From Desulfarculaceae bacterium (GTDB lineage: Bacteria > Desulfobacterota > Desulfarculia > Desulfarculales > Desulfarculaceae): 64,000 nucleotides of DNA. The notes under the pieces were generated by a model. That model worked only from the letters and a program-made list of their open reading frames with translations. It had not been told where the DNA came from and ran no database searches. The DNA lies in contig JAHLKT010000004.1 of NCBI GenBank assembly GCA_020444545.1, positions 434,001 to 498,000 on the forward strand, written 5' to 3'. Every line of letters starts with the position of its first letter. Position 1 is the first letter of the stretch. This document shows positions 1-64,000 of the stretch, in pieces. The position numbers and the translations under genes were made by a program.

Positions 1-24
1 GGCGCCCGGCCGAAGCCGGGCGCC
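1..24 (-). terminator. Stem-loop terminator after the operon A binding-protein gene
   Basis: A perfect inverted repeat has 10-bp arms (1-10 and 15-24) and a 4-base loop. Read on the minus strand the loop is TTCG closed by C-G, the very stable UUCG tetraloop. It begins 17 bases past the stop codon of the minus-strand gene ending at 42. The T-run expected of an intrinsic terminator would fall outside the window, so only the stem-loop is seen. Confidence 0.7.
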
Positions 25-41
25 GGAGGCTGCCTGAGAAA

Positions 42-1343
42 TCAGGACTTGAAGGGAATGGGCATGCCGTAGAGATCCTTGGCCTCGCCGTCGGTGACCA
101 TGACCTCGCCGTAGGGGATGGTCACGATCTCGGTGGCCAGCCAGTAGGGAGCCTTGGGCACCGGGCCCATGTAGCCCATGTGGTAGGCCTTCTTGATGGG
201 CAGATGCGACATCTCGCGGATCTTGAGCCAACCGGCGTAGCCCGAGTACTCCAGGCCCTCCATGGCCTTGGCCATGTCCATGGGCTTGGTGCTCTTGGCC
301 TTCTCGATGGCCTTCTTGAGGATCATCAGGGAGTCGTAGTAACAGGCCGCCGTGTCCTCGCTCACCCACTCGCCGTAGGCCTTGACGTAGAGCTCGTTGA
401 ACTTCTTACCCGGAGGCAGGGAGGGATGGCCCTGGTCCATGCCGCTCCACAGGGGCTCCATCTGGTCGCCCATGGCCTTGCAGATGCCCACCGAGTTGCC
501 GTAGTGGAAGCCCACGGTCTTCTCATAGAGCTTGTAGGGCTTCTGCTGGCGCAGGAAGGTGACCATGTCGCCGGCCCAGGAGATGGTGACCAGGCCGTCG
601 GGCTGGTAGTCGGAGATCTGCTGGATGATGCCGGAGAAGTCGGCCTCGCCGAACTTGTGCAGGAAGGGCTTCACCTCGCCGCCCTTGAGCTTGGAGTTGG
701 CCAGGGCGTACTGGAAGTCCTTGAGGCAGTCATGGCCCCAGGCGTAGTCGGGCACCAGGACGGCCCACTTCTTGAAATTGGGATACTTGCGCTCGGCCAG
801 GCGCACCACGCCGCGCATCTGGGTGGGGCCGTCGTCGCCCAGGCGGAAGTCCAGCTCGTGCATCTCCTTGTAGGCCGAAGTGCCGTCCACCTCGTAGTCC
901 CAGTGCAGGATGCCGTACTTCCTGGCCACCTGGGAGAGCACCTTGGTCACGCTGGTGCAGGTCTCGCCGTGCAGGGCCACGATGCCCTCTTCCAGGATGA
1001 GGCGCTTGGCCACGCGGGCCGCGTCCTGGGCCTTGCACTGGGTGTCCTCGTAGATCACCTTGAGCGGGCGGCCCATGATGCCGCCGTTGGCGTTGATGTG
1101 CTTCTCGGCCAGCATGGCGCCCTTCTGCTCGGCGGTGCCGATGCCCGCGAACAGGCCGCTGAGCACCTCGCAGAACCCGACCTTGATGGGCTCCTTGGTC
1201 TTGGCGTGGATGAAAGGCGTGCCCAGGGGGCTGAACAAGGTGGCCCCCACGGTGCCGGCGGTGATGAGGCCGGATTTCTTAAAAAATCCGCGGCGGTCGA
1301 TGCTGCCGCCCATCAAAGAGCTATTTTTGTCCTTCTTGGCCAT
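42..1343 (-). CDS. Tat-exported ABC transporter substrate-binding protein (Liv/HAAT type)
   Basis: 433 aa. The N-terminus carries a twin-arginine signal (DRRGFFKK, Arg17-Arg18) followed by a hydrophobic stretch to about residue 46, so export of the folded protein to the periplasm is likely. The rest (about 52-420) reads as a periplasmic-binding fold type 1 receptor (Peripla_BP_6 family), opening with IKVGFCEVLSG and containing the typical NANGGIMGRPL segment. Such proteins deliver amino acids, amides, urea or aromatic acids to Liv-type permeases. The ATG follows an AGGAGGG Shine-Dalgarno 4 bases upstream. It is last in a TetR-ligase-receptor operon with no permease or ATPase genes inside the window; they may lie to the left, or the receptor may be an orphan. 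Substrate is unknown; the neighbouring CoA ligase suggests a carboxylic acid. Confidence 0.85.
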   Translation of the reverse strand: MAKKDKNSSLMGGSIDRRGFFKKSGLITAGTVGATLFSPLGTPFIHAKTKEPIKVGFCEVLSGLFAGIGTAEQKGAMLAEKHINANGGIMGRPLKVIYEDTQCKAQDAARVAKRLILEEGIVALHGETCTSVTKVLSQVARKYGILHWDYEVDGTSAYKEMHELDFRLGDDGPTQMRGVVRLAERKYPNFKKWAVLVPDYAWGHDCLKDFQYALANSKLKGGEVKPFLHKFGEADFSGIIQQISDYQPDGLVTISWAGDMVTFLRQQKPYKLYEKTVGFHYGNSVGICKAMGDQMEPLWSGMDQGHPSLPPGKKFNELYVKAYGEWVSEDTAACYYDSLMILKKAIEKAKSTKPMDMAKAMEGLEYSGYAGWLKIREMSHLPIKKAYHMGYMGPVPKAPYWLATEIVTIPYGEVMVTDGEAKDLYGMPIPFKS

Positions 1344-1457
1344 TTGTCCCTCCTGTTAGATCGTCATTATGATCAGCGGGGCCGAGCCATGGGCCGGGCC
1401 CTGATTACTAGGCGTGGTTGTGTTTCCCCGAACGGCGCGAACCGCATACGCGCCGCC

Positions 1458-3125
1458 CTAGGCCTTGGCCTCCTCCGCCTCCCGCAGGATGCGCCGGAGC
1501 AGCTTGCCGGTGGTGCCCTTGGGAAGCTCGTCCCGGAACTCGATGACCCGGGGGTACTTGTAGGCGGCCATCTTGTCCTTGGCCCAGTCGATGAGCTCCT
1601 GCTCGCTTATCTTGCCCTTGTACTCCGAGGCCAGCACGATGAAGGCCTTCACCGACTCGCCGCGCTTGGGGTCGGGGACGGGAATGCAGGCTGCCTGGTT
1701 CACCGCGGGGTGGCGCATCATGAAGCCCTCCACCTCCTCCGGAGCGATGGCGTAGCCCGAGGCCTTGATCATTTCCTTCTTGCGGCCTTGGAAGTACACG
1801 TAGCCGTCCTCGTCGAAGCGGCCCATGTCGCCGGTGTAGAGGCGGCCGTCGCGCAGCACCTCGGCGGTGGCCTCCTCGCGGCCCCAGTAGCCCTTGAACA
1901 CCGCCGGGCTCTTGACCGTGATCTCGCCCACCTCGCCCGGACCCAGCTCGCGCTCCGGGTCGTCGAAATCCATGATCTTGAGGTCCGTGCCGGTGTGGGG
2001 GATGCCCACCGAGCCGAAGCGCGGCTTGTCCAGGGGGCTGAAGGTGTCGCCGGTGTGGGTCTCGCTGAGGCCGTAGGCCGCCTCCACGATCACCCCGCCC
2101 TTGGTGATCTCGCCCCATTGCCGGGCCACCTCTTCGGTGAGGAAGATGCCGAAGCTGGTGGCCGGGTTGATGCGCACCGAGCTCAGGTCGTAGTCGGCGA
2201 TGTTGGGCAGGGCCATCATCTCGGTGTTCATGGACACCGTGCCGTAGAGCTTGGTGACCTTGAGGTTGTTGATGGCCGCGGCCATGGCCGCCGGGTCGAA
2301 GCGCGACATGATGACCATGGTGCAGCCGGCCAGCACCGGGGTGGTGAGCCCCCAGAGCATGCCCGCGATGTGGTAGATGGGCATGGCGGTGAGCATCACG
2401 TCGTCGGCCTGGTACTGGTACATCTGGGCCTGGGCGGCGGATTTGTACAGCTGGTTGCCGTGGGAGAGCATGGCCCCCTTGGGCAGGCCGGTGGTGCCGC
2501 TGGTGAACTGCAACAGGCACACGTCGTCCAGGGTGATCTCCGGGGAGGCGTAGTCCGCCTGGCCCTCGGCCAGGGCGTCCAGGAGCTCCACCGCGCCGGC
2601 GCAGGCCAGCCGGGGCGCGGTCATGGACTCGTGCAGGGGATAGGCCGGCTCGGTGGGCAGGTAGTCCGCGAAGCCGGTGACGATGATCCGGTCAAAGGCG
2701 CACTTGGGATTGGCCTCGTCCACGTTGGGGAACAGCTCGTCCTGGCACACGATGATCTTGGTGCCGGTCTGGGTCAGCTCCTCTTCCAGTTCCCATGCCT
2801 TGAACATGGGGCCGCAGGGCACCACGATGAGCCCGGCCTTGTGGGCCCCGAGCTGGCAGATGACGTACTGGGGGCAGTTCTGCATGTACAGGGCGATGCG
2901 GTCGCCCTTTTTGGCGCCCTGCCCTTCCAGGTACGACGCGAAGCGGTTGGTGAGCTGGTCCAGCTCCGCGTAGCTGATCTCGCGGCCGTAGAAGTTGATG
3001 GCCACCCGCGAGGGGTTCTCGGCGGCGTGGATGCGCAGGTGTTCGCAGATGGGCTTGTTGCCTTGAGGATAGCTCAACTCAACCGGTATGCCCTCGGGCC
3101 AATTTTTCATCCAAATTTTGTCCAA
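1458..3125 (-). CDS. AMP-forming acyl-CoA ligase (long-chain fatty acid/aryl type)
   Basis: 555 aa member of the ANL superfamily, which activates a carboxylic acid through an acyl-adenylate to the acyl-CoA. The phosphate-binding motif FTSGTTGLPKG is at about 207-217, the adenylate motif YGLSET at 351-356, and the C-terminal PKGTTGKLLRR segment holds the usual catalytic lysine. The start is TTG at 3125: AGGGAG lies 9 bases upstream, and the resulting N-terminus MDKIWMKNWPEGIPVEL matches the usual opening of FadD-like ligases. The ATG at 3110 has no well-placed ribosome site. The gene follows the TetR gene by 40 bases and precedes the receptor gene by 114, so the three are probably co-transcribed. 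The acid it activates cannot be read from sequence. Confidence 0.88.
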   Translation of the reverse strand: MDKIWMKNWPEGIPVELSYPQGNKPICEHLRIHAAENPSRVAINFYGREISYAELDQLTNRFASYLEGQGAKKGDRIALYMQNCPQYVICQLGAHKAGLIVVPCGPMFKAWELEEELTQTGTKIIVCQDELFPNVDEANPKCAFDRIIVTGFADYLPTEPAYPLHESMTAPRLACAGAVELLDALAEGQADYASPEITLDDVCLLQFTSGTTGLPKGAMLSHGNQLYKSAAQAQMYQYQADDVMLTAMPIYHIAGMLWGLTTPVLAGCTMVIMSRFDPAAMAAAINNLKVTKLYGTVSMNTEMMALPNIADYDLSSVRINPATSFGIFLTEEVARQWGEITKGGVIVEAAYGLSETHTGDTFSPLDKPRFGSVGIPHTGTDLKIMDFDDPERELGPGEVGEITVKSPAVFKGYWGREEATAEVLRDGRLYTGDMGRFDEDGYVYFQGRKKEMIKASGYAIAPEEVEGFMMRHPAVNQAACIPVPDPKRGESVKAFIVLASEYKGKISEQELIDWAKDKMAAYKYPRVIEFRDELPKGTTGKLLRRILREAEEAKA

Positions 3126-3165
3126 CTTCCCGTTCTCCCTATGCTGACTTAATCCGGTGCCTATC

Positions 3166-3756
3166 CTAGAGGTCGCCTCCCCGCAGGCCGTTGACCACGA
3201 AGTGAAAGAAGAACTCGCCCACCTGGTCGGGGTTCAAGCCGCCCCGGGGCGAATACCAAACGCGGCTACGGGCAACCATGGAGGCGATGCCGTAGGCGGC
3301 CAGCTTGGCGTTGGCCGTCTGGAAGATGCCCTTGTCCGCGCCCGCCTGGATTATGCGGACCAGGATGCGGTCGTATTGCCGGCGTTGGTCCACGATGATC
3401 TTGCGTTTGGCCGGGGACAAATGGCCCAGCTCGGTGTCGAAGAGCATCTTGGCGCTGCGGCGGTAGCCCAGGGTGACCCGGGCATGGTTCTGCATGAAGA
3501 AAAGGAGCTGCTCCAGGGGGTCGTCGATGGGTTCGAACTCCAGATGGGCCACCGGGTCGACGATCTGCTCCATCTCCTCGTGCAGCACCTCGAAGAGCAG
3601 GTCTTCCTTGCTGGCGAAATAATTGTAGATGTTGGCGGGCTTGCAGCCGAAGGCCTCGGCCAGGTTTTTCATGCTGGCCCCGGAATAGCCCAGGCGGGTG
3701 AAAAGCACCCGGGCCTTGTCCATCATTTGCTTCTTTTTGATCTTGCTGTCAGCCAT
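3166..3756 (-). CDS. TetR-family transcriptional regulator of operon A
   Basis: 196 aa. An N-terminal TetR helix-turn-helix spans about 10-56 (KARVLFTRLGYSGASM, then CKPANIYNYFASKEDLL), followed by an all-helical ligand/dimerisation domain. The DNA-binding half resembles regulators of fatty-acid and acyl-CoA metabolism, and the next gene is an acyl-CoA ligase, so an acyl-CoA inducer is a reasonable inference. A perfect 18-bp palindrome at 3947-3964 touches its promoter, which suggests autorepression and control of the whole operon. ATG start; the ribosome site is weak (GGGGG about 11 bases upstream). Confidence 0.85.
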   Translation of the reverse strand: MADSKIKKKQMMDKARVLFTRLGYSGASMKNLAEAFGCKPANIYNYFASKEDLLFEVLHEEMEQIVDPVAHLEFEPIDDPLEQLLFFMQNHARVTLGYRRSAKMLFDTELGHLSPAKRKIIVDQRRQYDRILVRIIQAGADKGIFQTANAKLAAYGIASMVARSRVWYSPRGGLNPDQVGEFFFHFVVNGLRGGDL

Positions 3757-3946
3757 GCAATCATCTGCCCCCAGAATCGAAATGCGCCGCCGCCCGCCCG
3801 CATACCGGCGCGCCCTCGGGCGGGCTGAGCCGGGCAGGTGGACTGTTTCTCATAGACCATCCCTTTGCGTGGGACTCGAGGCGGCGAGACAAGCGCGGCG
3901 GAAGCCGAATCCATACACCCCCAAGTAATCCGCCAATCGCTGTCGG

Positions 3947-3964
3947 TTAATGAACGTTCATTAA
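3947..3964. promoter_or_regulatory. 18-bp perfect palindrome, probable TetR operator
   Basis: TTAATGAACGTTCATTAA is a perfect palindrome. It overlaps the end of the inferred -10 box and covers the start-site region of the minus-strand promoter that drives the TetR gene. Its length, symmetry and AT-rich flanks with a central TGAACGTTCA are typical of TetR-family operators. Confidence 0.75.
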
Positions 3965-3992
3965 TCTAGGAAATCGGGGGAAGCAAAGTCAA
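3963..3992 (-). promoter_or_regulatory. Sigma70-type promoter for operon A
   Basis: On the minus strand, TTGACT (3992-3987) and TAGATT (3968-3963) are separated by 18 bases. Five of six -35 positions and four of six -10 positions match consensus. The palindromic operator begins inside the -10 box, the expected geometry for repression. Confidence 0.55.
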
Positions 3993-4031
3993 GCCCAAAT
4001 TTGGCCGCCCCGGAGCGCCCCCCAAGAAAGC

Positions 4032-4071
4032 GGCCGCCCCGCCCTGGCGAATGGCCAGGGACCGGGCGGCC
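4032..4071 (-). terminator. Stem-loop terminator after the aldehyde dehydrogenase gene
   Basis: Two stacked stems: GGCCGCCC (4032-4039) pairs with 4064-4071, and CCCTGGC (4042-4048) pairs with 4054-4060, around a 5-base loop and a small internal bulge. It lies 47 bases past the minus-strand stop at 4118. On the minus strand it is followed by GCTTTCTT, a modest T-rich tail. Confidence 0.6.
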
Positions 4072-4117
4072 GGAAAAAAGCGGGAGCACGGACGGCTCTC
4101 GGCGCTTGGAGCTGCCG

Positions 4118-5704
4118 CTAGGCTTGCGGTTCTATCCAGGCTTGGATCTGCTCGCGCATGTACAGGGGCACGTAGTAGTAGCCGCCCGCGTTCTTACCCG
4201 AAGAGCCGGAGCCCTTCCAGCCGCCAAAGGGCTGGTAGCCGGGCCAGGCCCCGGTGGTGGCCCCGGTGGGCCGGTTGGCATAGGTCACGCCGCCGTTGAT
4301 GTTCTGGAAGAACCAGGGCACCTCCTCGGGCGCGCCGTAGAAACCAGCGGTGAGGCCGTAGGCGGTGTCGTTGGCCAGGGCCATGCCCTCTTCCAGGTCG
4401 GCCACCGCGTGCACCATGGTGATGGGCACGAACATCTCGTGCTTCCACAGGCGGTGGTCCAGGGGCACCTTGGCCGCGATGGTGGGCGCGCAGAAATAGC
4501 CCTTGGCCAGATCGCCCTGGGTGAGCGCCTCTCCGCCGCAGAGCAGCTCGCCGGCTTGCTTGAGCTCATCGGCAAAGCCCTGGTAGCTCTCATAGGCCTT
4601 TTGGTTGATCACCGGGCCCAGGTACACATCGGCCCGGGAGGGGTCTCCCGCCACGATCTTCTGGGTCAGCGCCTGGAACTTGGCCATGAACTCGTCGTAG
4701 GCCCCGGCCTCGACGTAGACCCGAGAGCCGGCCGAGCACTTTTGTCCTTGCGCGCCGAAGGCCGAGCGCATCACCCCCAGGGCGGCCAGGTCCAGGTCGG
4801 CCTTGCTGGAGACGACGGTGGGGTTCTTGCCGCCCATCTCCAGAATCACCGGCCGCACGTAGTCGAAGTTCAGAGCGCGCTTTTTGATGCTCATGCCCAC
4901 CCCGAAGGAGCCGGTGAAGGTGATACCGTCCACCAGGGGCGAGTCCACCAAATAGTCGCCGATGGCCCCGCCGGAGCCGGTGACGAAGTTGACCACCCCC
5001 TCGGGCAGCCCGGCGTCGCGGAAGCAGTCCACCAGCAGGCGCACCGTCCAGGGGGTGTCCGAAGAGGCCTTGATCACCACGGTGTTGCCCGCCACCAGCG
5101 CCGCCCCGGCCGGGCCGCCGCTGAGCGCCTGGGGGAAGTTGAAGGGCACGATGACCAGCCACACCCCGTAGGGCTTGAGCACCGACATGTTCTTGGCCAC
5201 CAGGTCCGGGAAGGGGTCCGAGCCCAGGGGCTTGATGTAGCCGCCGTTGGCCTCCATCTGGTCGCAGGAGTAGCGCACCAGGTCCGCGGTCTCGGTGACC
5301 TCGCCCAGGCACTCCATGCGGTTCTTGCCCACGCTCATGGTCATGGCCGCGCTCATTTCGAAGGTGCGCTGGTCGATCAGGTCGGCCGCCTTGCGCACCA
5401 GGGCCACGCGCTCCTGCCAGGGCATGGCCGCCCAGGGGCCGGACGCCTTCTTGGCCGCCTCCAGGGCCGCCTGGGCCTCGGCTTGGCCGCCCGACTGGAA
5501 CACGGCCAGCTCCAGACCGGTGTTGCTGGGCGAGGTCTCGGTGATCTTTTTGTCGCAATAGACCTCGCGGCCCCCGATCAACAGGCCGTACTCCTGCCCC
5601 AGGCCCGCCTTGACCTTTTCCAAGGACTTGTCGAAACCGTCGTGCAACTCCTGGGGCGGGTTGAACATGGTGCCGTAAGTGAGCTTGAATTTTTTTTCAG
5701 TCAT
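4118..5704 (-). CDS. Aldehyde dehydrogenase family protein (P5C-dehydrogenase-like group)
   Basis: 528 aa NAD(P)-dependent aldehyde dehydrogenase. The general base Glu289 lies in LEMGGKNP and the nucleophile Cys323 in GQKCSAGSR; ITFTGSFGVG (261-270) is the cofactor-site motif. The extended N-terminus (FNPPQELHDGFDKSLEKV) and overall length resemble the 1-pyrroline-5-carboxylate/glutamate-semialdehyde dehydrogenase branch, but related clades oxidise other aldehydes, so the substrate is open. Start chosen at ATG 5704, with GAGG 9 bases upstream; the in-frame ATG at 5740 has no ribosome site. It stands alone with its own terminator, 361 bases from operon A and divergent from operon C. Confidence 0.85.
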   Translation of the reverse strand: MTEKKFKLTYGTMFNPPQELHDGFDKSLEKVKAGLGQEYGLLIGGREVYCDKKITETSPSNTGLELAVFQSGGQAEAQAALEAAKKASGPWAAMPWQERVALVRKAADLIDQRTFEMSAAMTMSVGKNRMECLGEVTETADLVRYSCDQMEANGGYIKPLGSDPFPDLVAKNMSVLKPYGVWLVIVPFNFPQALSGGPAGAALVAGNTVVIKASSDTPWTVRLLVDCFRDAGLPEGVVNFVTGSGGAIGDYLVDSPLVDGITFTGSFGVGMSIKKRALNFDYVRPVILEMGGKNPTVVSSKADLDLAALGVMRSAFGAQGQKCSAGSRVYVEAGAYDEFMAKFQALTQKIVAGDPSRADVYLGPVINQKAYESYQGFADELKQAGELLCGGEALTQGDLAKGYFCAPTIAAKVPLDHRLWKHEMFVPITMVHAVADLEEGMALANDTAYGLTAGFYGAPEEVPWFFQNINGGVTYANRPTGATTGAWPGYQPFGGWKGSGSSGKNAGGYYYVPLYMREQIQAWIEPQA

Positions 5705-6312
5705 GGGGCAATTCCTCAATTCAGACCGGACAATGGTCATGGATAGTGTTGCGGGGTGGGTCGGCCGGGGGGCTTCCCTGGCGGGTGGCTTTTGCTGTCT
5801 TCATGCCGCTGTATCGCTCAGTTGTGCCATAAAGGGGCCCCAATATACCTTGTCCGGCGCCGAGCCGTCCAGAATGGAGTAACGCGAGCCTGCATTTCGC
5901 CCGTTTTCGGGCCTTGGGGCGGCCCCCGGCTCCCGCCTTACCGCGCCCGGCAGGGGGCCCTTCCTGGCCTTACTTCTGGTTGACGGCCGACGCGCCCGTT
6001 CGGCCGGAACCATGGCCTAGGCTTCAAGCCGCTCCAGGCTCCGCACCGGGGCGCACACTGTCCGCATGATTAATATGGTATCGATGGAGCTATCCACATG
6101 GGCGCAGCGCCATCGGAACAACCTATTTGACTGCCCGTCTATTTCCGATAAGTAATTTAAGGTAGTTAGCCCTCGGGCCTTCGGGCTGACCCTGTGTTCA
6201 CGGTTGCTCCAGGGCAGGGGCGAGTCCCGCCTCGCCGGCCCCTCCCGGCGATCAGCGATCACATTAAATTCAATTTGGCGCCGGCGCACAGCCGTCGGCA
6301 GCCAGGCAAGGG
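5705..6312. other. Divergent intergenic region, 608 bp
   Basis: Separates the minus-strand aldehyde dehydrogenase from the plus-strand operon C and has no convincing gene. A possible plus-strand -35 (TTGACT, 6127-6132) sits 18 bases before AGTAAT, a poor -10, so the operon C promoter is only tentative. A small GC-rich inverted repeat lies around 6170-6190 (AGCCC...GGGCT). Confidence 0.5.
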
Positions 6313-7488
6313 ATGGGGCGGCCCATGGACGCATCCAAGGAGATAAATCGCCTGCTGGACGGTTTCGCCGCCCTGCCCGAGCAGAGCTTGGCCCGCCTGG
6401 AAGAAGCCAAGGAGGCGGGCGTCAAGGTGGCGGGGGTGTACTGCATCTTCGCCCCCTTGGAGCTGATCCGGGCGGCCGGGGCCCTGCCTGTGGGCCTGTG
6501 CGGCAAGCGCCAGGAGCCCATCGCCGCGGCCGAGGCCGAGCTGCCCGCCAACCTGTGCCCCTTGGTCAAATCCTCCTACGGCTACGCCCTTACCAATACT
6601 TGCCCCTTTTTCGCCGCCTCGGACGTGGTCTTGGGCGAGACCACCTGCGACGGCAAGAAGAAGATGTACGAGGCCATGGAAAAGCTCCGGCCGGTGCATC
6701 TGATGCACCTGCCCCACACCGCCGGGCTGCCTCACGCCCTGGCCTATTGGCGGGCGGAGATCGACCGGCTCACGGATTTTTTGCAGGAGCTGACCGGCCA
6801 GGAGATAACCCCCGAGGCCCTGCGCGCGGAGATAGCGCTACAAAACCGGGCGCGGCGGCTGTTGGTGGAGCTGCACCGGGTCAACGCCGCCTCGAACCGC
6901 CCGGCCATCAGCGGCGCGGCCATGCTGCCCATCCTGGAGAGCAAGAACTTCTGGCCCGACCTGGCCGACTACGCCGCGCGCCTGGAGGCGCTCATCGAAG
7001 CGGTGGAGGCCTACAACACCGCCGGCCTGGGCGACGGCCCCCGGCCGCCCCGGGTGCTCTTGACCGGCACGCCCATCGGCAAGGGCTCGGACAAGGTGCT
7101 CAAGCTCATCGAGGAGTCCGGCGGCGTGGTGATCGCCATGGAGAACTGCACCGGCCTCAAGAGCGCCTGGACCCAGGTGGACGAGACCGCCGCCGACCCC
7201 CTGGAGGCCTTGGCCCGGCGCTATTTGACCCTACCCTGCTCCTGCATGACCCCCAACCAGGGGCGCTACGCGCTCTTGGAGGAGTTGGTTCCCCTGTTCG
7301 GAGCGGACGGCGTGGTGGACCTGAGCTGGCACGCCTGCCACACCTACATCATCGAATCCAATCCCCTGGGCCGCCACCTGGAGGAGCGCCTCTCCCTGCC
7401 GGTGACCCGCCTGACCACCGATTACGGCGAAAGCGACCTGGAGACCCTGCGCACCCGCGTGGAGGCCTTCCTGGAAATGCTTTCCTAA
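6313..7488 (+). CDS. 2-hydroxyacyl-CoA dehydratase / double-cubane cluster protein family (HgdB/BcrB-like)
   Basis: 391 aa, the length of a single HgdB/BcrB/FldC-type subunit. Family cysteines are conserved: Cys82 (NLCPLVKS), Cys112 in ETTCDGKKKMYE (109-120), Cys279 (MENCTG), Cys309/Cys311 (PCSCMTPN) and Cys342 (WHACHTY). Known members bind [4Fe-4S] or double-cubane [8Fe-9S] clusters and need an ATP-driven activator (HgdC type) to inject electrons; they are oxygen-sensitive. The partner subunit and activator are both absent nearby. A stand-alone member fits the double-cubane cluster protein branch at least as well as a true dehydratase. The start may instead be ATG 6325 (MDASKEIN); neither has a strong ribosome site. 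First gene of a plus-strand operon with an SsuABC-like importer, 37 bases upstream of the binding protein. Confidence 0.8.
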   Translation: MGRPMDASKEINRLLDGFAALPEQSLARLEEAKEAGVKVAGVYCIFAPLELIRAAGALPVGLCGKRQEPIAAAEAELPANLCPLVKSSYGYALTNTCPFFAASDVVLGETTCDGKKKMYEAMEKLRPVHLMHLPHTAGLPHALAYWRAEIDRLTDFLQELTGQEITPEALRAEIALQNRARRLLVELHRVNAASNRPAISGAAMLPILESKNFWPDLADYAARLEALIEAVEAYNTAGLGDGPRPPRVLLTGTPIGKGSDKVLKLIEESGGVVIAMENCTGLKSAWTQVDETAADPLEALARRYLTLPCSCMTPNQGRYALLEELVPLFGADGVVDLSWHACHTYIIESNPLGRHLEERLSLPVTRLTTDYGESDLETLRTRVEAFLEMLS

Positions 7489-7525
7489 AATAACTCCCGC
7501 AACCTGAATTTCCGGAGACGACACC

Positions 7526-8695
7526 ATGAAGAAGATCACCCGCCGCGATTTCATGAAGACCACCGGCGCCGCCACCCTGGGCGCCGCCGCCGTGGGCACC
7601 GGCCTCATGAGCCCCCGCAAGGCCTTTTCCGCCGTGCCCATGGTGCGCATGGCCTATATCCTCTCGGACCACCACGCCCCCCTGATCGTGGCCGCCAGCG
7701 AGGGCGAGCGCTTCCAGCAGGACTACGGCCTGTGGCTAAAGCCCCTGAACCAGGGCAAGCTCTACGAACTCAGCGACAAGGGCGGCCGCCTGGCCCGGGT
7801 GCAGCTCATCCCCACCAAGAAGGGCCCGGACGTGGAGAGGCTGGTGGCCCAGGGTAGCGTGGACATCGCCATCAGCGGCACCCAGGCCATCCTGATGACC
7901 GTGGACCGCGGCGTGGACAGCCGCATCGTCTCGCCATTGCAGACCGCGGGCAACGTCTTCGTGGTGGACAAGAAGCTGGAAATCAACGACTGGGCCTCCT
8001 TCGTGAGCTACGTCAAGGGCCAGGGCCGCCAATTCAAGATCGGCTTCCCCGGCCCCCAAACCGTAGCCGCCATCATCTTCCGCTCCGCTTTGGAATATGA
8101 GGGCGTGAGCTACACCGAGAACGCCGCCGACCGGAAGGCCGACGTGCTGTTCGTCAACATGAAGGGCCACGGCAACCTGGTGGCCGCGCTGAGCAACAAC
8201 ATCACCCAGGCCATCATCGGGGCCCAGCCCTTCCCGGCGGTGACCATCGACCGGGGCGTGGGCCGCATGATCCTCGACCTGCAAGACGTGCCGCCCAACC
8301 AACGTTGGTATGGCCATGCCTGCTGCAGCCTGGAGGCCACCGGGCCCTTCATGAAGAACCAGGCCCAGCTGGCTCAGAAAATGCTCACCCTCATGGCCCT
8401 GGGCAGCGACCTGTGCCAGAAGCACAAGGAAGTCACCGCCAAGGCCTGCTCCGCCTGGCTGGGGGTGCCGGTGTCGGTGGAAACGGTGGCCATGGAGACC
8501 CTCACCTACACCACCGATCCCACCAAGCATTGGCAGCGCAGCGTGGACCTCTACGCCCAGACCATGGACAGCATGAAGATGTTCAACGGCAAGCTCAAAG
8601 GCGCCCAGGGCGATGCCCTGGCCAACAAGGCCTTTGACTTCACGGCCATGAACCAGGTTCGCCAGGAGCTCAAGGCGGCGGGTCGGATTTCCTAG
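7526..8695 (+). CDS. Tat-exported SsuA/TauA-like ABC substrate-binding protein
   Basis: 389 aa. The N-terminus has a twin-arginine signal (ITRRDFMKTTG, Arg6-Arg7), then an Ala/Gly-rich segment to about residue 34. The mature part has the NMT1/SsuA-like type 2 periplasmic-binding fold (VRMAYILSDHHAPL; later DRGVDSRIVSPLQ and KIGFPGPQTVAAIIFRSALE). Family members bind sulfonates, nitrate, aromatic sulfonates or pyrimidine precursors. Permease and ATPase follow at 6 and 3 bases, so this is a complete importer. Start ATG with GGAG 10 bases upstream. Substrate unknown; linkage to an iron-sulfur dehydratase-like protein makes an unusual organic anion possible. Confidence 0.85.
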   Translation: MKKITRRDFMKTTGAATLGAAAVGTGLMSPRKAFSAVPMVRMAYILSDHHAPLIVAASEGERFQQDYGLWLKPLNQGKLYELSDKGGRLARVQLIPTKKGPDVERLVAQGSVDIAISGTQAILMTVDRGVDSRIVSPLQTAGNVFVVDKKLEINDWASFVSYVKGQGRQFKIGFPGPQTVAAIIFRSALEYEGVSYTENAADRKADVLFVNMKGHGNLVAALSNNITQAIIGAQPFPAVTIDRGVGRMILDLQDVPPNQRWYGHACCSLEATGPFMKNQAQLAQKMLTLMALGSDLCQKHKEVTAKACSAWLGVPVSVETVAMETLTYTTDPTKHWQRSVDLYAQTMDSMKMFNGKLKGAQGDALANKAFDFTAMNQVRQELKAAGRIS

Positions 8696-8701
8696 AGCCA
8701 C

Positions 8702-9526
8702 ATGAAAAAATTCCTGCGCCGCAACGCCTATCGCCTGCTGCTGCCCCTGCTCCTGGCCGGGGGGTGGCAGGCGATGGCGATGTGGCTGGACAAGCCCACC
8801 GTGCTGCCCCGGCTCGACGCCGTGGCCACGGTGTTGTTCAGCCCCACGGTAAACATACTCAACACCGGCAGCCTGCTGGACAACATGGCCATCAGCCTGA
8901 TCCGGGTGGTGCTGGGCTTTTTGGCCGCCGTGGTCACCGCCGTGCCCCTGGGCCTGGCCATGGGCTTTTTCAAGCCCTTCAACCGCTTCATGGACTCCAC
9001 GGTGGAGATGCTCCGGCCCATCCCTCCCCTGGCCTGGGTGCCCTTGGTGCTGGCCTGGCTGGGCATCCGGGGCCTGTCGGACTGGATGCCCTTTCTGGCG
9101 CTAAGCCCTATCTGGTCGGGCATCCAGTTTTCCACCTTGGTGATCATCTTTATCGGAGCCTTTTTCCCCATCCTGCTCAACACCATCCAGGGAGTGCGCG
9201 GCATCCCCACCGAGTACATCGAGTCGGCCCGCACCCTGGGGGCGCGGGGAGTGCCCCTGTTGATCAAGGTGATCATTCCGGCCAGCCTGCCGCTGATCGT
9301 CACCGGCCTGCGCATCAGCCTGGGCATCGGCTGGATGTGCCTGGTGGCGGCGGAGATGATGCCCGGCTCCAGCTCGGGGCTGGGCTACCTCATCTGGTAC
9401 GCCTACGAGCTGATGCGCGCGGACATCATCGTGGCAGGCATGGCCGCCATCGGCCTGATCGGATTCATCATGGACCGCGGCTTCCGCAAGCTGGAGTCCC
9501 GCCTCTACTGGGGAGCCTTGGGTTAG
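8702..9526 (+). CDS. ABC transporter permease, SsuC/TauC-like
   Basis: 274 aa inner-membrane protein with about six hydrophobic segments. The BPD-type permease domain carries a cytoplasmic EAA loop around 171-193 (EYIESARTLGARGVPLLIKV), which docks on the ATPase. The end GFIMDRGFRKLE is typical of the taurine/sulfonate/nitrate permease group. It follows the binding-protein stop by 6 bases and precedes the ATPase by 3, indicating translational coupling. Confidence 0.88.
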   Translation: MKKFLRRNAYRLLLPLLLAGGWQAMAMWLDKPTVLPRLDAVATVLFSPTVNILNTGSLLDNMAISLIRVVLGFLAAVVTAVPLGLAMGFFKPFNRFMDSTVEMLRPIPPLAWVPLVLAWLGIRGLSDWMPFLALSPIWSGIQFSTLVIIFIGAFFPILLNTIQGVRGIPTEYIESARTLGARGVPLLIKVIIPASLPLIVTGLRISLGIGWMCLVAAEMMPGSSSGLGYLIWYAYELMRADIIVAGMAAIGLIGFIMDRGFRKLESRLYWGALG

Positions 9527-9529
9527 GCC

Positions 9530-10276
9530 ATGCTTAAGCTAGAAAACGTAAGCAAGCGCTTTCACAACGCCAACGGCGAGCCCATCCAGGCGGTGCAAGA
9601 CGTATCACTGCAAATAGACGAAGGCGAGTTTGTCTGCCTGGTGGGCCGCTCCGGCTGCGGCAAGACCACCACCCTGCGCCTCATCGCGGGCCTGGAAAAG
9701 GCGGGGCAAGGCGACATTCGCCTGAACGGGGAGCGGGTGGCGGGACCGGCGGCCGAGCGCTGCGTGGTCTTCCAGCGCTACACCCTGTTCCCCTGGCGCA
9801 CCGTTTTGGCCAACGTGGCCTTTGGCCTGGAGATACAAGGGGTGCCCAAGGCCCGGCGGGAGCAGGCGGCTCTCAAGTACCTGGCCTTGGTGGGCCTGGC
9901 CGACCAGGCGGGGGCCCACCCCACCGAGCTTTCCGGCGGGATGCAGCAGCGGGTGGCCGTGGCCCGGGCCCTGGCCACCGAGCCCAAGGTGCTGCTCATG
10001 GACGAGCCCTTCGGCGCCCTGGACGCCCAGACCCGGGGCGTGTTGCAGCAGGAGCTGGTGCGCATCTGGAAGGCGGACCGCAAGACCATCGTCTTCGTGA
10101 CCCACGACATACCCGAGGCGGTGCTCTTGGCCGACCGGGTGGTGGTGATGCAGGGCCCGCCGGGGCACATCAAGGCCGAGCTCAACTGCGGCCTGCCCCG
10201 CCCCCGCGACAAGGCCTCGCCGGAGTTCATGGCTCTGTGCGAGCGCATCACCACCCTCTTGGAAGGAAGCGACTAG
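9530..10276 (+). CDS. ABC transporter ATP-binding protein, SsuB/TauB-like
   Basis: 248 aa ATPase that powers the adjacent importer. Walker A GRSGCGKTT is at 39-47, the signature LSGGMQQ at 134-140, Walker B LLMDEP at 155-160, and the switch His192 is in VTHD. The FQRYTLFPWRTV Q-loop segment (81-92) is characteristic of the nitrate/sulfonate/taurine group. Last gene of the plus-strand operon; it converges with the minus-strand DUF35 gene. Confidence 0.9.
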   Translation: MLKLENVSKRFHNANGEPIQAVQDVSLQIDEGEFVCLVGRSGCGKTTTLRLIAGLEKAGQGDIRLNGERVAGPAAERCVVFQRYTLFPWRTVLANVAFGLEIQGVPKARREQAALKYLALVGLADQAGAHPTELSGGMQQRVAVARALATEPKVLLMDEPFGALDAQTRGVLQQELVRIWKADRKTIVFVTHDIPEAVLLADRVVVMQGPPGHIKAELNCGLPRPRDKASPEFMALCERITTLLEGSD

Positions 10277-10323
10277 ATGCACGCCCCCGCCGCGCCCTGG
10301 CGGGCATCCGGGTTTTCCCCATC

Positions 10324-10341
10324 AACGCCATCAAGGGCGTT
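10324..10341. terminator. Small hairpin in a convergent gap, possible bidirectional terminator
   Basis: AACGCC (10324-10329) and GGCGTT (10336-10341) form a 6-bp stem with a 6-base loop between the ends of two convergent operons (stops at 10276 and 10408). There is no T-run, so this is weak evidence. Confidence 0.3.
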
Positions 10342-10407
10342 GGATTTGGCCTCGTTGCCGGGGATTGAGCAGGCCGCTATGGGGTGCGGGGACCCGAAGC
10401 CGGCATT

Positions 10408-10827
10408 TCACTCCAAAGCCTGAAAGCCCAACACGGTTGACCCGGCGCCTTGCGGGTTCGCCTCGATGAAAACCACCTCCATGGGCCGGCCCAGGGCCGC
10501 CAGATCGGGTTTCTCAAGATCCAGCCCGAGCAAGCGGGCGACCACCCGGGGGCCCTCCTCCAGCTCCACCACGCCCACCGCATAGGGGTTGCCCCGCCCG
10601 AAGCCTTCCCGCTTCAGGGAGGGAGGCGGCACGGTGATGGCCGTGAAGGCCTGCAAGCGTCCCTTGCCGGACATGGGCTCCCACTCCATGTCAGACAGCC
10701 GGCAGGCCGGGCACATGGGCCGGGGCGGGATGCTAAGCGTACGGCAGCCTTTGCAGCGGCAGCCCATCAAGCGGCCCTGGTCGAGATATTTTTGAAACGA
10801 GACTTCGCTGAAAGGCATCTCGGCCAT
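10408..10827 (-). CDS. DUF35 zinc-ribbon/OB-fold acyl-CoA-binding partner protein
   Basis: 139 aa. An N-terminal rubredoxin-like zinc ribbon has Cys25-x2-Cys28 and Cys39-x2-Cys42, followed by an OB-fold domain (about 50-130, FTAITVPPPSL...NPYAVGVVELEEGPRV). Proteins of this family form tight complexes with thiolase-type enzymes, presenting CoA substrates. The described examples are archaeal acetoacetyl-CoA thiolase/HMG-CoA synthase complexes and BbsA, partner of the thiolase BbsB in anaerobic toluene degradation. The thiolase-like gene ends 3 bases before this start, which strongly suggests the two products pair. Last gene of a three-gene operon. Confidence 0.85.
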   Translation of the reverse strand: MAEMPFSEVSFQKYLDQGRLMGCRCKGCRTLSIPPRPMCPACRLSDMEWEPMSGKGRLQAFTAITVPPPSLKREGFGRGNPYAVGVVELEEGPRVVARLLGLDLEKPDLAALGRPMEVVFIEANPQGAGSTVLGFQALE

Positions 10828-10830
10828 GCT

Positions 10831-12120
10831 CTACATCCTCTCAAAAATGGTGAAGGTGCAGGTGCCGCCGGTGCCCCCCAGGTTGTGCGTCGCCCCCACC
10901 CTCAGATCCGGGATGGGCACTTGGCGGGGGCCCGCCTCGCCGCGCAGCTGCTGCCAAATCTCCACCATCTGGGAAACGCCGGTGGCTCCCACCGGGTGCC
11001 CCTTGCACTTGAGTCCGCCGGAGGTGTTGATGGGCATGTCTCCCCGTAGGCTGGTCCGGCCCTCGGCCGTGGCTCGGCAGCCGTGTCCCGGCGGGAAAAA
11101 CCCCAGGTCCTCCAGATGGATGAGCTCCGCGATGGAAAAGCAGTCGTGGACCTCGCATAGCTGGATATCCTTGGGCTCCAGGCGGGACATGGCATAGGCC
11201 TCCGCCGCCGCGGCCCGGGTGGCCTCGAAAGAGGCCAGGTCCTTTTTGGCGTTCAGGCCGTGCCCGCTTCCCTGGCCCAAGCCCGCCACCAGCAAGGGGT
11301 GGTCGGAGAACTTTTTGGCCATGTCGGCCGAGGCCAAGAGCACGCAGGAGGCTCCATCGCTGATCGGGCAGCAATCAAAAAGGTGCAGAGGCCAAGCCAC
11401 CATGGGGTTGGCGCGGGGATCGCCCAGAAAGGCCTTTTCATCGGCCCATTCCGGCTGCGGCACGCCGGTGGCCTGGGCCTTTTCGCGCTTTTTCCCCATG
11501 ATGTCGGCGATGGTGTCGCGGTACTGGGCCTTGGGATTGAGCTTGCCGTTTTTATGGCTCTTGATGGTCACATCCATCAAGTGGGAGCGCGTGGCTCCGA
11601 ATTTATGAAAATAGGCCGAGGCGGTGACCCCGAACACGCCGGGGAAGGTGAAGCCGACCTGCCCCTCGCAGGGCATGGTGGCCAAGGCCAGCCCTTCGGC
11701 CACCTCTTCGGTGCTCCGCCGAGACATGACCTCCACCCCCCCCACCAGCACCAAATCATAGAGCCCGGCGGCTATGGCCAGAACGCCTTCGCGGAAGGCC
11801 AGGGCGCTGCTGGCGCAGGCCCCCTCGGTGCGGGTGGCCGGCTTGGGGACCAGCCCCACCGCGTCCGCAATTATGGGCCCCCAATGAGCCTGGTGCACAA
11901 AGAAGTCGTTGCTGAAGTTGCCCAGGTAGAGGGCCTGGATGGCGTCGGGGTCGAAAGGCTTGTCCACCGAGGCCAGCATGGACCCGAATGCCTCCACGAA
12001 CAGATCCTTGCTGTCCTTTTCGGGAAACGCCCCGAAGCGGGACATGCCGGCCCCCACCATGGCCACCTGCCGCGCCAATCCAGGTTTTTTGGGCATACTC
12101 TCTATCCTTTTGTCAGACAT
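10831..12120 (-). CDS. Thiolase-domain protein (SCP2/BbsB-like), partner of the DUF35 protein
   Basis: 429 aa thiolase-fold protein. The nucleophile-position cysteine is Cys102 in EGACASSA. Further conserved elements are HDCFSIAE and the C-terminal GGLKCKGHPVGATG loop, the variant seen in the SCP2-like group that needs a DUF35 partner. Expected activity is CoA-dependent cleavage or condensation of a 3-oxoacyl-CoA. The ATG at 12120 overlaps the end of the ligase gene by 8 bases (ATGTCTGA), so translation is probably coupled. Longer in-frame extensions upstream are coding for the ligase and are rejected. The DUF35 gene starts 3 bases after its stop. Confidence 0.85.
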   Translation of the reverse strand: MSDKRIESMPKKPGLARQVAMVGAGMSRFGAFPEKDSKDLFVEAFGSMLASVDKPFDPDAIQALYLGNFSNDFFVHQAHWGPIIADAVGLVPKPATRTEGACASSALAFREGVLAIAAGLYDLVLVGGVEVMSRRSTEEVAEGLALATMPCEGQVGFTFPGVFGVTASAYFHKFGATRSHLMDVTIKSHKNGKLNPKAQYRDTIADIMGKKREKAQATGVPQPEWADEKAFLGDPRANPMVAWPLHLFDCCPISDGASCVLLASADMAKKFSDHPLLVAGLGQGSGHGLNAKKDLASFEATRAAAAEAYAMSRLEPKDIQLCEVHDCFSIAELIHLEDLGFFPPGHGCRATAEGRTSLRGDMPINTSGGLKCKGHPVGATGVSQMVEIWQQLRGEAGPRQVPIPDLRVGATHNLGGTGGTCTFTIFERM

Positions 12121-13672
12121 GGCGGCCGCGCCCGTCCCAGTACTTGGCGCGCAGCTCCCGCTTGAGGATCTTGCCGTAGTTGTTTTTAGGAATGTCATCC
12201 ACGAAGTCCACGGACTTGGGCTTCTTGTAGGAGGCAATGTTGTCCTTGCAAAAGGCGATCAGCTCCTCTTGGCTGGCCTGCCGGCCGGGGAACAAGGCCA
12301 CGACTGCCTTCATGGCCTCGCCCCACTGGGGATCGGGCACTCCGATGACCGCCGCCTCCCGCACGCAAGGGTGGCGCAGCAGCACCTCTTCCACCTCGCG
12401 GGGATAGATGTTCTCGCCCCCGCTGATGATCATGTCCTTGGAGCGGTCCAGTATGAACAGGTAGCCGTTTTCGTCCAGGGAGCCCACGTCCCCGGTATGC
12501 AGCCAGCCGTTGCGCAGGGTCTCGGCCGTGGCCCTGGGGTTGCGCCAATAGCCCTTCATGACCAGATCCGATCGGGTGACGATCTCCCCGGGCTCTCCCG
12601 GGGGCAGGGGCCGGTCGTTCTGGTCCACCACGGCCACCTCCACGTTGGTGCGGGCGATGCCCGCCGAGGCCAGGCGGCGCAGTTGCTCCTCGCTTCCCTG
12701 AGCGCAGTGGTCCCGCTTGGGCAGGTAGGTGATGGTCATGGGCGCTTCGCCCTGGCCGTAGAGCTGCACCAAACAGGGGCCCATGACCTCGATGGCCTTT
12801 TGCAGGTCCGCCACGTACATGGGCGCGCCGCCGTAGTTGAGGCAGGTCATGGAGCTGTGATCGCATTTGGCGGCGGCGGGGCTCTCCACCATGCGCTTGA
12901 CCATGGTGGGCGCCGCGAACATGTTGGTGATGCGTTCCCGTTCGATGGTGCGGAAGACCAGCTCCGGGTTGAAGGTCTTGCTCTCCAAAATGACGTTGGC
13001 CGCTCCCTTGGCGATATTGGGCAGCGCGTACATGCCGCTGCCGTGCGACAAGGGCGCGGCGTGCAGCACCGCGTCCTCCGGCCCCAGGGGCGACATGTCC
13101 GCGTAGAAGTTCATGATCATGGCCAGCAGGTTGCGGTGGGTCAGGGCGGCTCCCTTGGGCTGGCCCGTGGTGCCCGAGGTGTAGAAGAGCCAGGCCAACT
13201 GATCAGGGTCCACCAGGGCGTCTTCGCGTTCCGGCGAAGCGGCGGCCAGAAGCTCTTCGTAATCTCTCAGCTCACCCGCGCCCCCCTCCAGGGTGATGAA
13301 ATGCTCCACGTCAGGGACTTCCCGGCGCACGTCCATTATCGGCTGGTTGAATTCCGGCGAAAGCAGCACGGCGCGAGCCTGGGAGTGGTCGATGATGAAG
13401 GCGCACTCCTTGGGATGCAGGCGGAAGTTAATGGGCACCGCGCCGCAGCCGGCCTTGAAACAGGCGAACATGGCCTCGAGGGTTTGGGGGTAGTTGTATT
13501 GCAGCAAGGCCACGTTGTCGCCGGGGCGCACCCCCAGGCCCAAAAGCGCATTGGCCAGGCGGTTGGCCCTTTGGTTGAACTGGGCAAAGGTTGCCTTTTT
13601 GCCGCCGTGCACCAGCGCCGTCCGGCGTGGGAAGGTGCGGGCGGCCTTGCTTAACAGGGACCCGATATTCAT
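12113..13672 (-). CDS. AMP-forming acyl-CoA ligase (fatty-acyl-CoA synthase type)
   Basis: 519 aa ANL-superfamily ligase. The phosphate-binding motif FYTSGTTGQPKG is at 163-174, the adenylate motif LYGQGEAPMT lies in the middle, GWLHTGDVG and ISGGENIYPREVEE mark the hinge, and the C-terminal KNNYGKILKREL has the catalytic lysine. The adenylate motif reads YGQGE rather than the usual YGxTE/YGSTE, as in many medium-chain or aryl ligases. ATG start with GGGGA 6 bases upstream. It heads a ligase-thiolase-DUF35 operon, so the acid it activates is probably shortened or built by the thiolase complex. Substrate unknown. Confidence 0.87.
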   Translation of the reverse strand: MNIGSLLSKAARTFPRRTALVHGGKKATFAQFNQRANRLANALLGLGVRPGDNVALLQYNYPQTLEAMFACFKAGCGAVPINFRLHPKECAFIIDHSQARAVLLSPEFNQPIMDVRREVPDVEHFITLEGGAGELRDYEELLAAASPEREDALVDPDQLAWLFYTSGTTGQPKGAALTHRNLLAMIMNFYADMSPLGPEDAVLHAAPLSHGSGMYALPNIAKGAANVILESKTFNPELVFRTIERERITNMFAAPTMVKRMVESPAAAKCDHSSMTCLNYGGAPMYVADLQKAIEVMGPCLVQLYGQGEAPMTITYLPKRDHCAQGSEEQLRRLASAGIARTNVEVAVVDQNDRPLPPGEPGEIVTRSDLVMKGYWRNPRATAETLRNGWLHTGDVGSLDENGYLFILDRSKDMIISGGENIYPREVEEVLLRHPCVREAAVIGVPDPQWGEAMKAVVALFPGRQASQEELIAFCKDNIASYKKPKSVDFVDDIPKNNYGKILKRELRAKYWDGRGRHV

Positions 13673-13703
13673 TGGCTATCCCCAAACAGTGCGAATTGTT
13701 CCC

Positions 13704-13722
13704 ACGGCTGGTGCCGAGCCGT
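13704..13722. promoter_or_regulatory. Inverted repeat upstream of the ligase-thiolase-DUF35 operon
   Basis: ACGGCT (13704-13709) and AGCCGT (13717-13722) flank a 7-base spacer, 32 bases upstream of the ligase ATG. It could be an operator or a 5'-UTR hairpin; no clear promoter boxes accompany it. Confidence 0.3.
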
Positions 13723-13832
13723 CGCTCAACCACTGCTCGTGACGAGTGGCCGCCGGGCCACCTGGGCTCTGGCGCCGGGGAAAGGCAAGCCGGACCAGGT
13801 TGCCGCGCCCCTATCTCCGGCATGAGAAATGA

Positions 13833-13861
13833 GGGGCACGGCCGTCATGCGGCCATGCCCC
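13833..13861 (-). terminator. Stem-loop terminator after the alpha/beta hydrolase gene
   Basis: GGGGCA/TGCCCC (6 bp) and GGCCG/CGGCC (5 bp) stack across one C-A mismatch around the loop TCATG. It starts 7 bases beyond the minus-strand stop at 13868. On the minus strand it is followed by TCATTTCTC. Confidence 0.6.
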
Positions 13862-13867
13862 CGGTAT

Positions 13868-14683
13868 CTAGATGGAGCCGACAAAGGAGCGCAGGTCGGC
13901 GTTGTAGCGCTCCGGGGTCTCCCAGAATGGAGCGTGGCCGGCCTCGGGCACGGCCGCGAGCCGCGCCTTTTCGATCACCTTGTCGTGATGCTCGGCCATG
14001 GACATCAAGACCAGCGCGTCGGCCTCCCCTTGGCTGATCAAAGCCGGCTTGGAGAGCTTGGCCAGCACGTCGTCGTTGTCCTGGCTGCGGCCAAAGGCCC
14101 CGCCCCGCACGTAGGGAGGGACCACGCTGTTGTATCCCAGGAAGAAGTAGAACTCTTCCAGGGGGAGCTCCCGATAGAACCACAACCGTATGAGCTGGCC
14201 CAGCGCGTCGGTGCTTTCCGCCGCGACGTCGGAAAAGAGACCTCCCGCCATGGCGATGAACTCCGGCGAGAGGAAGGGATAGATCGAATCGCCTATCTTG
14301 GAGATGGCTCCGATGAAGTTGATCCCGGCGATGTCCTTGTCGCCGTAGTGGCGAAGATAATCGCTGATTATCAAGCCGGCGTAGGACCAGCCGATCAACA
14401 CCGGCTGGTCGAGCCCCAGCTGGGTGATGACGCCGTTGACGTCATCCGCCCAGAGCTGGGTGTCGCCGTAGGCGTCCTGGGGCTTTTCGGACAGGCCGTG
14501 GCCTCGGGCGTCAATGGCGACCAGGCGGAAATCGTCCGCCAGGTCGGACTCCATTTGCTTCTTCCAGCAAAGGCCGCACTGGGAAAGCCCATGAATAAAC
14601 AGAAGGGGCCGTCCCTGCTTGTTGCCGGTTTCCCTGACATGGAGCTTGGTGCCCCCACCACCCGTAATAGTGTGCTCCTCCAT
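13868..14683 (-). CDS. Alpha/beta-hydrolase fold protein
   Basis: 271 aa, complete alpha/beta hydrolase. The oxyanion HG motif is FIHGLS (29-34). The nucleophile Ser100 sits in the elbow GWSYAG (98-103). His250 (EAGHAPFWETPE) is the catalytic histidine, and Asp222 (QGEADALV) is the likely acid. The sequence resembles esterases, C-C bond hydrolases and non-heme peroxidases of the same fold, so the substrate cannot be assigned. ATG start with GGAGG 8 bases upstream. It is monocistronic and divergent from the sensor kinase pair; repeated TCACCC/GGGTGA elements in between suggest control by that two-component system. Confidence 0.85.
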   Translation of the reverse strand: MEEHTITGGGGTKLHVRETGNKQGRPLLFIHGLSQCGLCWKKQMESDLADDFRLVAIDARGHGLSEKPQDAYGDTQLWADDVNGVITQLGLDQPVLIGWSYAGLIISDYLRHYGDKDIAGINFIGAISKIGDSIYPFLSPEFIAMAGGLFSDVAAESTDALGQLIRLWFYRELPLEEFYFFLGYNSVVPPYVRGGAFGRSQDNDDVLAKLSKPALISQGEADALVLMSMAEHHDKVIEKARLAAVPEAGHAPFWETPERYNADLRSFVGSI

Positions 14684-14711
14684 TGCCCGAACCTCCTTTG
14701 TGGAAGAAAAA

Positions 14712-14960
14712 TCACCCGGTCAAATCATCTGGCCGTTCGGCGCGCGCCGCCGCGCCGCCTGTTACCCCGGGGCGTAAAGCCCAAAAACTGGCTGCAAATC
14801 TCGCGGCCGGCAAGCGCGCCCGCGCCCCATACACTCCTTGCACGGCCGGGCCGGGCAAGCCGGAGGGTGCGCCATGGCATACGCCTTAAGTCTTGTACAA
14901 CTTGGCGCTTAAAGAGGTAAATCACCCAAAAGGGTGAAAAGCCTTAACCTGTATGGGTGA
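14712..14960. promoter_or_regulatory. Cluster of TCACCC/GGGTGA half-sites between hydrolase and sensor kinase
   Basis: Half-sites lie at 14712-14717 (TCACCC), as a perfect inverted repeat at 14922-14937 (TCACCC-AAAA-GGGTGA) and at 14955-14960 (GGGTGA). The single site nearest the hydrolase and the paired sites nearest the kinase flank the divergent control region. A likely reading is a binding array for the adjacent NarL-type response regulator, but that is inference. Confidence 0.5.
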
Positions 14961-14963
14961 TGC

Positions 14964-14977
14964 ATCCAAAATTGGAT
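14964..14977. promoter_or_regulatory. Inverted repeat next to the half-site cluster
   Basis: ATCCAA-AA-TTGGAT is a perfect 6-bp inverted repeat immediately before the first possible start codon of the kinase gene. Its position among the TCACCC elements makes it part of the control region, which in turn makes translation from 14979 doubtful. Confidence 0.4.
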
Positions 14978-14978
14978 T

Positions 14979-16844
14979 GTGCTAGCTTGGAATCCTGCCG
15001 GGCCGGCTCGGATAACCGGCAGGCCGCCCCGAGGGTTGCAAGGTTTTTTCCATGCGTTGGCTAACGCGTTATCCTGGTGGGCCAAACTTCCCGGCATCTT
15101 CTTGCTCCGCCCCACGGGGGGCTCCACTTTCGGGAATGCGGCGGCCCGCGGCCGAATATGGACCTTCAGCAAATTGCCACACACCAAATACGACCCCCGG
15201 GAGATTTCCCATCGCACTCTGGTCGACGTACCGGTGGCCAGAGAGCAGCTCGTTCTGAGCACCCTTCTGAGCGGGAATAGAGAAAAGCTTTTACAAGAGC
15301 TGCGGCGGCGGCTGGAAAAGTTTCTGCCTTCGGATTACTACTCCATGATTTTGTTCGACCCCAAGGGCCGCGAACGCACGGAGCGGTACGTTGACGCCTT
15401 TTTGATGGCCTTGAGTGGAGACCTGGAATACTTCATCAAGGACCAGCAAATGATCGGCTACAAAAGGGCCATTGAAGGCTACCCCTTGGAGGCCGTCCTC
15501 AGCTTCGCCATTACCTTTAAAAACGTTGTCCAGGATTTCATAAGCCAGCACAATGCGCGGGCCGGGGAGGATGACCGGCGCATTTCAATGGACGAGGTGT
15601 TTTACCTGCACAGCATTCTAGACCATTCATATTATCTGCTGAGCCGCTCCTACCTAATCACCCGCGACGAAATCATAGATGAACGGCGCAGGCAATTGCA
15701 TGACCTGCAAGCCTTTGCCGGCGACGTGGTCCCCGTCCTGGAAGACGAGATGCTCTGGAATCCGCTGTTAGACGGGGTGGAGAACATCTTCCATCTCAAG
15801 GCCCGGCTGATCAGGGAGCCGGGGGGCTCCGAATTATTTACGGGTCCCCGGGTTTCCAAAGCTCTCGGCTCGCTATCCGAGAAGCATCCCGCCCGGGAGA
15901 TACTGGAGCTGGCCCGCAAGAGCAACGAGCCCATGGCCCAGACTCCGGAGGGGGAGATTCAGCCTTTCGGTGACCAGCCGGACCAGAAAGATTTTTTGTA
16001 CATATGCCTTCCCTTGGCCAGCCGCCCCAGGCAGGGAAAGGTCTTTCTGTTGCTCCACGATCAAGGGAGGCTCTTCCCCTTTGAACGCTTCGACAAGAAT
16101 CTGTTGTCCCAACTGGTCTACTTCGCCGGTTCGGTGCTGGTCAACTGCGGCATGGTTTCGGAGCTGGCGGAAAAGCGGGAATACCTGTCCAACTTGACCG
16201 GCATCCTGTTTGACATTCAGGAGAAGGAACGCAAGCGCATCGCGGCGGACATTCACGATGTAATCACCCAGGCCCTCAGCGGCATCGGGTTCAAGCTGAT
16301 CCTGTGCCAGGAGTTGCTGGAGAAGCAGCCGCGGCGCCTGGAAGAGGAACTGAACCGCCTGGTCGACAACGTGAACGAGGCGCTGCACCATTCCCGCCAT
16401 ATCGTCAGCGATCTGCGCCCCACCATCCTGGACAACCTCGGCCTGGTGGCCGCGCTGAAAAAAATAGCCAATGCCTTTGAAGAGAACAGCGGGGTGGAGA
16501 TAGAGTTCATTTCGCCGCCGCACCTCGAGCTGGCTCCCGGCGCGAGCATCGCCATCTTCCGCATACTGCAAGAGTCGTTGCACAACATAAGAAAGCACGC
16601 CGCGGCCAGTCACGTTTGGGCCAAGCTGGAGTTGCCGCCGGATGGCAGGCTGGAGATGACCATCGAGGACGACGGCAAAGGGTTCGAGCCCCGCCAGCGC
16701 ACCCAAGGCTTGGGGTTGATGCTCATCCGGGAAAGAGCCGAGAATCTGGGCGGGCAGCTGCTCCTTAGATCATCCCCCGGAGACGGAACCACGGTGAAGG
16801 TCATGCTGCCTTTGGCTGGAGAAAAGCGCAATGGGCCCAATTAG
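14979..16844 (+). CDS. Soluble sensor histidine kinase, NarX/DegS type (HisKA_3)
   Basis: Up to 621 aa. The dimerisation/phospho-acceptor domain HisKA_3 starts near 412 (EKERKRIAADIHDVITQ, phospho-acceptor His426). A HATPase_c domain follows with DDGKGFEPRQ and GLGLMLIRERAENLGG. Upstream are an all-helical N-terminal region (about 95-240) of unknown type and a probable GAF-like sensor domain (about 245-390). No membrane segments are visible, so it should sense a cytoplasmic signal. The start is uncertain: the open frame begins with GTG at 14979 inside an apparent operator region without a ribosome site. The first 65-90 codons look non-coding, and TTG 15174 or another codon near there may be the true start. 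Its last 14 bases overlap the response regulator gene. Confidence 0.85.
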   Translation: MLAWNPAGPARITGRPPRGLQGFFHALANALSWWAKLPGIFLLRPTGGSTFGNAAARGRIWTFSKLPHTKYDPREISHRTLVDVPVAREQLVLSTLLSGNREKLLQELRRRLEKFLPSDYYSMILFDPKGRERTERYVDAFLMALSGDLEYFIKDQQMIGYKRAIEGYPLEAVLSFAITFKNVVQDFISQHNARAGEDDRRISMDEVFYLHSILDHSYYLLSRSYLITRDEIIDERRRQLHDLQAFAGDVVPVLEDEMLWNPLLDGVENIFHLKARLIREPGGSELFTGPRVSKALGSLSEKHPAREILELARKSNEPMAQTPEGEIQPFGDQPDQKDFLYICLPLASRPRQGKVFLLLHDQGRLFPFERFDKNLLSQLVYFAGSVLVNCGMVSELAEKREYLSNLTGILFDIQEKERKRIAADIHDVITQALSGIGFKLILCQELLEKQPRRLEEELNRLVDNVNEALHHSRHIVSDLRPTILDNLGLVAALKKIANAFEENSGVEIEFISPPHLELAPGASIAIFRILQESLHNIRKHAAASHVWAKLELPPDGRLEMTIEDDGKGFEPRQRTQGLGLMLIRERAENLGGQLLLRSSPGDGTTVKVMLPLAGEKRNGPN

Positions 16845-17490
16845 AGTTCTGGTAGTCGACGACCACGGCATCGTACGCGAGGGACTGAAAGCGCTCCTGG
16901 AGCTGGAGCCGGAGATTTGCGTGGTGGAGGAATCCAACAGCGCCCTGGACGCGCTTGCGCAAGTCGAGCGCTGCGCCCCGGATCTGGTGCTGATGGACCT
17001 GAAGATGCCGGGGCTATCGGGCCTGGAGGGCTGCCGCCTTATCAAGCAAAGCCATCCCAAGGTCAAAGTGGTGCTGCTGACCAATTATGAGGATGAGGAG
17101 TTCGTCCACGAGGCGGTCAACGTCAAGGCCGATGGCTACGTTCTCAAGAACGTAAAAAAGGGAGACCTGGCCCGCATCATCAAAACCGTCATGGAGGGGG
17201 GAGCCTATCTGGACCCCATGGTGACCCGCAAGGCCTTGGGCCATTTCACAGCCCAGGCGGACGGCGAAACGGCCCCCTCCAGGCATCCCCGCTTGACTCC
17301 ACGGGAGCTGCAGATACTGCTGGAGGTGTTCGCCGGGGCAAGCAACAAGGAAATCGCCAACAACAGCAACCTTTCCTTGGACACCGTCAAAACCCACCTG
17401 AAGAACATATACGCCAAGCTGGGGGTGCGCAGCCGCGCCCAGGCCATGAAAGCGGCCATTGAGCAGAAGCTGGTGACCTTGCCGATTTAG
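16831..17490 (+). CDS. NarL/FixJ-family response regulator
   Basis: 219 aa. The receiver domain (1-120) has acidic residues Asp10-Asp11, phospho-acceptor Asp56 (LVLMDLKMPG), Thr84 and Lys106. The LuxR-type helix-turn-helix (about 150-210) reads LTPRELQILLEVFAGASNKEIA and LSLDTVKTHLKNIYAKLGV. The ATG lies inside the kinase gene (14-base overlap), so the two are co-translated as a cognate pair. Likely targets are its own divergent control region (14684-14978) and the alpha/beta hydrolase. Confidence 0.92.
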   Translation: MGPIRVLVVDDHGIVREGLKALLELEPEICVVEESNSALDALAQVERCAPDLVLMDLKMPGLSGLEGCRLIKQSHPKVKVVLLTNYEDEEFVHEAVNVKADGYVLKNVKKGDLARIIKTVMEGGAYLDPMVTRKALGHFTAQADGETAPSRHPRLTPRELQILLEVFAGASNKEIANNSNLSLDTVKTHLKNIYAKLGVRSRAQAMKAAIEQKLVTLPI

Positions 17491-17499
17491 AGGGACCTG

Positions 17500-17523
17500 C
17501 TGGGACCGATCCTGCCCAGTTTT
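17500..17523 (+). terminator. Weak terminator after the response regulator gene
   Basis: CTGGG (17500-17504) pairs with CCCAG (17515-17519), followed by TTTT (17520-17523) on the plus strand, 10 bases past the stop. The stem is short, so confidence is low. Confidence 0.4.
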
Positions 17524-17630
17524 GCCGGACACCTTGCTAAGCGAGCAAATTTTGCTAGAGCGTAGACAAGCGAGGAGGCTCCAGCTAAGGCCGGCTTAAG
17601 GGGGAGCAGGCCGCAAAGCGCTTGATTGCT

Positions 17631-18341
17631 TTAGCCGCCCAGGTAGGCCCTTCGCACCGCCTCGCTGTCTTTGAGTTCGTCCATGGGGCCTTGCTGAATC
17701 ACCTTGCCCAGATGCAGCACGTAGCCCTGCTGGGCGATCTTGAGGGCCAGGGGCACGTTCTGCTCCACCAGGATGATGCCAGCCCCCAGAGTGCGGTTGA
17801 TGTTCTTGATCACCGGGGCCAGCTCCTCCACGATCAGGGGGGCCAGGCCCAGGGAGGGCTCGTCCAGCAGCAGCAGCTTGGGGCGGCCCATGATGGCTCG
17901 GGCGATGGCCAGCATCTGCTGTTCGCCGCCGCTCATGGTGCCCGCCTTTTGGTTGCGCCTCTCTTGCAGGCGGGGGAACTGCTCGAACATTTGCTCCACG
18001 TCGCGGTCTATGGCCCGCTTGTCCTTGCGGGGGTAGGCGCCCAGGCGCAGGTTGGACTGCACCGTGAGATCCGGGAACAGCCGCCGGCCCTCGGGCACCT
18101 GGATGAGCCCCTGCTTTACGATGTCGTGGATCTTCAAGCCGTCTATGCGCCGCCCCTGGAACCAGATCTTCCCCGCGCTGATGGGGTGCATGCCGGACAG
18201 GGCGCGCAGGATGGTGGTCTTGCCCGCGCCGTTGCTGCCGATAAAGGCCACCCGCGAGCCTTCGGCCACCTCGATGGACACGTTGTCCACCGCCGTGGCC
18301 TTGGCGTAGCGCACCGTGATGTTCTCGGCTCTAAGCAGCAT
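17631..18341 (-). CDS. livF: Liv-type ABC importer 1, ATPase LivF
   Basis: 236 aa. Walker A GSNGAGKT at 35-42, signature MSGGEQQM, Walker B LLLLDEPSLGLAP and the C-terminal VEQNVPLAL segment identify the LivF branch. It forms the nucleotide-binding pair with the LivG product at the inner membrane. ATG at 18341 is chosen, with GGTGGGGA just upstream and an 11-base overlap with livG; a TTG at 18353 would add four residues. It is the last gene of importer operon 1. Confidence 0.92.
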   Translation of the reverse strand: MLLRAENITVRYAKATAVDNVSIEVAEGSRVAFIGSNGAGKTTILRALSGMHPISAGKIWFQGRRIDGLKIHDIVKQGLIQVPEGRRLFPDLTVQSNLRLGAYPRKDKRAIDRDVEQMFEQFPRLQERRNQKAGTMSGGEQQMLAIARAIMGRPKLLLLDEPSLGLAPLIVEELAPVIKNINRTLGAGIILVEQNVPLALKIAQQGYVLHLGKVIQQGPMDELKDSEAVRRAYLGG

Positions 18342-19095
18342 ATTCCCCACCAAAGTAGGCGCGCATGACCTCCGGGTTGGCCCTCACCTCCTCGGGCACG
18401 CCCTCGGCGATCTTGCGGCCGTAGTTGATAACCACGATGTGCCGGCAGATATCCATGACAATGGATACGTTGTGCTCCACCAACAAGATGGCGGTGCCCT
18501 GCTGATTCACTTTCCTGATGGCGTTGAGGGCCAGCTCGGCCTCCTCGCGGCTCATGCCGCCGATGGGCTCATCCAAGAGCAGCAGCTTGGGCTTGATGGC
18601 CAGGGCCGCGGCCAGGTCCAGCACCTTTTGGTGGCCGTGGGGCAGGTTCTTGGCCAGCTCGTCGCGCACCTTGTCCAGACCCACGAAGGCCATGTTTTCC
18701 TCGGCCAGATGGCGAATCTCTTCTTCCTTGGCGCGGTAGCGGGGCGTGTGCAGGAGCGAGCCCCACAGGCTGCGGTCGGCGGAGAGGTAATAGGAAGCCA
18801 CGATATTGTCAAAGGTGGTCAGCTCGCCAAAAATGGGGGTTATCTGAAAAGTGCTCCCCATGCCCATGCGGGCCCTTACGTGGGGCTTCTTGCGGGTTAT
18901 GTCCACCCCGTCGAAGATGATGGAACCCCGGCTGGGGCGCAGGAAGCCGTTGATGAGGCTGACCAGGGTGGTCTTGCCCGCCCCGTTGGGCCCGATGAGC
19001 CCCACGGTCTGACCGGCCTCGATGCCCAGGTCAACGTCGCCCACCGCGGCCAGCCCGCCGAAGTTTTTGGTCAGTCCCTTGGTTTGCAGCAGCAT
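18331..19095 (-). CDS. livG: Liv-type ABC importer 1, ATPase LivG
   Basis: 254 aa. Walker A GPNGAGKT at 35-42; Walker B LLLLDEPIGGMS; VEHNVSIVMDI near the end is typical of LivG. The signature reads LPHGHQKV instead of the usual LSxGQ/LPYGQQR, a modest deviation. It overlaps livF by 11 bases and starts 16 bases after livM. It couples ATP hydrolysis to import by the LivH-LivM channel; substrate is set by the receptor encoded at 21006-22199. Confidence 0.92.
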   Translation of the reverse strand: MLLQTKGLTKNFGGLAAVGDVDLGIEAGQTVGLIGPNGAGKTTLVSLINGFLRPSRGSIIFDGVDITRKKPHVRARMGMGSTFQITPIFGELTTFDNIVASYYLSADRSLWGSLLHTPRYRAKEEEIRHLAEENMAFVGLDKVRDELAKNLPHGHQKVLDLAAALAIKPKLLLLDEPIGGMSREEAELALNAIRKVNQQGTAILLVEHNVSIVMDICRHIVVINYGRKIAEGVPEEVRANPEVMRAYFGGEYAA

Positions 19096-19111
19096 TGGGG
19101 GCCCTTTTCCG

Positions 19112-20047
19112 CTATTGGCCGCGCTCGCGCAGCCAGGTTCGCACCTGGCCGGGCAGGCTGATCATGCCTTGGGGGATGAAGAACACCACGGCGATGAGGG
19201 CCGCTGCCTGGAAAAATGGCGCGTAGCCCTCGAAGCCGCCCATGACGTAGGGGATCAGATAGAGGATGGCCGTGCCCACGATGGGCCCGGCGAAGCTGCT
19301 CTTGCCCCCGGCCAACAGATAGACGATCAGCAGGATGCTGGGCATCACCCCGAAGGTGTCCGGCGCGACGAACCCGGCGTAGTGGGCATAGCCAGCTCCG
19401 GCCACCCCCGCGAAAAAGGAGCCCAGGCAGATGGCCAGTATGCGCATGCCTGCTTCGTTGACCCCACGGCTGGAGGCGGCCCGGTGGGCCTGGGCCACGC
19501 ACTTGAAGGTCAGCCCCAGGCGGGAGCACTCCACCCGGTGCATGACCCACAGGCAGGCCAGCATCAACAGCAGGAAGAAGTAATAGTAGGGCGCCTTGCT
19601 GTAGCCGAACAACTTGGGGATGCCGAACAGGCCGGTGTAGCTGCCGGTGAGCTTGGGGGCCAAGCCCACTGAGCTGGTGACCATGATCCCGAAAAACAGG
19701 CTGGCCATGGAAAAATAGATGGCCCTGAGCCGGGAAAAGGGGAAGCCGATTCCCGCCCCCACCAGGGCGGCGGCCAGGCCGCCCAAGGGGATGCACAGCC
19801 AAGGGCTCATGGCCAGGTTCTTGGCGAGGATGGCCGACACATAGGCTCCGATGGCCATGAAGGAGGCATGGCCCAGGGAGAGCTGACCGGAGATGTAGAT
19901 GGTGCGCAGGCTGCTGGTCAGGATGATGTAGATGAAGGTAAGCAGGGCCAGGTGCTGGTAGTAGTTGCCCACCAGCAAGGGGCCGGCCAGGAGCAAGGCC
20001 AGCAGGGCGGCCACGCTCCACGTCTTGATTTGAGGCTTGGCTGCCAA
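19112..20047 (-). CDS. livM: Liv-type ABC importer 1, permease LivM
   Basis: 311 aa with about eight to nine hydrophobic segments. LivM hallmarks are GQLSLGHASFMAIGAYVSAIL near the N-terminus and GGKSSFAGPIVGTAIL towards the C-terminus. It makes the membrane channel with LivH. The start is TTG at 20047 (MAAKPQIKTW); AGGAGG lies 11 bases upstream, overlapping the end of livH, whose stop is 6 bases before. Confidence 0.88.
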   Translation of the reverse strand: MAAKPQIKTWSVAALLALLLAGPLLVGNYYQHLALLTFIYIILTSSLRTIYISGQLSLGHASFMAIGAYVSAILAKNLAMSPWLCIPLGGLAAALVGAGIGFPFSRLRAIYFSMASLFFGIMVTSSVGLAPKLTGSYTGLFGIPKLFGYSKAPYYYFFLLLMLACLWVMHRVECSRLGLTFKCVAQAHRAASSRGVNEAGMRILAICLGSFFAGVAGAGYAHYAGFVAPDTFGVMPSILLIVYLLAGGKSSFAGPIVGTAILYLIPYVMGGFEGYAPFFQAAALIAVVFFIPQGMISLPGQVRTWLRERGQ

Positions 20048-20053
20048 TTTTTG

Positions 20054-20914
20054 CTAAGCCTCCTGTCCGAAGAGGCCCTGCGGCCGGATTACCAGGATCA
20101 TCACTACCAAAGCCAGGCTAAGGGGGTCCGAGACCACGTTGGGCAGGAAATAAGGCCCCAGGGTGTCCAGAATGCCCATGGCCAGCCCGCCGGCCCAAAT
20201 GCCGCCGATGCTGCCGATGCCCGCTATGATGATCACCGCGATGATCTTGACCAGCATGGTGTCGGCTATGCACACGTGCAAAACCAGCACCGAGCCCACC
20301 AAGCCGCCGGCCAGCCCGGCCAGGGCGCATCCCATGGCGCAGACCAGGGCGGAGATGCGGTCGGTGTTGATGCCCATCAAGGAGGCCCCGTCCGGGTCTT
20401 GAGCGATGGCCAGCATGGCCTGGCCCACCCGGGTCTTTTTTATGAAGAGCATCATGCCGATAAGCAGGGCGCTGGCGATCAGGGCCACGGTGATGCGGTC
20501 GAAGCTCAGGGTAAAGCCGCCCAGGCCCAGGCCGCCGGCGATGATGGGAGGCATGCTTTTGCTGTGCGCGCCCACGGTCAGGTCCGCCCCGGTCTTGAGG
20601 ATGATCACCAGGGCGATGGCCATGATGGTGGCCTTTTCAAAGTCCTTGCGGAAGGGGCGAAAACAAACCCTCTCCAAAAACAGCCCGAACCCGCCGATGA
20701 CCACCATGGTGGCCAATAGGGAGAGCCAAGGGCCCAGGCCCATGGGCACCCAGAAGCTGTAGCACACGAACCCGCCGATCATGTAGATGGCGCCGTGGGC
20801 GAAGTTCATGATGCGCATGATGCTGAAGACCAGAGCGAAACCCAGAGCTACCAGTATGTAGATCGATGAAAGCATGAGCACGTTGACCACATGCCCGATA
20901 ATCTCGATAGCCAC
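20054..20914 (-). CDS. livH: Liv-type ABC importer 1, permease LivH
   Basis: 286 aa inner-membrane protein with about seven to eight hydrophobic segments. The family motifs are FSIMRIMNFAHGAIYMIGGF near residue 30 and AGIGSIGGIWAGGLAMGIL in the C-terminal half. The start is GTG at 20914 with GAGG 8 bases upstream. It is separated from the receptor gene by 91 bases holding a strong hairpin. Confidence 0.9.
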   Translation of the reverse strand: MAIEIIGHVVNVLMLSSIYILVALGFALVFSIMRIMNFAHGAIYMIGGFVCYSFWVPMGLGPWLSLLATMVVIGGFGLFLERVCFRPFRKDFEKATIMAIALVIILKTGADLTVGAHSKSMPPIIAGGLGLGGFTLSFDRITVALIASALLIGMMLFIKKTRVGQAMLAIAQDPDGASLMGINTDRISALVCAMGCALAGLAGGLVGSVLVLHVCIADTMLVKIIAVIIIAGIGSIGGIWAGGLAMGILDTLGPYFLPNVVSDPLSLALVVMILVIRPQGLFGQEA

Positions 20915-20939
20915 GCTTGTTTCCTCTTGGTTCCCGCCG

Positions 20940-20964
20940 GGGCGCCCCCATCAAGAGGGCGCCC
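20940..20964 (-). other. GC-rich hairpin between the receptor gene and livH of importer 1
   Basis: GGGCGCCC (20940-20947) pairs with GGGCGCCC (20957-20964) around a 9-base loop, with alternative pairing to the next GGGC. There is no T-run, so it may be a partial terminator or a 3'-end stabiliser that lets the receptor be made in excess over the permease. Confidence 0.45.
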
Positions 20965-21005
20965 GTGGGCGGGGTTGATATACAGGGGCGTTAGTGGCGC
21001 GAAGC

Positions 21006-22199
21006 TTACGGCGTCTCGGCCGTGACCCACTCCACGAAGGCCGGCTTGCCGTCCTTGGCCACGAAGATGGCCTGGGGCGCGCAGATGGCCGCTTTGGCTC
21101 CCAGGGTCTTCTGGCCGGATACGATGGCCGTGCCGAACAAGGTCTGGAGGTCCTTGGCGTCGTTGCGCAGATACTTGGCCACTACCGTGGGATCGAGGCT
21201 TTGCGACTTTTCTATGGCTTGGGTCAGCACCCAAAGGGTGTTCCAGCCCCAGGCCATCCAGGCGTTGTTCTTGCCGGCCTTCTTGGCGTAGGCCAGGAAG
21301 TCCTTTTTGAACACCGGCTTCATCTCCGGGCTGTTCATGTCCCAGGAGGCGGCGGCATAGCCCTCGGTGATCTTGGGGCCGGAGACTTCCAGCACCTCGG
21401 CCACGATCTCCGAGTCGGTGGACACGGCCGGGCCCTTGAAGCCCAGGGCCCTGAGAGCCTTGAGCTGGGAGCCCACGTGATATGCCCAGGCATCGGTGAA
21501 CACAAAAGCGTCGGGCTTGGTCTGCAGAGCCTTGCGCACGAAGGGGGTGAAGTCCACGGTGGTGCCGGGCCATTCGCCGCTGAACACGATGGTCATCCCC
21601 AGCTCATTGGCGATGGGCTCCAGGTGCTTGCGGCGGTTCTCGCCGCCACCGTCGCCGGGGTGGGACAGGGCGAGGGTCTTGACGTTGGGATAGTTCTTCT
21701 TCAGGTAGGTCAGCATGGCCCGCGCGCCCTGCACGTTGCTGTTCATGAAGAAGGTCAGGGGGAACTGGGGGCCTGATTCCTCGGGGGTGGCGCAAGTGTA
21801 ATTGGACAGGCGCAACACGCCGGCCGGCTCGGTGATGGAGCTGGCCGCGGTGTTCTGGACCGGGTTCACACCGCCGATGATGAACTTGACGCCCTCCTTC
21901 TCCACCAGCTTGGTCACCGCGGCGGCCATGCCCTGGGGAGTGCTTTTGGAGTCCTCGCTGATCAGCTCGATCTTGTAGTTGACCCCCTTGACCTTGATGC
22001 CGCCATTGTCGTTGATCCAAGCGGCGGCCAGTTTGGCCCCGTCGTTGGTGGGCTGCTCGCCCGCCGCCATCCAGCCGGTGAGGGAATCCACCGCGCCGAT
22101 CTTCAGGATCTTGGCCTCCCCGGCCAGGGCCGGCTGCACCGCCAGGGCCAGCATCAGGATCAGGAACCCGATGACGCCTCGCATCGTCTTTTTAATCAT
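21006..22199 (-). CDS. Liv-type ABC importer 1, periplasmic substrate-binding protein
   Basis: 397 aa. A Sec signal peptide (MIKKTMRGVIGFLILMLALAVQPALA) with cleavage expected after Ala26 leads into a type 1 periplasmic-binding domain (LKIGAVDSLTGWMAAGEQ, ...AAWINDNGGIKVKG). It captures the ligand and delivers it to the LivHMGF complex encoded downstream. ATG start with GGGAG 9 bases upstream. First gene of its operon, preceded by a 545-base AT-rich control region. The family binds branched-chain amino acids, amides and aromatic acids; the ligand is not predictable here. Confidence 0.88.
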   Translation of the reverse strand: MIKKTMRGVIGFLILMLALAVQPALAGEAKILKIGAVDSLTGWMAAGEQPTNDGAKLAAAWINDNGGIKVKGVNYKIELISEDSKSTPQGMAAAVTKLVEKEGVKFIIGGVNPVQNTAASSITEPAGVLRLSNYTCATPEESGPQFPLTFFMNSNVQGARAMLTYLKKNYPNVKTLALSHPGDGGGENRRKHLEPIANELGMTIVFSGEWPGTTVDFTPFVRKALQTKPDAFVFTDAWAYHVGSQLKALRALGFKGPAVSTDSEIVAEVLEVSGPKITEGYAAASWDMNSPEMKPVFKKDFLAYAKKAGKNNAWMAWGWNTLWVLTQAIEKSQSLDPTVVAKYLRNDAKDLQTLFGTAIVSGQKTLGAKAAICAPQAIFVAKDGKPAFVEWVTAETP

Positions 22200-22745
22200 T
22201 CCCTTAATCTCCCTTCCCTTGCGTTTAAAGCAATACCATTTAGAGCATTATGCTTATATTTATAATCCAGCCTTATCGTGGCTTAGAATAGCTTTATCCA
22301 ACCGTTTTTAACCCTGCCTGTTTTCGCTGTATCTCTTTCATTATTGCTCCGCGTTAATAATTTAGCAGCGCATTTATCCGGAGTTGCATTTACATATTGG
22401 CGGCTTTTTGTTTCCTTGGCTTGAGTGGCATTTTGTACAGCATCCTTAATTTGAGGCCTGCAATAATAACCTTATCCGGCGGCATCCCTTTGCGGGCCAG
22501 TAGCCAGTATGCACATTAATGATGTTATAGTTTCGGCTTCTATGTCTATTATCCGAAAGTATAAATCTCATTGGCCGTTGTCTTTGATTGGCCAAATCGG
22601 TGCAAATCCCGGCTCTTAGCGGGCTTTTCCGGGATGATTGGGATGGCTTTAAGGAAGGGCGAATTGGGTTGGTTATCGGTGCTAAAAGGCACCGGGCCCA
22701 ACCGCGCAGAATTTCCACAATGTGTAAACCGGACCTGTTTTGGGC
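22200..22745. promoter_or_regulatory. AT-rich control region upstream of importer 1
   Basis: This 546-base stretch is much poorer in G+C than its surroundings and has no convincing gene. TTATCC occurs four times in the same orientation (22294, 22374, 22472, 22549; three extended to TTATCCG), spaced 77-98 bases. Inverted repeats are TTGGCC at 22571-22576 with GGCCAA at 22590-22595, ATCCCGG/CCGGGAT at 22606-22635 and CGGTGC/GCACCG at 22677-22694. The last two could terminate the upstream ligase gene. I could not fix a promoter, although TATAAA near 22260 on the minus strand is a candidate -10. Confidence 0.45.
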
Positions 22746-24233
22746 TCAGGGGATGAGCTGCTTTTTGATCTCGCGCTTGAGTATCTTGCCCGAAGGGCTT
22801 TTGGGTAGGTCGTCCCTGACGAGAATCTCCTTGGGGACCTTGAAGCTGCTGAGCTTGGCCTTGAGCGCGGCGCGCAGGGCCTCGGGCTCTATGCTTCGGC
22901 CAGGGGCGGGCACGCACACCGCCGTCACCCGCTCGCCGTACTCCGCGTCGGGCAGGCCGATCACCGAGCACTCGGCCACCTCGGGATACTCCACCAGGAC
23001 CTCCTCCACCTCGCGGGGGTACACGTTCTCCCCGCCGGTGATGATCAGGTCCTTGAGCCGGTCCACGATGAACAGATAGTCGTCCTCATCCAGATAGCCC
23101 ACGTCGCCCGAGCGCAGCCAAGGGCCATGGAAGGCCTCGGCCGTGGCCTGGGGCAGGCCCAGGTAACCCTTCATCACCCCCCGCCCCCGAATGCAGATCT
23201 CGCCCTCCTGGCCTTGGGGCAGAGGGGTGCCCTGGGAGTCGCGGATGCTGACCTCGGTGGCGCCGGCTGCCTGGCCCACCGAGCCCACCACGTGGCGGCT
23301 GAAATGATTGTAGGTGACCATGGAGGCGGTCTCGGTCATGCCGTAGGCCTCGTGGATGGCCAGGCCGGTGAGCTCCTGCCAGCGGCGCACCACCTCGCGG
23401 GCCATGGAGGCGGCCGCGCTGAAGCAGTAGCGCACCTGCCCCAGCTTGGCCTTGAGGTCCTCGAGCTGCAACAGGCGCACGTACACCGTGGGCACCGCGT
23501 AGAGCTTGGTCACCGCGTGTTGGTTGATGGCGGCGAGCACCTGATCCAGGTCGAACTTGGGCAGCAGCACCAGGCCGCCGCCGGTCATCACCGTGGCGTT
23601 CATGATGTGCATCTGGCCGAACACGTGGTTGAAGGGCAAAAAGCAGATGGCCCGGTCCGTGTCCGTGGAGCGCTCCATGTGGGCCACCTGGTTGATGGCC
23701 GTGTTGATGTTCTCGTGGCTGAGCTCCACGCCCTTGGGGATGCCGGTGGTGCCGCCGGTGTAAAGCACGCAGGCGGTGTCCTCGCGGTCGCGCTCCACGG
23801 CTTTCAACGGCGCGCCCATTGCTTCCAGCTTGCTCAAGGGAAGCTGGTCGTCGGGGCCGATGACGAACTCCAGGCCGGCATCGCCGCGCACCTGATCCAC
23901 GAAGGCGGCGCGCTCGGAGGCGCAAAACAGGGCCCGGGGCTTGGCGTGGGTGAGCAGCAGCTCCAGCTCGCGGTCGGTGAGCTGCACCGCCAGGGTGACC
24001 GCCACCCCGCCCAGCTTTAGCGCGCCGAAGTAGAAGGCCAGCCACTCGGCCGAGTTGGGCGCGCACAAGGCGATGAGGTCGCCGGGCTTCAGGCCCAGGG
24101 CGGCCAGGCCGCCGGCTATGCGCGAAGCCCAGGCGTCGAGTTCGGCGTAGCTCACCTGCCGGTCGCCTTGAATCATGGCGATGTTGTCGGGATAGAGACG
24201 GGCGGAACGTTCCAGATTGCGTGCCAGGTTCAT
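22746..24233 (-). CDS. AMP-forming acyl-CoA ligase at the end of operon H
   Basis: 495 aa ANL-superfamily ligase. The phosphate-binding loop YTGGTTGIPKG is at 158-168, the adenylate motif YGMTET follows in HEAYGMTETAS, and the C-terminal KSPSGKILKREI holds the catalytic lysine. A Gly replaces the Ser of the usual TSGTTG, as in many family members. ATG start. It lies 42 bases after livF of importer 2, so it is probably co-transcribed with that importer and with the upstream alcohol and aldehyde dehydrogenase genes. It would activate the acid that the importer brings in or that the dehydrogenases produce. The exact acid is unknown. Confidence 0.88.
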   Translation of the reverse strand: MNLARNLERSARLYPDNIAMIQGDRQVSYAELDAWASRIAGGLAALGLKPGDLIALCAPNSAEWLAFYFGALKLGGVAVTLAVQLTDRELELLLTHAKPRALFCASERAAFVDQVRGDAGLEFVIGPDDQLPLSKLEAMGAPLKAVERDREDTACVLYTGGTTGIPKGVELSHENINTAINQVAHMERSTDTDRAICFLPFNHVFGQMHIMNATVMTGGGLVLLPKFDLDQVLAAINQHAVTKLYAVPTVYVRLLQLEDLKAKLGQVRYCFSAAASMAREVVRRWQELTGLAIHEAYGMTETASMVTYNHFSRHVVGSVGQAAGATEVSIRDSQGTPLPQGQEGEICIRGRGVMKGYLGLPQATAEAFHGPWLRSGDVGYLDEDDYLFIVDRLKDLIITGGENVYPREVEEVLVEYPEVAECSVIGLPDAEYGERVTAVCVPAPGRSIEPEALRAALKAKLSSFKVPKEILVRDDLPKSPSGKILKREIKKQLIP

Positions 24234-24275
24234 AGTTGTCGCGAGCTCCTGCTGCCGGTGATCCCCAGGTCTTTC

Positions 24276-24980
24276 CTAAAGCCCCAGGTAAGCCTTTTTG
24301 ATGGTTTCGTCGCCCAACAGATCCTGGCCCTTGCCTTTCAGGATCATCCGGCCGTTCTCGATGACATAGCCTCGATCGGCGATCTCCAGGCTGTGGCGCA
24401 CGTTCTGCTCGATGAGCAGGATGGTCATGCCCTGGTCGCGCAGGGATTTCACGATGCGGAAGATCTCGGCGATGAGGATGGGCGCCAGTCCGGAGGAGGG
24501 CTCGTCGATCATGCACAGCTTGGGGTTGGACATCATGCCCCGGCCCATGACCAACATCTGCTGCTCTCCGCCGCTCAGGGTGCGGGCCAGGTAGTTTTGT
24601 TTCTTATGGAGCACCGGGAAGGTCTCGAAAATCTGGTCCAGGGCCTGGTTTTTATTTTTCCAGACCCTCGGCAGGTAGGCTCCCATCTCCAGGTTCTCGC
24701 GCACCGACATGTCCGGGAAGGGCCGGCGGCCCTCGGGGATGTGGGAGATGCCCCGCTCCACGATGGAAAAGGTCTTGAGGCCGGTGAGCCTGGAGCCCAT
24801 GAACTCCACGCTGCCCGAGGCGGGGCGCAGCAGGCCGGAGATGGCGTTGAGGGTGGTGGTCTTACCCGCGCCGTTGGAGCCGATCAGGGCCACGATCTCG
24901 CCCTCGTTGACCGTAAGCGACACGTCGTACAAGGCCTGGGTCTTGCCGTAAAAGGCGTTGATGTTCTTTACCTCCAGCAT
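24276..24980 (-). CDS. livF: Liv-type ABC importer 2, ATPase LivF
   Basis: 234 aa. Walker A GSNGAGKT at 34-41, signature LSGGEQQM, Walker B CMIDEPSSGLAP and IEQNVRHSLEI near the C-terminus. The Walker B run has Cys-Met-Ile before Asp where most relatives have Leu-Leu, without loss of the catalytic Asp-Glu. It starts 4 bases after livG. Confidence 0.92.
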   Translation of the reverse strand: MLEVKNINAFYGKTQALYDVSLTVNEGEIVALIGSNGAGKTTTLNAISGLLRPASGSVEFMGSRLTGLKTFSIVERGISHIPEGRRPFPDMSVRENLEMGAYLPRVWKNKNQALDQIFETFPVLHKKQNYLARTLSGGEQQMLVMGRGMMSNPKLCMIDEPSSGLAPILIAEIFRIVKSLRDQGMTILLIEQNVRHSLEIADRGYVIENGRMILKGKGQDLLGDETIKKAYLGL

Positions 24981-24984
24981 GGCC

Positions 24985-25704
24985 TCACTCCCCCAGATAG
25001 ACCTTGATCACGTTTTCGTCGCCGGCCACTTCGGTGGGCGTGCCCTCGGCGATCTTCTGGCCGTAGTGCAAGACCACGATGCGCTCGCACACGTTCATGA
25101 TCGCCTTCATCACGTGCTCGATCATGATCACCGTGACCCCGCGTTTCTGGATGTTGGTCACCAGCTCCATGGCCTGATCCACCTCGGTGTGGTTCAGGCC
25201 CTCCATGACCTCGTCCAGGAGCAGCAACTCCGGCTTGGTGGCCAGGGCCCGGGCAACCTCCAGGCGCTTTTGGTTGGCCAGGGTCAGGCTCTCGGCCGGG
25301 GTGTCGGCCATCTCGCCCAAGCCCACGAAATCCAGAAGCTCGGAGGCGTGATCGGCCGCGGCGTCGCGGGTCACCTTACACTTCTTGCCGAAGTAGCAGC
25401 CCAGCACCACGTTCTGCAGCACCGAGAGGTCGCGGAATATCTTGACCGACTGGAAGGTGCGGGCCATGCCCATGCGGCAGATCTTGTAGGGCTTGAGGCT
25501 GGTGACGTTCTTGCCCTTGAAATGCACCTGCCCCGACTTGGCGGGAAAAGCAGCGGAGATCACGTTGAACAGGGTGGTTTTCCCCGCGCCATTGGGGCCG
25601 ATAAGGCCCAGCACCTCGCCCTGCTCCACCTGAAAAGAGACGTTGGTAAGGGCGGCCAGGCCGCCGAAATGCTTGCTTACCTCGTGGCACTCAAGAATCG
25701 GCAT
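24985..25704 (-). CDS. livG: Liv-type ABC importer 2, ATPase LivG
   Basis: 239 aa. Walker A GPNGAGKT at 36-43, signature region SLTLANQKRLEVARAL, Walker B LLLLDEVMEGL. Walker B ends DEV instead of the usual DEP, also found in a subset of LivG proteins. MIEHVMKAIMNV near the C-terminus completes the LivG pattern. Its first 14 bases overlap the end of livM. Confidence 0.9.
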   Translation of the reverse strand: MPILECHEVSKHFGGLAALTNVSFQVEQGEVLGLIGPNGAGKTTLFNVISAAFPAKSGQVHFKGKNVTSLKPYKICRMGMARTFQSVKIFRDLSVLQNVVLGCYFGKKCKVTRDAAADHASELLDFVGLGEMADTPAESLTLANQKRLEVARALATKPELLLLDEVMEGLNHTEVDQAMELVTNIQKRGVTVIMIEHVMKAIMNVCERIVVLHYGQKIAEGTPTEVAGDENVIKVYLGE

Positions 25705-26635
25705 GCTGCCTCCTTAAGAAATACTTGCGGATGTCCTGGGCCATGCCCACCAGCCCGCCGGGCATGTAGAGGATGGCCACCACCAGGATGACCCCGAAGA
25801 TGAGCATGTAGTAGTAGGGGAACTTGGTGATGAGGAACTCGCCGAGGTAGCTGAAGATGGCCGCGCCGATGATGGGGCCGTAAGGACGCCCCAGCCCACC
25901 GAAGATAGCCATGAGCACCGGCATGAAGGAGACCACCGGGTTGAAGGCGATCTTGGGGTCGATGTAGGTCCATTTGGTGGCCATTATCGCCCCGGCCAGG
26001 CCCATGAAAAAGGCGCTAAGCCCGAAGACCGTGATCTTGAGCACCGTGACGTTGACGCCGATGTGGGCGGCGGCCTCCTCGTTTTCGCCCACGCCCTTGA
26101 GAGCCATGCCGAACTTGGAGCCTTGCAGGGCATAGACCGTGACCATCAGCAGGCTGAAGACCGCGAGCATCAGGTAATACACCGTGGAGTTGTCGATGGA
26201 GGGCACCACCCGGCCGGTGGTGTCGTTGATGTTCAGCTCGAACCAGAGCAGGAAGTGCATCAACAGCTCCACCAGCCCGAAGGTGAACATCACGAAGTAA
26301 ATGCCCCGCAGGCGCAGGGTAAGCGCCCCCACCAAAACCGCCAGGCAGAAGCTGACCGCCCCGCCGATGAGGATCACCACCAGCAAGGGCAGCGAGGAGC
26401 CCAGAACCGCGGCGGAGTAGATGCCCGCTCCGAAGAAAGCCGCCGGGGCCAGGGATATGTACTTGGTGGGGCCGGAGAACATGGCCCAGCTCACCGAGAG
26501 CACCACGTACATGAGGATGGTGGAAAGCAGGATTATGGCGTAGCGCGAGGCGTAATGGGGCGCCAGGGCCATGGCCGCCATCACCAGCAGCCACACCACC
26601 AGGGATTTGCCGTCAATGTAGCGCGCACTAGTCAT
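25691..26635 (-). CDS. livM: Liv-type ABC importer 2, permease LivM
   Basis: 314 aa with about nine to ten hydrophobic segments. The Liv motifs are recognisable but diverged: FSGPTKYISLAPAAFFGAGIY replaces the usual GxxSLGHAAF stretch, and GGLGRPYGPIIGAAIFSYLGEFL is the C-terminal element. ATG start 4 bases after the livH stop. The departures from the standard channel motif hint at a non-amino-acid substrate, which is inference. Confidence 0.87.
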   Translation of the reverse strand: MTSARYIDGKSLVVWLLVMAAMALAPHYASRYAIILLSTILMYVVLSVSWAMFSGPTKYISLAPAAFFGAGIYSAAVLGSSLPLLVVILIGGAVSFCLAVLVGALTLRLRGIYFVMFTFGLVELLMHFLLWFELNINDTTGRVVPSIDNSTVYYLMLAVFSLLMVTVYALQGSKFGMALKGVGENEEAAAHIGVNVTVLKITVFGLSAFFMGLAGAIMATKWTYIDPKIAFNPVVSFMPVLMAIFGGLGRPYGPIIGAAIFSYLGEFLITKFPYYYMLIFGVILVVAILYMPGGLVGMAQDIRKYFLRRQHADS

Positions 26636-26639
26636 GGTC

Positions 26640-27509
26640 TTACTTCCCGAAGAGGCCGGTGGGCCGGGCCAAGAGCAGCAACATGAAGATGAGGTAATAG
26701 GCCACCATGGACAGTCCCGGCTCGATGTAGGTAACGATGCTGCCGATCAGCCCCAGGATGAGCCCGCCCACCAGGCTGCCGGTTATGCTGCCCAGGCCGC
26801 CCAGCACGATCACGATGAGCGCGATCATGGTGTACTCCAGGCCCATGGTGGGCTGGACGTTGTAGGACATGCTGATAAGGGTGCCGCCCAGGCCGGCCAT
26901 CAGGGCGCCGAAGCCGAAGCAGATGGCCAGCACCTGCTTGATGTTCACGCCCATGAGGCCCGCCGCGTCCGAGTCCTGGGCCGAGGCCCGGATGGCCTTG
27001 CCCATGCGGGTGCGCGACAGGAACAGATAGAAAGCGACACAAAAGACCAGGGCGAAGCCCAGGGTCACCAGACGGTTGGCCGCGAACTTGGCCCCCGCGA
27101 AATCCACCGGCACGGCCAGGTAGGAATAACCCTTCATGTCCGCGCCCCAGATGATGATGGCTACGTTTTGAATAATGAACAACAGGCCGAAGCAGGCCAG
27201 CATGGAGCTGCCCTCGAAGGCTTCGGGCGTGGGCGATATGCGCCTGAGGCGGGTGAACAGAGTCCGATAAAGTATGAAACCGATGACGAATATGGTGGGA
27301 CCGGTGATCAGCAGCGAGGCGATGGGGTTGATCCCCAGGTAGGTGTACACGGTCCAGGTAATGAATGCGCCAAGCATGATGAACTCGCCGTGGGCGATGT
27401 TCAGCACCCTGGCTACGCCGTATTGCATGCTCAGGCCCACCGCGATGAGGGCGTAGATGCCGCCCAGGAGCAGTCCGGCTATGAGCACGTCCAGGATGGT
27501 TAACAGCAT
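26640..27509 (-). CDS. livH: Liv-type ABC importer 2, permease LivH
   Basis: 289 aa from the ATG at 27509 (MLLTILDVLIAGLLLGGIYAL), the usual LivH N-terminus. The upstream in-frame ATG at 27560 lies in a hairpin arm and would add 17 polar residues, so it is rejected. Motifs: YGVARVLNIAHGEFIMLGAF and LGGLGSITGSLVGGLILGL. About eight hydrophobic segments. Confidence 0.88.
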   Translation of the reverse strand: MLLTILDVLIAGLLLGGIYALIAVGLSMQYGVARVLNIAHGEFIMLGAFITWTVYTYLGINPIASLLITGPTIFVIGFILYRTLFTRLRRISPTPEAFEGSSMLACFGLLFIIQNVAIIIWGADMKGYSYLAVPVDFAGAKFAANRLVTLGFALVFCVAFYLFLSRTRMGKAIRASAQDSDAAGLMGVNIKQVLAICFGFGALMAGLGGTLISMSYNVQPTMGLEYTMIALIVIVLGGLGSITGSLVGGLILGLIGSIVTYIEPGLSMVAYYLIFMLLLLARPTGLFGK

Positions 27510-27551
27510 GATGTCTCGGCCCCGGTAGTGGTTTTGATCGACCGCGACTAG

Positions 27552-27619
27552 GCCGCCCATGCCGCCGCCCGAGATGGGCGGCGCGGGCGGGCGCCGGGCG
27601 GGAGAGCCCGCCCGGGCGC
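27552..27619 (-). other. Two tandem GC-rich hairpins between receptor gene and livH of importer 2
   Basis: Hairpin one: GCCGCCCAT (27552-27560) pairs with ATGGGCGGC (27574-27582). Hairpin two: GCGCC-GGGCGGG (27591-27602) pairs with 27607-27619 around AGAG with one bulged G. No T-run follows. They lie in the 204-base gap after the receptor gene and may attenuate read-through or protect the receptor mRNA. Confidence 0.5.
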
Positions 27620-27713
27620 GTAGCGTTCAGAGCGGCGCGAGGGGACCTCGGAAGAGGTCTTGTGCCCGTGGGGAGGCCCCCTCGCGCCTGGGATTACGGT
27701 TGTGTACGGCCCT

Positions 27714-28949
27714 CTACTTGGCCTTCTTGGGCCAGTTGGGCTTGGGATACTCGGGCGGCGCGGTGCGCTTGACGCCCGGGTCGATCACCTCGAACACGTC
27801 CTTCTGCCACTGGCCGATCTCGCCGGGGTGGTTCACGAAGAAGCGGTCCTTGTCGTACCAGAAGGGCCCCAGGGCCGTTTCGAACTTCTGGGTGGCCATG
27901 ATGTCCCGGATCTTCTTCTGGTCCAGGGTGCCGGCCTTTTCGATGGCCTTTTGGAAGTGCTGCAGGGAGGCCCAGTAATACAGGCCGCCCCAGTAGTCCG
28001 GCTCCTCGCCGAACTTGGCCTTGAACTTCTCCACCAGCTCCTTGGCGCCGGGCGAGGTCTTGGCGTTCCAGGCGCCGCCGCCCATCACGCCCTCGATGGC
28101 CTTGCCGAAGGTGCCCTTGAACAGGGGCGGGGAGAAGGGCAGCACGGTGAGGAAGAAGGCGTTGAAGTTGATGTCCAGCTCCATGGCCTGGGCCGTGAAG
28201 AGCATGCCGCCCGGGGGATAGCAAGCCACCACCAGGGCGTCGACGCCCAGGGACTTGGCCTCCTTGAGCATGGGGGACACGTCCTTGATGCCGTCGGGAT
28301 AGCTCTTGTTCATCTTGACCTTGATCCCCTTCTTCTTGAAGTCGGGGATAAGGGACTTGCCGAACTCAATGCCGTGCAGGTCGGCCCGGTAGATAACCGC
28401 CACCGACTTGACGCCGACCTCCTTGAAGATGCTGGCCAGCACCGGGGCCTGGGTCTCGGAGAAGTTGAGCACCTGGAAGAAGTAAGGGAGGCTGAGCTCC
28501 TTGAGCTTGCCCGCGCCGCCCGGGCCGCCGATGAGGATGTAGCCGTACTTGTTGCAGATGGGTGCGGCGGCGAAGAGCCAGGCGGTCCCCCAAGGCGGGA
28601 AGATGAAGTCCACCTTGTCCTCGACGATGAGCTTCTCGATGAGGTTGCTCATGGTGCCGATGTCGCTCTTGTCGTCGTAGCGCTTGAGTTCCACGGGCAG
28701 CTTCTTGCCGTACTCGGCCACGTAGATGCCGCCGTTCTTGTTCACCTCCTCGACCCACAACTCGTAGATCTTGCCGCCGGAGATGGCCACTCCACCCGCC
28801 AGGGGGCCGGACAGGGAGATGGCCTGCCCGATCACGATTTTGTCCTTGTCTTTTTTGGGCGCGCAGTCGGCGGCGGTGGCGCCCACCAGGAACGCCATCG
28901 CCACGCCCAAAACCATTAGCCCTTGCAGCAGCCTGCTCTTCTTGACCAT
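27714..28949 (-). CDS. Liv-type ABC importer 2, periplasmic substrate-binding protein
   Basis: 411 aa from the ATG at 28949, with AGGAGGG 4 bases upstream; a TTG at 28964 would precede the ribosome site and is rejected. A Sec signal peptide (MVKKSRLLQGLMVLGVAMAFLVGATAA) leads into a type 1 binding fold (KIVIGQAISLSGPLAGGVA, ...WVEEVNKNGGIYVAEYG). An aromatic-rich domain (FPPWGTAWLFAAAPICNKYGY) may form the ligand pocket. It is encoded between the SDR gene and the permeases within the alcohol/aldehyde oxidation operon, so its ligand is probably the substrate or product of that route. Confidence 0.88.
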   Translation of the reverse strand: MVKKSRLLQGLMVLGVAMAFLVGATAADCAPKKDKDKIVIGQAISLSGPLAGGVAISGGKIYELWVEEVNKNGGIYVAEYGKKLPVELKRYDDKSDIGTMSNLIEKLIVEDKVDFIFPPWGTAWLFAAAPICNKYGYILIGGPGGAGKLKELSLPYFFQVLNFSETQAPVLASIFKEVGVKSVAVIYRADLHGIEFGKSLIPDFKKKGIKVKMNKSYPDGIKDVSPMLKEAKSLGVDALVVACYPPGGMLFTAQAMELDINFNAFFLTVLPFSPPLFKGTFGKAIEGVMGGGAWNAKTSPGAKELVEKFKAKFGEEPDYWGGLYYWASLQHFQKAIEKAGTLDQKKIRDIMATQKFETALGPFWYDKDRFFVNHPGEIGQWQKDVFEVIDPGVKRTAPPEYPKPNWPKKAK

Positions 28950-29018
28950 TTTTCCCTCCTGCAAATAGTTAGAAGCTGTTAAGCCGCAATTAATGAATGC
29001 CCGGAAAATTTGCCGTGC

Positions 29019-29837
29019 CTAGACCCCCCAGTTGACGCCCGCGCTGGTCAGGGCCGCGCCGGAAACGTCCACGATGTGCGAGCCGCCGTCGATGAGCAGC
29101 ACCGAACCGGTCATGAACGTGGAGTCGTCGCTGCCCAGGTAACTGCACAGGCCCGCGATCTCATCCGGCGAGGCCACCCGTCCCAGGGGCACGTTGGACG
29201 CGATGACTCCGAAAACGCCGTCAACGTCGGTATTGAGCACTTCGCCCAGAGGCGCCAGCGAGCCTTCCAACATCTCGGTGCGCACCGCGCCGGGGCACAC
29301 CGCGTTGACCCGCACCTTCTGGCGGCCGTAGTCTAGGGCCGCCTGGCGGGTGAGCATGTTGAGCGCGCCCTTGGCGGTGCAATAGGCGCTCATACCCGGC
29401 AGGCAGCGCACCCCGCCCAGGGAGGACATGTTGATGATGGAGCCGCCGCCGCCCTCGATCATGCGGGGGATGGCCGCCCGCATGGCCAGGAACGAGCCGA
29501 ACAGGTTGATCTCCAGCACCTGGCGCCACTGCTCGATGTCCACGTCGACCACCGTGCCGCCGGGGTCGATGCCCGCATTGTTGACCAGGATGTCCAGCCG
29601 GCCGCCCATCTGGAAGGCGGTCTCCACCATGCGCTGCACGTCCTCCAGCTTGGACACGTCGCCCGCGCAGGTGCTGACCATGCCTTGGGGCAGGGCTTCG
29701 GCCACCTCGGCCAGAACCGGCTCGCGGCGGCCGGTGATGCACACCTTGGCCCCGTCGGCCACAAACCTCTTGGCTATGGCGGCGCCGATGCCCGTGCCGC
29801 CGCCGGTGATGAGAGCCGTTTTTCCTTGCAGGCTCAC
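29019..29837 (-). CDS. Short-chain dehydrogenase/reductase (SDR) of operon H
   Basis: 272 aa classical SDR. The cofactor motif TGGGTGIG is at 11-18 and NNAG at 86-89; the catalytic residues are Asn111, Ser139, Tyr152 and Lys156 (YCTAK). The start is GTG at 29837 with AGGAGGG 6 bases upstream. It sits between the MoaF-like gene and the importer 2 receptor gene. Likely an NAD(P)-dependent oxidoreductase for an alcohol or hydroxyacyl-CoA intermediate of the same pathway; substrate not determined. Confidence 0.88.
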   Translation of the reverse strand: MSLQGKTALITGGGTGIGAAIAKRFVADGAKVCITGRREPVLAEVAEALPQGMVSTCAGDVSKLEDVQRMVETAFQMGGRLDILVNNAGIDPGGTVVDVDIEQWRQVLEINLFGSFLAMRAAIPRMIEGGGGSIINMSSLGGVRCLPGMSAYCTAKGALNMLTRQAALDYGRQKVRVNAVCPGAVRTEMLEGSLAPLGEVLNTDVDGVFGVIASNVPLGRVASPDEIAGLCSYLGSDDSTFMTGSVLLIDGGSHIVDVSGAALTSAGVNWGV

Positions 29838-29864
29838 CTTTATCCCTCCTCGCGAAAATGATGA

Positions 29865-29902
29865 GACGGCCGGGAAGCTCCGGGAGCGGGCCCCCGGCCG
29901 TC
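29865..29902 (-). other. Strong hairpin between the MoaF-like and SDR genes
   Basis: GACGGCCGGG (29865-29874) pairs perfectly with CCCGGCCGTC (29893-29902); the loop contains a second short stem (GCTC/GAGC). It lies 24 bases past the MoaF-like stop, and no T-run follows on the minus strand. Partial terminator or mRNA-stabilising element. Confidence 0.5.
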
Positions 29903-29926
29903 GTTGAGCTTAAAACCGCGCTTGGC

Positions 29927-30715
29927 CTACAGGGGCTGCGCCTCGTCCGTATAGAAGGCCGCCGATAGCTTGCGGATGATGGCGCCGGCCGGGGTGTTTG
30001 CGATCTTGCCGTCCTCGCCGATGGCGAAGAACTTGCCGGTCTCCTTCATCTGGTCCCAGTTGTGGAAGAACACGGTGCACACCGGCAGGCCGAACTCCCG
30101 CCAAGAGAAGACGTACTGGTTGATGTCGAACTTGTAGGTGGTAACCAGCTCCACGTCCGCCTCGCCCTTGAGGGGCCCCACCAGGCACTGCCAGCAGAAG
30201 CGCTTCTCGTTGATGTAGTTGTGCTCGAAGATCTGGTTGGGGTTGTAGACGTAGTAGGCCTTGAGGCCGATCAGATCGCGGGTGGGGCCCGGCTTGAAGC
30301 CGGTGGGGGGCACCGAGGGGTCGCCCAGCACGCCGGGGGTGAACTCCTGCACCGCGCGCGGCTCGTTGTTGATCTCGCCCTCGCGCATTAGGGTGTCCAC
30401 GCACAGGGCCTGGCGGGTCTGGGTGTTCACGAAGAAAGTGACGCACTTTCTCTCGTTGTCGGCGAAGGTAAGGTCCACGAAGTAGGTGCTGGGAGCCACC
30501 TCCATCACCTCGCACCAGTCGGTGCCGCCGGCCTCGCCGTTGCTCCACTTCACCTCGTTCTTGGCGGTGAACTCCAGGTCATAGGCAACCCCGTTGTCCA
30601 GAGTGATCTTCAGGCTCTGGCCGACCATCTCGTCGGTGTTGGGGATGCGGTGAAAGGCCATATCGGCCGCGTAATCTTCATATTTGTAATCGGTTTCGCC
30701 TTCTTTTTGCGGCAT
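29927..30715 (-). CDS. MoaF-family protein
   Basis: 262 aa, soluble, no signal peptide. Two lipocalin-like halves are visible: an N-terminal half (GQSLKITLDNGVAYDLEF, then YFVDLTFADNERKCVTFFV) and a C-terminal half with KAYYVYNPNQIFEHNYINE, KRFCWQCLVGP and YVFSWREFGLPVCTVFF. This pattern matches my recollection of MoaF, first named in the monoamine (tyramine) regulon of Klebsiella and annotated in databases as a molybdenum-cofactor-related protein without a proven reaction. It lies between the aldehyde dehydrogenase and SDR genes, so it may bind or isomerise a pathway intermediate. ATG start. I hold the family assignment at moderate confidence; the function is unknown. Confidence 0.65.
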   Translation of the reverse strand: MPQKEGETDYKYEDYAADMAFHRIPNTDEMVGQSLKITLDNGVAYDLEFTAKNEVKWSNGEAGGTDWCEVMEVAPSTYFVDLTFADNERKCVTFFVNTQTRQALCVDTLMREGEINNEPRAVQEFTPGVLGDPSVPPTGFKPGPTRDLIGLKAYYVYNPNQIFEHNYINEKRFCWQCLVGPLKGEADVELVTTYKFDINQYVFSWREFGLPVCTVFFHNWDQMKETGKFFAIGEDGKIANTPAGAIIRKLSAAFYTDEAQPL

Positions 30716-30801
30716 TGAGCACCTCCGTTGTCAAATTTGATGTCGTAGGGGGAGGCGGTGGGGGTTGCCCCCCTGCCGGCCGCTCCCCTCCGGGCGGCCG
30801 C

Positions 30802-32241
30802 CTAGAAAGGCAGCTGCCGCTTGGTCTTCTGGATGGTGAGCCACTTGAGCTCGGTCATCTCCTCCACGGAGTACTGGCCGCCCTCGCGGCCGTGGCCGCT
30901 GCCCTTGCAGCCGCCGAAGGGGCAGCAGGCGTCGGCGTCCACCGAGCCATCGTTGATGTGGACCATGCCCGCTTCCAGGTTCTCGCCAAGGTAGATGGCC
31001 TTTTCCAGGTCCTTGGTGATGACCCCGGCGCTGAGGCCATAGGTGGTGTCGTTGGCCACGGCCAGGGCCTCCTCGGCGCTGTCCACGGCGATGATCGAGG
31101 CCACCGGGCCGAAGGTCTCCTCGTAGTAGATCTTCATGTCCGGGGTGACGTCGGCCAGCAGGGTGGGCTGGTAGAGGCGGCCCTCATGGCTGCCGCCGGC
31201 CAGCAGCTTGGCGCCCTTGGCCACCGCGTCCTTCACGTGGCTGTCGATCTTCTCCACCTGCTTGTCGCTGATCACCGGCCCGATGAAGGTGGTGGGCAGG
31301 CTGGGGTCGCCCACCGGCAGATGGGCGGTGAGCCCGGCCAGGTTCTGGGTGAAGGGCTCCAGGATGGAGCGCTCCACGATGATGCGGTCGGTGGACATGC
31401 AGATTTCGCCTTGATGCAAGAAGGCGCTGAAGGCGGCCGACTTGACCGCGTACTCTATATCCGCGTCGCCCAGGACGATCAGCGGGTTCTTGCCGCCCAG
31501 CTCCAGGCTGTAGGGCTTGAGCTGGGCCGCGGCCCGCTGGGCCACGTGGCGGCCGGTCACCGTCTCGCCGGTGATGGCCACGAAGGAGCAGTAGGGGTTG
31601 TCGATGAGGGCATCGCCCAACACCGCGCCCGGGCCGGTGAGCACGTTGAGAGCGCCGGCGGGAAGGCCGGCCTTCTCGAAGAGCTCGCCGATCTTCAGGC
31701 CGAGCACCGGCGACTCGGAGGCGGGCTTGAGCACCACGGTGTTGCCCGTGGCCAGGCCGTAGGCCACCTTGTACATGGACAGCACCAGGGGGAAGTTCCA
31801 GGGGCTGATGGCCAGCACCGTGCCCCGGGGACGCCGCATGGTCATGGAGATCTTGGTGGGGTCGTAGTGGTAGACCTCGCCCATGATGCGTTTGCCGTCG
31901 GCCGCCGCGGTCTCGATCAGGTCCACGGTCTGGGATATCTCGAACATAGCTTTGCCTACCGAGCCGCCGCCCTCCTGAATGAGGACATCCGCGAACTCCT
32001 GCATGCTTGCTTCCAGGATCTGGGCCGCCTTGTTAAGGATCTTAGCCCGGTCGATGGCCGGAGTGGCCGCCCATCCCTGGCGGGCCTCAAAGGCCGCGGT
32101 CATGGCGCGGTCCGCGTCCTCCACCCCCGCCTTGGCCACCTTGGCGTAGACCTCCCCGTCGTAGGGGTTGTAATCATCGAAGGTTTCACCCGAGAGGGCG
32201 TCTACCCATTGGCCGTCAATGAACAACTGATACGTCTTCAT
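30802..32241 (-). CDS. NAD(P)-dependent aldehyde dehydrogenase (aromatic-aldehyde-type)
   Basis: 479 aa. Asn149 in SPWNFP, general base Glu247 in LELGGKNP and nucleophile Cys281 in HQGEICMST are all present; SWGGxC-type spacing is intact. HQGEICMSTDRIIVE is typical of benzaldehyde, vanillin and salicylaldehyde dehydrogenases. The gene follows a zinc alcohol dehydrogenase of the aryl-alcohol group by 97 bases, so the pair probably performs alcohol -> aldehyde -> acid oxidation. ATG start. Confidence 0.88.
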   Translation of the reverse strand: MKTYQLFIDGQWVDALSGETFDDYNPYDGEVYAKVAKAGVEDADRAMTAAFEARQGWAATPAIDRAKILNKAAQILEASMQEFADVLIQEGGGSVGKAMFEISQTVDLIETAAADGKRIMGEVYHYDPTKISMTMRRPRGTVLAISPWNFPLVLSMYKVAYGLATGNTVVLKPASESPVLGLKIGELFEKAGLPAGALNVLTGPGAVLGDALIDNPYCSFVAITGETVTGRHVAQRAAAQLKPYSLELGGKNPLIVLGDADIEYAVKSAAFSAFLHQGEICMSTDRIIVERSILEPFTQNLAGLTAHLPVGDPSLPTTFIGPVISDKQVEKIDSHVKDAVAKGAKLLAGGSHEGRLYQPTLLADVTPDMKIYYEETFGPVASIIAVDSAEEALAVANDTTYGLSAGVITKDLEKAIYLGENLEAGMVHINDGSVDADACCPFGGCKGSGHGREGGQYSVEEMTELKWLTIQKTKRQLPF

Positions 32242-32295
32242 GGCACCTCGCTTCGCTTGATAGACCCGCTTTAGGGATATTTCTCGACCCTGGCC

Positions 32296-32323
32296 GCCCC
32301 CCGGCAGAGCCGGCCGGCGGGGC
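32296..32323 (-). other. Hairpin between the alcohol and aldehyde dehydrogenase genes
   Basis: CCGGC (32301-32305) pairs with GCCGG (32309-32313), and the outer GCCCC (32296-32300) with GGGGC (32319-32323), leaving a small bulge. It lies in a 97-base gap, with no T-run. Confidence 0.35.
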
Positions 32324-32338
32324 TTCGGGTCTGTCGTC

Positions 32339-33439
32339 TTATTTGCCCAGCTTCAGAACCGGCTTGATGACCAGGCCCTTTTCCATGTCTTCCACCGCCT
32401 TGTTGATTTCCTCGAAGGGGTAGAAGGTGATCATGCGGTCAAAGGGGAAGCGGCCCTGGCGGTAGAGCTCGATGAGCTGGGGAATGAACAGGTCGGGGAT
32501 GGCGTCGCCCTCGATGATGCCCCGCACGGTGCGGCCGTTCATGATCAGGTCCATGTTCAGGGTGACTTCGGTGCCCGGGGGCACCACGCCGCAGAGGCCG
32601 CACACGCCCAACAGGGGCAGCACGTCCACCGCCTGGCGGAACACCGCCGGGTTGCCCACGCACTCCAGGCTGTAGTTGGGGCCTCCGCCGGTGATGTCCA
32701 GAATGGTCTGCACCGGGTCGGTCTCGCCGGGGTTGATGGTGTGGGTGGCGCCCAGCTCCTCGGCCATCTTGAGGCGCTCGGGGCTCAGGTCCACCGCGAT
32801 GATGGTGGTGCAGCCGCAGACCACCGCGGCCAGCACCGCGCTCATGCCCACCGGACCCACGCCGAAGACGGCGATGGAGCTGCCGGGCCGGGCCTCGAGG
32901 GCGTTGATCACCGCGCCCGCGCCGGTCTGGATGCCGCAGCCCATGGGCCCCAGGATCTCCAGGGGCACGTCGTCAGGCACCTTGACCACGTTGCACTCTT
33001 CGGCCAGGGCGTACTCGGCAAAGGTGGACTGCCCGAAGAAGTTGCCGTGGATGACCGTGTCGCCCTGATTGAGGGTGGTGGTCCCGTTGGACCGGGCGCC
33101 GCCGAAGTTGAGCCCCAGGAAGTTGTGGCAGTAGGGGTCTTGGCCGGACTGGCAGGAGGGGCAGCCCCCGCAGCTCATCCAGGAAATGGCCACGTGGTCG
33201 CCGGGCTTGACCTTGGTCACCCGCGCGCCCACCTTTTCCACCACGCCGGCACCCTCGTGCCCCAGCACCGAGGGCAGCGGGATGGGCAGGTGCTGGTCCC
33301 GGGCGGCCAGGTCGGTGTGGCAGATTCCGACCGCGGCTATGCGCACCAGGACTTCGTTGTCTTGAGGATCACTGAGCTCTACTTGCTCGATCTTGAATTC
33401 CGACGATGGTTCATACGTGACAGCGGCCCTGATTTCCAT
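32339..33439 (-). CDS. Zinc-dependent alcohol dehydrogenase, aryl-alcohol (XylB-like) group
   Basis: 366 aa medium-chain dehydrogenase. Catalytic zinc ligands are Cys40, His61 (GHEGAG, with Glu62) and Cys168 (PMGCGIQTG); structural zinc ligands are Cys90, Cys93, Cys96 and Cys104. The Rossmann motif GVGPVG is at 193-198. The pattern GCGIQTGAGAVIN resembles benzyl-alcohol dehydrogenases such as XylB, and oxidation of an aryl or allylic alcohol is the best guess. ATG start with AGGAGGG upstream. It is the first gene of operon H; a promoter with a perfect -10 lies about 145 bases upstream. Confidence 0.9.
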   Translation of the reverse strand: MEIRAAVTYEPSSEFKIEQVELSDPQDNEVLVRIAAVGICHTDLAARDQHLPIPLPSVLGHEGAGVVEKVGARVTKVKPGDHVAISWMSCGGCPSCQSGQDPYCHNFLGLNFGGARSNGTTTLNQGDTVIHGNFFGQSTFAEYALAEECNVVKVPDDVPLEILGPMGCGIQTGAGAVINALEARPGSSIAVFGVGPVGMSAVLAAVVCGCTTIIAVDLSPERLKMAEELGATHTINPGETDPVQTILDITGGGPNYSLECVGNPAVFRQAVDVLPLLGVCGLCGVVPPGTEVTLNMDLIMNGRTVRGIIEGDAIPDLFIPQLIELYRQGRFPFDRMITFYPFEEINKAVEDMEKGLVIKPVLKLGK

Positions 33440-33587
33440 GTCTCCCTCCTACCGTTGGCGGATTGCTTACCAACCGCGAGAACCCCTGGCATGGCCGGGC
33501 GCGCCCGATAAGGCGGCGGGAACGGCCATGGCGCGGGGGCTTCGCGCGATGTTGGGTTACGGTAGTAAATCGAAATCAGGCGCGTCT

Positions 33588-33631
33588 ATTATACGAAAGG
33601 TGAATTCTGGGGCCCGGTGGAAAAGGCACCG
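33588..33631 (-). promoter_or_regulatory. Activator-dependent-looking promoter for operon H
   Basis: On the minus strand a perfect TATAAT (33593-33588) has no recognisable -35 (CGGGCC in its place). An inverted repeat, CGGTG-N7-CACCG (33615-33631), is centred about 42 bases before the predicted start site, the classic position for an activator touching RNA polymerase. The adjacent LuxR-type regulator is the obvious candidate. Confidence 0.5.
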
Positions 33632-33743
33632 CGGAATTTGACGATATATATGCGGTAAACTGGAAATGACCGCCGGAATGGCGCAAAAGGTCCGCACCGG
33701 GGCCGTGCGGGAGAAGAAGCCGGAATCAAAGGCTAATAGGCTG

Positions 33744-33761
33744 AAAAGCCCCGAAAGGGGC
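33744..33761 (-). terminator. Intrinsic terminator of the LuxR-type regulator gene
   Basis: GCCCC (33748-33752) and GGGGC (33757-33761) pair around a 4-base loop. On the minus strand the stem is followed directly by TTTT (33747-33744). It starts 41 bases past the stop codon at 33803. Confidence 0.65.
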
Positions 33762-33802
33762 GAGGGGCAACCGGGAGGCCGGACGAGGCGCGGCGGGGCG
33801 GC

Positions 33803-34945
33803 CTAGGAGGCCAGGATACGGTTGACCAGGGTGGTGCGGTTGTTGACGCCCACCTTCTCGTAGATGTTCTGCAAGTGCTTTTTGACCGTCACCTCGCTGA
33901 CGAACAGCTTCTCGGCGATCTCGGCGTTTTTCAGCCCCAGGAAGACTAGCTCCACCACCTCTATCTCCCTACGGCTCAGGTGAAGCTCTTTTTGCAGATG
34001 ATCTGGATCGATCTTGGCCGCGAGCTTTTCTTCCGCTGACTGTTCTTCCTCTATGGAGACCATGAGCAGACGGGAGTCTTCCCAGCCCAACCTTTGATCC
34101 AGGAGCCTGATGGTCACGGAGAAGTTGCTCCCGTCGCACCCCTGAATGGTGCTCTGCTTGACCGGCGGCGCGCCGCCTTCCCGGCGGTTGTCCATTATGG
34201 GCTTGATCTCTCGGCAGACCTTTAGCAGTTGGGGCGGGAGTTGCAGGTTGCGCCTGAAGACCGGCCGCGACAGGGTCAGGTTGCCCACCGCCTCTTCCGC
34301 CTTTTCGTTGCTGTAGACGATTTGCAGGCTTTCATCCAGCAGAAGCATTCCGATGGAGGACTGCTTCTCGATGTATTCCAGCACGGTGCCCTTGAGCTTA
34401 ATCTTGCGGCGCAGGTTGTTGTGGGCCAGGGCGTGGGCCAGATAGGGAACGATGGTCCTGACCGTGAGGATTTCCTTGCTGGTGAAGCTGTTGGAGCGGC
34501 GGGGCCTGGTCAGGACAACCCGGCCGAACAATTCTCTTTCCGCGACCAAGTTGACTACGAGCTTGTGGTGGATCTTCTGCGGCCTGAGGAAGTCGTTGTA
34601 ATATTCGGTGTCCAAGTACGAATCATAACTGAACACTTTTTCTCGGCTGTCAGAGGGATTGGTAATAATCAGGTTTTTGGTGAGATTCAGGGGATCGAAC
34701 ATGTAAAAACGATTTTTATAGTATTCGCAATAATCCTTATCGAGGTTTTTCAGGGTTATGTGGGTGTACCGCCCGTTGCCGTCCGGCAGGAAGAATATGG
34801 CGCCTTGCGAACGGATGGTGCGAAAGAGGGCGTCGAGGGTTTTCTCTCTTACCAGCCTTGAATCCAAAGATTCATTCGACGTACTGATCACGTCCAATAC
34901 GTCGGTCAAAATCGGGACAGGTAAACTATCCATTTGTTGCAACAT
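33803..34945 (-). CDS. LuxR-family transcriptional regulator
   Basis: 380 aa. The N-terminal two thirds look like a ligand- or GAF/PAS-type sensor (LDALFRTIRSQGAIFFLPDG, then IGMLLLDESLQIVYSNEKAEEAVG, a PAS-like segment near 205). The C-terminal LuxR helix-turn-helix spans about 315-377 (LSRREIEVVELVFLGLKNAEIAEKL and VSEVTVKKHLQNIYEKVGV). There is no receiver domain and no membrane segment, so it probably senses a small molecule directly. It is transcribed in the same direction as operon H but ends in its own terminator; control of operon H is inferred from adjacency and the promoter geometry. ATG 34945, or ATG 34933 four codons later. Confidence 0.85.
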   Translation of the reverse strand: MLQQMDSLPVPILTDVLDVISTSNESLDSRLVREKTLDALFRTIRSQGAIFFLPDGNGRYTHITLKNLDKDYCEYYKNRFYMFDPLNLTKNLIITNPSDSREKVFSYDSYLDTEYYNDFLRPQKIHHKLVVNLVAERELFGRVVLTRPRRSNSFTSKEILTVRTIVPYLAHALAHNNLRRKIKLKGTVLEYIEKQSSIGMLLLDESLQIVYSNEKAEEAVGNLTLSRPVFRRNLQLPPQLLKVCREIKPIMDNRREGGAPPVKQSTIQGCDGSNFSVTIRLLDQRLGWEDSRLLMVSIEEEQSAEEKLAAKIDPDHLQKELHLSRREIEVVELVFLGLKNAEIAEKLFVSEVTVKKHLQNIYEKVGVNNRTTLVNRILAS

Positions 34946-35657
34946 GTTCCTTGCTCCCGGGGCTGGCGATACGCCGATCCGGATGCAAAGACCCTAGAGG
35001 TCTTTCAAGGTGTGTTGTGCGTTTCCATCGCTTGGGGCTCCTTATCTAAGGTGTAAATTCAGTGTGAGTTGGGCCGTGCAAGGAGGATTATGCCTGCTTT
35101 AATCGGGCACCGGGCCCGATCGTTTCCCAGTTGCGGATTCACATGGTCGTCGATCTAGACATCCCGTTGAGTCGTTCAGCGATGCCCCCAACACCCAAGC
35201 TCAGCAAGTGCCTGAGCTTCATGGACAATCTAGACTTGATGACCAAACAGTCCTCGTAGAGTATTGGCATGGTAAGCCACCGGGCCCGTCCCGGTCAATT
35301 ACAATTTGGTTTGTCCGTGCGGCGCCCCCTGCCTGGTCCGCCCGTTTTTAGTAATTAATAACAAAAGCTTATTCGAGGCTTCACTTTGATTTCCCCTGTC
35401 GGTCCAGCCGCTTGGCCTTGATCGACCCCCCGACCCCCAACCCGGCCCCTAGTACATAATTTGAAAGGACGGCCATCCCTCAAATCCGACATTGAGGTAA
35501 GAGATGGGGGCGAGGACGCTGCGGTGGATCCCCACGGATTTTTCCCGTGGCCAATGGACTTTCTCAGAGAGGCTGGCTTTGCAAAGAGTAGCCGGCAGAT
35601 TAAATTGACCGCATGTTTTGATGACAAACTAAGGTAGCGCGGGCCGGGGTTTTTGCC
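34946..35657. other. Long intergenic region with several inverted repeats
   Basis: 712 bases between the LuxR-type gene and operon J's last gene. No recognisable gene. Perfect inverted repeats lie at 34987-35005 (AAAGACC-N5-GGTCTTT, 42 bases before the LuxR start), 35102-35120 (ATCGGGC-N5-GCCCGAT), 35197-35219 (AAGCTCAG-N7-CTGAGCTT) and 35532-35550 (CCACGG-N7-CCGTGG). The first is a candidate autoregulatory operator. The others could be terminators, operators or a structured RNA. A plus-strand AGGAGG three bases before ATG (35090) opens a 22-codon frame ending at 35158, too weak to call a gene. Confidence 0.4.
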
Positions 35658-36641
35658 TCACTCCACCCTCAGGATGATCTTGCCGGTGTTGAGGTTGGCT
35701 TCTATGCGCCGGTGGGCTTGTGACACCTGCTCCCAGGGATAGACCTGGTCGATCACCGGCCGGAGCCGTCCCTGGCTGAAAAGAGGCAGCCAGCGCCGGC
35801 TGAAATCGGCGGTAAGCCCGCCGCGATAAGCCAGAGAACGCGCCCGCAGGGTGGAGCCCATCACCTTAAGACGCTTGACCAGGATCAGGCGCAGGTTCAC
35901 CTTCTCGGCCTCGCCCCCGGCGATGGTGGCCAGCATGACCATGCGCCCGTCCGTGGCCAGGGTCTCCAGGTTGCGCTGAAAATAATCCCCGCCGATGAAG
36001 TCGATGGCCACCGCCGGGCCCGCGCCGTCCGTGGCCTCCTTGGCCGCGGCCACGAAGTCCCGCTCCTTATAGTTGATACCCACTTCGGCTCCCAGGGAGC
36101 GGCAGGTGGCCAGCTTATCCTCCGAGCTGGCGGTGACCATCACCCGGGCTCCGGCCTCGCGGGCCAGCTGGGTGGCCGCCGTGCCCACCCCCGAGGCCCC
36201 GGCGTGCAGGAGCAGCCATTCCCCGGACTCAAGCCCGGCCAGCCAGAACAGGGCCTGGTGAGCGGTGAGGAACACCTCGGCCATGCCCGCGGCTTGCTCA
36301 AACTCAAGGCCCTCGGGAATGGGCATGGCCAGGCGCTCGTCCATGGCCGCGTACTGGGCGTAGCCCCCGCCGGGCACGATGCCGAATACCCTCTCGCCCA
36401 CGGCGCGCTGGGTGCAGCCCGGCCCCAAGGCGGCCACCTTACCTGCCAGCTCCAAGCCCATGATCTCGCTCTCGCCCGGCGGCGGCGGGTACAGGCCCTT
36501 GCGTTGCAGGGTGTCGGCCCGGTTGACCCCCGCGGCCCGCACCCTGACCAGCACCTCGCGCTCCTTGAGGGCCGGTTGCGGGGCCTCTCCCAGGCGCATG
36601 ACCTCCGGCCCGCCGAACTCGCTCAACAGTATGGCTTGCAT
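35658..36641 (-). CDS. NAD(P)H:quinone oxidoreductase-like protein (zinc-free MDR, PIG3 group)
   Basis: 327 aa. It opens with MQAILLSEFGGPEVMRLGE and has GVNRADTLQRKGLYPPPPG, the signature of the TP53I3/PIG3-like quinone reductase group. The Rossmann motif GASGVG is at 148-153, and no zinc ligands are present. Members reduce quinones or enones with NAD(P)H. ATG start with AAGGGAG 7 bases upstream. It is the last gene of operon J, 16 bases after the cyclase-family gene; an enoyl-type reductive step in that pathway is possible. Confidence 0.88.
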   Translation of the reverse strand: MQAILLSEFGGPEVMRLGEAPQPALKEREVLVRVRAAGVNRADTLQRKGLYPPPPGESEIMGLELAGKVAALGPGCTQRAVGERVFGIVPGGGYAQYAAMDERLAMPIPEGLEFEQAAGMAEVFLTAHQALFWLAGLESGEWLLLHAGASGVGTAATQLAREAGARVMVTASSEDKLATCRSLGAEVGINYKERDFVAAAKEATDGAGPAVAIDFIGGDYFQRNLETLATDGRMVMLATIAGGEAEKVNLRLILVKRLKVMGSTLRARSLAYRGGLTADFSRRWLPLFSQGRLRPVIDQVYPWEQVSQAHRRIEANLNTGKIILRVE

Positions 36642-36657
36642 GCTCAGTCTCCCTTGC

Positions 36658-37452
36658 TCAGGCCACGGCCACCGGCCGCACCGGCGAGGCGGTCCCGCCC
36701 CGTATCTTCAGGGGCGAAACCATGAACAAGAACTCGCTCACCCCGGCGGCGGCCAGCTCGTCCAGGTTCATGGCCTCGATGATGTGAATGCCGTTTTGCA
36801 CCAAGAGGATCTGATGCACCGGCAGGGAGTGGGCCGGGGTCCGCTCCAGGGCCACGGTGTCGCCCCCGGCGATGGCCGCGCCCTTTTCCACCACCCACGC
36901 GGCCCCGCTCTCCACCAGGCCGGGGCAGCCCTCGTGGTGGGCGATGTACTTGCGGGCCTCGGAGAAGTAGCGGATCCAGCCGGTGCGGATGAGCACCGCA
37001 TCGCCGGGGCGCAGATCCACTCCCTGGCGGGCGCAGGCCTGCTCCAGGTCCTCGCGGCCCACGCCGTGCTCATTGCCCAGGACCTCCACCCCATGCAGCC
37101 CGGCGATGTCCAGGCACACCCCCCGGCTCACCACCGGTGCCACCTTGTCGATGCCCGCCTCGCGCAGGCCCTCGTAGTCCTGATGCGGGGTGATGTCTCC
37201 CACTCCGTAGACCTGGTGCTCCACCGCGATGTGGCCGTGGGCGTCCATGTGGGTGCCGGTGTGGCCGCCGGTGGAGAACAGGCAGTTGGCCGCGCTGACT
37301 CCCTCGGGGTACATCATGTCGCCGTGCACCTTGGTCAGGGAGAAGGTGAAGGGGGGATGGTTGGGGTGGTGGGGCATACCCACGTAGTAGTCCATGCCCA
37401 GGTCGTAGACCTTGCCCGTCTTGACCAGCTCTGAAATGGCCTTGGGGTCCAT
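36658..37452 (-). CDS. Cyclase/kynurenine-formamidase-family metal hydrolase
   Basis: 264 aa. The hallmark metal motif HTGTHMDAHGH occupies 64-74, matching HxGTHxDxxxH of the cyclase family (Pfam Cyclase). Members include arylformamidase and isatin hydrolase and cleave an amide or lactam using Mn or Zn. The start at 37452 has AAGGA 7 bases upstream. The frame stays open further upstream, but that stretch reads the acyl-CoA dehydrogenase gene in the wrong frame. It follows that gene by 17 bases and precedes the quinone reductase gene by 16, so it is a real operon member. A hydrolytic ring-opening or deformylation step is likely. Confidence 0.88.
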   Translation of the reverse strand: MDPKAISELVKTGKVYDLGMDYYVGMPHHPNHPPFTFSLTKVHGDMMYPEGVSAANCLFSTGGHTGTHMDAHGHIAVEHQVYGVGDITPHQDYEGLREAGIDKVAPVVSRGVCLDIAGLHGVEVLGNEHGVGREDLEQACARQGVDLRPGDAVLIRTGWIRYFSEARKYIAHHEGCPGLVESGAAWVVEKGAAIAGGDTVALERTPAHSLPVHQILLVQNGIHIIEAMNLDELAAAGVSEFLFMVSPLKIRGGTASPVRPVAVA

Positions 37453-37469
37453 GGTTGGTTCCTTTTTGC

Positions 37470-38621
37470 TTAGTTGGCCCGCTCGGCCTCGGCCAGCAGA
37501 TGGTGGGCGATGACCAGCTTTTGCACTTCCGTGGTTCCCTCGTAAATGCGCAGGGCCCTTATCTCGCGGTATAGCCGCTCGGGGATGGAGCCCCGGCTCA
37601 CCCCCACCCCGCCGTGCAGCTGCACCGCCTGGTCCACCACCCGAAAGGCGGCCTCGGTGGCATAGAGCTTGGCCATGGAGGATTTCTTGGCCGCTCCGGG
37701 CAGGCCCCGGTCCTTGGAAATGGCCGCCCGGTAGACCAGGCCCCGGGCCGCGTCGAGCTCGGTGGCCATCTCGGCCAGCTTGAAGCGGCTGCCCTGGAAG
37801 TCCGACAGGGCCGAGCCGAACTGGCGGCGCTTGCGGGTGTAGGCCAGGGTGGCGTCCAAGGCCGCCTGGCCGATGCCCAGCGCGGCCGCGCCCACCGTGA
37901 CCCGCAGCAGCTCCAGAGTCTGCATGGCGATCTTGAAGCCGCCGCCCACCTCGCCCAGCAGGTTCTCCGAAGGCACGAAGACGTTCTCGTAACGCAAGCG
38001 GGCCAGGTCGTGGGGGGCGATCACCTGCAAGCGTTCGGCCACGCTCAGGCCATCCATGCCCTTGTCCAGGATAAAGGCCGACAGGGCGCGCGGATTTTCC
38101 GGCTGGGGGGTGCGCACGAAGGTCACCAGAAAGTCGGCCGCGTAGCCATTGGAGATAAAGACCTTCTGGCCGTTGAGCCGCCAGCCGCCCTCCACTGGCT
38201 CGGCCAGGGATTCGATGCCGTTGACGTCGCTGCCCGCGCCCGGCTCGGTCAGGGCGAAGGTGGCCAGCTTCTCGCCCCGGGCCACGGCGGGCAGATAGCG
38301 TTCCCGCTGGGCCGGGGAGCCAGCCAGGGTGATGGGAAAGGAGCCCAGGCCCTGCATGGCCAGTGTAACGTCGGCCGGGCACCACACCCCGGCAAAGGCC
38401 TCCCGGGCCAGGCTCAGCGGCAGGGCCTTGACACCCGGCCCGCCCAGGTCCGCGGGCAGGAGCAACTCGAAGAGCCCCGCCTTGGCCATGGCCTCCACCA
38501 TCTCGCGGGGCACCTCGTCGGTCTCGCCGTATTTTTGGGCCAGGGGGAGCAGCTTTTCGCGGGCGAATTCGCGGCAAGACGCGGCGAAATCTTTTTCCTG
38601 GCTGGAAAGCATCAGGTCCAT
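37470..38621 (-). CDS. Acyl-CoA dehydrogenase
   Basis: 383 aa FAD enzyme forming the alpha,beta double bond in an acyl-CoA and passing electrons to electron-transfer flavoprotein. [10 protein letters not shown] is the FAD/substrate motif near 124, and YEGTTEVQ (360-367) carries the catalytic base equivalent to medium-chain dehydrogenase Glu376, here Glu361. [20 protein letters not shown] is the usual C-terminal segment. Chain-length preference cannot be read reliably. It follows the acyl-CoA ligase gene by 65 bases, consistent with oxidation of the CoA ester made by that ligase. Confidence 0.92.
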
Positions 38622-38686
38622 GGGAAACTCCTGTTCGCCGCCGCCGGGCAGCCGAACGGCCCGAAGGGCGGCGGGGATATGGCTGG

Positions 38687-40186
38687 TCAGCTGATGGGCA
38701 GATCCTTTTTCATGATCTTGCCGGTCGGGTTCTTGGGCAACTCATCCATGAAACAGATCACCGGTATCTTGTAGGAAGCCAAGGACCGGCGGCAGTGGGC
38801 CAGGATGGCCTCCTCGTCCGGGGACGCGCCCTCCTTGAGAGCCAGGAAGGCCTTGGGCACCTCGCCTTTGCTGGGATGGGGCGCGCCGATCACCGCCGCT
38901 TCGTTGACCAGAGGGCAGGCGTAGAGCACCTCCTCGATCTCCCGGGGGTACACGTTGTAACCACCGGTAATGATCAGTTCGGCCTCGCGTCCCACCAGGA
39001 AGTAATAGCCATCCTCGTCGCGAAAGGCGTGATCCCCGGTGTAGACCCAGCCGTCCTTGATGCGCTCGGCGGTGACCTCGGGCAGGTTGTGATAGCCCTT
39101 GGTGGCGTTGGGCCCCCGGAAGACGAGGTGCCCCACCTGCCCCACCGGCACCTCGGCCCCCTGCTCGTCCACCAGGCGGGCGTCCACCCCGGATACGTTG
39201 ATGCCGATGGAGCCGGGCTTGCGCCTGCCGTAGACAGGGTTGCCGGTGACCAGGCCGGTGGACTCGGTGAGCCCGTAGACCTCGATGATCTCGGCCCCGA
39301 AGCGCTGCTCCCATTGCCGGAGCAGCTCCACCGGCAGCGAGGCCCCGCCGGAAAGCCCCATGCGCAGCGAGCTCACATCGTGCTTGCTCTCGTCCAGGGT
39401 ATTGAGCAGGTAGGTGAACATGGTGGGCACCCCGGGGAACCAGGTGACCCGGTGCTCCGCGATGGCCGCCAACACCTGATCGCTCTTGAAGCCGTCCACC
39501 ACCACCACACCGCCGCCGGAGCTAAAGGCGCCCATGAAGGGGCTGGCGATGCAGAAGATATGCACCATGGGCAGGGCGGCCAGGGTGACGTCCTCGGCCC
39601 GGAGCCCGTAACTCTGGGCCACGTTGGGCCCGCCGAAAGTGAGGTTGCGGTGGGTGAGCACCACTCCTTTGGGCTTGCCGGTGGTGCCGGAGGTGTAAAA
39701 GGTCAGGGCGGGCGTGTCCGGGCTCATGGCCGGCGGGGCCCAGTCGGGCAGCGGCTCGGGGCAGGCCCTGGCCAGGGCCTGCTCCAGGCTTTCCCCGATG
39801 CGCCGGATTATGATCGTGCGCACCTCGGGCGCCCCGCCCTCCAGCTCGTCCAGGCGGGCGGCCCAGTCCTGATGGGCTAAAACCATGCGGGCTCCCGAGT
39901 CTCCCAGGATGTGGGCGATCTCGCGGGCCGTGTACAAGGGGTTCACCGGCACCACCACCCCGCCGGCCTTGATTATGGCGAAGTAGGCCAGCAGGAGCTG
40001 GGGGCTGTTGGGGTGCAGGGTGGCCACCCGCTCGCCCGGCTCCAGGCCCAGCCCGGCCAGGCGAACCGCCAGCCGGTCGGTGACCCGGTCGAACTTGGCG
40101 TAGGAGATGGGCCCGCCCTCGCCGAGGAGGTAGGTGCGCTGGCCGAACTTGGCGGCCTGGGCTTTCACGAATTCCGGTATCGCCAT
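38687..40186 (-). CDS. AMP-forming acyl-CoA ligase of operon J
   Basis: 499 aa from the ATG at 40186 (MAIPEFVKAQAAKFG). The frame extends to an ATG at 40234 inside the SDR gene, which I reject. The phosphate-binding motif FYTSGTTGKPKG is at 163-174, the adenylate motif EVYGLTESTG mid-protein, and the C-terminal KNPTGKIMKKDL has the catalytic lysine. It resembles long-chain and 4-coumarate-type ligases. The SDR gene ends 25 bases upstream, the acyl-CoA dehydrogenase follows, and a TRAP transporter leads the operon, so it probably activates the imported carboxylate or an oxidised derivative. Confidence 0.88.
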   Translation of the reverse strand: MAIPEFVKAQAAKFGQRTYLLGEGGPISYAKFDRVTDRLAVRLAGLGLEPGERVATLHPNSPQLLLAYFAIIKAGGVVVPVNPLYTAREIAHILGDSGARMVLAHQDWAARLDELEGGAPEVRTIIIRRIGESLEQALARACPEPLPDWAPPAMSPDTPALTFYTSGTTGKPKGVVLTHRNLTFGGPNVAQSYGLRAEDVTLAALPMVHIFCIASPFMGAFSSGGGVVVVDGFKSDQVLAAIAEHRVTWFPGVPTMFTYLLNTLDESKHDVSSLRMGLSGGASLPVELLRQWEQRFGAEIIEVYGLTESTGLVTGNPVYGRRKPGSIGINVSGVDARLVDEQGAEVPVGQVGHLVFRGPNATKGYHNLPEVTAERIKDGWVYTGDHAFRDEDGYYFLVGREAELIITGGYNVYPREIEEVLYACPLVNEAAVIGAPHPSKGEVPKAFLALKEGASPDEEAILAHCRRSLASYKIPVICFMDELPKNPTGKIMKKDLPIS

Positions 40187-40211
40187 GATGCTTGCTTTCT
40201 CTCCCGCGCCG

Positions 40212-41000
40212 TTACAAAACCGTCCGGCCGCCATCGAGGCACAAGGTTTGCCCGGTGATGTAGTCCGAGGCCGAGGAGGCCAGGAACACCGCCGCCCCCA
40301 CTATGTCCGCCGCCTGGCCCACCCGCCCCATGGGGGTGTTGGCCACGATGCGGGCGTGCACCTCCGGGTCGGCCAGGGGCGCGGCGGTCAGGGGGGTGGC
40401 GAAGTAACCGGGCGCCAAGGCGTTGACGTTGATGTTCAGCTCGGCCCACTCGGCGGCCAGAGCCTTGGTGAGCATGACTATGGCCGCCTTGCTCATGGCA
40501 TAGGGGGACATGGCCAGGCCCTTGCGCACCAAAAAGGCGGCGGCCGAGGCCAGGTTGATTATCTTGCCGCCGCCGCGTTCCGCCATCACCTGGGCGGCGG
40601 CCTGGCAGCCGAAGTAGGTCCCCCGCTGGTTAACCGCCATCACCGCGTCGAAGTCAGCGGTGTCCAGCTCCAGGGCGGGCTGGCGCACGTTGATGCCGGC
40701 ATTGTTGACCATGATGTCCAACCCGCCCAGCTCATCCACCGCTTGGCCCACCACAGAGCGGATGGAGGCCACGTCGGTCACGTCCAAACGGGCCAGGCCC
40801 ACCTTGCGGCCCAGGTCCTGTATTTGGCGGCGGGTATCCTCGCCGTCCTCGCGGGAGCCCCGATAGGTCACCATCACCGCGGCCCCGGCGTGGGCCAAAC
40901 CCACGGCCATATAGCGCCCCAGGCCGCGGCTGGAGCCGGTGACCAAGGCCACCTTGCCGGAGAGGTCGAAGTTGGCCGGGTTGATCTCCATTTGGTTCAT
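40212..41000 (-). CDS. Short-chain dehydrogenase/reductase of operon J
   Basis: 262 aa SDR. The cofactor motif TGSSRGLG is at 21-28, NNAG at 99-102, and Ser152, Tyr167 and Lys171 (YAMSK) form the catalytic set. The family includes gluconate 5-dehydrogenase-like and 3-oxoacyl-ACP-reductase-like enzymes; the C-terminal YITGQTLCLDGG is common to both. ATG start with AGAGG 8-9 bases upstream, 19 bases after the TRAP permease gene. Oxidation of a hydroxyl group on the transported compound is likely. Confidence 0.88.
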   Translation of the reverse strand: MNQMEINPANFDLSGKVALVTGSSRGLGRYMAVGLAHAGAAVMVTYRGSREDGEDTRRQIQDLGRKVGLARLDVTDVASIRSVVGQAVDELGGLDIMVNNAGINVRQPALELDTADFDAVMAVNQRGTYFGCQAAAQVMAERGGGKIINLASAAAFLVRKGLAMSPYAMSKAAIVMLTKALAAEWAELNINVNALAPGYFATPLTAAPLADPEVHARIVANTPMGRVGQAADIVGAAVFLASSASDYITGQTLCLDGGRTVL

Positions 41001-41019
41001 TATGTTTTCCTCTCGGTAG

Positions 41020-42894
41020 TTAGCTTTCGGCCCCGTTTTGGGCGACGGCCACGGGCTGCTGCTGACGCCACTCGTTGAACAGCATAACCGCGATGGCGAT
41101 CACGCCGACCAAGGATAGAAGCAGGCTGGGCCAGAACAATAGAATGGAGGCGGCCACGAAGATGGCCCGCTTGCCCCAACCCAGCCGGTTGAGGAAGAAC
41201 CCCTGGGCCCCGATGGCCAGGGCGAAAACTCCCACCCCGGCTTGGATGAACACCAGGATGGTCTGGGGAAGGCTCCCGTCGAACAACAGGGCCGGGCTGT
41301 ACACGAACAAATAGGGAAGCGTGTATAGCACGATGCCGAAGCGCACCGCCTCCAACCCCGTCTTCATGGGGTCGGCCCCGGCGATGGCCGCGGCGGTGAA
41401 GGCGGTGGTGCAGATGGGCGGGGTGATCAGCGACAGGGCGCAGAAATAGAAGATGAACAAGTGAGCCGCCATGGGGGCCACCCCCAGGTTCACCAGGGCC
41501 GGGGCCTCCAGGGCGGCCAGCACCAGGTAGGAAACCACCGGAGGCAGCCCCATGCCCAGCACGATGGAGATGATCATGATCCAGAACAGGGTCAGGAACA
41601 GGCTGCCCTGGGACAGGAAGCTGATCACCTCCGAGAGCTTCATGCCCGCGCCGGTCAGGGTGAGTATGCCCAGGATGATGCCCGCCACCGCGCAGGGCAC
41701 GGTGATGGGGATCATGCGCACCGCCCCGTCCTTGAGGGCCAGGAACACGCTTTTGAGCGACAGGGTGCGCGAGACGATGGCCACCAGCCACAGGGCCAAA
41801 AGGGAGTAGGCGCAGGCGAACATGGCCGAGTACTTTAGCGACATGAGCACGATCAACAGGCCCACCGGCAGCATGAAGGGCGCGCCGGTCTTGAACGCGG
41901 GCCAGAAGTGGGGGACTTTCTCTTTGGCCAGGCCGGAGAGCCCCCTCTGTCCGGCGTAGAAGTCCACCATGAGGAACAGTCCAAAGTAGTGAAAAAAGGC
42001 CGGCAGGGACGCGGCGATGCACACGTCCACGTAATCCACTCCCAGCATGTTGGCCATGACAAAGGCCACCGCCCCCATGATGGGCGGGGTCTTGTAGCCC
42101 CCCGAGGAGGCCACCGCCTCGATGGCCCCGGCCACCACCGGCGACACCCCGGACTTTTTCATCATGGGTATGGTGACCGCGCCCGTGGTGGCGGCGTTGG
42201 CCGCCGAGCTGCCCGAGAGCATGCCCATCAGGCCGCTGGCCGCGATGGAGACCTTGGCCGGCCCGCCCCGGTAGCGCCCGGCCACCGAGGTGGCCAGGTT
42301 CAATAGCACGTTGGAGGCTCCGGCCCGGTCCAGGAAGGCCCCGAAGATCAGGAACACGATGACGATGGTGGCGCATACCCCGATGGGTATGCCGTAGATG
42401 CCCTCGGTGCCCGCGAACACCTGCACCACGATGCGCTCCACCCCATAGCCCCGGTGCCCCAGGAAGCCCGGTATGTAGGCCCCAAAATAGGTGTAGAGCA
42501 AAAACAAGATCACGATGACCGCCAGGGACATGCCCACTGCGCGGCGAGTGAGCTCCAGCAGGATGATGATGGCCGCCACGCCCATGAACATGCCGGTGTT
42601 GTCCAGGAAGGGCGAGATGTAGAGCTCCTTCCAGTTCAGCAGCAAGTATAGGTTGGCCGCCACGATCAGCGCGGCCAGCGCCGTATTGACCGTCAGGTTG
42701 AGCCAGGGCCGCCGGTCCGCCGACTTGAGCTTGTACACGTAGAGAGCGATCACCGCGATGACCGCGAGGTGCATGGTCCTCTGGGTCATGGTCTCGAAGG
42801 TCCCGAAAAAAGCGGTGTATAGCGAAACCGCCGACAGGGCCGCCGCCAGAATCATCACGAACCAGTTGATGCCTTTGTTGAGTTTGTCGATCAT
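41020..42894 (-). CDS. TRAP transporter fused permease (TAXI type, DctQ-DctM fusion)
   Basis: 624 aa from ATG 42894 (MIDKLNKGINWFV); ATG 42918 lacks a ribosome site. About fifteen or more hydrophobic segments. The first 150 residues correspond to the small DctQ-like subunit, and the rest to the large DctM-like subunit (GGAVTIPMMKKSGVSP-type and TGAGMKLSEVISF elements), the usual arrangement for 4TM/12TM fusions partnered with TAXI receptors. Transport is driven by an ion gradient, typically of Na+. It is 127 bases after the receptor gene, with a hairpin between them. Cargo unknown; known or proposed TAXI cargoes include glutamate and other organic acids. Confidence 0.9.
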   Translation of the reverse strand: MIDKLNKGINWFVMILAAALSAVSLYTAFFGTFETMTQRTMHLAVIAVIALYVYKLKSADRRPWLNLTVNTALAALIVAANLYLLLNWKELYISPFLDNTGMFMGVAAIIILLELTRRAVGMSLAVIVILFLLYTYFGAYIPGFLGHRGYGVERIVVQVFAGTEGIYGIPIGVCATIVIVFLIFGAFLDRAGASNVLLNLATSVAGRYRGGPAKVSIAASGLMGMLSGSSAANAATTGAVTIPMMKKSGVSPVVAGAIEAVASSGGYKTPPIMGAVAFVMANMLGVDYVDVCIAASLPAFFHYFGLFLMVDFYAGQRGLSGLAKEKVPHFWPAFKTGAPFMLPVGLLIVLMSLKYSAMFACAYSLLALWLVAIVSRTLSLKSVFLALKDGAVRMIPITVPCAVAGIILGILTLTGAGMKLSEVISFLSQGSLFLTLFWIMIISIVLGMGLPPVVSYLVLAALEAPALVNLGVAPMAAHLFIFYFCALSLITPPICTTAFTAAAIAGADPMKTGLEAVRFGIVLYTLPYLFVYSPALLFDGSLPQTILVFIQAGVGVFALAIGAQGFFLNRLGWGKRAIFVAASILLFWPSLLLSLVGVIAIAVMLFNEWRQQQPVAVAQNGAES

Positions 42895-42958
42895 GACCCG
42901 ACTATGCCCCTTGTGCATCTAGGGAGGTGTTTGCCCCGCTGGGCCCCGCCGGCCCGGA

Positions 42959-42994
42959 CCGCTGCCCTGGAGGCGGCCGCCCTCCCTCCAGCGG
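42959..42994 (-). other. Hairpin between TRAP receptor and permease genes
   Basis: CCGCTG (42959-42964) pairs with CAGCGG (42989-42994); inside, GGAGG and CCTCC close around a GC-rich loop. It lies in the 127-base gap after the receptor gene, without a T-run. Confidence 0.4.
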
Positions 42995-43021
42995 GAAAGG
43001 CGGCCCCGCGTTAGGAGCTGT

Positions 43022-44008
43022 TTAGGGGGTGACGCCCTTTTCCTTGAAGTACTTGGCCGCGCCGGGATGCACGGGGATGGGCATGCCCTTGTAGACATTC
43101 GCCAGCTTGGTCTGCTTGAAGTTGGCCGAGGCGCTGGTGATGAAGGGCAAGTTCTCGAACACCGCCTTGGTGGCCTTGTACATGAACTCGTCGCTCAGGA
43201 AGGGGCCGCAGGCCAGGGTGTAGGCCATGCCGGCGGCGGCCACGGGGCGGTTCATGCCCTTGTAGGTGCCGGCGGGGATTTCACCGATGAAGTAGGAGGG
43301 GTCCTGCTTGAGGATCTTGGCCTGGGCCGCCTGCGGGATGGGCAGGAAGACCACATCGGACGAGTCGGCCAGCTGAACGAAGCCCGGCACGCCGATGCCC
43401 ATGAAGTAGGAGCAGGCGTCGATGTGGCCGTCGATCATCTTCTGCACCGCGTCCGGGAAGCGGATGTACTCGGGCTTCAGGTCCTTGTCCGCGTCTAGGC
43501 CGCAGTTCTTGAAGATGAGCTTAACGTTGTCCATCATGGTCATGGAGCCGGGAGTGCCCAGGGCGACCTTTTTCCCCTTGAGCTGGGAGATGTCGGTGAT
43601 GCCCAGGCTCTTGCGCACAGCTATGGTGAACAGGCCGGGATAGGCCGCGAACCACCCCAAGACCTTTTGCTTGGCCTTGAAGGGCTCCGCGCCGTTGTAG
43701 GCCTTGTAGAGCATGTTGGCCGTGGACCAGCCGAACTCCATTTCCTTACGGTCGATGCGCAGGACGTTCTCCCGCGAGGCCCCCGGAGTGGTCACCCCGG
43801 TGACGTTGTATCCGGGCACGTTGTCGTTGATCACCTTGGACATGGCCACGGCCAGGGGATACCAGGACCCCGAGGCGCTGGCCGAGCCAAAGGTGTAGTT
43901 CTTGGCCGCCCAGGCCAGACTGGGGATTTGGCCGAGCATCCCCAAAGCGGCGATACCCGCGCCCGCGGTTTTGCAGAATTGCCTACGGGTCAAGTCCTTC
44001 TTCGACAT
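43022..44008 (-). CDS. TAXI-family TRAP transporter solute receptor, Tat-exported
   Basis: 328 aa. A twin-arginine signal (LTRRQFCKTAGAG, Arg8-Arg9) leads to an Ala-rich cleavage region (SLAWA, about 34). The mature protein opens YTFGSASASGSWYPLAVAMSKVIND and continues with GASRENVLRI and FGWSTANMLYKAYNG, hallmarks of TAXI receptors (Pfam NMT1_3). It presents substrate to the fused TRAP permease. ATG start with AAGGA 10 bases upstream. It follows the GntR regulator gene by 234 bases. Confidence 0.92.
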   Translation of the reverse strand: MSKKDLTRRQFCKTAGAGIAALGMLGQIPSLAWAAKNYTFGSASASGSWYPLAVAMSKVINDNVPGYNVTGVTTPGASRENVLRIDRKEMEFGWSTANMLYKAYNGAEPFKAKQKVLGWFAAYPGLFTIAVRKSLGITDISQLKGKKVALGTPGSMTMMDNVKLIFKNCGLDADKDLKPEYIRFPDAVQKMIDGHIDACSYFMGIGVPGFVQLADSSDVVFLPIPQAAQAKILKQDPSYFIGEIPAGTYKGMNRPVAAAGMAYTLACGPFLSDEFMYKATKAVFENLPFITSASANFKQTKLANVYKGMPIPVHPGAAKYFKEKGVTP

Positions 44009-44242
44009 GGCATCATCATCCTTTCCGAAACGGTGGTTAAGGCTTCAAGAGACAGGGCGCGTTCCCGGCTCCGGGCCTGCCGCTCCCCGGTTTCCCGCCC
44101 CGGCCTTGGCGTACAAGCGAGGCGGACGGGCCAACAGCCAACAGACTTTTAAATGCGACGCATTCAGGATGATGATCAGGGATGTCTGGCGCGCCTGGGA
44201 TGCAAACGGTCCGGCGCCTCGGGGCACTGGACCGGGATCTCG

Positions 44243-44896
44243 CTACTCTCCGTTTTCCTCGGGCCCAAAAAAGCGCAGCAGCACCGCTTGGGCCCTCTCC
44301 ACATGCATTTCCATGACCTCCCCCGCCTTTTGGAACTCCCCCCGGCGCAGATGCTTGATGATCAGGGCATGGTCGGCCACGTAATCGTCAAAGGCCGGCA
44401 CCATCAGGGAGGTGTAGAGAAAGCGGGTGATGCGGGAGCGAACCTCCTCGGCCAGCCAGTCCATCTTGAGGTTGCCGCAACGCAGCCGGAAAAGATGGTG
44501 GAAGTCCCGGTTGTGCCGGACCCAGTCCTCGATGCTGGTCTGGCTGTCCACCTTGATCTCCCGCATGGCCTGGTTGGTCTCCTCCAGGTCGGCCAAGTCC
44601 TCTTCGGTCAGGTTGGGGGCGGCCCATTCCACCGCCTTGCGCTCCAGCACCTTGAGTAGGCCGTAATAGTCGAAGACCTCCTGGGGCGAGGTCTTGGTGA
44701 CCATGACCCCCCGGCGGGGCAGCACCTCCACGAAGCCTTCCTTCTGGAGGCGCAGCAGGGCCTCGCGCACCGGGCTGCGGCTGCAAGAGAACCTCTGGCA
44801 CAACTGGTTTTCGGTGATTCGCTCGCCGGGCATCAGCTGTCCCAGGATGATTTCCTTGCGCAGGGCTTTGTAGAGACGATCCGGGATGGCTTCCAT
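44243..44896 (-). CDS. GntR-family (FCD) transcriptional regulator of operon J
   Basis: 217 aa. The winged helix-turn-helix spans about 8-67 (GERITENQLCQRFSCSRSPVREALLRLQKEGFVEV). The FCD effector domain follows (about 80-210, with RNFHHLFRLRCGN-like metal-site histidines in DFHHLF and ADHALIIKHL). FCD regulators sense organic acids and usually repress their own and adjacent catabolic operons. A perfect 24-bp palindrome at 44940-44963, centred on TTGTCGACAA, overlaps the predicted start site. It is the first gene of operon J. Confidence 0.9.
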   Translation of the reverse strand: MEAIPDRLYKALRKEIILGQLMPGERITENQLCQRFSCSRSPVREALLRLQKEGFVEVLPRRGVMVTKTSPQEVFDYYGLLKVLERKAVEWAAPNLTEEDLADLEETNQAMREIKVDSQTSIEDWVRHNRDFHHLFRLRCGNLKMDWLAEEVRSRITRFLYTSLMVPAFDDYVADHALIIKHLRRGEFQKAGEVMEMHVERAQAVLLRFFGPEENGE

Positions 44897-44939
44897 ATCG
44901 TGAACACCTAACCGTAAGGGTAAGTAGTTTCAGGTGTAT

Positions 44940-44963
44940 TACCAGATTGTCGACAATCTGGTA
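44940..44963. promoter_or_regulatory. 24-bp perfect palindrome, GntR/FCD operator
   Basis: Each half reads TACCAGATTGTC outward to centre, and both halves match exactly. It begins 44 bases upstream of the GntR ATG and lies just downstream of the inferred -10 box, covering the transcription start. FCD-type regulators typically bind shorter imperfect sites, so the perfection is notable. Confidence 0.8.
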
Positions 44964-44969
44964 GACAAG

Positions 44970-44999
44970 ATACTTGCATACTCATTTTCCCCCTGTCAA
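44970..44999 (-). promoter_or_regulatory. Promoter for the GntR gene and operon J
   Basis: On the minus strand a consensus TTGACA (44999-44994) is followed after 18 bases by AAGTAT (44975-44970), a weak -10. The operator immediately downstream supports this being the regulated promoter. Confidence 0.5.
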
Positions 45000-45462
45000 G
45001 ACGGCTTTTGCCGGAACACTGAAAAATGCCGAAAAGCGGCCACGCCCTAGCCGGCCAAACAGGCCCGCGCGGACTCAAACAATAGGCAATTGTGGTTTTT
45101 GGGCGGGGAGCCAATGCAGCGGATTGGCATGGAAAGAGGCGAAGTAGTGGCGCGTTGAGACTTACAACTTGGACCTAGTTGTGTGCCAGAAGGCCCACTG
45201 GGTTGGTTGCGGGGCGGAAATCAGCTAACAAACCCACGGATAATTTTTGCCGGGAGGAGCAAGGACACGCCTGCCGGCCGGCCACCGTCACTGGGGCGCA
45301 TTCCCATGCCTTGCGGTTAAGGCAGGCATAGCCATACGTGGCTGCCTGATTTCGCGGGGAAGCGAAGGGGCGCACTCGGGCAATCGCCCCGACCAGGGCG
45401 GCTGCCTTCTATTTATCGCGCCTGTCCCTTAGTCCAGGGGTTTGAAGCACTCGCGGGACGGC

Positions 45463-46179
45463 TCAGGAGACCTCGAGGTACTTGGCCAACATGTCCGGCC
45501 GCGCCTCCAGCTCGGCGGTGGTGCCCTCGAACCCGACGAAGCCCTTGCCCAGCAGGTAGCAGCGGTGGGCCAGGGAAAGGGCGACCTTGAGGTTGTGCTC
45601 CACCAACAGGATGGACACGCCAGCCTGGTTGATCTGCAACAGTACCTTGCACACCTCGCGCACCAGCTGCGGGGCCAGGCCCTCGCCGGGCTCGTCCACC
45701 AGCAGCAGTTGGGGATTGCCCATCAGGGCACGGCCCATGGAGAGCATCTGCTGCTCGCCGCCGGAAAGATGGGCCCCCTTGTTGCCGCTGCGCCGCTCCA
45801 GGGATTGGAAGTGCTTGTAGACCCGCTTGAGGTTCCAGGGCTCGCTGCCCGGGGGCGGCGGGCAGCCCGGCTTAACCCCCATCAAGAGGTTCTCCTCCAC
45901 GGTAAGGGTGGGGAAGATGCGCCGCTCCTGAGGCACCAGGCCGATGCCCGCCCGGGCCACCTTGTGGGGAGGCGCCTTGGCGATGCCCTGGCCCTGGAAG
46001 TTAATGGCCCCGGACTGCGGCACCACCAGCCCCATGATGGATTTGAGGATGGTGCTCTTGCCCATGCCGTTGCGCCCCAGCAGGCAGACGATCTCTCCCT
46101 GGCCCACGCGCAGCGAGACGTTTTGCAGAGCGTGGATCAGGCCGTAATAAGTGTTGAGTTCGCTCACCTCAAAGAACAT
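45463..46179 (-). CDS. livF: Liv-type ABC importer 3, ATPase LivF
   Basis: 238 aa. Walker A GRNGMGKS at 35-42, signature LSGGEQQM, Walker B LLLVDEPGEGLAP, then VEHNLKVALSL. The GRNGMGKST variant is common in urea- and amide-type LivF proteins. It overlaps livG by 11 bases and is the last gene of importer operon 3. Confidence 0.9.
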   Translation of the reverse strand: MFFEVSELNTYYGLIHALQNVSLRVGQGEIVCLLGRNGMGKSTILKSIMGLVVPQSGAINFQGQGIAKAPPHKVARAGIGLVPQERRIFPTLTVEENLLMGVKPGCPPPPGSEPWNLKRVYKHFQSLERRSGNKGAHLSGGEQQMLSMGRALMGNPQLLLVDEPGEGLAPQLVREVCKVLLQINQAGVSILLVEHNLKVALSLAHRCYLLGKGFVGFEGTTAELEARPDMLAKYLEVS

Positions 46180-46927
46180 GGAAAGACTCCGTGTCGCCCA
46201 GATAAGCTTCTTGCACGGTGCGGTTTTCGCGAATCTCCCCGGGAGGGCCGGAGACCAGGATGGAGCCGTGGTAGAGCACGGTGATGCGGTCGGCCAGGGA
46301 AAAGACCACGTCCATGTCGTGCTCCACGATCACCATACTCTTGCCCTCGGTCAGCCGCTTGATCAGTTCCACCGTGGTCTGGGTCTCTTCCTTGGACATG
46401 CCGGCGGTGGGCTCGTCGAGCATCACCAGATCGGGGTTCATGGACAGGGCCATGGAAAGCTCCAGGGCCCGGTGCTTGCCGTAGGACAGGGTGCCCGCCA
46501 GCACGTCCCGGTCCTCCAGAAGCCCGATGCTCTCGAGCACCTCGTCGGTTTCCCGGGCTACCCGGGAAATTCCCCCCACCCTCTGCCAAAAGTCGAACCT
46601 GATGCCTAGGCGGGACATCACCCCCATACGAATGTTCTGAAATACGGTTTGTTTTTCAAAGGTGCTGGTGATCTGGAACGAACGCCCCAGCCCCTGGCGG
46701 GCCAGTTGATAGGGCGCCAGCCCGGTCACGTCCTGGCCCTTGAAGAAGACCTTGCCGCCGGTGGGGTGGTAGGTGCCGGTGATCACGTTGAACAGGGTGG
46801 TCTTGCCTGCCCCGTTGGGCCCGATGATGGCGTGGCGCTCGCCCTGGCGCACCTGCAGCTGCACGTTGGAGAGCACCTGCAGCTCCTTGAAGCTGTGGGA
46901 CAGGTCCTTGGTTTCCAGGATGTTCAT
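46169..46927 (-). CDS. livG: Liv-type ABC importer 3, ATPase LivG
   Basis: 252 aa from ATG 46927. Walker A GPNGAGKT at 36-43, signature TLSYGKHRALELSMAL, Walker B LVMLDEPTAGMS, VEHDMDVVFSL near the end. The start overlaps the livM stop (ATGA, 46924-46927), so it is translationally coupled; longer in-frame extensions lie inside livM and are rejected. Confidence 0.9.
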   Translation of the reverse strand: MNILETKDLSHSFKELQVLSNVQLQVRQGERHAIIGPNGAGKTTLFNVITGTYHPTGGKVFFKGQDVTGLAPYQLARQGLGRSFQITSTFEKQTVFQNIRMGVMSRLGIRFDFWQRVGGISRVARETDEVLESIGLLEDRDVLAGTLSYGKHRALELSMALSMNPDLVMLDEPTAGMSKEETQTTVELIKRLTEGKSMVIVEHDMDVVFSLADRITVLYHGSILVSGPPGEIRENRTVQEAYLGDTESFHVL

Positions 46928-47913
46928 GCTCCGCCACCCATTGCCTTGCGCAGGTAAACCCGCTTGAGCCACCAGGCCCGCAGGCGCGCCCAGGACCAGA
47001 CCGCGCCGCCGGGGAGGTACATCACCACCAGGATGAAGATGATCCCGCTGATCATGCGGGCCATCTCGGGGTAGGCCTGGGTCACCTGCTCCAGGAGCAG
47101 GAGCAGGCCCGAGCCCAGGACCGGGCCGGAGAAGCTGCCGATGCCGCCCACCAGGATGGCCATGAGGGGCTGGAAGGAGACGATCAGGTCCAGCACGCCG
47201 CCCACGGAGACCAGGTTATTGAAGATGGCGTAGATGGCCCCGGCCAGGCCGGCGAAAAAGCCGGAGAAGCAGAAGATGACCGCCTTGGTCATCTCCACCC
47301 GGTAGCCCAGGTAGTCCACCCGCTTCTGGTTGTCGCGGATGCTGATCATCACGCTGCCCATGGGCGTCTTGGTGAAATACCACATGGCCAGGATGCCCAG
47401 CACGGACAGGCCCACCGCGAAGAAGTAGATGCCCATGGGAGTGGTGAGGTCCCAGGTGAACAGCCCCAGCACGTGCATGGGCGGGGTGGCCCAGCCCATG
47501 AGGCCGTCCTCGCCGCCGGTCACATCGCGAAACTTGGAGCAGAGCACATACATGAGCTGGCCGAAGGCCAGGGTGAGCATGGCAAAGGCCGTGGCGCGCA
47601 CCCGGACCAGCAGCGGGCTGAGCACCAGCCCAACCAGGGCGGCGGCCACCCCGCTGAGCAGGGCCGCGGCCAAGACCGGGATGCCTTCCAGGTGGGTGAG
47701 CAGCAGCGCGGCGCTGTAGGCGCCCACCCCGAAATAGAGGGCATGGCCAAAGGAAAGGAGCCCGGTGAAGGACAACAGCAGGTTCAGGCTGACCGCAAAC
47801 AGGGCGTCAATGGCCAGGCGCACCGCCAGGTTGGTGTGCACGGTGTTGGAGACGAAGGGGAAGACCACCAGCACCGCGATGCCGGCCGCCATCCAAAATA
47901 GTTTGCGCTTCAT
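46924..47913 (-). CDS. livM: Liv-type ABC importer 3, permease LivM
   Basis: 329 aa with about nine to ten hydrophobic segments. The motifs FTGLLSFGHALYFGVGAYSAALL and GGIGSFSGPVLGSGLLLLLE are the LivM channel elements. Its ATG overlaps the livH stop by 4 bases (47910-47913) and its own stop overlaps livG. Confidence 0.9.
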   Translation of the reverse strand: MKRKLFWMAAGIAVLVVFPFVSNTVHTNLAVRLAIDALFAVSLNLLLSFTGLLSFGHALYFGVGAYSAALLLTHLEGIPVLAAALLSGVAAALVGLVLSPLLVRVRATAFAMLTLAFGQLMYVLCSKFRDVTGGEDGLMGWATPPMHVLGLFTWDLTTPMGIYFFAVGLSVLGILAMWYFTKTPMGSVMISIRDNQKRVDYLGYRVEMTKAVIFCFSGFFAGLAGAIYAIFNNLVSVGGVLDLIVSFQPLMAILVGGIGSFSGPVLGSGLLLLLEQVTQAYPEMARMISGIIFILVVMYLPGGAVWSWARLRAWWLKRVYLRKAMGGGA

Positions 47914-48788
47914 TCTCGGTCTCCAAACAGGCCGGTCGGCTTGAAGGCAAGCACCAGAGCCATGAAGGCGAACATCAAGATCGGCGAGAGCTTGGGCAGG
48001 AACTGAATCCCAAAGGAGTTGAGCTCCCCGAAGAACAGGGCGGCGACCAGGGCTCCATACAGGCTGCCGAAGCCGCCCACCACCACCACCACGAAGGCCT
48101 CCATGCCTATCTGGTCGGCCAGGCCGGGGAAGACGGTGAGGATGGGGGCGGCGGCCACCCCGGCCACCCCGGCCATCCAGGTGCCCAGGCCGAAGACCAG
48201 CATGAACACCCTTTCGGTGTTCACCCCCAGGGCGCTGACCATGCCGGGATCGGACACCGCGGCCCGCACGATGGTGCCCAGGCGGGTCTTGAACAGCACC
48301 AGGGCCAGCAGCAAGAGCACCGCCAGGGCCAGGCCGATGATGTAGAGGCGGTAGAGCGGGTACTCCAGGCCGTAGATGTTCACCAGCCCGGCCAGGGACG
48401 GCGGGGCCATGACCTGCAGGCCCTCGGTGCCCCAGATCAACTTGATGGCCTCGCCGGCGACGATGGCGATGCCCAGGGTCAACAGCAGCTCGGCCACGTG
48501 GCCCAGGCCGGACTTCTGCACCCGGCGAAGCATGAAGCGCTCCACCAATATGCCCAGCAAGGCCGTGCCCAGGGGGGCCAGGAGCAGGGAGAGCCAGTAG
48601 CTGTGGGTGGCCTGCATCACACTGACGCAGATATAGGCCGAGATCATGAAGAAAGAGGCGTGGGCGATGTTCAATACGCCCATCATGCCGAAGATCAGGG
48701 TTAGGCCCGAGGCCACCAGGAACAGGAGCATCCCGTAGGCCAGCCCGTGGATACCCTGGGCCAGATACATTTGCACTTCAGGACTCAT
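47910..48788 (-). CDS. livH: Liv-type ABC importer 3, permease LivH
   Basis: 292 aa with about eight hydrophobic segments. FGMMGVLNIAHASFFMISAYI near residue 33 and GGFGSLYGALVAALFFGEL in the second half are LivH signatures. It is 108 bases downstream of the receptor gene, with a strong hairpin in the gap. Confidence 0.9.
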   Translation of the reverse strand: MSPEVQMYLAQGIHGLAYGMLLFLVASGLTLIFGMMGVLNIAHASFFMISAYICVSVMQATHSYWLSLLLAPLGTALLGILVERFMLRRVQKSGLGHVAELLLTLGIAIVAGEAIKLIWGTEGLQVMAPPSLAGLVNIYGLEYPLYRLYIIGLALAVLLLLALVLFKTRLGTIVRAAVSDPGMVSALGVNTERVFMLVFGLGTWMAGVAGVAAAPILTVFPGLADQIGMEAFVVVVVGGFGSLYGALVAALFFGELNSFGIQFLPKLSPILMFAFMALVLAFKPTGLFGDRE

Positions 48789-48830
48789 AGTGGTTCTCTG
48801 AGTTGCGCGAATCCTGTTGATCGGAATCCC

Positions 48831-48871
48831 CGCCTTCCGCCTCCGGCCCAGCGGCCGGAAGCAGGAAGGCG
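48831..48871 (-). other. Two-tier hairpin between receptor gene and livH of importer 3
   Basis: CGCCTTCC (48831-48838) pairs with GGAAGGCG (48864-48871), and inside it TCCGGCC (48842-48848) with GGCCGGA (48853-48859) around a 4-base loop, separated by 3- and 4-base internal loops. It starts 25 bases past the receptor stop codon; no T-run follows on the minus strand. Confidence 0.5.
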
Positions 48872-48896
48872 AGGCGTGGTGAGAGCGCTCAGACGC

Positions 48897-50225
48897 CTAT
48901 TTGCAACGGCCCGGGATCTTGGGCGCGGGCAGGGTGACGTACTTGGCGGGGATGGTCTCCACCTTGCCGATGTAGGCGCACTTGTCGTACCAGATGTTGG
49001 GCGACACGAACTCGGTGACGTAGGTGTCGCGCACCACGCGGTGGTCGCAGGCCCGCATGGTGAGCTTCTCGCCGAGAAGGCCGGTCCACACGTCGCCCTC
49101 CCAGGCCTTGATGACCTTGGGGGCGTCGGTGCTGCCGGCCCGAGCCATCACGTCCAGAAGCCAGTAAAGCGACTCCACGTAGGCCCCGGTGGTGGAGCCC
49201 AGCCACTCATAGAGCGGGGTGTTGTAAGGAGCCGGCCAGGTCTTCCAGGAAGCGTGCCACTTGACCTGGAGGGGACCCTGCTTGGCGTCCAGGAACTCGC
49301 TGGCGAAGATCAGCCCGGTGGAGCCCTTCACGCCCACCGCCACCAGGGCGTTGACGTCGTCCAGGAAGATGCCGGCGATGGGCAGGTTGACGCCCAGCTG
49401 CCGCGACTGCTTGATCAGGTTGGAGGAGTCGGGAATCCAGTCGCCGGTGAAGATCACCTCGGCGCCGGAGGCCTTGACCTTGGTCATGTAGGGGGCGAAG
49501 TCCTTGTTGAACAAGGGGTGATAATCCTCGCCCACGATCTTGGCGTCAGGCACGTACTTCTTCAGGCCGGCCTTGAAGGCGTCGGCCAGCTGATGGCCGA
49601 AGATGTAGTCCTGATTGAGGATGTAGAACTTGCGCTCCTTGCGGCCCGCGAAGTACTTGCCGAAGGTGTCGCCCACCGAGGTGGTGGTCCAGATGTGCTG
49701 GAAGCTGTAGGGCGTGAAGTGCTTGGCGTCCAGCAGGGTGTCGGACAGGGAGCCGGAGTTCAGGTGCAGCTTCTTGTACTTCTTGGCGGCGGCCTGAATG
49801 ATGGCCGTGAGGTGGCTGCCCGCGGTGCCCCACAGCACGTCCACCTTCTCCTCCAGGCACATCTTGTCGGCCATCTCCTTGGTGGTGGCCGGCTTGCCCA
49901 TGGTGTCGCCCTTGATCAGGGCGATCTTCATCATCTTGCCGTTGACATTGATGCCGCCGCGGCGGTTGATGTCGGTGGCCACCCAGGTGCCGGTGGCCCA
50001 GTATATCTGGCCCACCACGGCGGCGGGGCCGCTGAAGGGCGCCAGCACGCCGATCTTGATCACCGGGCCGGTGGGATTTTCGAACTTGGCCGGATCGAAA
50101 CCGGCCATATCCGAAACCGCCTTGGCGTCGAAGCCCGCGGCCCGGGCCAGCCCGCCGGCCTGCATGATCACCAATGCCATGGTGATAACCAGGCCCAGGA
50201 GCAGATGCCGTTTGATAACTTTCAT
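48897..50225 (-). CDS. Liv-type ABC importer 3, periplasmic substrate-binding protein
   Basis: 442 aa. A Sec signal peptide (KVIKRHLLLGLVITMALVIMQAGGLARA) precedes a type 1 binding fold (VIKIGVLAPFSGPAAVVGQ, ...DINRRGGINVNGKMM). ATG start with GGGAGGG 5 bases upstream. It is second in a TetR-led operon, 104 bases after the regulator gene. Ligand unknown; proximity to a fatty-acid-type beta-oxidation operon suggests a carboxylate. Confidence 0.88.
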   Translation of the reverse strand: MKVIKRHLLLGLVITMALVIMQAGGLARAAGFDAKAVSDMAGFDPAKFENPTGPVIKIGVLAPFSGPAAVVGQIYWATGTWVATDINRRGGINVNGKMMKIALIKGDTMGKPATTKEMADKMCLEEKVDVLWGTAGSHLTAIIQAAAKKYKKLHLNSGSLSDTLLDAKHFTPYSFQHIWTTTSVGDTFGKYFAGRKERKFYILNQDYIFGHQLADAFKAGLKKYVPDAKIVGEDYHPLFNKDFAPYMTKVKASGAEVIFTGDWIPDSSNLIKQSRQLGVNLPIAGIFLDDVNALVAVGVKGSTGLIFASEFLDAKQGPLQVKWHASWKTWPAPYNTPLYEWLGSTTGAYVESLYWLLDVMARAGSTDAPKVIKAWEGDVWTGLLGEKLTMRACDHRVVRDTYVTEFVSPNIWYDKCAYIGKVETIPAKYVTLPAPKIPGRCK

Positions 50226-50329
50226 GATTCCCTCCCCTATTTAGTTATGAGTTCCCCTTATGGTGCAATCCACCAAGCGCCCGCCGGGCTTGTCCTCCCC
50301 AGGCCAAACCGGCGGCGCTGACATGCGCT

Positions 50330-50992
50330 CTATAGCGACTCCATTCCCTTGACGAAAAAGTCCACCGTGGCGTCCAGGACCAGGTCCGGGTCCAACCCCT
50401 TGATGGTCCAGCCCTTGAGGGGCAGGAAGCCGAAGAGATAGACCAGCAGGCTGGCGATAACCACCAGGCGCTCCCGGTCGACTTCGTGGTCCAGGGCCTT
50501 TTCGATGGTGTCGGCCATGTCCTCAATGAGACGGAGGTCGTTGGACATGACCTCGGATTTGGTTTCGCCGTCCAGGAACCGGGTCTCCTGGTAAGCCAGG
50601 GAGATGAGGTCCGGATGGTAGGCCCAGGAATGGAGGAACATCTTGCGGATGTAGGGGCGCATGGCCTCCAGCTCTTTGATCTCTCCATCGGGGGTGAGGG
50701 CGGCCCGCGTTTCCGAGTCCTCCCCCATCATCTCCTTGAAGAGCTGGCGCAGGATGTCGTCCTTGCTCTGGACGTAGTCGTAAAGGCTGCCGGGGTTGAC
50801 CCCCGACTCCTCGCAAAGGTCCTGGACCGTGGTGCCGGTGTAGCCTTTTTTGGTGAAAAGCTTGCGCGCCGCGCTCAGAATCTGGGTCCGGCGCTTCTTG
50901 ACCAGGTTTTTGTTCTTTATCTGGCGATACCGCAGAATTCCCAAGCCTTCTTCCGACTTGCCGCGGCCCTTGGACGGGGTTTTAGCAGCCAA
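50330..50992 (-). CDS. TetR-family transcriptional regulator of importer operon 3
   Basis: 220 aa from TTG at 50992, which has GGGGAGGGG 6 bases upstream; TTG 51028 has no ribosome site and is rejected. The helix-turn-helix domain (about 25-75) contains QILSAARKLFTKKGYTGTTV and GVNPGSLYDYVQSKDDIL, followed by a helical effector domain. A basic N-terminal arm (KTPSKGRGKSEE) precedes it. The promoter at 51201-51230 leaves a leader of about 200 bases; no clear palindromic operator was found there. It probably regulates the downstream livHMGF set. Confidence 0.85.
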   Translation of the reverse strand: MAAKTPSKGRGKSEEGLGILRYRQIKNKNLVKKRRTQILSAARKLFTKKGYTGTTVQDLCEESGVNPGSLYDYVQSKDDILRQLFKEMMGEDSETRAALTPDGEIKELEAMRPYIRKMFLHSWAYHPDLISLAYQETRFLDGETKSEVMSNDLRLIEDMADTIEKALDHEVDRERLVVIASLLVYLFGFLPLKGWTIKGLDPDLVLDATVDFFVKGMESL

Positions 50993-51200
50993 CGGTGTCC
51001 CCTCCCCTGACGGCGGGAACGGCCCCAAGCGGGCGATACGCCGGTTCTCCTCCCGCGCCGCGCGGCCCCTGTTGGCCCGCCGCTTCGAGTGGCCGCTTAA
51101 TCTTTAGTTTTTTCATTTGCTTACCCTTTCCAGCTCCGGCAAGGAAGAGGCGAATGTTAGTAAAATTTGGCATATGTAATTTTGGCTGATGACCATCAAC

Positions 51201-51230
51201 AAAATAGCACTCAGCAATTTTCCTTGTCAA
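51201..51230 (-). promoter_or_regulatory. Promoter of the TetR-importer 3 operon
   Basis: On the minus strand, a consensus TTGACA (51230-51225) is followed after 18 bases by TATTTT (51206-51201), four of six -10 bases. It would give a leader of about 200 bases to the TTG start at 50992. Confidence 0.5.
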
Positions 51231-51290
51231 GTTGGATCCCATCTCTCGTTGTTTTTGGTGCGGAATATTGGGGCGCGGGAGCGTTTTTGC

Positions 51291-51332
51291 GCTCTTTTGG
51301 GCGCGCCGGAAGACCGGAGCGCCCAAAAGAGC
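51291..51332 (-). terminator. Large end-of-operon hairpin after the DUF362 gene
   Basis: A perfect 14-bp stem (51291-51304 with 51319-51332) abuts the stop codon of the minus-strand gene at 51333. Its loop carries a nested CCGG-AAGA-CCGG. A competing hairpin, GAGCG-N6-CGCTC (51279-51294), overlaps the left arm. No T-run follows on the minus strand; a T-rich TTATTTTA lies on the plus-strand side. It is at least a strong 3'-end structure. Confidence 0.55.
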
Positions 51333-52655
51333 TTATTTTATGCGGAAGAAGCCTTCCTCGAACTCGGGCCGGTCCTGGAAGCGTTTCATGAAGTTGCCGG
51401 GCAAGGTGTCCAGGTTGGCGAAAAAGGCCGGATCGGCCATGATGCCCGCCTGGTGCAGGGCCTTCAAGACCTGCTCCGGTTGGGGGGGGCAACCCTTGAC
51501 CGGGATCATCTCCTGGATGTCGGGGTTGTCCTTGTGGGCCTGATACATGCATTTGCCCAGCAGGATGGTTTTCTTGGCCCCGGGCCGGGGCTGCATCTTC
51601 TTGCCGGTGAGCACCTCCACCTCTCCCCAGGGTTCGCCGCGCCAGGCTGCGAACACCGCCTGGAGCAAGGCGCCGTTGATGGCCGAGCAGTAGGTGCACA
51701 GGCTGGTGTCGTATTTGTAGTAATTGATGCCGGCCAGGCCCCGCTTGGCCATGGGCAAAGGCAGGGTGCCTTCCTCGTTGTAGGGGAAGCTCCACTTGTG
51801 GGGTTTGGCCAAATCCTCGATGCGCTCGCCCACCACCTCCACGTCGCTCAGGTCGGTGGGGCGGCCGCGCCGCCGGGCGGCATGGGCCAGATAGGGCACC
51901 CCGGCCGGATCGTGGCCCAGCAGGCGGCTGCCCACCAGGTCGGCCGAGAGCGCATCCCAGGAGGCGGCCAGGATGTCGCTACGGTGCATCACCCCATCGA
52001 AGCCCGGCCCGTACTCGGAGGTGTAGATGCCGTCCAGCACCGCCAGGATGGGAGGCATTTTGTCGGCCAGGCGCGAAATCCAAAAGTGCAGGTCCTTCTC
52101 CGGGTCCGCGCTGTGGCAGCGCTTGCGCGACTTAATGTCGATGGTGCCCTTGAGGTTCTTGATGGACAGGCTTACCACGGTCTGGGCATGGGTCTTGAGC
52201 ACCGGCGCGTCCACCACGAAGTCGCTGTGCAGGATGTCGCGGTTGAAATTGAGCACCACTCCGTCGCCCAGGTCCACCTCGTCGAAGGGGCGCCGGTAGG
52301 TGTCGACCACCTGGATGCCGTAACGCTGCTTGAGCTTGTTGTAGCCCAGGGTCTCGAAGGCGTGGCTGGCGGTTTCATCGTCCCCGGGGCGGTTGATCAC
52401 CATGCCCTCGCCGATGGTGATGTCATCCACCCCATGCTCCTTGAGCAGCACCACCAGGTCCTCGATGACCCGGCTGGTGGTGATGACTCCCCACTTGGGG
52501 AACTGGACGGTGGTGCTCCAGAACACGATGTTGGGCTTGATGAAGACCTTGGCCCCGGGGCTGACGCGCTCCAGGCCGCCGCACAGCTCCACCACCCGGC
52601 GCACCGACTCCAACGGCTTTTCGTAGCGTCCCAGAGAAACCTTGTGCTCGCTCAT
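51333..52655 (-). CDS. DUF362 domain protein
   Basis: 440 aa, soluble. DUF362 motifs are present: VFIKPNIV (37-44), VLKTHAQT (152-159) and SIKNLKGT (164-171), which form the conserved core of this function-unknown family. Four cysteines in the C-terminal third (Cys320, Cys323 in LCTYCS, Cys369, Cys389) could hold a metal, but the order is not that of a ferredoxin. The start has AAGGGAG upstream. It is the last gene of a beta-oxidation operon, 72 bases after an SDR gene, so a role in CoA-ester metabolism or electron transfer is plausible but unproven. Confidence 0.8.
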   Translation of the reverse strand: MSEHKVSLGRYEKPLESVRRVVELCGGLERVSPGAKVFIKPNIVFWSTTVQFPKWGVITTSRVIEDLVVLLKEHGVDDITIGEGMVINRPGDDETASHAFETLGYNKLKQRYGIQVVDTYRRPFDEVDLGDGVVLNFNRDILHSDFVVDAPVLKTHAQTVVSLSIKNLKGTIDIKSRKRCHSADPEKDLHFWISRLADKMPPILAVLDGIYTSEYGPGFDGVMHRSDILAASWDALSADLVGSRLLGHDPAGVPYLAHAARRRGRPTDLSDVEVVGERIEDLAKPHKWSFPYNEEGTLPLPMAKRGLAGINYYKYDTSLCTYCSAINGALLQAVFAAWRGEPWGEVEVLTGKKMQPRPGAKKTILLGKCMYQAHKDNPDIQEMIPVKGCPPQPEQVLKALHQAGIMADPAFFANLDTLPGNFMKRFQDRPEFEEGFFRIK

Positions 52656-52727
52656 GACCTGACTCCCTTGCTGGTCCCCGGCTCTGTCCGCCGGCCGCGC
52701 GGCCGCCTTGCCGGGGCGCCGCCGGTT

Positions 52728-53471
52728 CTATTGGGTGTAGGCTCCCCCGTCCACGTTGATGGTCTGGCCGTTGACAAAGGAGGCGTCCTCCGAGGCCAGA
52801 AAGAGCATCACCGAGGCAACCTCCCCGGCCTGGCCCATGCGCCCCAGAGGCACCAGGAAGCGGCGGTACATCTCCAGGGTCTCCTGAGGCACCGTGGAGA
52901 GCATGTCGGTCTCGATGAAGCCCGGGGCCACGCAGTTGACCCGCACCCCCTTGGGGCCCAGCTCCTTGGCCGCCGTGCCGGTCATGCTGACCACCCCGCC
53001 TTTGGTGGCCGAGTAGTTCAGCTGGCCCGCCGCGCCGTAGCGGCTCACCGACGATACGTTGACGATGGTCCCGGAGCCCTGGGCACGCATGGGGATCATG
53101 CAGGCCTGCAGGCAGTTGAAAGCGCCCTTCAGGTTCACCGCCACCACCGAGTCGAACTCGTCTTCGCTCATCTTGTGGCCCATGCGGTCGCGGATGATGC
53201 CCGCGTTGTTGATCAGGATGTCCAGGCCGCCCAGTTCGGAGATGGTCCGGGCCACCATGTCATCCACGAAGGGCCGGTCAGTGACGCTGCCCGTGAAGAC
53301 CAGGCAGCGGCGGCCCAGGCCGCGCGCCTGCGCCGCCATCTCTTCCAAGCGCTCGGAGTTGAGATCGCACAGGGCCAGGTCGGCGCCCTCGGAGGCGAAG
53401 CGCAGGGCCGTGGCCGCGCCTATGCCCTGGGCCGCGCCGGTTATGAGGGCCGTTTTGTCTTTGAGCCGCAT
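52728..53471 (-). CDS. SDR, FabG-like 3-oxoacyl reductase / 3-hydroxyacyl dehydrogenase
   Basis: 247 aa SDR. GAAQGIG at 12-18, NNAG at 88-91, Asn113, Ser140/141, Tyr153 and Lys157 (YSATK). The length and YGAAGQLNYSATKGGV segment are typical of FabG-type 3-oxoacyl-CoA/ACP reductases and 3-hydroxyacyl-CoA dehydrogenases. ATG start; it lies 69 bases after the thiolase gene. In this operon it probably interconverts a 3-hydroxyacyl- and 3-oxoacyl-CoA, supplementing the fused FadJ-like enzyme. Confidence 0.9.
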   Translation of the reverse strand: MRLKDKTALITGAAQGIGAATALRFASEGADLALCDLNSERLEEMAAQARGLGRRCLVFTGSVTDRPFVDDMVARTISELGGLDILINNAGIIRDRMGHKMSEDEFDSVVAVNLKGAFNCLQACMIPMRAQGSGTIVNVSSVSRYGAAGQLNYSATKGGVVSMTGTAAKELGPKGVRVNCVAPGFIETDMLSTVPQETLEMYRRFLVPLGRMGQAGEVASVMLFLASEDASFVNGQTINVDGGAYTQ

Positions 53472-53540
53472 TGGGCAAATACTCCAGCGCGAAGGCCGCT
53501 TCCCAGGGGCAAAAGGGCCTTCGCCGCTCCAGGCGCGGGC

Positions 53541-54746
53541 CTAGTAGTCCTCGCGCTCGATGATGGTGGCCACGCCCTGGCCGCCGCCCACACAGGCGTT
53601 GGCGCAGCCCCAGCGGCCGCCCTTGCTCTCCAGAATGCGGGCCAGGGTGCCCACCAGGCGGTTGCCCGTGGCTCCCAAGGGATGGCCGATGGCCAAGCCG
53701 CCGCCCATGACGTTGACCTTGTCCGGGTCCAGGCCCAGCTCCTTGATGCAGTTCAGGGCCACGATGGCGAAGGCTTCGTTGATCTCCCAGAAGTCGATAT
53801 CGCCCGGCGACATGCCCAGCTTGTCCAGGGCCTTGAGGCTGGCCGGCACCGGGCCGTGACCCATGATTGTGGGGTCCACCCCGGCGAAACCGATGGAGCG
53901 GATGGTGGCCAGGGGCTTGATGCCCTTGGCCTTGGCCTTTTCCTTGGACATCAGGATCACCCCGGTGCCGGCGGCGTTGAGCGGAGAGCTGACCCCGGCG
54001 GTGATGACCCCGTCTTTCCTGAAGGCGGGCTTGAGGCCGGCCAGGCCCTCCAGGGTGGTGTCTCCCCGCACCGCCTGGTCGCTGTCCACGACCATGGTGC
54101 TGCCGTCGGCCTGGGGAGCCTCCACCGGCAGGATCTCGCCGCCGAAGAAGCCGTCCTCCTGGGCCTTGGCGGCCAGCTGGTGGGAGCGCACCGCCCAGCG
54201 GTCCATGTCTTGTTTGCTCAGGCCGGTGCGCGCGAAGAGCTTCTCCGCGGTGAGCCCCATGTTGACGGCGGTGGGCATGTCCCAGTGCTTGTACTCCTCG
54301 CCATAGAACAGGGAGAGGGGATAAGCCGCCAGCCCGCGGTCCTGGGTGGTGCCGCCCATGGGCACCCGGGTCATGTGCTCCATGCCGCCCACCATGACCA
54401 CGTCGGCGAAGCCCTGGGCGATCTCCATGAAGCCGATGTGGATGCCGGCCATGGCCGAGCCGCACTGCTGGTCCACGAACTTGGCCGCGATGGTCTCGGG
54501 CAGGTTGGCCAGGAAGATGGGATTGCGGCCGCCGTAGGTCCATTGCTCGCCCACGCCGGTGGCGCAGCCCACGATGAAGTCCTCCACCTCTTCCGGGGCG
54601 ATGCCGGTGCGCTTGATCAGCTCGGGCAGCACCAGGGCCAAAAGCTCATCGGCCCGAAACGCGTGCAGCCAGTCGCGGCCGGGGTCGTTGGGGCGGCAAC
54701 GGGACTGGGCCGTGCGAAGGTAACCAGCGATGACGACTTCCTGCAT
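53541..54746 (-). CDS. Acetyl-CoA acyltransferase (thiolase)
   Basis: 401 aa degradative-type thiolase. Nucleophile Cys95 in QQCGSAM, His355 in IGHPLGATG and the second cysteine Cys385 in ACVGGGQG complete the catalytic triad, so it cleaves 3-oxoacyl-CoA with CoA. ATG start with AAGGAG 7 bases upstream. It lies 17 bases after the TetR gene and upstream of the SDR. With the fused hydratase/dehydrogenase and ligase it completes a beta-oxidation spiral except for the acyl-CoA dehydrogenase step. Confidence 0.93.
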   Translation of the reverse strand: MQEVVIAGYLRTAQSRCRPNDPGRDWLHAFRADELLALVLPELIKRTGIAPEEVEDFIVGCATGVGEQWTYGGRNPIFLANLPETIAAKFVDQQCGSAMAGIHIGFMEIAQGFADVVMVGGMEHMTRVPMGGTTQDRGLAAYPLSLFYGEEYKHWDMPTAVNMGLTAEKLFARTGLSKQDMDRWAVRSHQLAAKAQEDGFFGGEILPVEAPQADGSTMVVDSDQAVRGDTTLEGLAGLKPAFRKDGVITAGVSSPLNAAGTGVILMSKEKAKAKGIKPLATIRSIGFAGVDPTIMGHGPVPASLKALDKLGMSPGDIDFWEINEAFAIVALNCIKELGLDPDKVNVMGGGLAIGHPLGATGNRLVGTLARILESKGGRWGCANACVGGGQGVATIIEREDY

Positions 54747-54763
54747 GACGATTCTCCTTAAAG

Positions 54764-55486
54764 TTATTCCGGCTGTCCCGGTTTTTTAGCGTCCTTCGAA
54801 TCCCCCCCATCGGCAGCCCGCTCGCCGTCAAGGGGCCTGACACCCCGGGCGGGCCAGTGATCCCAACGCGGGGTTGCGCCCGCCGCTTGGGGGGCGTCGT
54901 TGACTAGGCCGGTCATAACCAGGTCCATGATGGGGTCCACTAGGTCCAGCAGGCTGTGCTTGCGGTCCGACAAGAGCCAGTTGGTGGCCACGTGGTCCAC
55001 CGTGCCCATCAGCACCGAGCGAATGACATAGGGGTCGATGTCGGAGCGGAACTCCCCGCTGGCGATACCCTCTTTAATGATTTGGGTGGTCCCCTGAAAG
55101 CCTTCGCGGATGAAGCGGTAGCCCTCGGTCCGGCGAAAGTTCTCGTTGCCCTTGAGGATGAGCAGGTTGATAACCGCGTAATCCGGGTATTCCTGCCAAA
55201 CGTGCAGATAGAGGTAGATGGTGGCCCGCAAGCGGTTGGCCGCGCCGCGAATCAGCTGCAGGTGGAACTTGTTCTGCTCATGCACCTTGTTGCTGAAGGC
55301 CTCGGGGATGGTGAAGAGCAGTTTTTCCTTGGTATCGAAATATTCGTAGATGGAGCCTTCGGAGACGTGGGCCTCCTTGGCGATCTCGGCGATGGTGGAG
55401 TCGTGATACCCCTTGCGGGCGAAAATGCGCTCCGCCGCCTTGAGAATTTGCTCCTTGCGCGCCTCGGTCTTGCTTTGAACGCTCAT
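54764..55486 (-). CDS. TetR-family regulator inside the beta-oxidation operon
   Basis: 240 aa. The helix-turn-helix domain is at about 9-56 (RKEQILKAAERIFARKGYHDSTI, EAHVSEGSIYEYFDTKEKLL), followed by a large helical domain of the FadR/FabR-like acyl-CoA-sensing kind. A Pro/Gly-rich tail of about 40 residues is unusual and probably disordered. The gene is fourth from the end of operon L, between the fused FadJ-like gene and the thiolase, so it is likely an autoregulated repressor of the operon with acyl-CoA as inducer. ATG start. Confidence 0.87.
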   Translation of the reverse strand: MSVQSKTEARKEQILKAAERIFARKGYHDSTIAEIAKEAHVSEGSIYEYFDTKEKLLFTIPEAFSNKVHEQNKFHLQLIRGAANRLRATIYLYLHVWQEYPDYAVINLLILKGNENFRRTEGYRFIREGFQGTTQIIKEGIASGEFRSDIDPYVIRSVLMGTVDHVATNWLLSDRKHSLLDLVDPIMDLVMTGLVNDAPQAAGATPRWDHWPARGVRPLDGERAADGGDSKDAKKPGQPE

Positions 55487-55547
55487 AGGGGCCTTCCTTG
55501 CTTGGGGTTGGGCAACAAAAAATCCCGGGCTCCGGGGCCGGGCCGGC

Positions 55548-57677
55548 CTAGGCCTGGTAAAAGCTCCGCTTCCCGGCGGCCATGGTCTTGATCAGCTCTG
55601 CCGGGGCGAAGCGCTGGCCATAGGCGGCCTCCAGCTCGGTGAGCTTGGCCAACACCTTGGCCAGGCCCCACTTGTCCGCGTAGCGCAGGATGCCCCCGCG
55701 ATAGGGCGGGAAGCCGGTGCCGTGGACCATGGCCAGGTCCATGTCCGCCGGACGGTCGCAGATGCCCTGCTCGATCATCAGGGCCGCCTCGTTGACGGCC
55801 AAGGCCAGCAGGGTATCCACGATATCCTGGGAGCTCATCTCCTTGGGCGCGATCCCGTTGGCGGTCCGGTAGTCCTCCACCACCTTTTGCAGGCGCGGGT
55901 TGGGCACCACCTCCGGGCCGGTGTAGTCGAAGTAGCCCCGCCCGGTCTTGCGGCCATAGTCGCCGAGCTGGTAGATGGCTTCCACCAGGGGGTGCAGGGC
56001 GTAGCGCGGGCCCAATTTCTTGGCGAAGGTTTGGCCCACGTGATAGTTGATGTCGATGCCCGTGAGGTCGTAGAGCGCGGCCGGTCCCATGGGCAGGCCG
56101 TAGGCGCGCATGGCTTGGTCGATGGCCAGGATGTCCACCCCGTCGGCGATGAGGAAGGCCGAGGCGGCCATGAGCGCGCCCAGCTGGCGGGAGACGTAGA
56201 AGCCCGGGCCGTCGTTCACCACCACGGGCACCTTCTTGATGGCCCGGGCAAAGGCCACGCTGCTGGCCAGGGTCTGATCAGAGGTTTGCTCCGCGCAGAT
56301 GATCTCCAACAGCGGCATGCGCTCGGCGGGGTTGAAGAAGTGCAGGCCGATCATGCGGCCGGGGTCGGCCAGCACGGTAGCCATCTCGCTGATGGGCAGG
56401 GCCGAGGTGTTGGTGCCGAAGATGGCCTCCGGCCGGCAGATGCCCTCCAGCTTCCGCCAGATCTCCTGCTTGATCTCCATGTCTTCCACCACCGCCTCGA
56501 TGATCAGATCGCAATCGGCCAGGCCGGCCAGGTCGGTGGTTTGGGTCAGCTTATCCTTGAACAGGGCATCGAGGCGCTCGGGCTTGATCTGGCGAGTCTT
56601 GAGCTTGTAGGCGAAGGTCTTTTGGCTGGCGGCCAGGGCCTTGTCCAGGGCCTCCTGGTTGATCTCCCAGAGCACCGCCTCGAAGCCGTGGGAAAGAAGC
56701 AGGTGCACGATGCTCGAGCCCATCACCCCGCCGCCCAACATGCCCACCTTCTTGATGGGCGCGGGCTCGATGCCCTTTATGCGGGGCAGACGGCCGGCGG
56801 CGCGTTCGTTAAGGAAAATGCCGATGAGGTTTTTGGCCACGTCGGAGAGCAGGCAGTCGGTGAACAGCTCGGCCTCCAGGGCGATGTCCGCCTGGAAGTC
56901 CATGGTCAGGCCCTTTTCCAGGGCCTCCACGATCTTCAGCGGAGCCACCAGACCCCTGCTCTTCTTGGCGGTCTCGGCCTTGATGAAATTGATGAAGTCC
57001 TTCTTTTCCATGGCGCTGGGCAGGCGGTCGAAGCGGCGGCTGGCCATGCGGGTGCGCAGGTTCAGCTCCCGCGACAGGAACTTCCTCGCCGCCGCCTTGG
57101 CCGCGTCCAGGAGCTGCTCCGCGGGCGCCACCTGGTCGATGCAGCCCAGGGAGAGGCCCTTCTCGGCCTTGATGAAGCGGCCGGTGCTGATCAGGTCGAA
57201 GGCGGCGGGCAGGCCGATGAGCCGGGGCATGCGCTGGGTGCCCGCGCTGCCGGGCAGCAGGCCCAGCTTCACCTCGGGCAGGCCCACGCTGGCGCCCGCA
57301 ACGGCCACGCGGTAGTTGCAGGCCAGGGCCAGCTCCATGCCCCCGCCCAGGCAGGTGCCGTTGATGGCCGCGATGACCGGGGTGGGGTCTTGCTCCAGTG
57401 CGTTGAACCACTGGTGGATGTCCATGAGCTTTTGCACGAAGCGGGCCCGGTCGGTCACGGCGAGCAGCTGGGTCACGTCGGCCCCGGCCACGAAGATGTT
57501 GCCCGTGCCGGTGAGGATCAGGGCCTTGACCTCGGGATCGGCCAGGGCGGCCAGGGTGGCCTCCTTGAGCTCGGCCATGAAGTGGTCCGACATCTGGTTG
57601 ACCGGTGGATTGTCCATGGTCAGGACGGCGATTCCGTCCTTCAGCTCGATCTTGAGGGTCTTGTAATCCGCCTGCAT
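55548..57677 (-). CDS. fadJ: Fused enoyl-CoA hydratase / 3-hydroxyacyl-CoA dehydrogenase (FadJ/FadB-like)
   Basis: 709 aa bifunctional beta-oxidation enzyme. The N-terminal crotonase domain (about 1-190) has the oxyanion and acid/base residues Glu115 (GGGMELA) and Glu135 (LPEVKLGLLPG). The NAD-binding 3-hydroxyacyl-CoA dehydrogenase domain starts near 305 (VGMLGGGVMG, 311-320) and contains LHFFNPAERMPLLEII. A C-terminal repeat of the dehydrogenase helical domain ends the protein. It is the size of FadB/FadJ alpha subunits, whose thiolase partner is encoded two genes downstream. ATG start with AGGGGAG 6 bases upstream; the ligase gene ends 36 bases before. Confidence 0.93.
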   Translation of the reverse strand: MQADYKTLKIELKDGIAVLTMDNPPVNQMSDHFMAELKEATLAALADPEVKALILTGTGNIFVAGADVTQLLAVTDRARFVQKLMDIHQWFNALEQDPTPVIAAINGTCLGGGMELALACNYRVAVAGASVGLPEVKLGLLPGSAGTQRMPRLIGLPAAFDLISTGRFIKAEKGLSLGCIDQVAPAEQLLDAAKAAARKFLSRELNLRTRMASRRFDRLPSAMEKKDFINFIKAETAKKSRGLVAPLKIVEALEKGLTMDFQADIALEAELFTDCLLSDVAKNLIGIFLNERAAGRLPRIKGIEPAPIKKVGMLGGGVMGSSIVHLLLSHGFEAVLWEINQEALDKALAASQKTFAYKLKTRQIKPERLDALFKDKLTQTTDLAGLADCDLIIEAVVEDMEIKQEIWRKLEGICRPEAIFGTNTSALPISEMATVLADPGRMIGLHFFNPAERMPLLEIICAEQTSDQTLASSVAFARAIKKVPVVVNDGPGFYVSRQLGALMAASAFLIADGVDILAIDQAMRAYGLPMGPAALYDLTGIDINYHVGQTFAKKLGPRYALHPLVEAIYQLGDYGRKTGRGYFDYTGPEVVPNPRLQKVVEDYRTANGIAPKEMSSQDIVDTLLALAVNEAALMIEQGICDRPADMDLAMVHGTGFPPYRGGILRYADKWGLAKVLAKLTELEAAYGQRFAPAELIKTMAAGKRSFYQA

Positions 57678-57713
57678 GCTTATCTCCCCTGATGATGCCG
57701 GTGCGGCCCCAGG

Positions 57714-59384
57714 CTAGTTCCCGCCGCGTTGCTTGTTCAGTTCCTCGTCCCGGAGCGCCTTGCGCAGGAGCTTGCCCACCGCCGATTTGGGCAGCGAATC
57801 GCGGAACTCGATGATCTTGGGCACCTTGTAGCCGGTCAGGCGCGATTTGCAGAAGTCGATGATCTCCTGCGCGTCGGCGCTCTCGCCTGGCTTGAGCACC
57901 ACGAAGGCCTTCACCGTCTCGCCGCGATAGGGATCGGGCACGCCCAGGGAGATGGCCTCGGAGACCTTGGGGTGCTCAAAGAGCACCTCGTCTATCTCCC
58001 GGGGGTAGATGTTGAACCCCCCGGCGATGATCATGTCCTTCTTGCGGTCCACGATGAAGATGTAGCCGTCCTCGTCCTCTACCGCGATGTCGCCGGTGCG
58101 GAGCCAACCGTCCTTGAGCTGCTTGGCGGTCTCCTCGGGGTTGTTCCAATAGCCGCTCATCACGTAAGGGGCCTTGATGAGGATCTCGCCGGGCTCGCCC
58201 AGGGGCACCTCGTCCTCGCCGCCCTCCAAATCGACCAGCTTGATTTCCGCCCCCACCAGGGGGATGCCGATGCTGCCGTGCTTCTTGAGGCCCACCGCCG
58301 GGTTGGAGGCCCCCATGCTGGTGGTCTCGGTCATGCCCCAGCCCTCGGAGTAGGAGATGCCCAGCTCTTCCACCTGCTCGATCAGGGACAGGGGCATGGG
58401 CCCGCCCCCGCCGTTGAGCAGCTTGATCTTGCGGTTCAGCCCCAGCTCGGGGGCGCGGGGATGGTTGACCACCGCGTTGATCAGGGTGGCCACCGCCGGG
58501 AAGAAGGATATCTCCGGGACCCGCTCCAGGGTGTCCATGAACTTGTCGGCCTCGAAGCGGGGCACCAGGATCATGGTGGCGGCATGGAACACCCCGTAGT
58601 GCAGGCAACAGATCTGGGCGTAGACGTGGAACAGGGGCAGCACGGTCATCACCGCGCGCCGCTCCACCGGGATCATGCGCATGGTGGATTCGAACCACAG
58701 GCCGGCGGCGGTAAAGGATGCCACAAAGTTGCCGTGGGTGAGCACCGCGCCCTTGGGGGTGCCGGTGGTGCCGCCGGTGAAGATGATCACCGCCGGGTCC
58801 TGGCTGCTCACCGTAACCCGGGGCGGCCGGGGAGAGGCGGCTCCCTCCAGCAGTTGGGTGAAGTTCAGCCAACCCTCGGGCGAGTCCAGCTCCGGGAGCG
58901 CGGCATCCGCCTCCCGGGGGGCGTAGTCCATCAGGCCGGTGACCACCACTGTGAAGGGCTCCACCATTTCCAACAGGGTCTGCAAGGGAGCCATGGCCCC
59001 GTCGTAGGAGAAGATGAGCTTGGGGCCGGTTTCCTCGATGATGTGCTTGAGTTCGCTGGGGGTGTACTGCGGGTTCAGGTTGACCACGATGGCTCCCAAG
59101 TGGAGCACCGCGAAATAGGCTATGACGTACTGCGGACAGTTGGGCAGGTGCATGGCCACCCGGTCGCCCTTGCCCAGGCCCAGCTCGGCCAGGGCCGCGG
59201 CCAGGCGCAAAGAGGCCTGATTCAGCTCCTCAAAGGTGGTCAGGCTGCCGAAGTAATCCATGGCCGCCTTGTCCGGGGTCAAGCTGGCCGCCATGCGCAG
59301 GAATTCCTGGATCGGCACCTGGGGGTATCGGAGTTCGGTGGGGGTGAAGGTGTCGTAGTGTTTGGTCCAGGGCCGGTTCTCCAT
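57714..59384 (-). CDS. AMP-forming long-chain acyl-CoA ligase, first gene of operon L
   Basis: 556 aa from ATG 59384 (MENRPWTKHYDTFTP), with GGGAGGG 4 bases upstream; the frame is open to 59450 but that ATG is rejected. The phosphate-binding motif FTGGTTGTPKG is at 202-212, the adenylate motif is EGWGMTETT, and the C-terminal KSAVGKLLRKAL has the catalytic lysine. The N-terminal WTKHYDTFTPTELRYP and the size match FadD-like fatty acid ligases. It starts the beta-oxidation operon; the promoter is at 59534-59562, giving a leader of about 140 bases. Confidence 0.9.
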   Translation of the reverse strand: MENRPWTKHYDTFTPTELRYPQVPIQEFLRMAASLTPDKAAMDYFGSLTTFEELNQASLRLAAALAELGLGKGDRVAMHLPNCPQYVIAYFAVLHLGAIVVNLNPQYTPSELKHIIEETGPKLIFSYDGAMAPLQTLLEMVEPFTVVVTGLMDYAPREADAALPELDSPEGWLNFTQLLEGAASPRPPRVTVSSQDPAVIIFTGGTTGTPKGAVLTHGNFVASFTAAGLWFESTMRMIPVERRAVMTVLPLFHVYAQICCLHYGVFHAATMILVPRFEADKFMDTLERVPEISFFPAVATLINAVVNHPRAPELGLNRKIKLLNGGGGPMPLSLIEQVEELGISYSEGWGMTETTSMGASNPAVGLKKHGSIGIPLVGAEIKLVDLEGGEDEVPLGEPGEILIKAPYVMSGYWNNPEETAKQLKDGWLRTGDIAVEDEDGYIFIVDRKKDMIIAGGFNIYPREIDEVLFEHPKVSEAISLGVPDPYRGETVKAFVVLKPGESADAQEIIDFCKSRLTGYKVPKIIEFRDSLPKSAVGKLLRKALRDEELNKQRGGN

Positions 59385-59533
59385 AATTCCCTCCCAAGGC
59401 CGGCGGCCGACGTTCCAGGTCGTCACAAGAGGACCCCAAGCGCGGAACAATCTGTATTACTATTTGAATTTATTTGGTTTATTTATATTTTACTTATAAC
59501 CCTTGGCGGGTTCGTTGCCGGACATGATGTGCA

Positions 59534-59562
59534 AGGATAGGGAAGCGGCCATCTCTCGTCAA
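59534..59562 (-). promoter_or_regulatory. Promoter of the beta-oxidation operon L
   Basis: On the minus strand TTGACG (59562-59557), a 17-base spacer and TATCCT (59539-59534) form a good sigma70-type promoter. Five of six -35 and four of six -10 bases match. The predicted leader is about 140 bases and includes a long AT-rich stretch. Confidence 0.6.
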
Positions 59563-59826
59563 GAAAAATTATAGACCAACTTTATAAATTACGTAGTTTG
59601 CGATGCAACACTCCAATTTTGGGCTACCAGCGTAGCGCTACTGTTTATTTTAGTTGGTTTAAAAACTAACTGATTATTTTTCAGGCATATTCCCGCCTGA
59701 AGGGTCGAGGGCTTCCCCGAGGAAGGGGTCAGAAGCCCCATGCCGATGGGTAGTGCGCCGCAAAATATGGCGAGGCCGGCCGGCTTCGCGGCGGTTCTTG
59801 AATAGGGGCGAGAAAATGGAATCAAC

Positions 59827-59865
59827 AATAGTTCGGGCCGGCCATGACGGCCGGCCCGAATTATT
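59827..59865 (-). terminator. Terminator of the betaine operon
   Basis: A 17-bp stem with one mismatch (59827-59843 with 59849-59865) closes a 5-base loop; the central 12 bp are perfect and GC-rich. It lies 54 bases past the last stop codon (59920). On the minus strand it is followed by a T-containing run (TTGTTGATTCCATTTT). Confidence 0.7.
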
Positions 59866-59919
59866 GCCGTATTCAAGCCACGGTCCCTCGCCAAAGAGAG
59901 CGGCCGCTGGGCGGAGCGA

Positions 59920-60759
59920 CTAGTCCAGCTTGTAGCTGAAGATGCCCCAGGACAGATAGCCCTTTTCGCCGCCGTCCATCCAGTGGCGCAGGCCTTTCTT
60001 CATGTTGTCGATATATTCCTGGCTGACCGTCTCGCGCAGTTCTTCCTCGCGCCTTTCGGTTTCCTGCAAGACCCGGGTGTAGTGGGCGACCAGCTGCTTG
60101 GTGTGGTCGTCAAAACCGCGGTCCCGCAAGCCGCGCTCCCCCAGCGCCTGCTGGTAGAAGCCGGGCGATCCCAGGTTCTCCAGATGGATGCGGTCCAGGA
60201 TGGGCTGCAACACCTCCTGGGGGCAGTCGTCGGCGGCCATGGGGTCGGTGAACACTAGTTGGCCGCCCGGTTTGAGCACCCGGCGGATCTCATCCAAAAC
60301 CCGGGTGCGGTCGGAGCTGTGCAGGATGGCGTCCTGGGACCAGACCACGTCATAGGCGCCGTCCGGCCGGGGCACGTCCTCGAAGCTAGCGTCCACCACT
60401 TCCACCAGGTGGTCCAAGCCCTGCTCCTGGTTCATCTGCCGGTCGCGCTGGTTCTGCACCTCCGAAAGGTTCAGGGCGGTGACCCGGCAGCCGAAGTTCT
60501 GGGCCAGCCAGCGGGCGGCCCCGCCAAAGCCGGACCCCAGGTCCAGCACCCGGATGTCCTCGCCCAGGCCATCCAGGCGCGAGGCCATGGTGCGCACCGT
60601 GCGCCGGCTGGCCGTGGCTATGTCTTCTTCCGGGTCTAGGTAGAGCCCGATGTGAATGTCCTCGCCGCCCCAGATGGAGTAGTAGAAGTTGTCCGCGTCC
60701 CCGCTGTTGTAATAATCGCGGGCCACCTCCACCGCGCCGGAATGTTCAGTCTGCTCCAT
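59920..60759 (-). CDS. sdmt: Sarcosine/dimethylglycine N-methyltransferase
   Basis: 279 aa class I SAM-dependent methyltransferase. Motif I VLDLGSGFGG is at 71-80, and the acidic loop and YDVVWSQDAILHS region mark the substrate domain. The N-terminus VARDYYNSGDADNFYYSIWGGEDIHIGLY is highly characteristic of sarcosine/dimethylglycine methyltransferases, which add the second and third methyl groups to make glycine betaine from sarcosine. It starts 2 bases after the stop of the glycine/sarcosine methyltransferase gene, so the two enzymes are made together. It is the last gene of the operon. Confidence 0.93.
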   Translation of the reverse strand: MEQTEHSGAVEVARDYYNSGDADNFYYSIWGGEDIHIGLYLDPEEDIATASRRTVRTMASRLDGLGEDIRVLDLGSGFGGAARWLAQNFGCRVTALNLSEVQNQRDRQMNQEQGLDHLVEVVDASFEDVPRPDGAYDVVWSQDAILHSSDRTRVLDEIRRVLKPGGQLVFTDPMAADDCPQEVLQPILDRIHLENLGSPGFYQQALGERGLRDRGFDDHTKQLVAHYTRVLQETERREEELRETVSQEYIDNMKKGLRHWMDGGEKGYLSWGIFSYKLD

Positions 60760-60761
60760 GC

Positions 60762-61574
60762 CTACTGCTCCATCTCCTCGATGTACTCCTTTTCGGCCAC
60801 GTGCACGAAAAAGTCGGGCTCGTTCTCCCGGTAGGTCTCCAGGAAGTCGCCGTAGGTGGTTATCTGCTGGAAGCCTACCTCGCCCAGCAGGCGGCGCAAA
60901 TACTCCTTGCGCAGGGGGTACATGTTCAGGTGGAACTTGCAGCCGTCCTTGAAGCGGTACACGAAACGGGCCAGGCCTTCGTCCACGTGCTCCGGCTCGG
61001 CCACCACCCCGTCGCCGCAGTAGTAGAACTTGTGTTTGCTGCTGAAGCCGTTGTCCAGCATGCTGTCGTAATTGCGCTGGTCGATGATCAGCACCCCGTC
61101 GTGGGCCAGCATGGCGTAGTACTCGGCCAGGGCCTTGCGGCGGTCCCTCTCCCGGAACAGGTGGGTGAAGGAGTTGCCCAAGCAGATGATGGCGTCGAAC
61201 TCGCCATGCACGTCGCGGTTCAAAAAGCGCCAGTCAGCGCAGCAGGCGTTCAGGATAAAGCCGTGGCGCTTGGCGTTTTCAAAGGCTTTGGTCAGCATCT
61301 GGGGGCTGCCGTCCACGCTGGTCACGTCAAAGCCCTCCGTAAGCAGGCGCACCGAATGGAAGCCGGTGCCGGTGGCCACGTCCAGGATCTTCTGGGCGCC
61401 GCGCTCCTTGAGGGCGCGGATGAAAAAGTCGCCCTCGCTCTGGGCACGGGCCTCCCAGTCGATGAGTTCGTCCCATTTGTCGGCCAGGGTGGTCACGTAC
61501 TCTTCTTGGTAATGGTCGCTTTCGCGGACCTTAACGGGTTCCAGTCCAAAATTTTGGGTAGTCGCGAATGACAT
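60762..61574 (-). CDS. gsmt: Glycine/sarcosine N-methyltransferase
   Basis: 270 aa SAM-dependent methyltransferase with motif I ILDVATGTGF at 63-72. The substrate elements NSFTHLFRERDRRKALAEYYAML and DQRNYDSML match glycine/sarcosine methyltransferases, which catalyse the first two methylations of glycine. With the next gene it provides the full glycine -> betaine route found in halophiles. ATG start with GGAG 5 bases upstream, 31 bases after ahcY. Confidence 0.93.
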   Translation of the reverse strand: MSFATTQNFGLEPVKVRESDHYQEEYVTTLADKWDELIDWEARAQSEGDFFIRALKERGAQKILDVATGTGFHSVRLLTEGFDVTSVDGSPQMLTKAFENAKRHGFILNACCADWRFLNRDVHGEFDAIICLGNSFTHLFRERDRRKALAEYYAMLAHDGVLIIDQRNYDSMLDNGFSSKHKFYYCGDGVVAEPEHVDEGLARFVYRFKDGCKFHLNMYPLRKEYLRRLLGEVGFQQITTYGDFLETYRENEPDFFVHVAEKEYIEEMEQ

Positions 61575-61605
61575 ATCTGCTCCTTTTTTGGGCAGTCGGG
61601 CGCTC

Positions 61606-63060
61606 TTAGTAGCGGTAGTGCTCGGGCTTGAAGGGGCCCTCCACGGGCACGCCGATGTACTCGGCCTGCTTGGGCTCCAGCTTGGTCAGCTTGGCTCCCA
61701 GCTTGTCCAGGTGCAGGCGGGCCACCTCCTCGTCCAGCTCCTTGGACAGGGTGGTCACGCCCACCGGATGCTCATTGGTCCACAGGTCGATCTGGGCCAG
61801 GGTCTGGTTGGTGAAGGAGTTGGACATCACGAAGCTGGGGTGCCCGGTGGCGCAGCCCAGGTTGACCAGGCGCCCGTCGGCCAGCAGATAGATGCTGTGG
61901 CCGTCCTCGAAGGTGTATTTGTCCACCTGGGGCTTGATGTTGGTCTTGACCACCCCGGGCCATGCGGCCAGCCGGTCCACCTGGATCTCGTTGTCAAAGT
62001 GGCCGATGTTGCACACGATGGCCTGGTCTTTCATGCCGGCCATGTGCTCGGCGGTGATCACGTCGCAGTTGCCGGTGGTGGTGACGAATATGTCCGCCTC
62101 GGCCAGGGCGTCGTCCATGGTGACCACCTTGTGGCCGGCCATGAGCGCTTGCAGGGCGCAGATGGGGTCGATCTCGCTGATCAGCACCCGCGCCTTGTGG
62201 CTGGCCAGGGCCTCGGCCGAGCCCTTGCCCACGTCGCCGTAGCCGCAGACCATGGCCGTCTTGCCAGCCACCATCACGTCGGTGGCCCGCTTGATGCCGT
62301 CCACCAGGGACTCGCGGCAACCGTAGATGTTGTCGAACTTGCTCTTGGTCACCGAGTCGTTGACGTTGATGGCCGGCACCAGCAGCTCGCCCCGCTCCTG
62401 CATCTGGTAGAGCCGGTGCACGCCGGTGGTGGTCTCCTCGCTCACGCCCTTCCAGTCCTTGACCACCCGGTGCCAGAAGCCGTTGTCGTCGGCCAGCGCC
62501 TGCTTGAGGGTGGCGTTGACGATCTTAAGCTCCTTGTTGTCGGTGGGCTGGTCCAGTATGGACGGATCGTCCTCCGCGGCGTGGCCCCGGTGGATGAGCA
62601 AGGTGGCGTCGCCGCCATCGTCCACCACCAGGTTGGGGCCCTGGTTGCCCGGGAAGGTCAGGGCTTGCAGGGTGCACCACCAGTACTCTTCCAGGGTTTC
62701 GCCCTTCCAGGCGAAGACCGGCACGCCGGTCTCGGCGATGGCCGCGGCGGCATGGTCCTGGGTGGAGAAGATGTTGCACGAAGCCCAGCGCACCTCGGCC
62801 CCCAGGGCCACCAGGGTCTCGATGAGCACCGCGGTCTGGATGGTCATGTGCAAGGAGCCGGAGATGCGCGCCCCGGCCAAGGGCTTGTCCTTGCCGTATT
62901 TCTCGCGGGTGGCCATGAGGCCGGGCATTTCTTTTTCCGCGATCTCGATCTCGCGGCGGCCCCATCCGGCCAGGCCGATGTCGGCGACCTTGTAGCCGGT
63001 GGTTTCGGCGGCCGGGGCGGCCTGTTTGCTTGGCATGTCTTGGGCTGTTTTGGCGCTCAT
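61606..63060 (-). CDS. ahcY: Adenosylhomocysteinase
   Basis: 484 aa, full length for the bacterial enzyme, including the short insertion seen in bacterial and plant forms. The NAD motif GYGDVGKG is at 273-280; Lys239, Asp243 and Asn244 in the TKSKFDN element are catalytic. It hydrolyses S-adenosylhomocysteine, relieving product inhibition of the two methyltransferases encoded next. The metK stop lies 2 bases before its ATG. The N-terminal [19 protein letters not shown] is a nonconserved extension; ATG at residue 9 is an alternative start. Confidence 0.95.
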
Positions 63061-63062
63061 GT

Positions 63063-64000
63063 CTAGGCGGCATCCTTCACTTTGGCGGCTTCGGCCAACT
63101 GGTGGACCTTGGGAGTCTGCTCCCAGGGGAAGATGTTGCGGCCGAAGTGGCCGTACACCGCGGTCTGCTGGTAGGACCAGCCGCGCGGCTGGGTCAGGTT
63201 CAACTGGTCGATGATGGCGGCGGGGCGGAAATCGAAGATATCGCCGGACTCCAGAATTTTCTGCAGATCAGCGTCTTCCAGCTTGCCGGTGCCGTAGGTG
63301 TCAACGTTGATGGACAGGGGTTCGGCCACGCCGATGGCGTAGGCCACTTGAATCTCGCAGCGGCCGGCCAGGCCGGCCTGCACGATGGTCTTGGCCGCGT
63401 AACGGGCGTAGTAGGCGGCCGAGCGGTCCACCTTGGAGGGGTCCTTGCCCGAGAAGGCGCCACCGCCATGGGCTCCCACTCCGCCGTAGGTGTCCACGAT
63501 GATCTTGCGGCCGGTGAGGCCGGCGTCGGCATAGGGTCCGCCCAGCACAAAGGCGCCGGTGGGGTTGATGTAGAACTTGGTCTTCTTGGTCAGCAGGCCG
63601 GTGGGCTCCAAAACATCCTTGGCCGCCGCGACCAGGTCCTTTTTGATCAGCTCGTGGTCCACCTCGTCGGTTTGGTGGGAAATCACCACCGTGGTCACCT
63701 CGCGGGGCTCGCCCTTCACGTAGCGCACCGACACCTGGCTCTTGGCGTCCGGGCGCAGGTAGGGGATGCTGCCGTTTTTGCGCAGCAGGGTCAGGTGGTG
63801 CAGGATGCGGTGGCTGAAGGCGATGGGCGCGGGCATCAGCTCATTGGTCTCGTCGGTGGCGTAGCCGAACATCATGCCCTGGTCGCCGGCGCCCTGCTCG
63901 TTGTAGAGGCCCTCCCCCTCGCTTACTCCCTGGCTGATGTCCGGGGACTGGCCGTGCAGGCGCGAGAGGTAGTTGAACGACTTGTCCCAGAACAGCAGAT
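63063..64000 (-). CDS. metK: S-adenosylmethionine synthetase, partial (N-terminus beyond the window)
   Basis: The C-terminal 312 or so codons are inside the window; the 5' end lies past 64000. Visible hallmarks are [15 protein letters not shown] (the methionine/ATP loop) and [23 protein letters not shown], the second conserved loop. A start at the ATG 63875 would truncate the enzyme inside the GAGDQG loop, so the upstream reading frame (SPDISQGV...) is coding. It makes the S-adenosylmethionine used by the downstream methyltransferases, and its stop is 2 bases from ahcY. Confidence 0.93.

Follow-up and report, generated by a model that had tools for sequence, protein, structure and literature searches.

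A Two-Component System Divergent from a Hydrolase Gene

The window analyzed here, a 64-kb stretch of the 4.38-Mb genome of a Desulfarculaceae bacterium (G000), contains an alpha/beta hydrolase gene (13868-14683, minus strand; Pfam Abhydrolase_6/1) that diverges from the gene of a histidine kinase with HisKA_3 and HATPase_c domains (15174-16844, plus strand). The latter is followed by the gene of a NarL/FixJ-type response regulator (16831-17490, plus strand), which has a receiver and a GerE domain (Response_reg, 97.3 bits; GerE, 66 bits) and the usual phosphorylation residues (D10, D11, D56, T84, and K106), and which falls below the NCBIfam cut-offs (300) of its best models, MctR and MadR (165.7 and 157.4 bits). 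The list of open reading frames puts the kinase start at GTG 14979, beside a putative promoter; TTG 15174 is the more likely start, judging by the other starts in frame and by the ortholog in G005, and the intergenic region would then have about 490 bases. A sequence-only reading had described a divergent region of 295 bases (14684-14978) with repeated TCACCC/GGGTGA elements between the hydrolase and the two-component system. The divergence of hydrolase and kinase stands, but the end of the region at 14978 depends on GTG 14979.

The genes beyond the hydrolase are on the same strand and encode an acyl-CoA ligase (12113-13672) and, farther on, a thiolase-like protein (10831-12237). The hydrolase may be transcribed alone, since it is followed by a terminator-like hairpin (13832-13862, minus strand), and a similar one, read by eye, occupies the same place in G005. 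The terminator scan is not significant by itself, with one hairpin found against a mean of 1.8 in shuffled sequences. Elsewhere in the window are a second GerE-domain protein of 380 amino acids without a Pfam receiver match (33803-34945, minus strand) and a double-cubane-cluster-containing anaerobic reductase (6313-7485, plus strand), which scores higher than its NCBIfam cut-off and has genes of an NMT1-like binding protein and of an ABC transporter after it.

The N-terminal half of the kinase (15174-16145, about 310 amino acids) has no credible match in Pfam: at E values up to 1, the window's protein has one match below the cut-off (E = 0.097), and its two orthologs have none. It appears to be an undescribed sensor region. 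Matches to it are found in 5 of 395 genomes of the phylum, namely its own, G005, and three at 27-28% identity, and one distant relative carries a GAF domain. The stretches examined upstream of these distant relatives (L053-L055) contain no TCACCC/GGGTGA pair.

The locus has orthologs in two other genomes: G005, of the same genus as G000, and G053, of another family. Some similarity to the kinase is found in 29 of 60 relatives; besides G000, the only full-length ones among the matches listed are in G053 (69% identity) and G005 (64%), the others listed covering only the catalytic core at no more than 53% identity. A scan of genome contigs led again to this pair of loci, on JAHJTB010000072.1 and JAIPDO010000010.1. 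For the regulator, searched in 98 relatives, identities are 100% (itself), 83% (G053), and 74% (G005), the next best being 40%. The hydrolase, at E values up to 1e-20, is present in 3 of the 63 genomes of the class, again G000, G005, and G053; its orthologs are 66% and 63% identical to it, and in each of these genomes it is transcribed divergently from the kinase. Both proteins of the two-component system in G053 resemble those of the window more (83% for the regulator and 68% for the kinase) than do their counterparts in the same-genus G005 (73% and 63%).

Two Inverted Repeats in the Intergenic Region

The hexamer TCACCC is found at 14712-14717 and 14922-14927, and its complement GGGTGA at 14932-14937 and 14955-14960. 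The two central copies form an exact 16-mer palindrome, TCACCCAAAAGGGTGA (14922-14937), and a further inverted repeat, ATCCAAAATTGGAT, is exact at 14964-14977. The elements reported in the sequence-only reading are thus all exactly where it had placed them. They also cluster beyond chance, as neither four hexamers nor the full 16-bp palindrome was reached within 14684-14978 in dinucleotide shuffles of the region (0/2,000 for each). The hexamer alone is frequent in this GC-rich DNA, with 60 copies in the window against 44 ± 7 in shuffled sequences, and 60 copies were reached by 2 of 100 shuffles. Given the region shuffles and the conservation of the sites in two other genomes, the probability that a common hexamer clustered here by chance is negligible. 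The perfect palindrome TCACCC-N4-GGGTGA, for which the same reading had proposed a genome count, occurs once in the window and at two places in the 4.38-Mb genome; the other one is probably coding, as it sits within long open frames on both strands.

These elements can be resolved into two putative operator sites. Site 1 (14922-14937) is the perfect palindrome TCACCC-AAAA-GGGTGA, which extends to AAATCACCCAAAAGGGTGAAAA at 14919-14940. Site 2 (14945-14960) is an imperfect palindrome, TAACCT-GTAT-GGGTGA, the left arm of which had been overlooked, so that the GGGTGA at 14955 had been taken for a lone half-site when it is in fact a right arm. Site 1 is kept in both orthologous loci, where its left arm is TCCCCC and its right arm is unchanged. 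The orthologs have a site 2 of better symmetry (TCACCT-TAAA-GGGTGA and TCACCC-CAAA-GGGTGT) than that of the window. The distance between the two sites is 23 bp in the window and 24 bp in G005 and G053. The 6-4-6 inverted repeat with its 4-bp spacer is conserved among orthologs, the right arm being the best kept and the left arms degenerate.

When the three intergenic regions are aligned, conservation has the same focus (positions in window coordinates). Between 14914 and 14960, 35 of 47 aligned columns are invariant. The invariant fraction is 9/20 in 14893-14913 and 3/30 in 14860-14892 on the left, and 12/28 in 14961-14988, 21/108 in 14989-15100, and 12/44 in 15101-15173 on the right. We also built a matrix from six sites, all belonging to G005 and G053 (four of them from the two near-identical G005 copies) and none to the window, and scanned both strands of the window with it. 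The segment 14919-14940 ranks first, with 29.9 bits against 14.5 for the next, whereas site 2 (14942-14963) comes only seventh, with 11.4 bits, and is thus weak in the window. The same scan gives no site copy ahead of the window's ligase (12113-13672).

The two outer elements, which had been proposed as members of the same array, behave differently. Both are present, but neither is conserved: TCACCC is absent from the intergenic DNA near the hydrolase start in G005 and G053, and the palindrome at 14964-14977 has no conserved counterpart in the orthologous loci. Both are probably incidental as judged from these comparisons, and neither was retained as part of the operator; the palindrome probably sits in the spacer between a -35 and a -10 element. 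On this comparative evidence, three of the four hexamers matter.

A 6-bp stem with a 4-base loop, followed by TTT on the minus strand, could also be an RNA hairpin (attenuator or terminator) instead of a DNA operator. The TCCCCC left arm of G005 and G053 breaks such a stem, though, and the unchanged right arm does not compensate for it. Moreover, the site is absent from the list of the terminator scan, and the sole Rfam match in 13600-15300 lies elsewhere and below the gathering score. Hence, a role at the RNA level is very improbable.

Specificity of the Tandem Pair

Among the 63 genomes of the class, three contain the tandem pattern, G000 and G053 once each and G005 twice (the reversed control gives a single match). 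When up to three mismatches are allowed, extended site 1 is found at four places in these three genomes, the same as the tandem copies, and its reversed control at none. Within G000, neither the exact tandem pattern nor site 1 with up to three mismatches gives a second tandem copy. A wider regulon in G000 was sought with a relaxed single-site pattern allowing one mismatch, and was set aside because the 76 places found, against 38 for the reversed control, are too noisy. The tandem pair, the kinase, the regulator, and the hydrolase therefore all occur in the same three genomes; with three genomes only, this distribution cannot separate the regulator from the kinase or the hydrolase as the partner of the sites.

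The perfect palindrome alone has a different distribution. It is present at 51 places in 25 of the 63 genomes (the reversed control in 3 genomes), and among these 25 only G000 and G053 carry this regulator. Thirteen of the 51 places, chosen mostly for A/T-rich spacers, were inspected with crude open-reading-frame calls (at least 90 amino acids), of which six overlap such calls and seven lie outside them. The ten proteins scanned around four of these seven have no kinase or regulator domain. We conclude that the tandem arrangement with its flanks is specific to the system and that the single perfect palindrome is not. G031, which belongs to a different family of this class, has perfect palindromes outside the crude calls at L120:2982 and L129:2978, with additional GGGTGAT half-sites after them; the former is upstream of MlaE-like ABC transporter genes.

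The occurrence of the single palindrome in many genomes without this regulator could indicate that a different factor (an unlinked repressor or one of the other GerE proteins) occupies the sites while the adjacent regulator acts elsewhere. There are 15 places coding for GerE domains in G000, fourteen besides this regulator, and an IclR-like gene (named by eye from its translation) is found nearby in G005. This explanation is nevertheless unlikely, because the pair co-occurs with the kinase, regulator, and hydrolase and because its architecture suits dimers of NarL-type regulators. The operator pair is well supported, and it is most likely, from its sequence and distribution, that it belongs to the adjacent two-component system.

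A Candidate Two-Way Switch and Its Relatives

Which promoters the pair might serve can be considered from the conserved boxes around it. On the right, a putative extended -10 element of the kinase-regulator promoter, TGTGCTAGC (14978-14986, plus strand), was identified by eye, with TRTGCTA conserved in all three regions. On the left, a putative -35 element, TTTACC (14916-14921, minus strand), adjoins site 1 and is separated by an 18-bp spacer from a putative -10 element, TACAAG (14892-14897, minus strand), with TTGTAYRA conserved in all three. If the transcripts start where these boxes predict, the center of site 2 would lie about 40 bp upstream of the kinase transcript start and that of site 1 about 44 bp before the leftward start. 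A consensus scan of 13660-15240 returned no sigma-70 promoter and matched the proposed boxes of neither direction. The sequence GAGGTAAA is invariant in the three orthologous regions; alternatively to a -35 element, the box at 14916-14921 may be part of a third half-site, AGGTAA (14915-14920).

The third half-site leads to a narrower reading, in which the sites serve only the kinase-regulator promoter by autoregulation, GAGGTAAA is a further half-site, and the hydrolase has a promoter nearer to its own start. AGGTAA does resemble GGGTGA, a consensus leftward promoter was not found, and the predicted leftward start would give the hydrolase transcript a long leader (in the window about 200 bases, in G053 almost 400). 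Against this, the hydrolase remains divergent beside the sites in all three genomes, and G005 provides a second copy of the pair in another context. This copy lies 1.3 kb from the first, on the 3′ side of the hydrolase, and precedes a leftward TRAP-transporter run composed of dctP and dctM (identified with NCBIfam), a small permease (by eye), an SDR-type gene, and an acyl-CoA ligase that is 82% identical to the ligase at 12113-13672 in the window. (No close relative of dctP is found in the window's genome, the best being 28-29% identical.) The 48-bp cores of the two copies are identical at 46 of 48 positions. Their left 40 bases are identical at 22/40, a value equaled by 4 of 20,000 random pairs, and retain GGTAAA, while their right 40 bases are identical at only 12/40. 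We take this pattern to link the left flank to a leftward promoter, and the TGCTA box of the right flank to the kinase promoter alone. Autoregulation alone is, as a consequence, a rather doubtful though still credible account of the locus.

We consider it probable, given the layout of sites and genes, that the adjacent NarL-type regulator binds both sites and activates from this shared control region both its own operon and the divergent hydrolase. The kinase would sense a cue and phosphorylate the regulator, dimers of which would then bind site 1 strongly and site 2 weakly, probably together; the 23-bp separation corresponds to about two helical turns. Site 2, at the -35 position, would activate the kinase-regulator operon (positive autoregulation), and site 1, beside the leftward -35 element, would activate the hydrolase. 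In G005, the second copy would put the TRAP-transporter/SDR/acyl-CoA-ligase run under the same switch. The sites, their conservation, their co-occurrence with the system, and the second copy are observed here, and from them we infer the binder, its dependence on phosphorylation, the promoters, and the sign of regulation. The sequence-only reading had already suggested an array for the adjacent regulator acting both ways. The conserved tandem palindromes, their 6-4-6 architecture, the BldM-like half-sites, the co-occurrence with the system, and the second copy in G005 argue for its core. The array itself reduces to two dimer sites instead of scattered half-sites, as the elements at 14712 and 14964-14977 drop out; binding and control of the hydrolase are predictions, and the perfect palindrome alone also occurs in genomes of the class that lack this regulator.

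The system is an ordinary kind of genetic switch, with parallels among several known regulators. BldM of Streptomyces is also a NarL/FixJ-type protein. It is described as an orphan response regulator, atypical in kind, that acts in development, and the site of its homodimer (Group I), footprinted with DNase I on two promoters, is 5′-TCACcCgnncGgGTGA-3′ (PMC4125116). Site 1 shares with it the 16-bp palindromic form, the hexamers, and the 4-bp spacing, and matches every upper-case letter of TCACcCgnncGgGTGA, though not the g and c printed in lower case in the spacer. The differences are a spacer of AAAA instead of gnnc, the presence of two tandem sites, and the TCCCCC left arm of the orthologs. 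Furthermore, the regulator studied here is neither orphan nor atypical, since it is encoded alongside a kinase and has the usual receiver residues. This likeness suggests that TCACCC-N4-GGGTGA is used by response regulators of distant phyla.

The genes around the pair resemble those of TodST, StySR, and TdiSR, where a kinase and a NarL/FixJ-family regulator lie beside catabolic genes (for aromatic compounds in those cases), although the kinase here has a different, unannotated N-terminal half. TodT/StyR-like regulators may recognize ATAAACN4GTTTAT, and TdiR switches on its own operon as well as catabolic promoters (PMC5874301), which is a precedent for one regulator acting in both ways. StyR-P works from about -40 (PMC2442086), a position similar to that predicted for site 2. 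The inverted repeats are N4-spaced in both cases, but the operator is ATAAACN4GTTTAT or GGTGTTCGCACC there and TCACCC-N4-GGGTGA here, so that the locus would not belong to that type of regulon as there described.

A compact catabolic switch that can be transferred, made of an undescribed sensor half, a BldM-type 16-bp site, and a divergent promoter with two sites, a copy of which can place additional transport and CoA-ligase genes under the switch as in G005, is a more tentative proposal, and a doubtful one. Its regulator would differ in kind from the developmental BldM of Streptomyces and yet share its 16-bp site. Horizontal transfer of the module may explain why the regulator and kinase of G053 are closer to those of the window than the G005 ones are. 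We found no literature on Desulfarculaceae two-component systems with their promoters in open-access searches; the pair gives such a system a specific candidate operator in a Desulfarculaceae-type genome, and its tie to the hydrolase, acyl-CoA-ligase, and TRAP genes opens a route toward the substrate.

The architecture also has a parallel in ComA of Bacillus subtilis, the dimer of which binds inverted hexamers with an optimal spacer of 4 (PMC4797271). Both cases have a 6-4-6 inverted repeat, a dimer of a NarL-like regulator, and a second site near the first, whereas ComA has a TTGCGG hexamer, a direct-repeat second site, and a role in the quorum response. In Desulfovibrio vulgaris, the mapped sites of response regulators are mostly inverted repeats of 4-6 bp that are 3-8 bp apart (PMC3333781).
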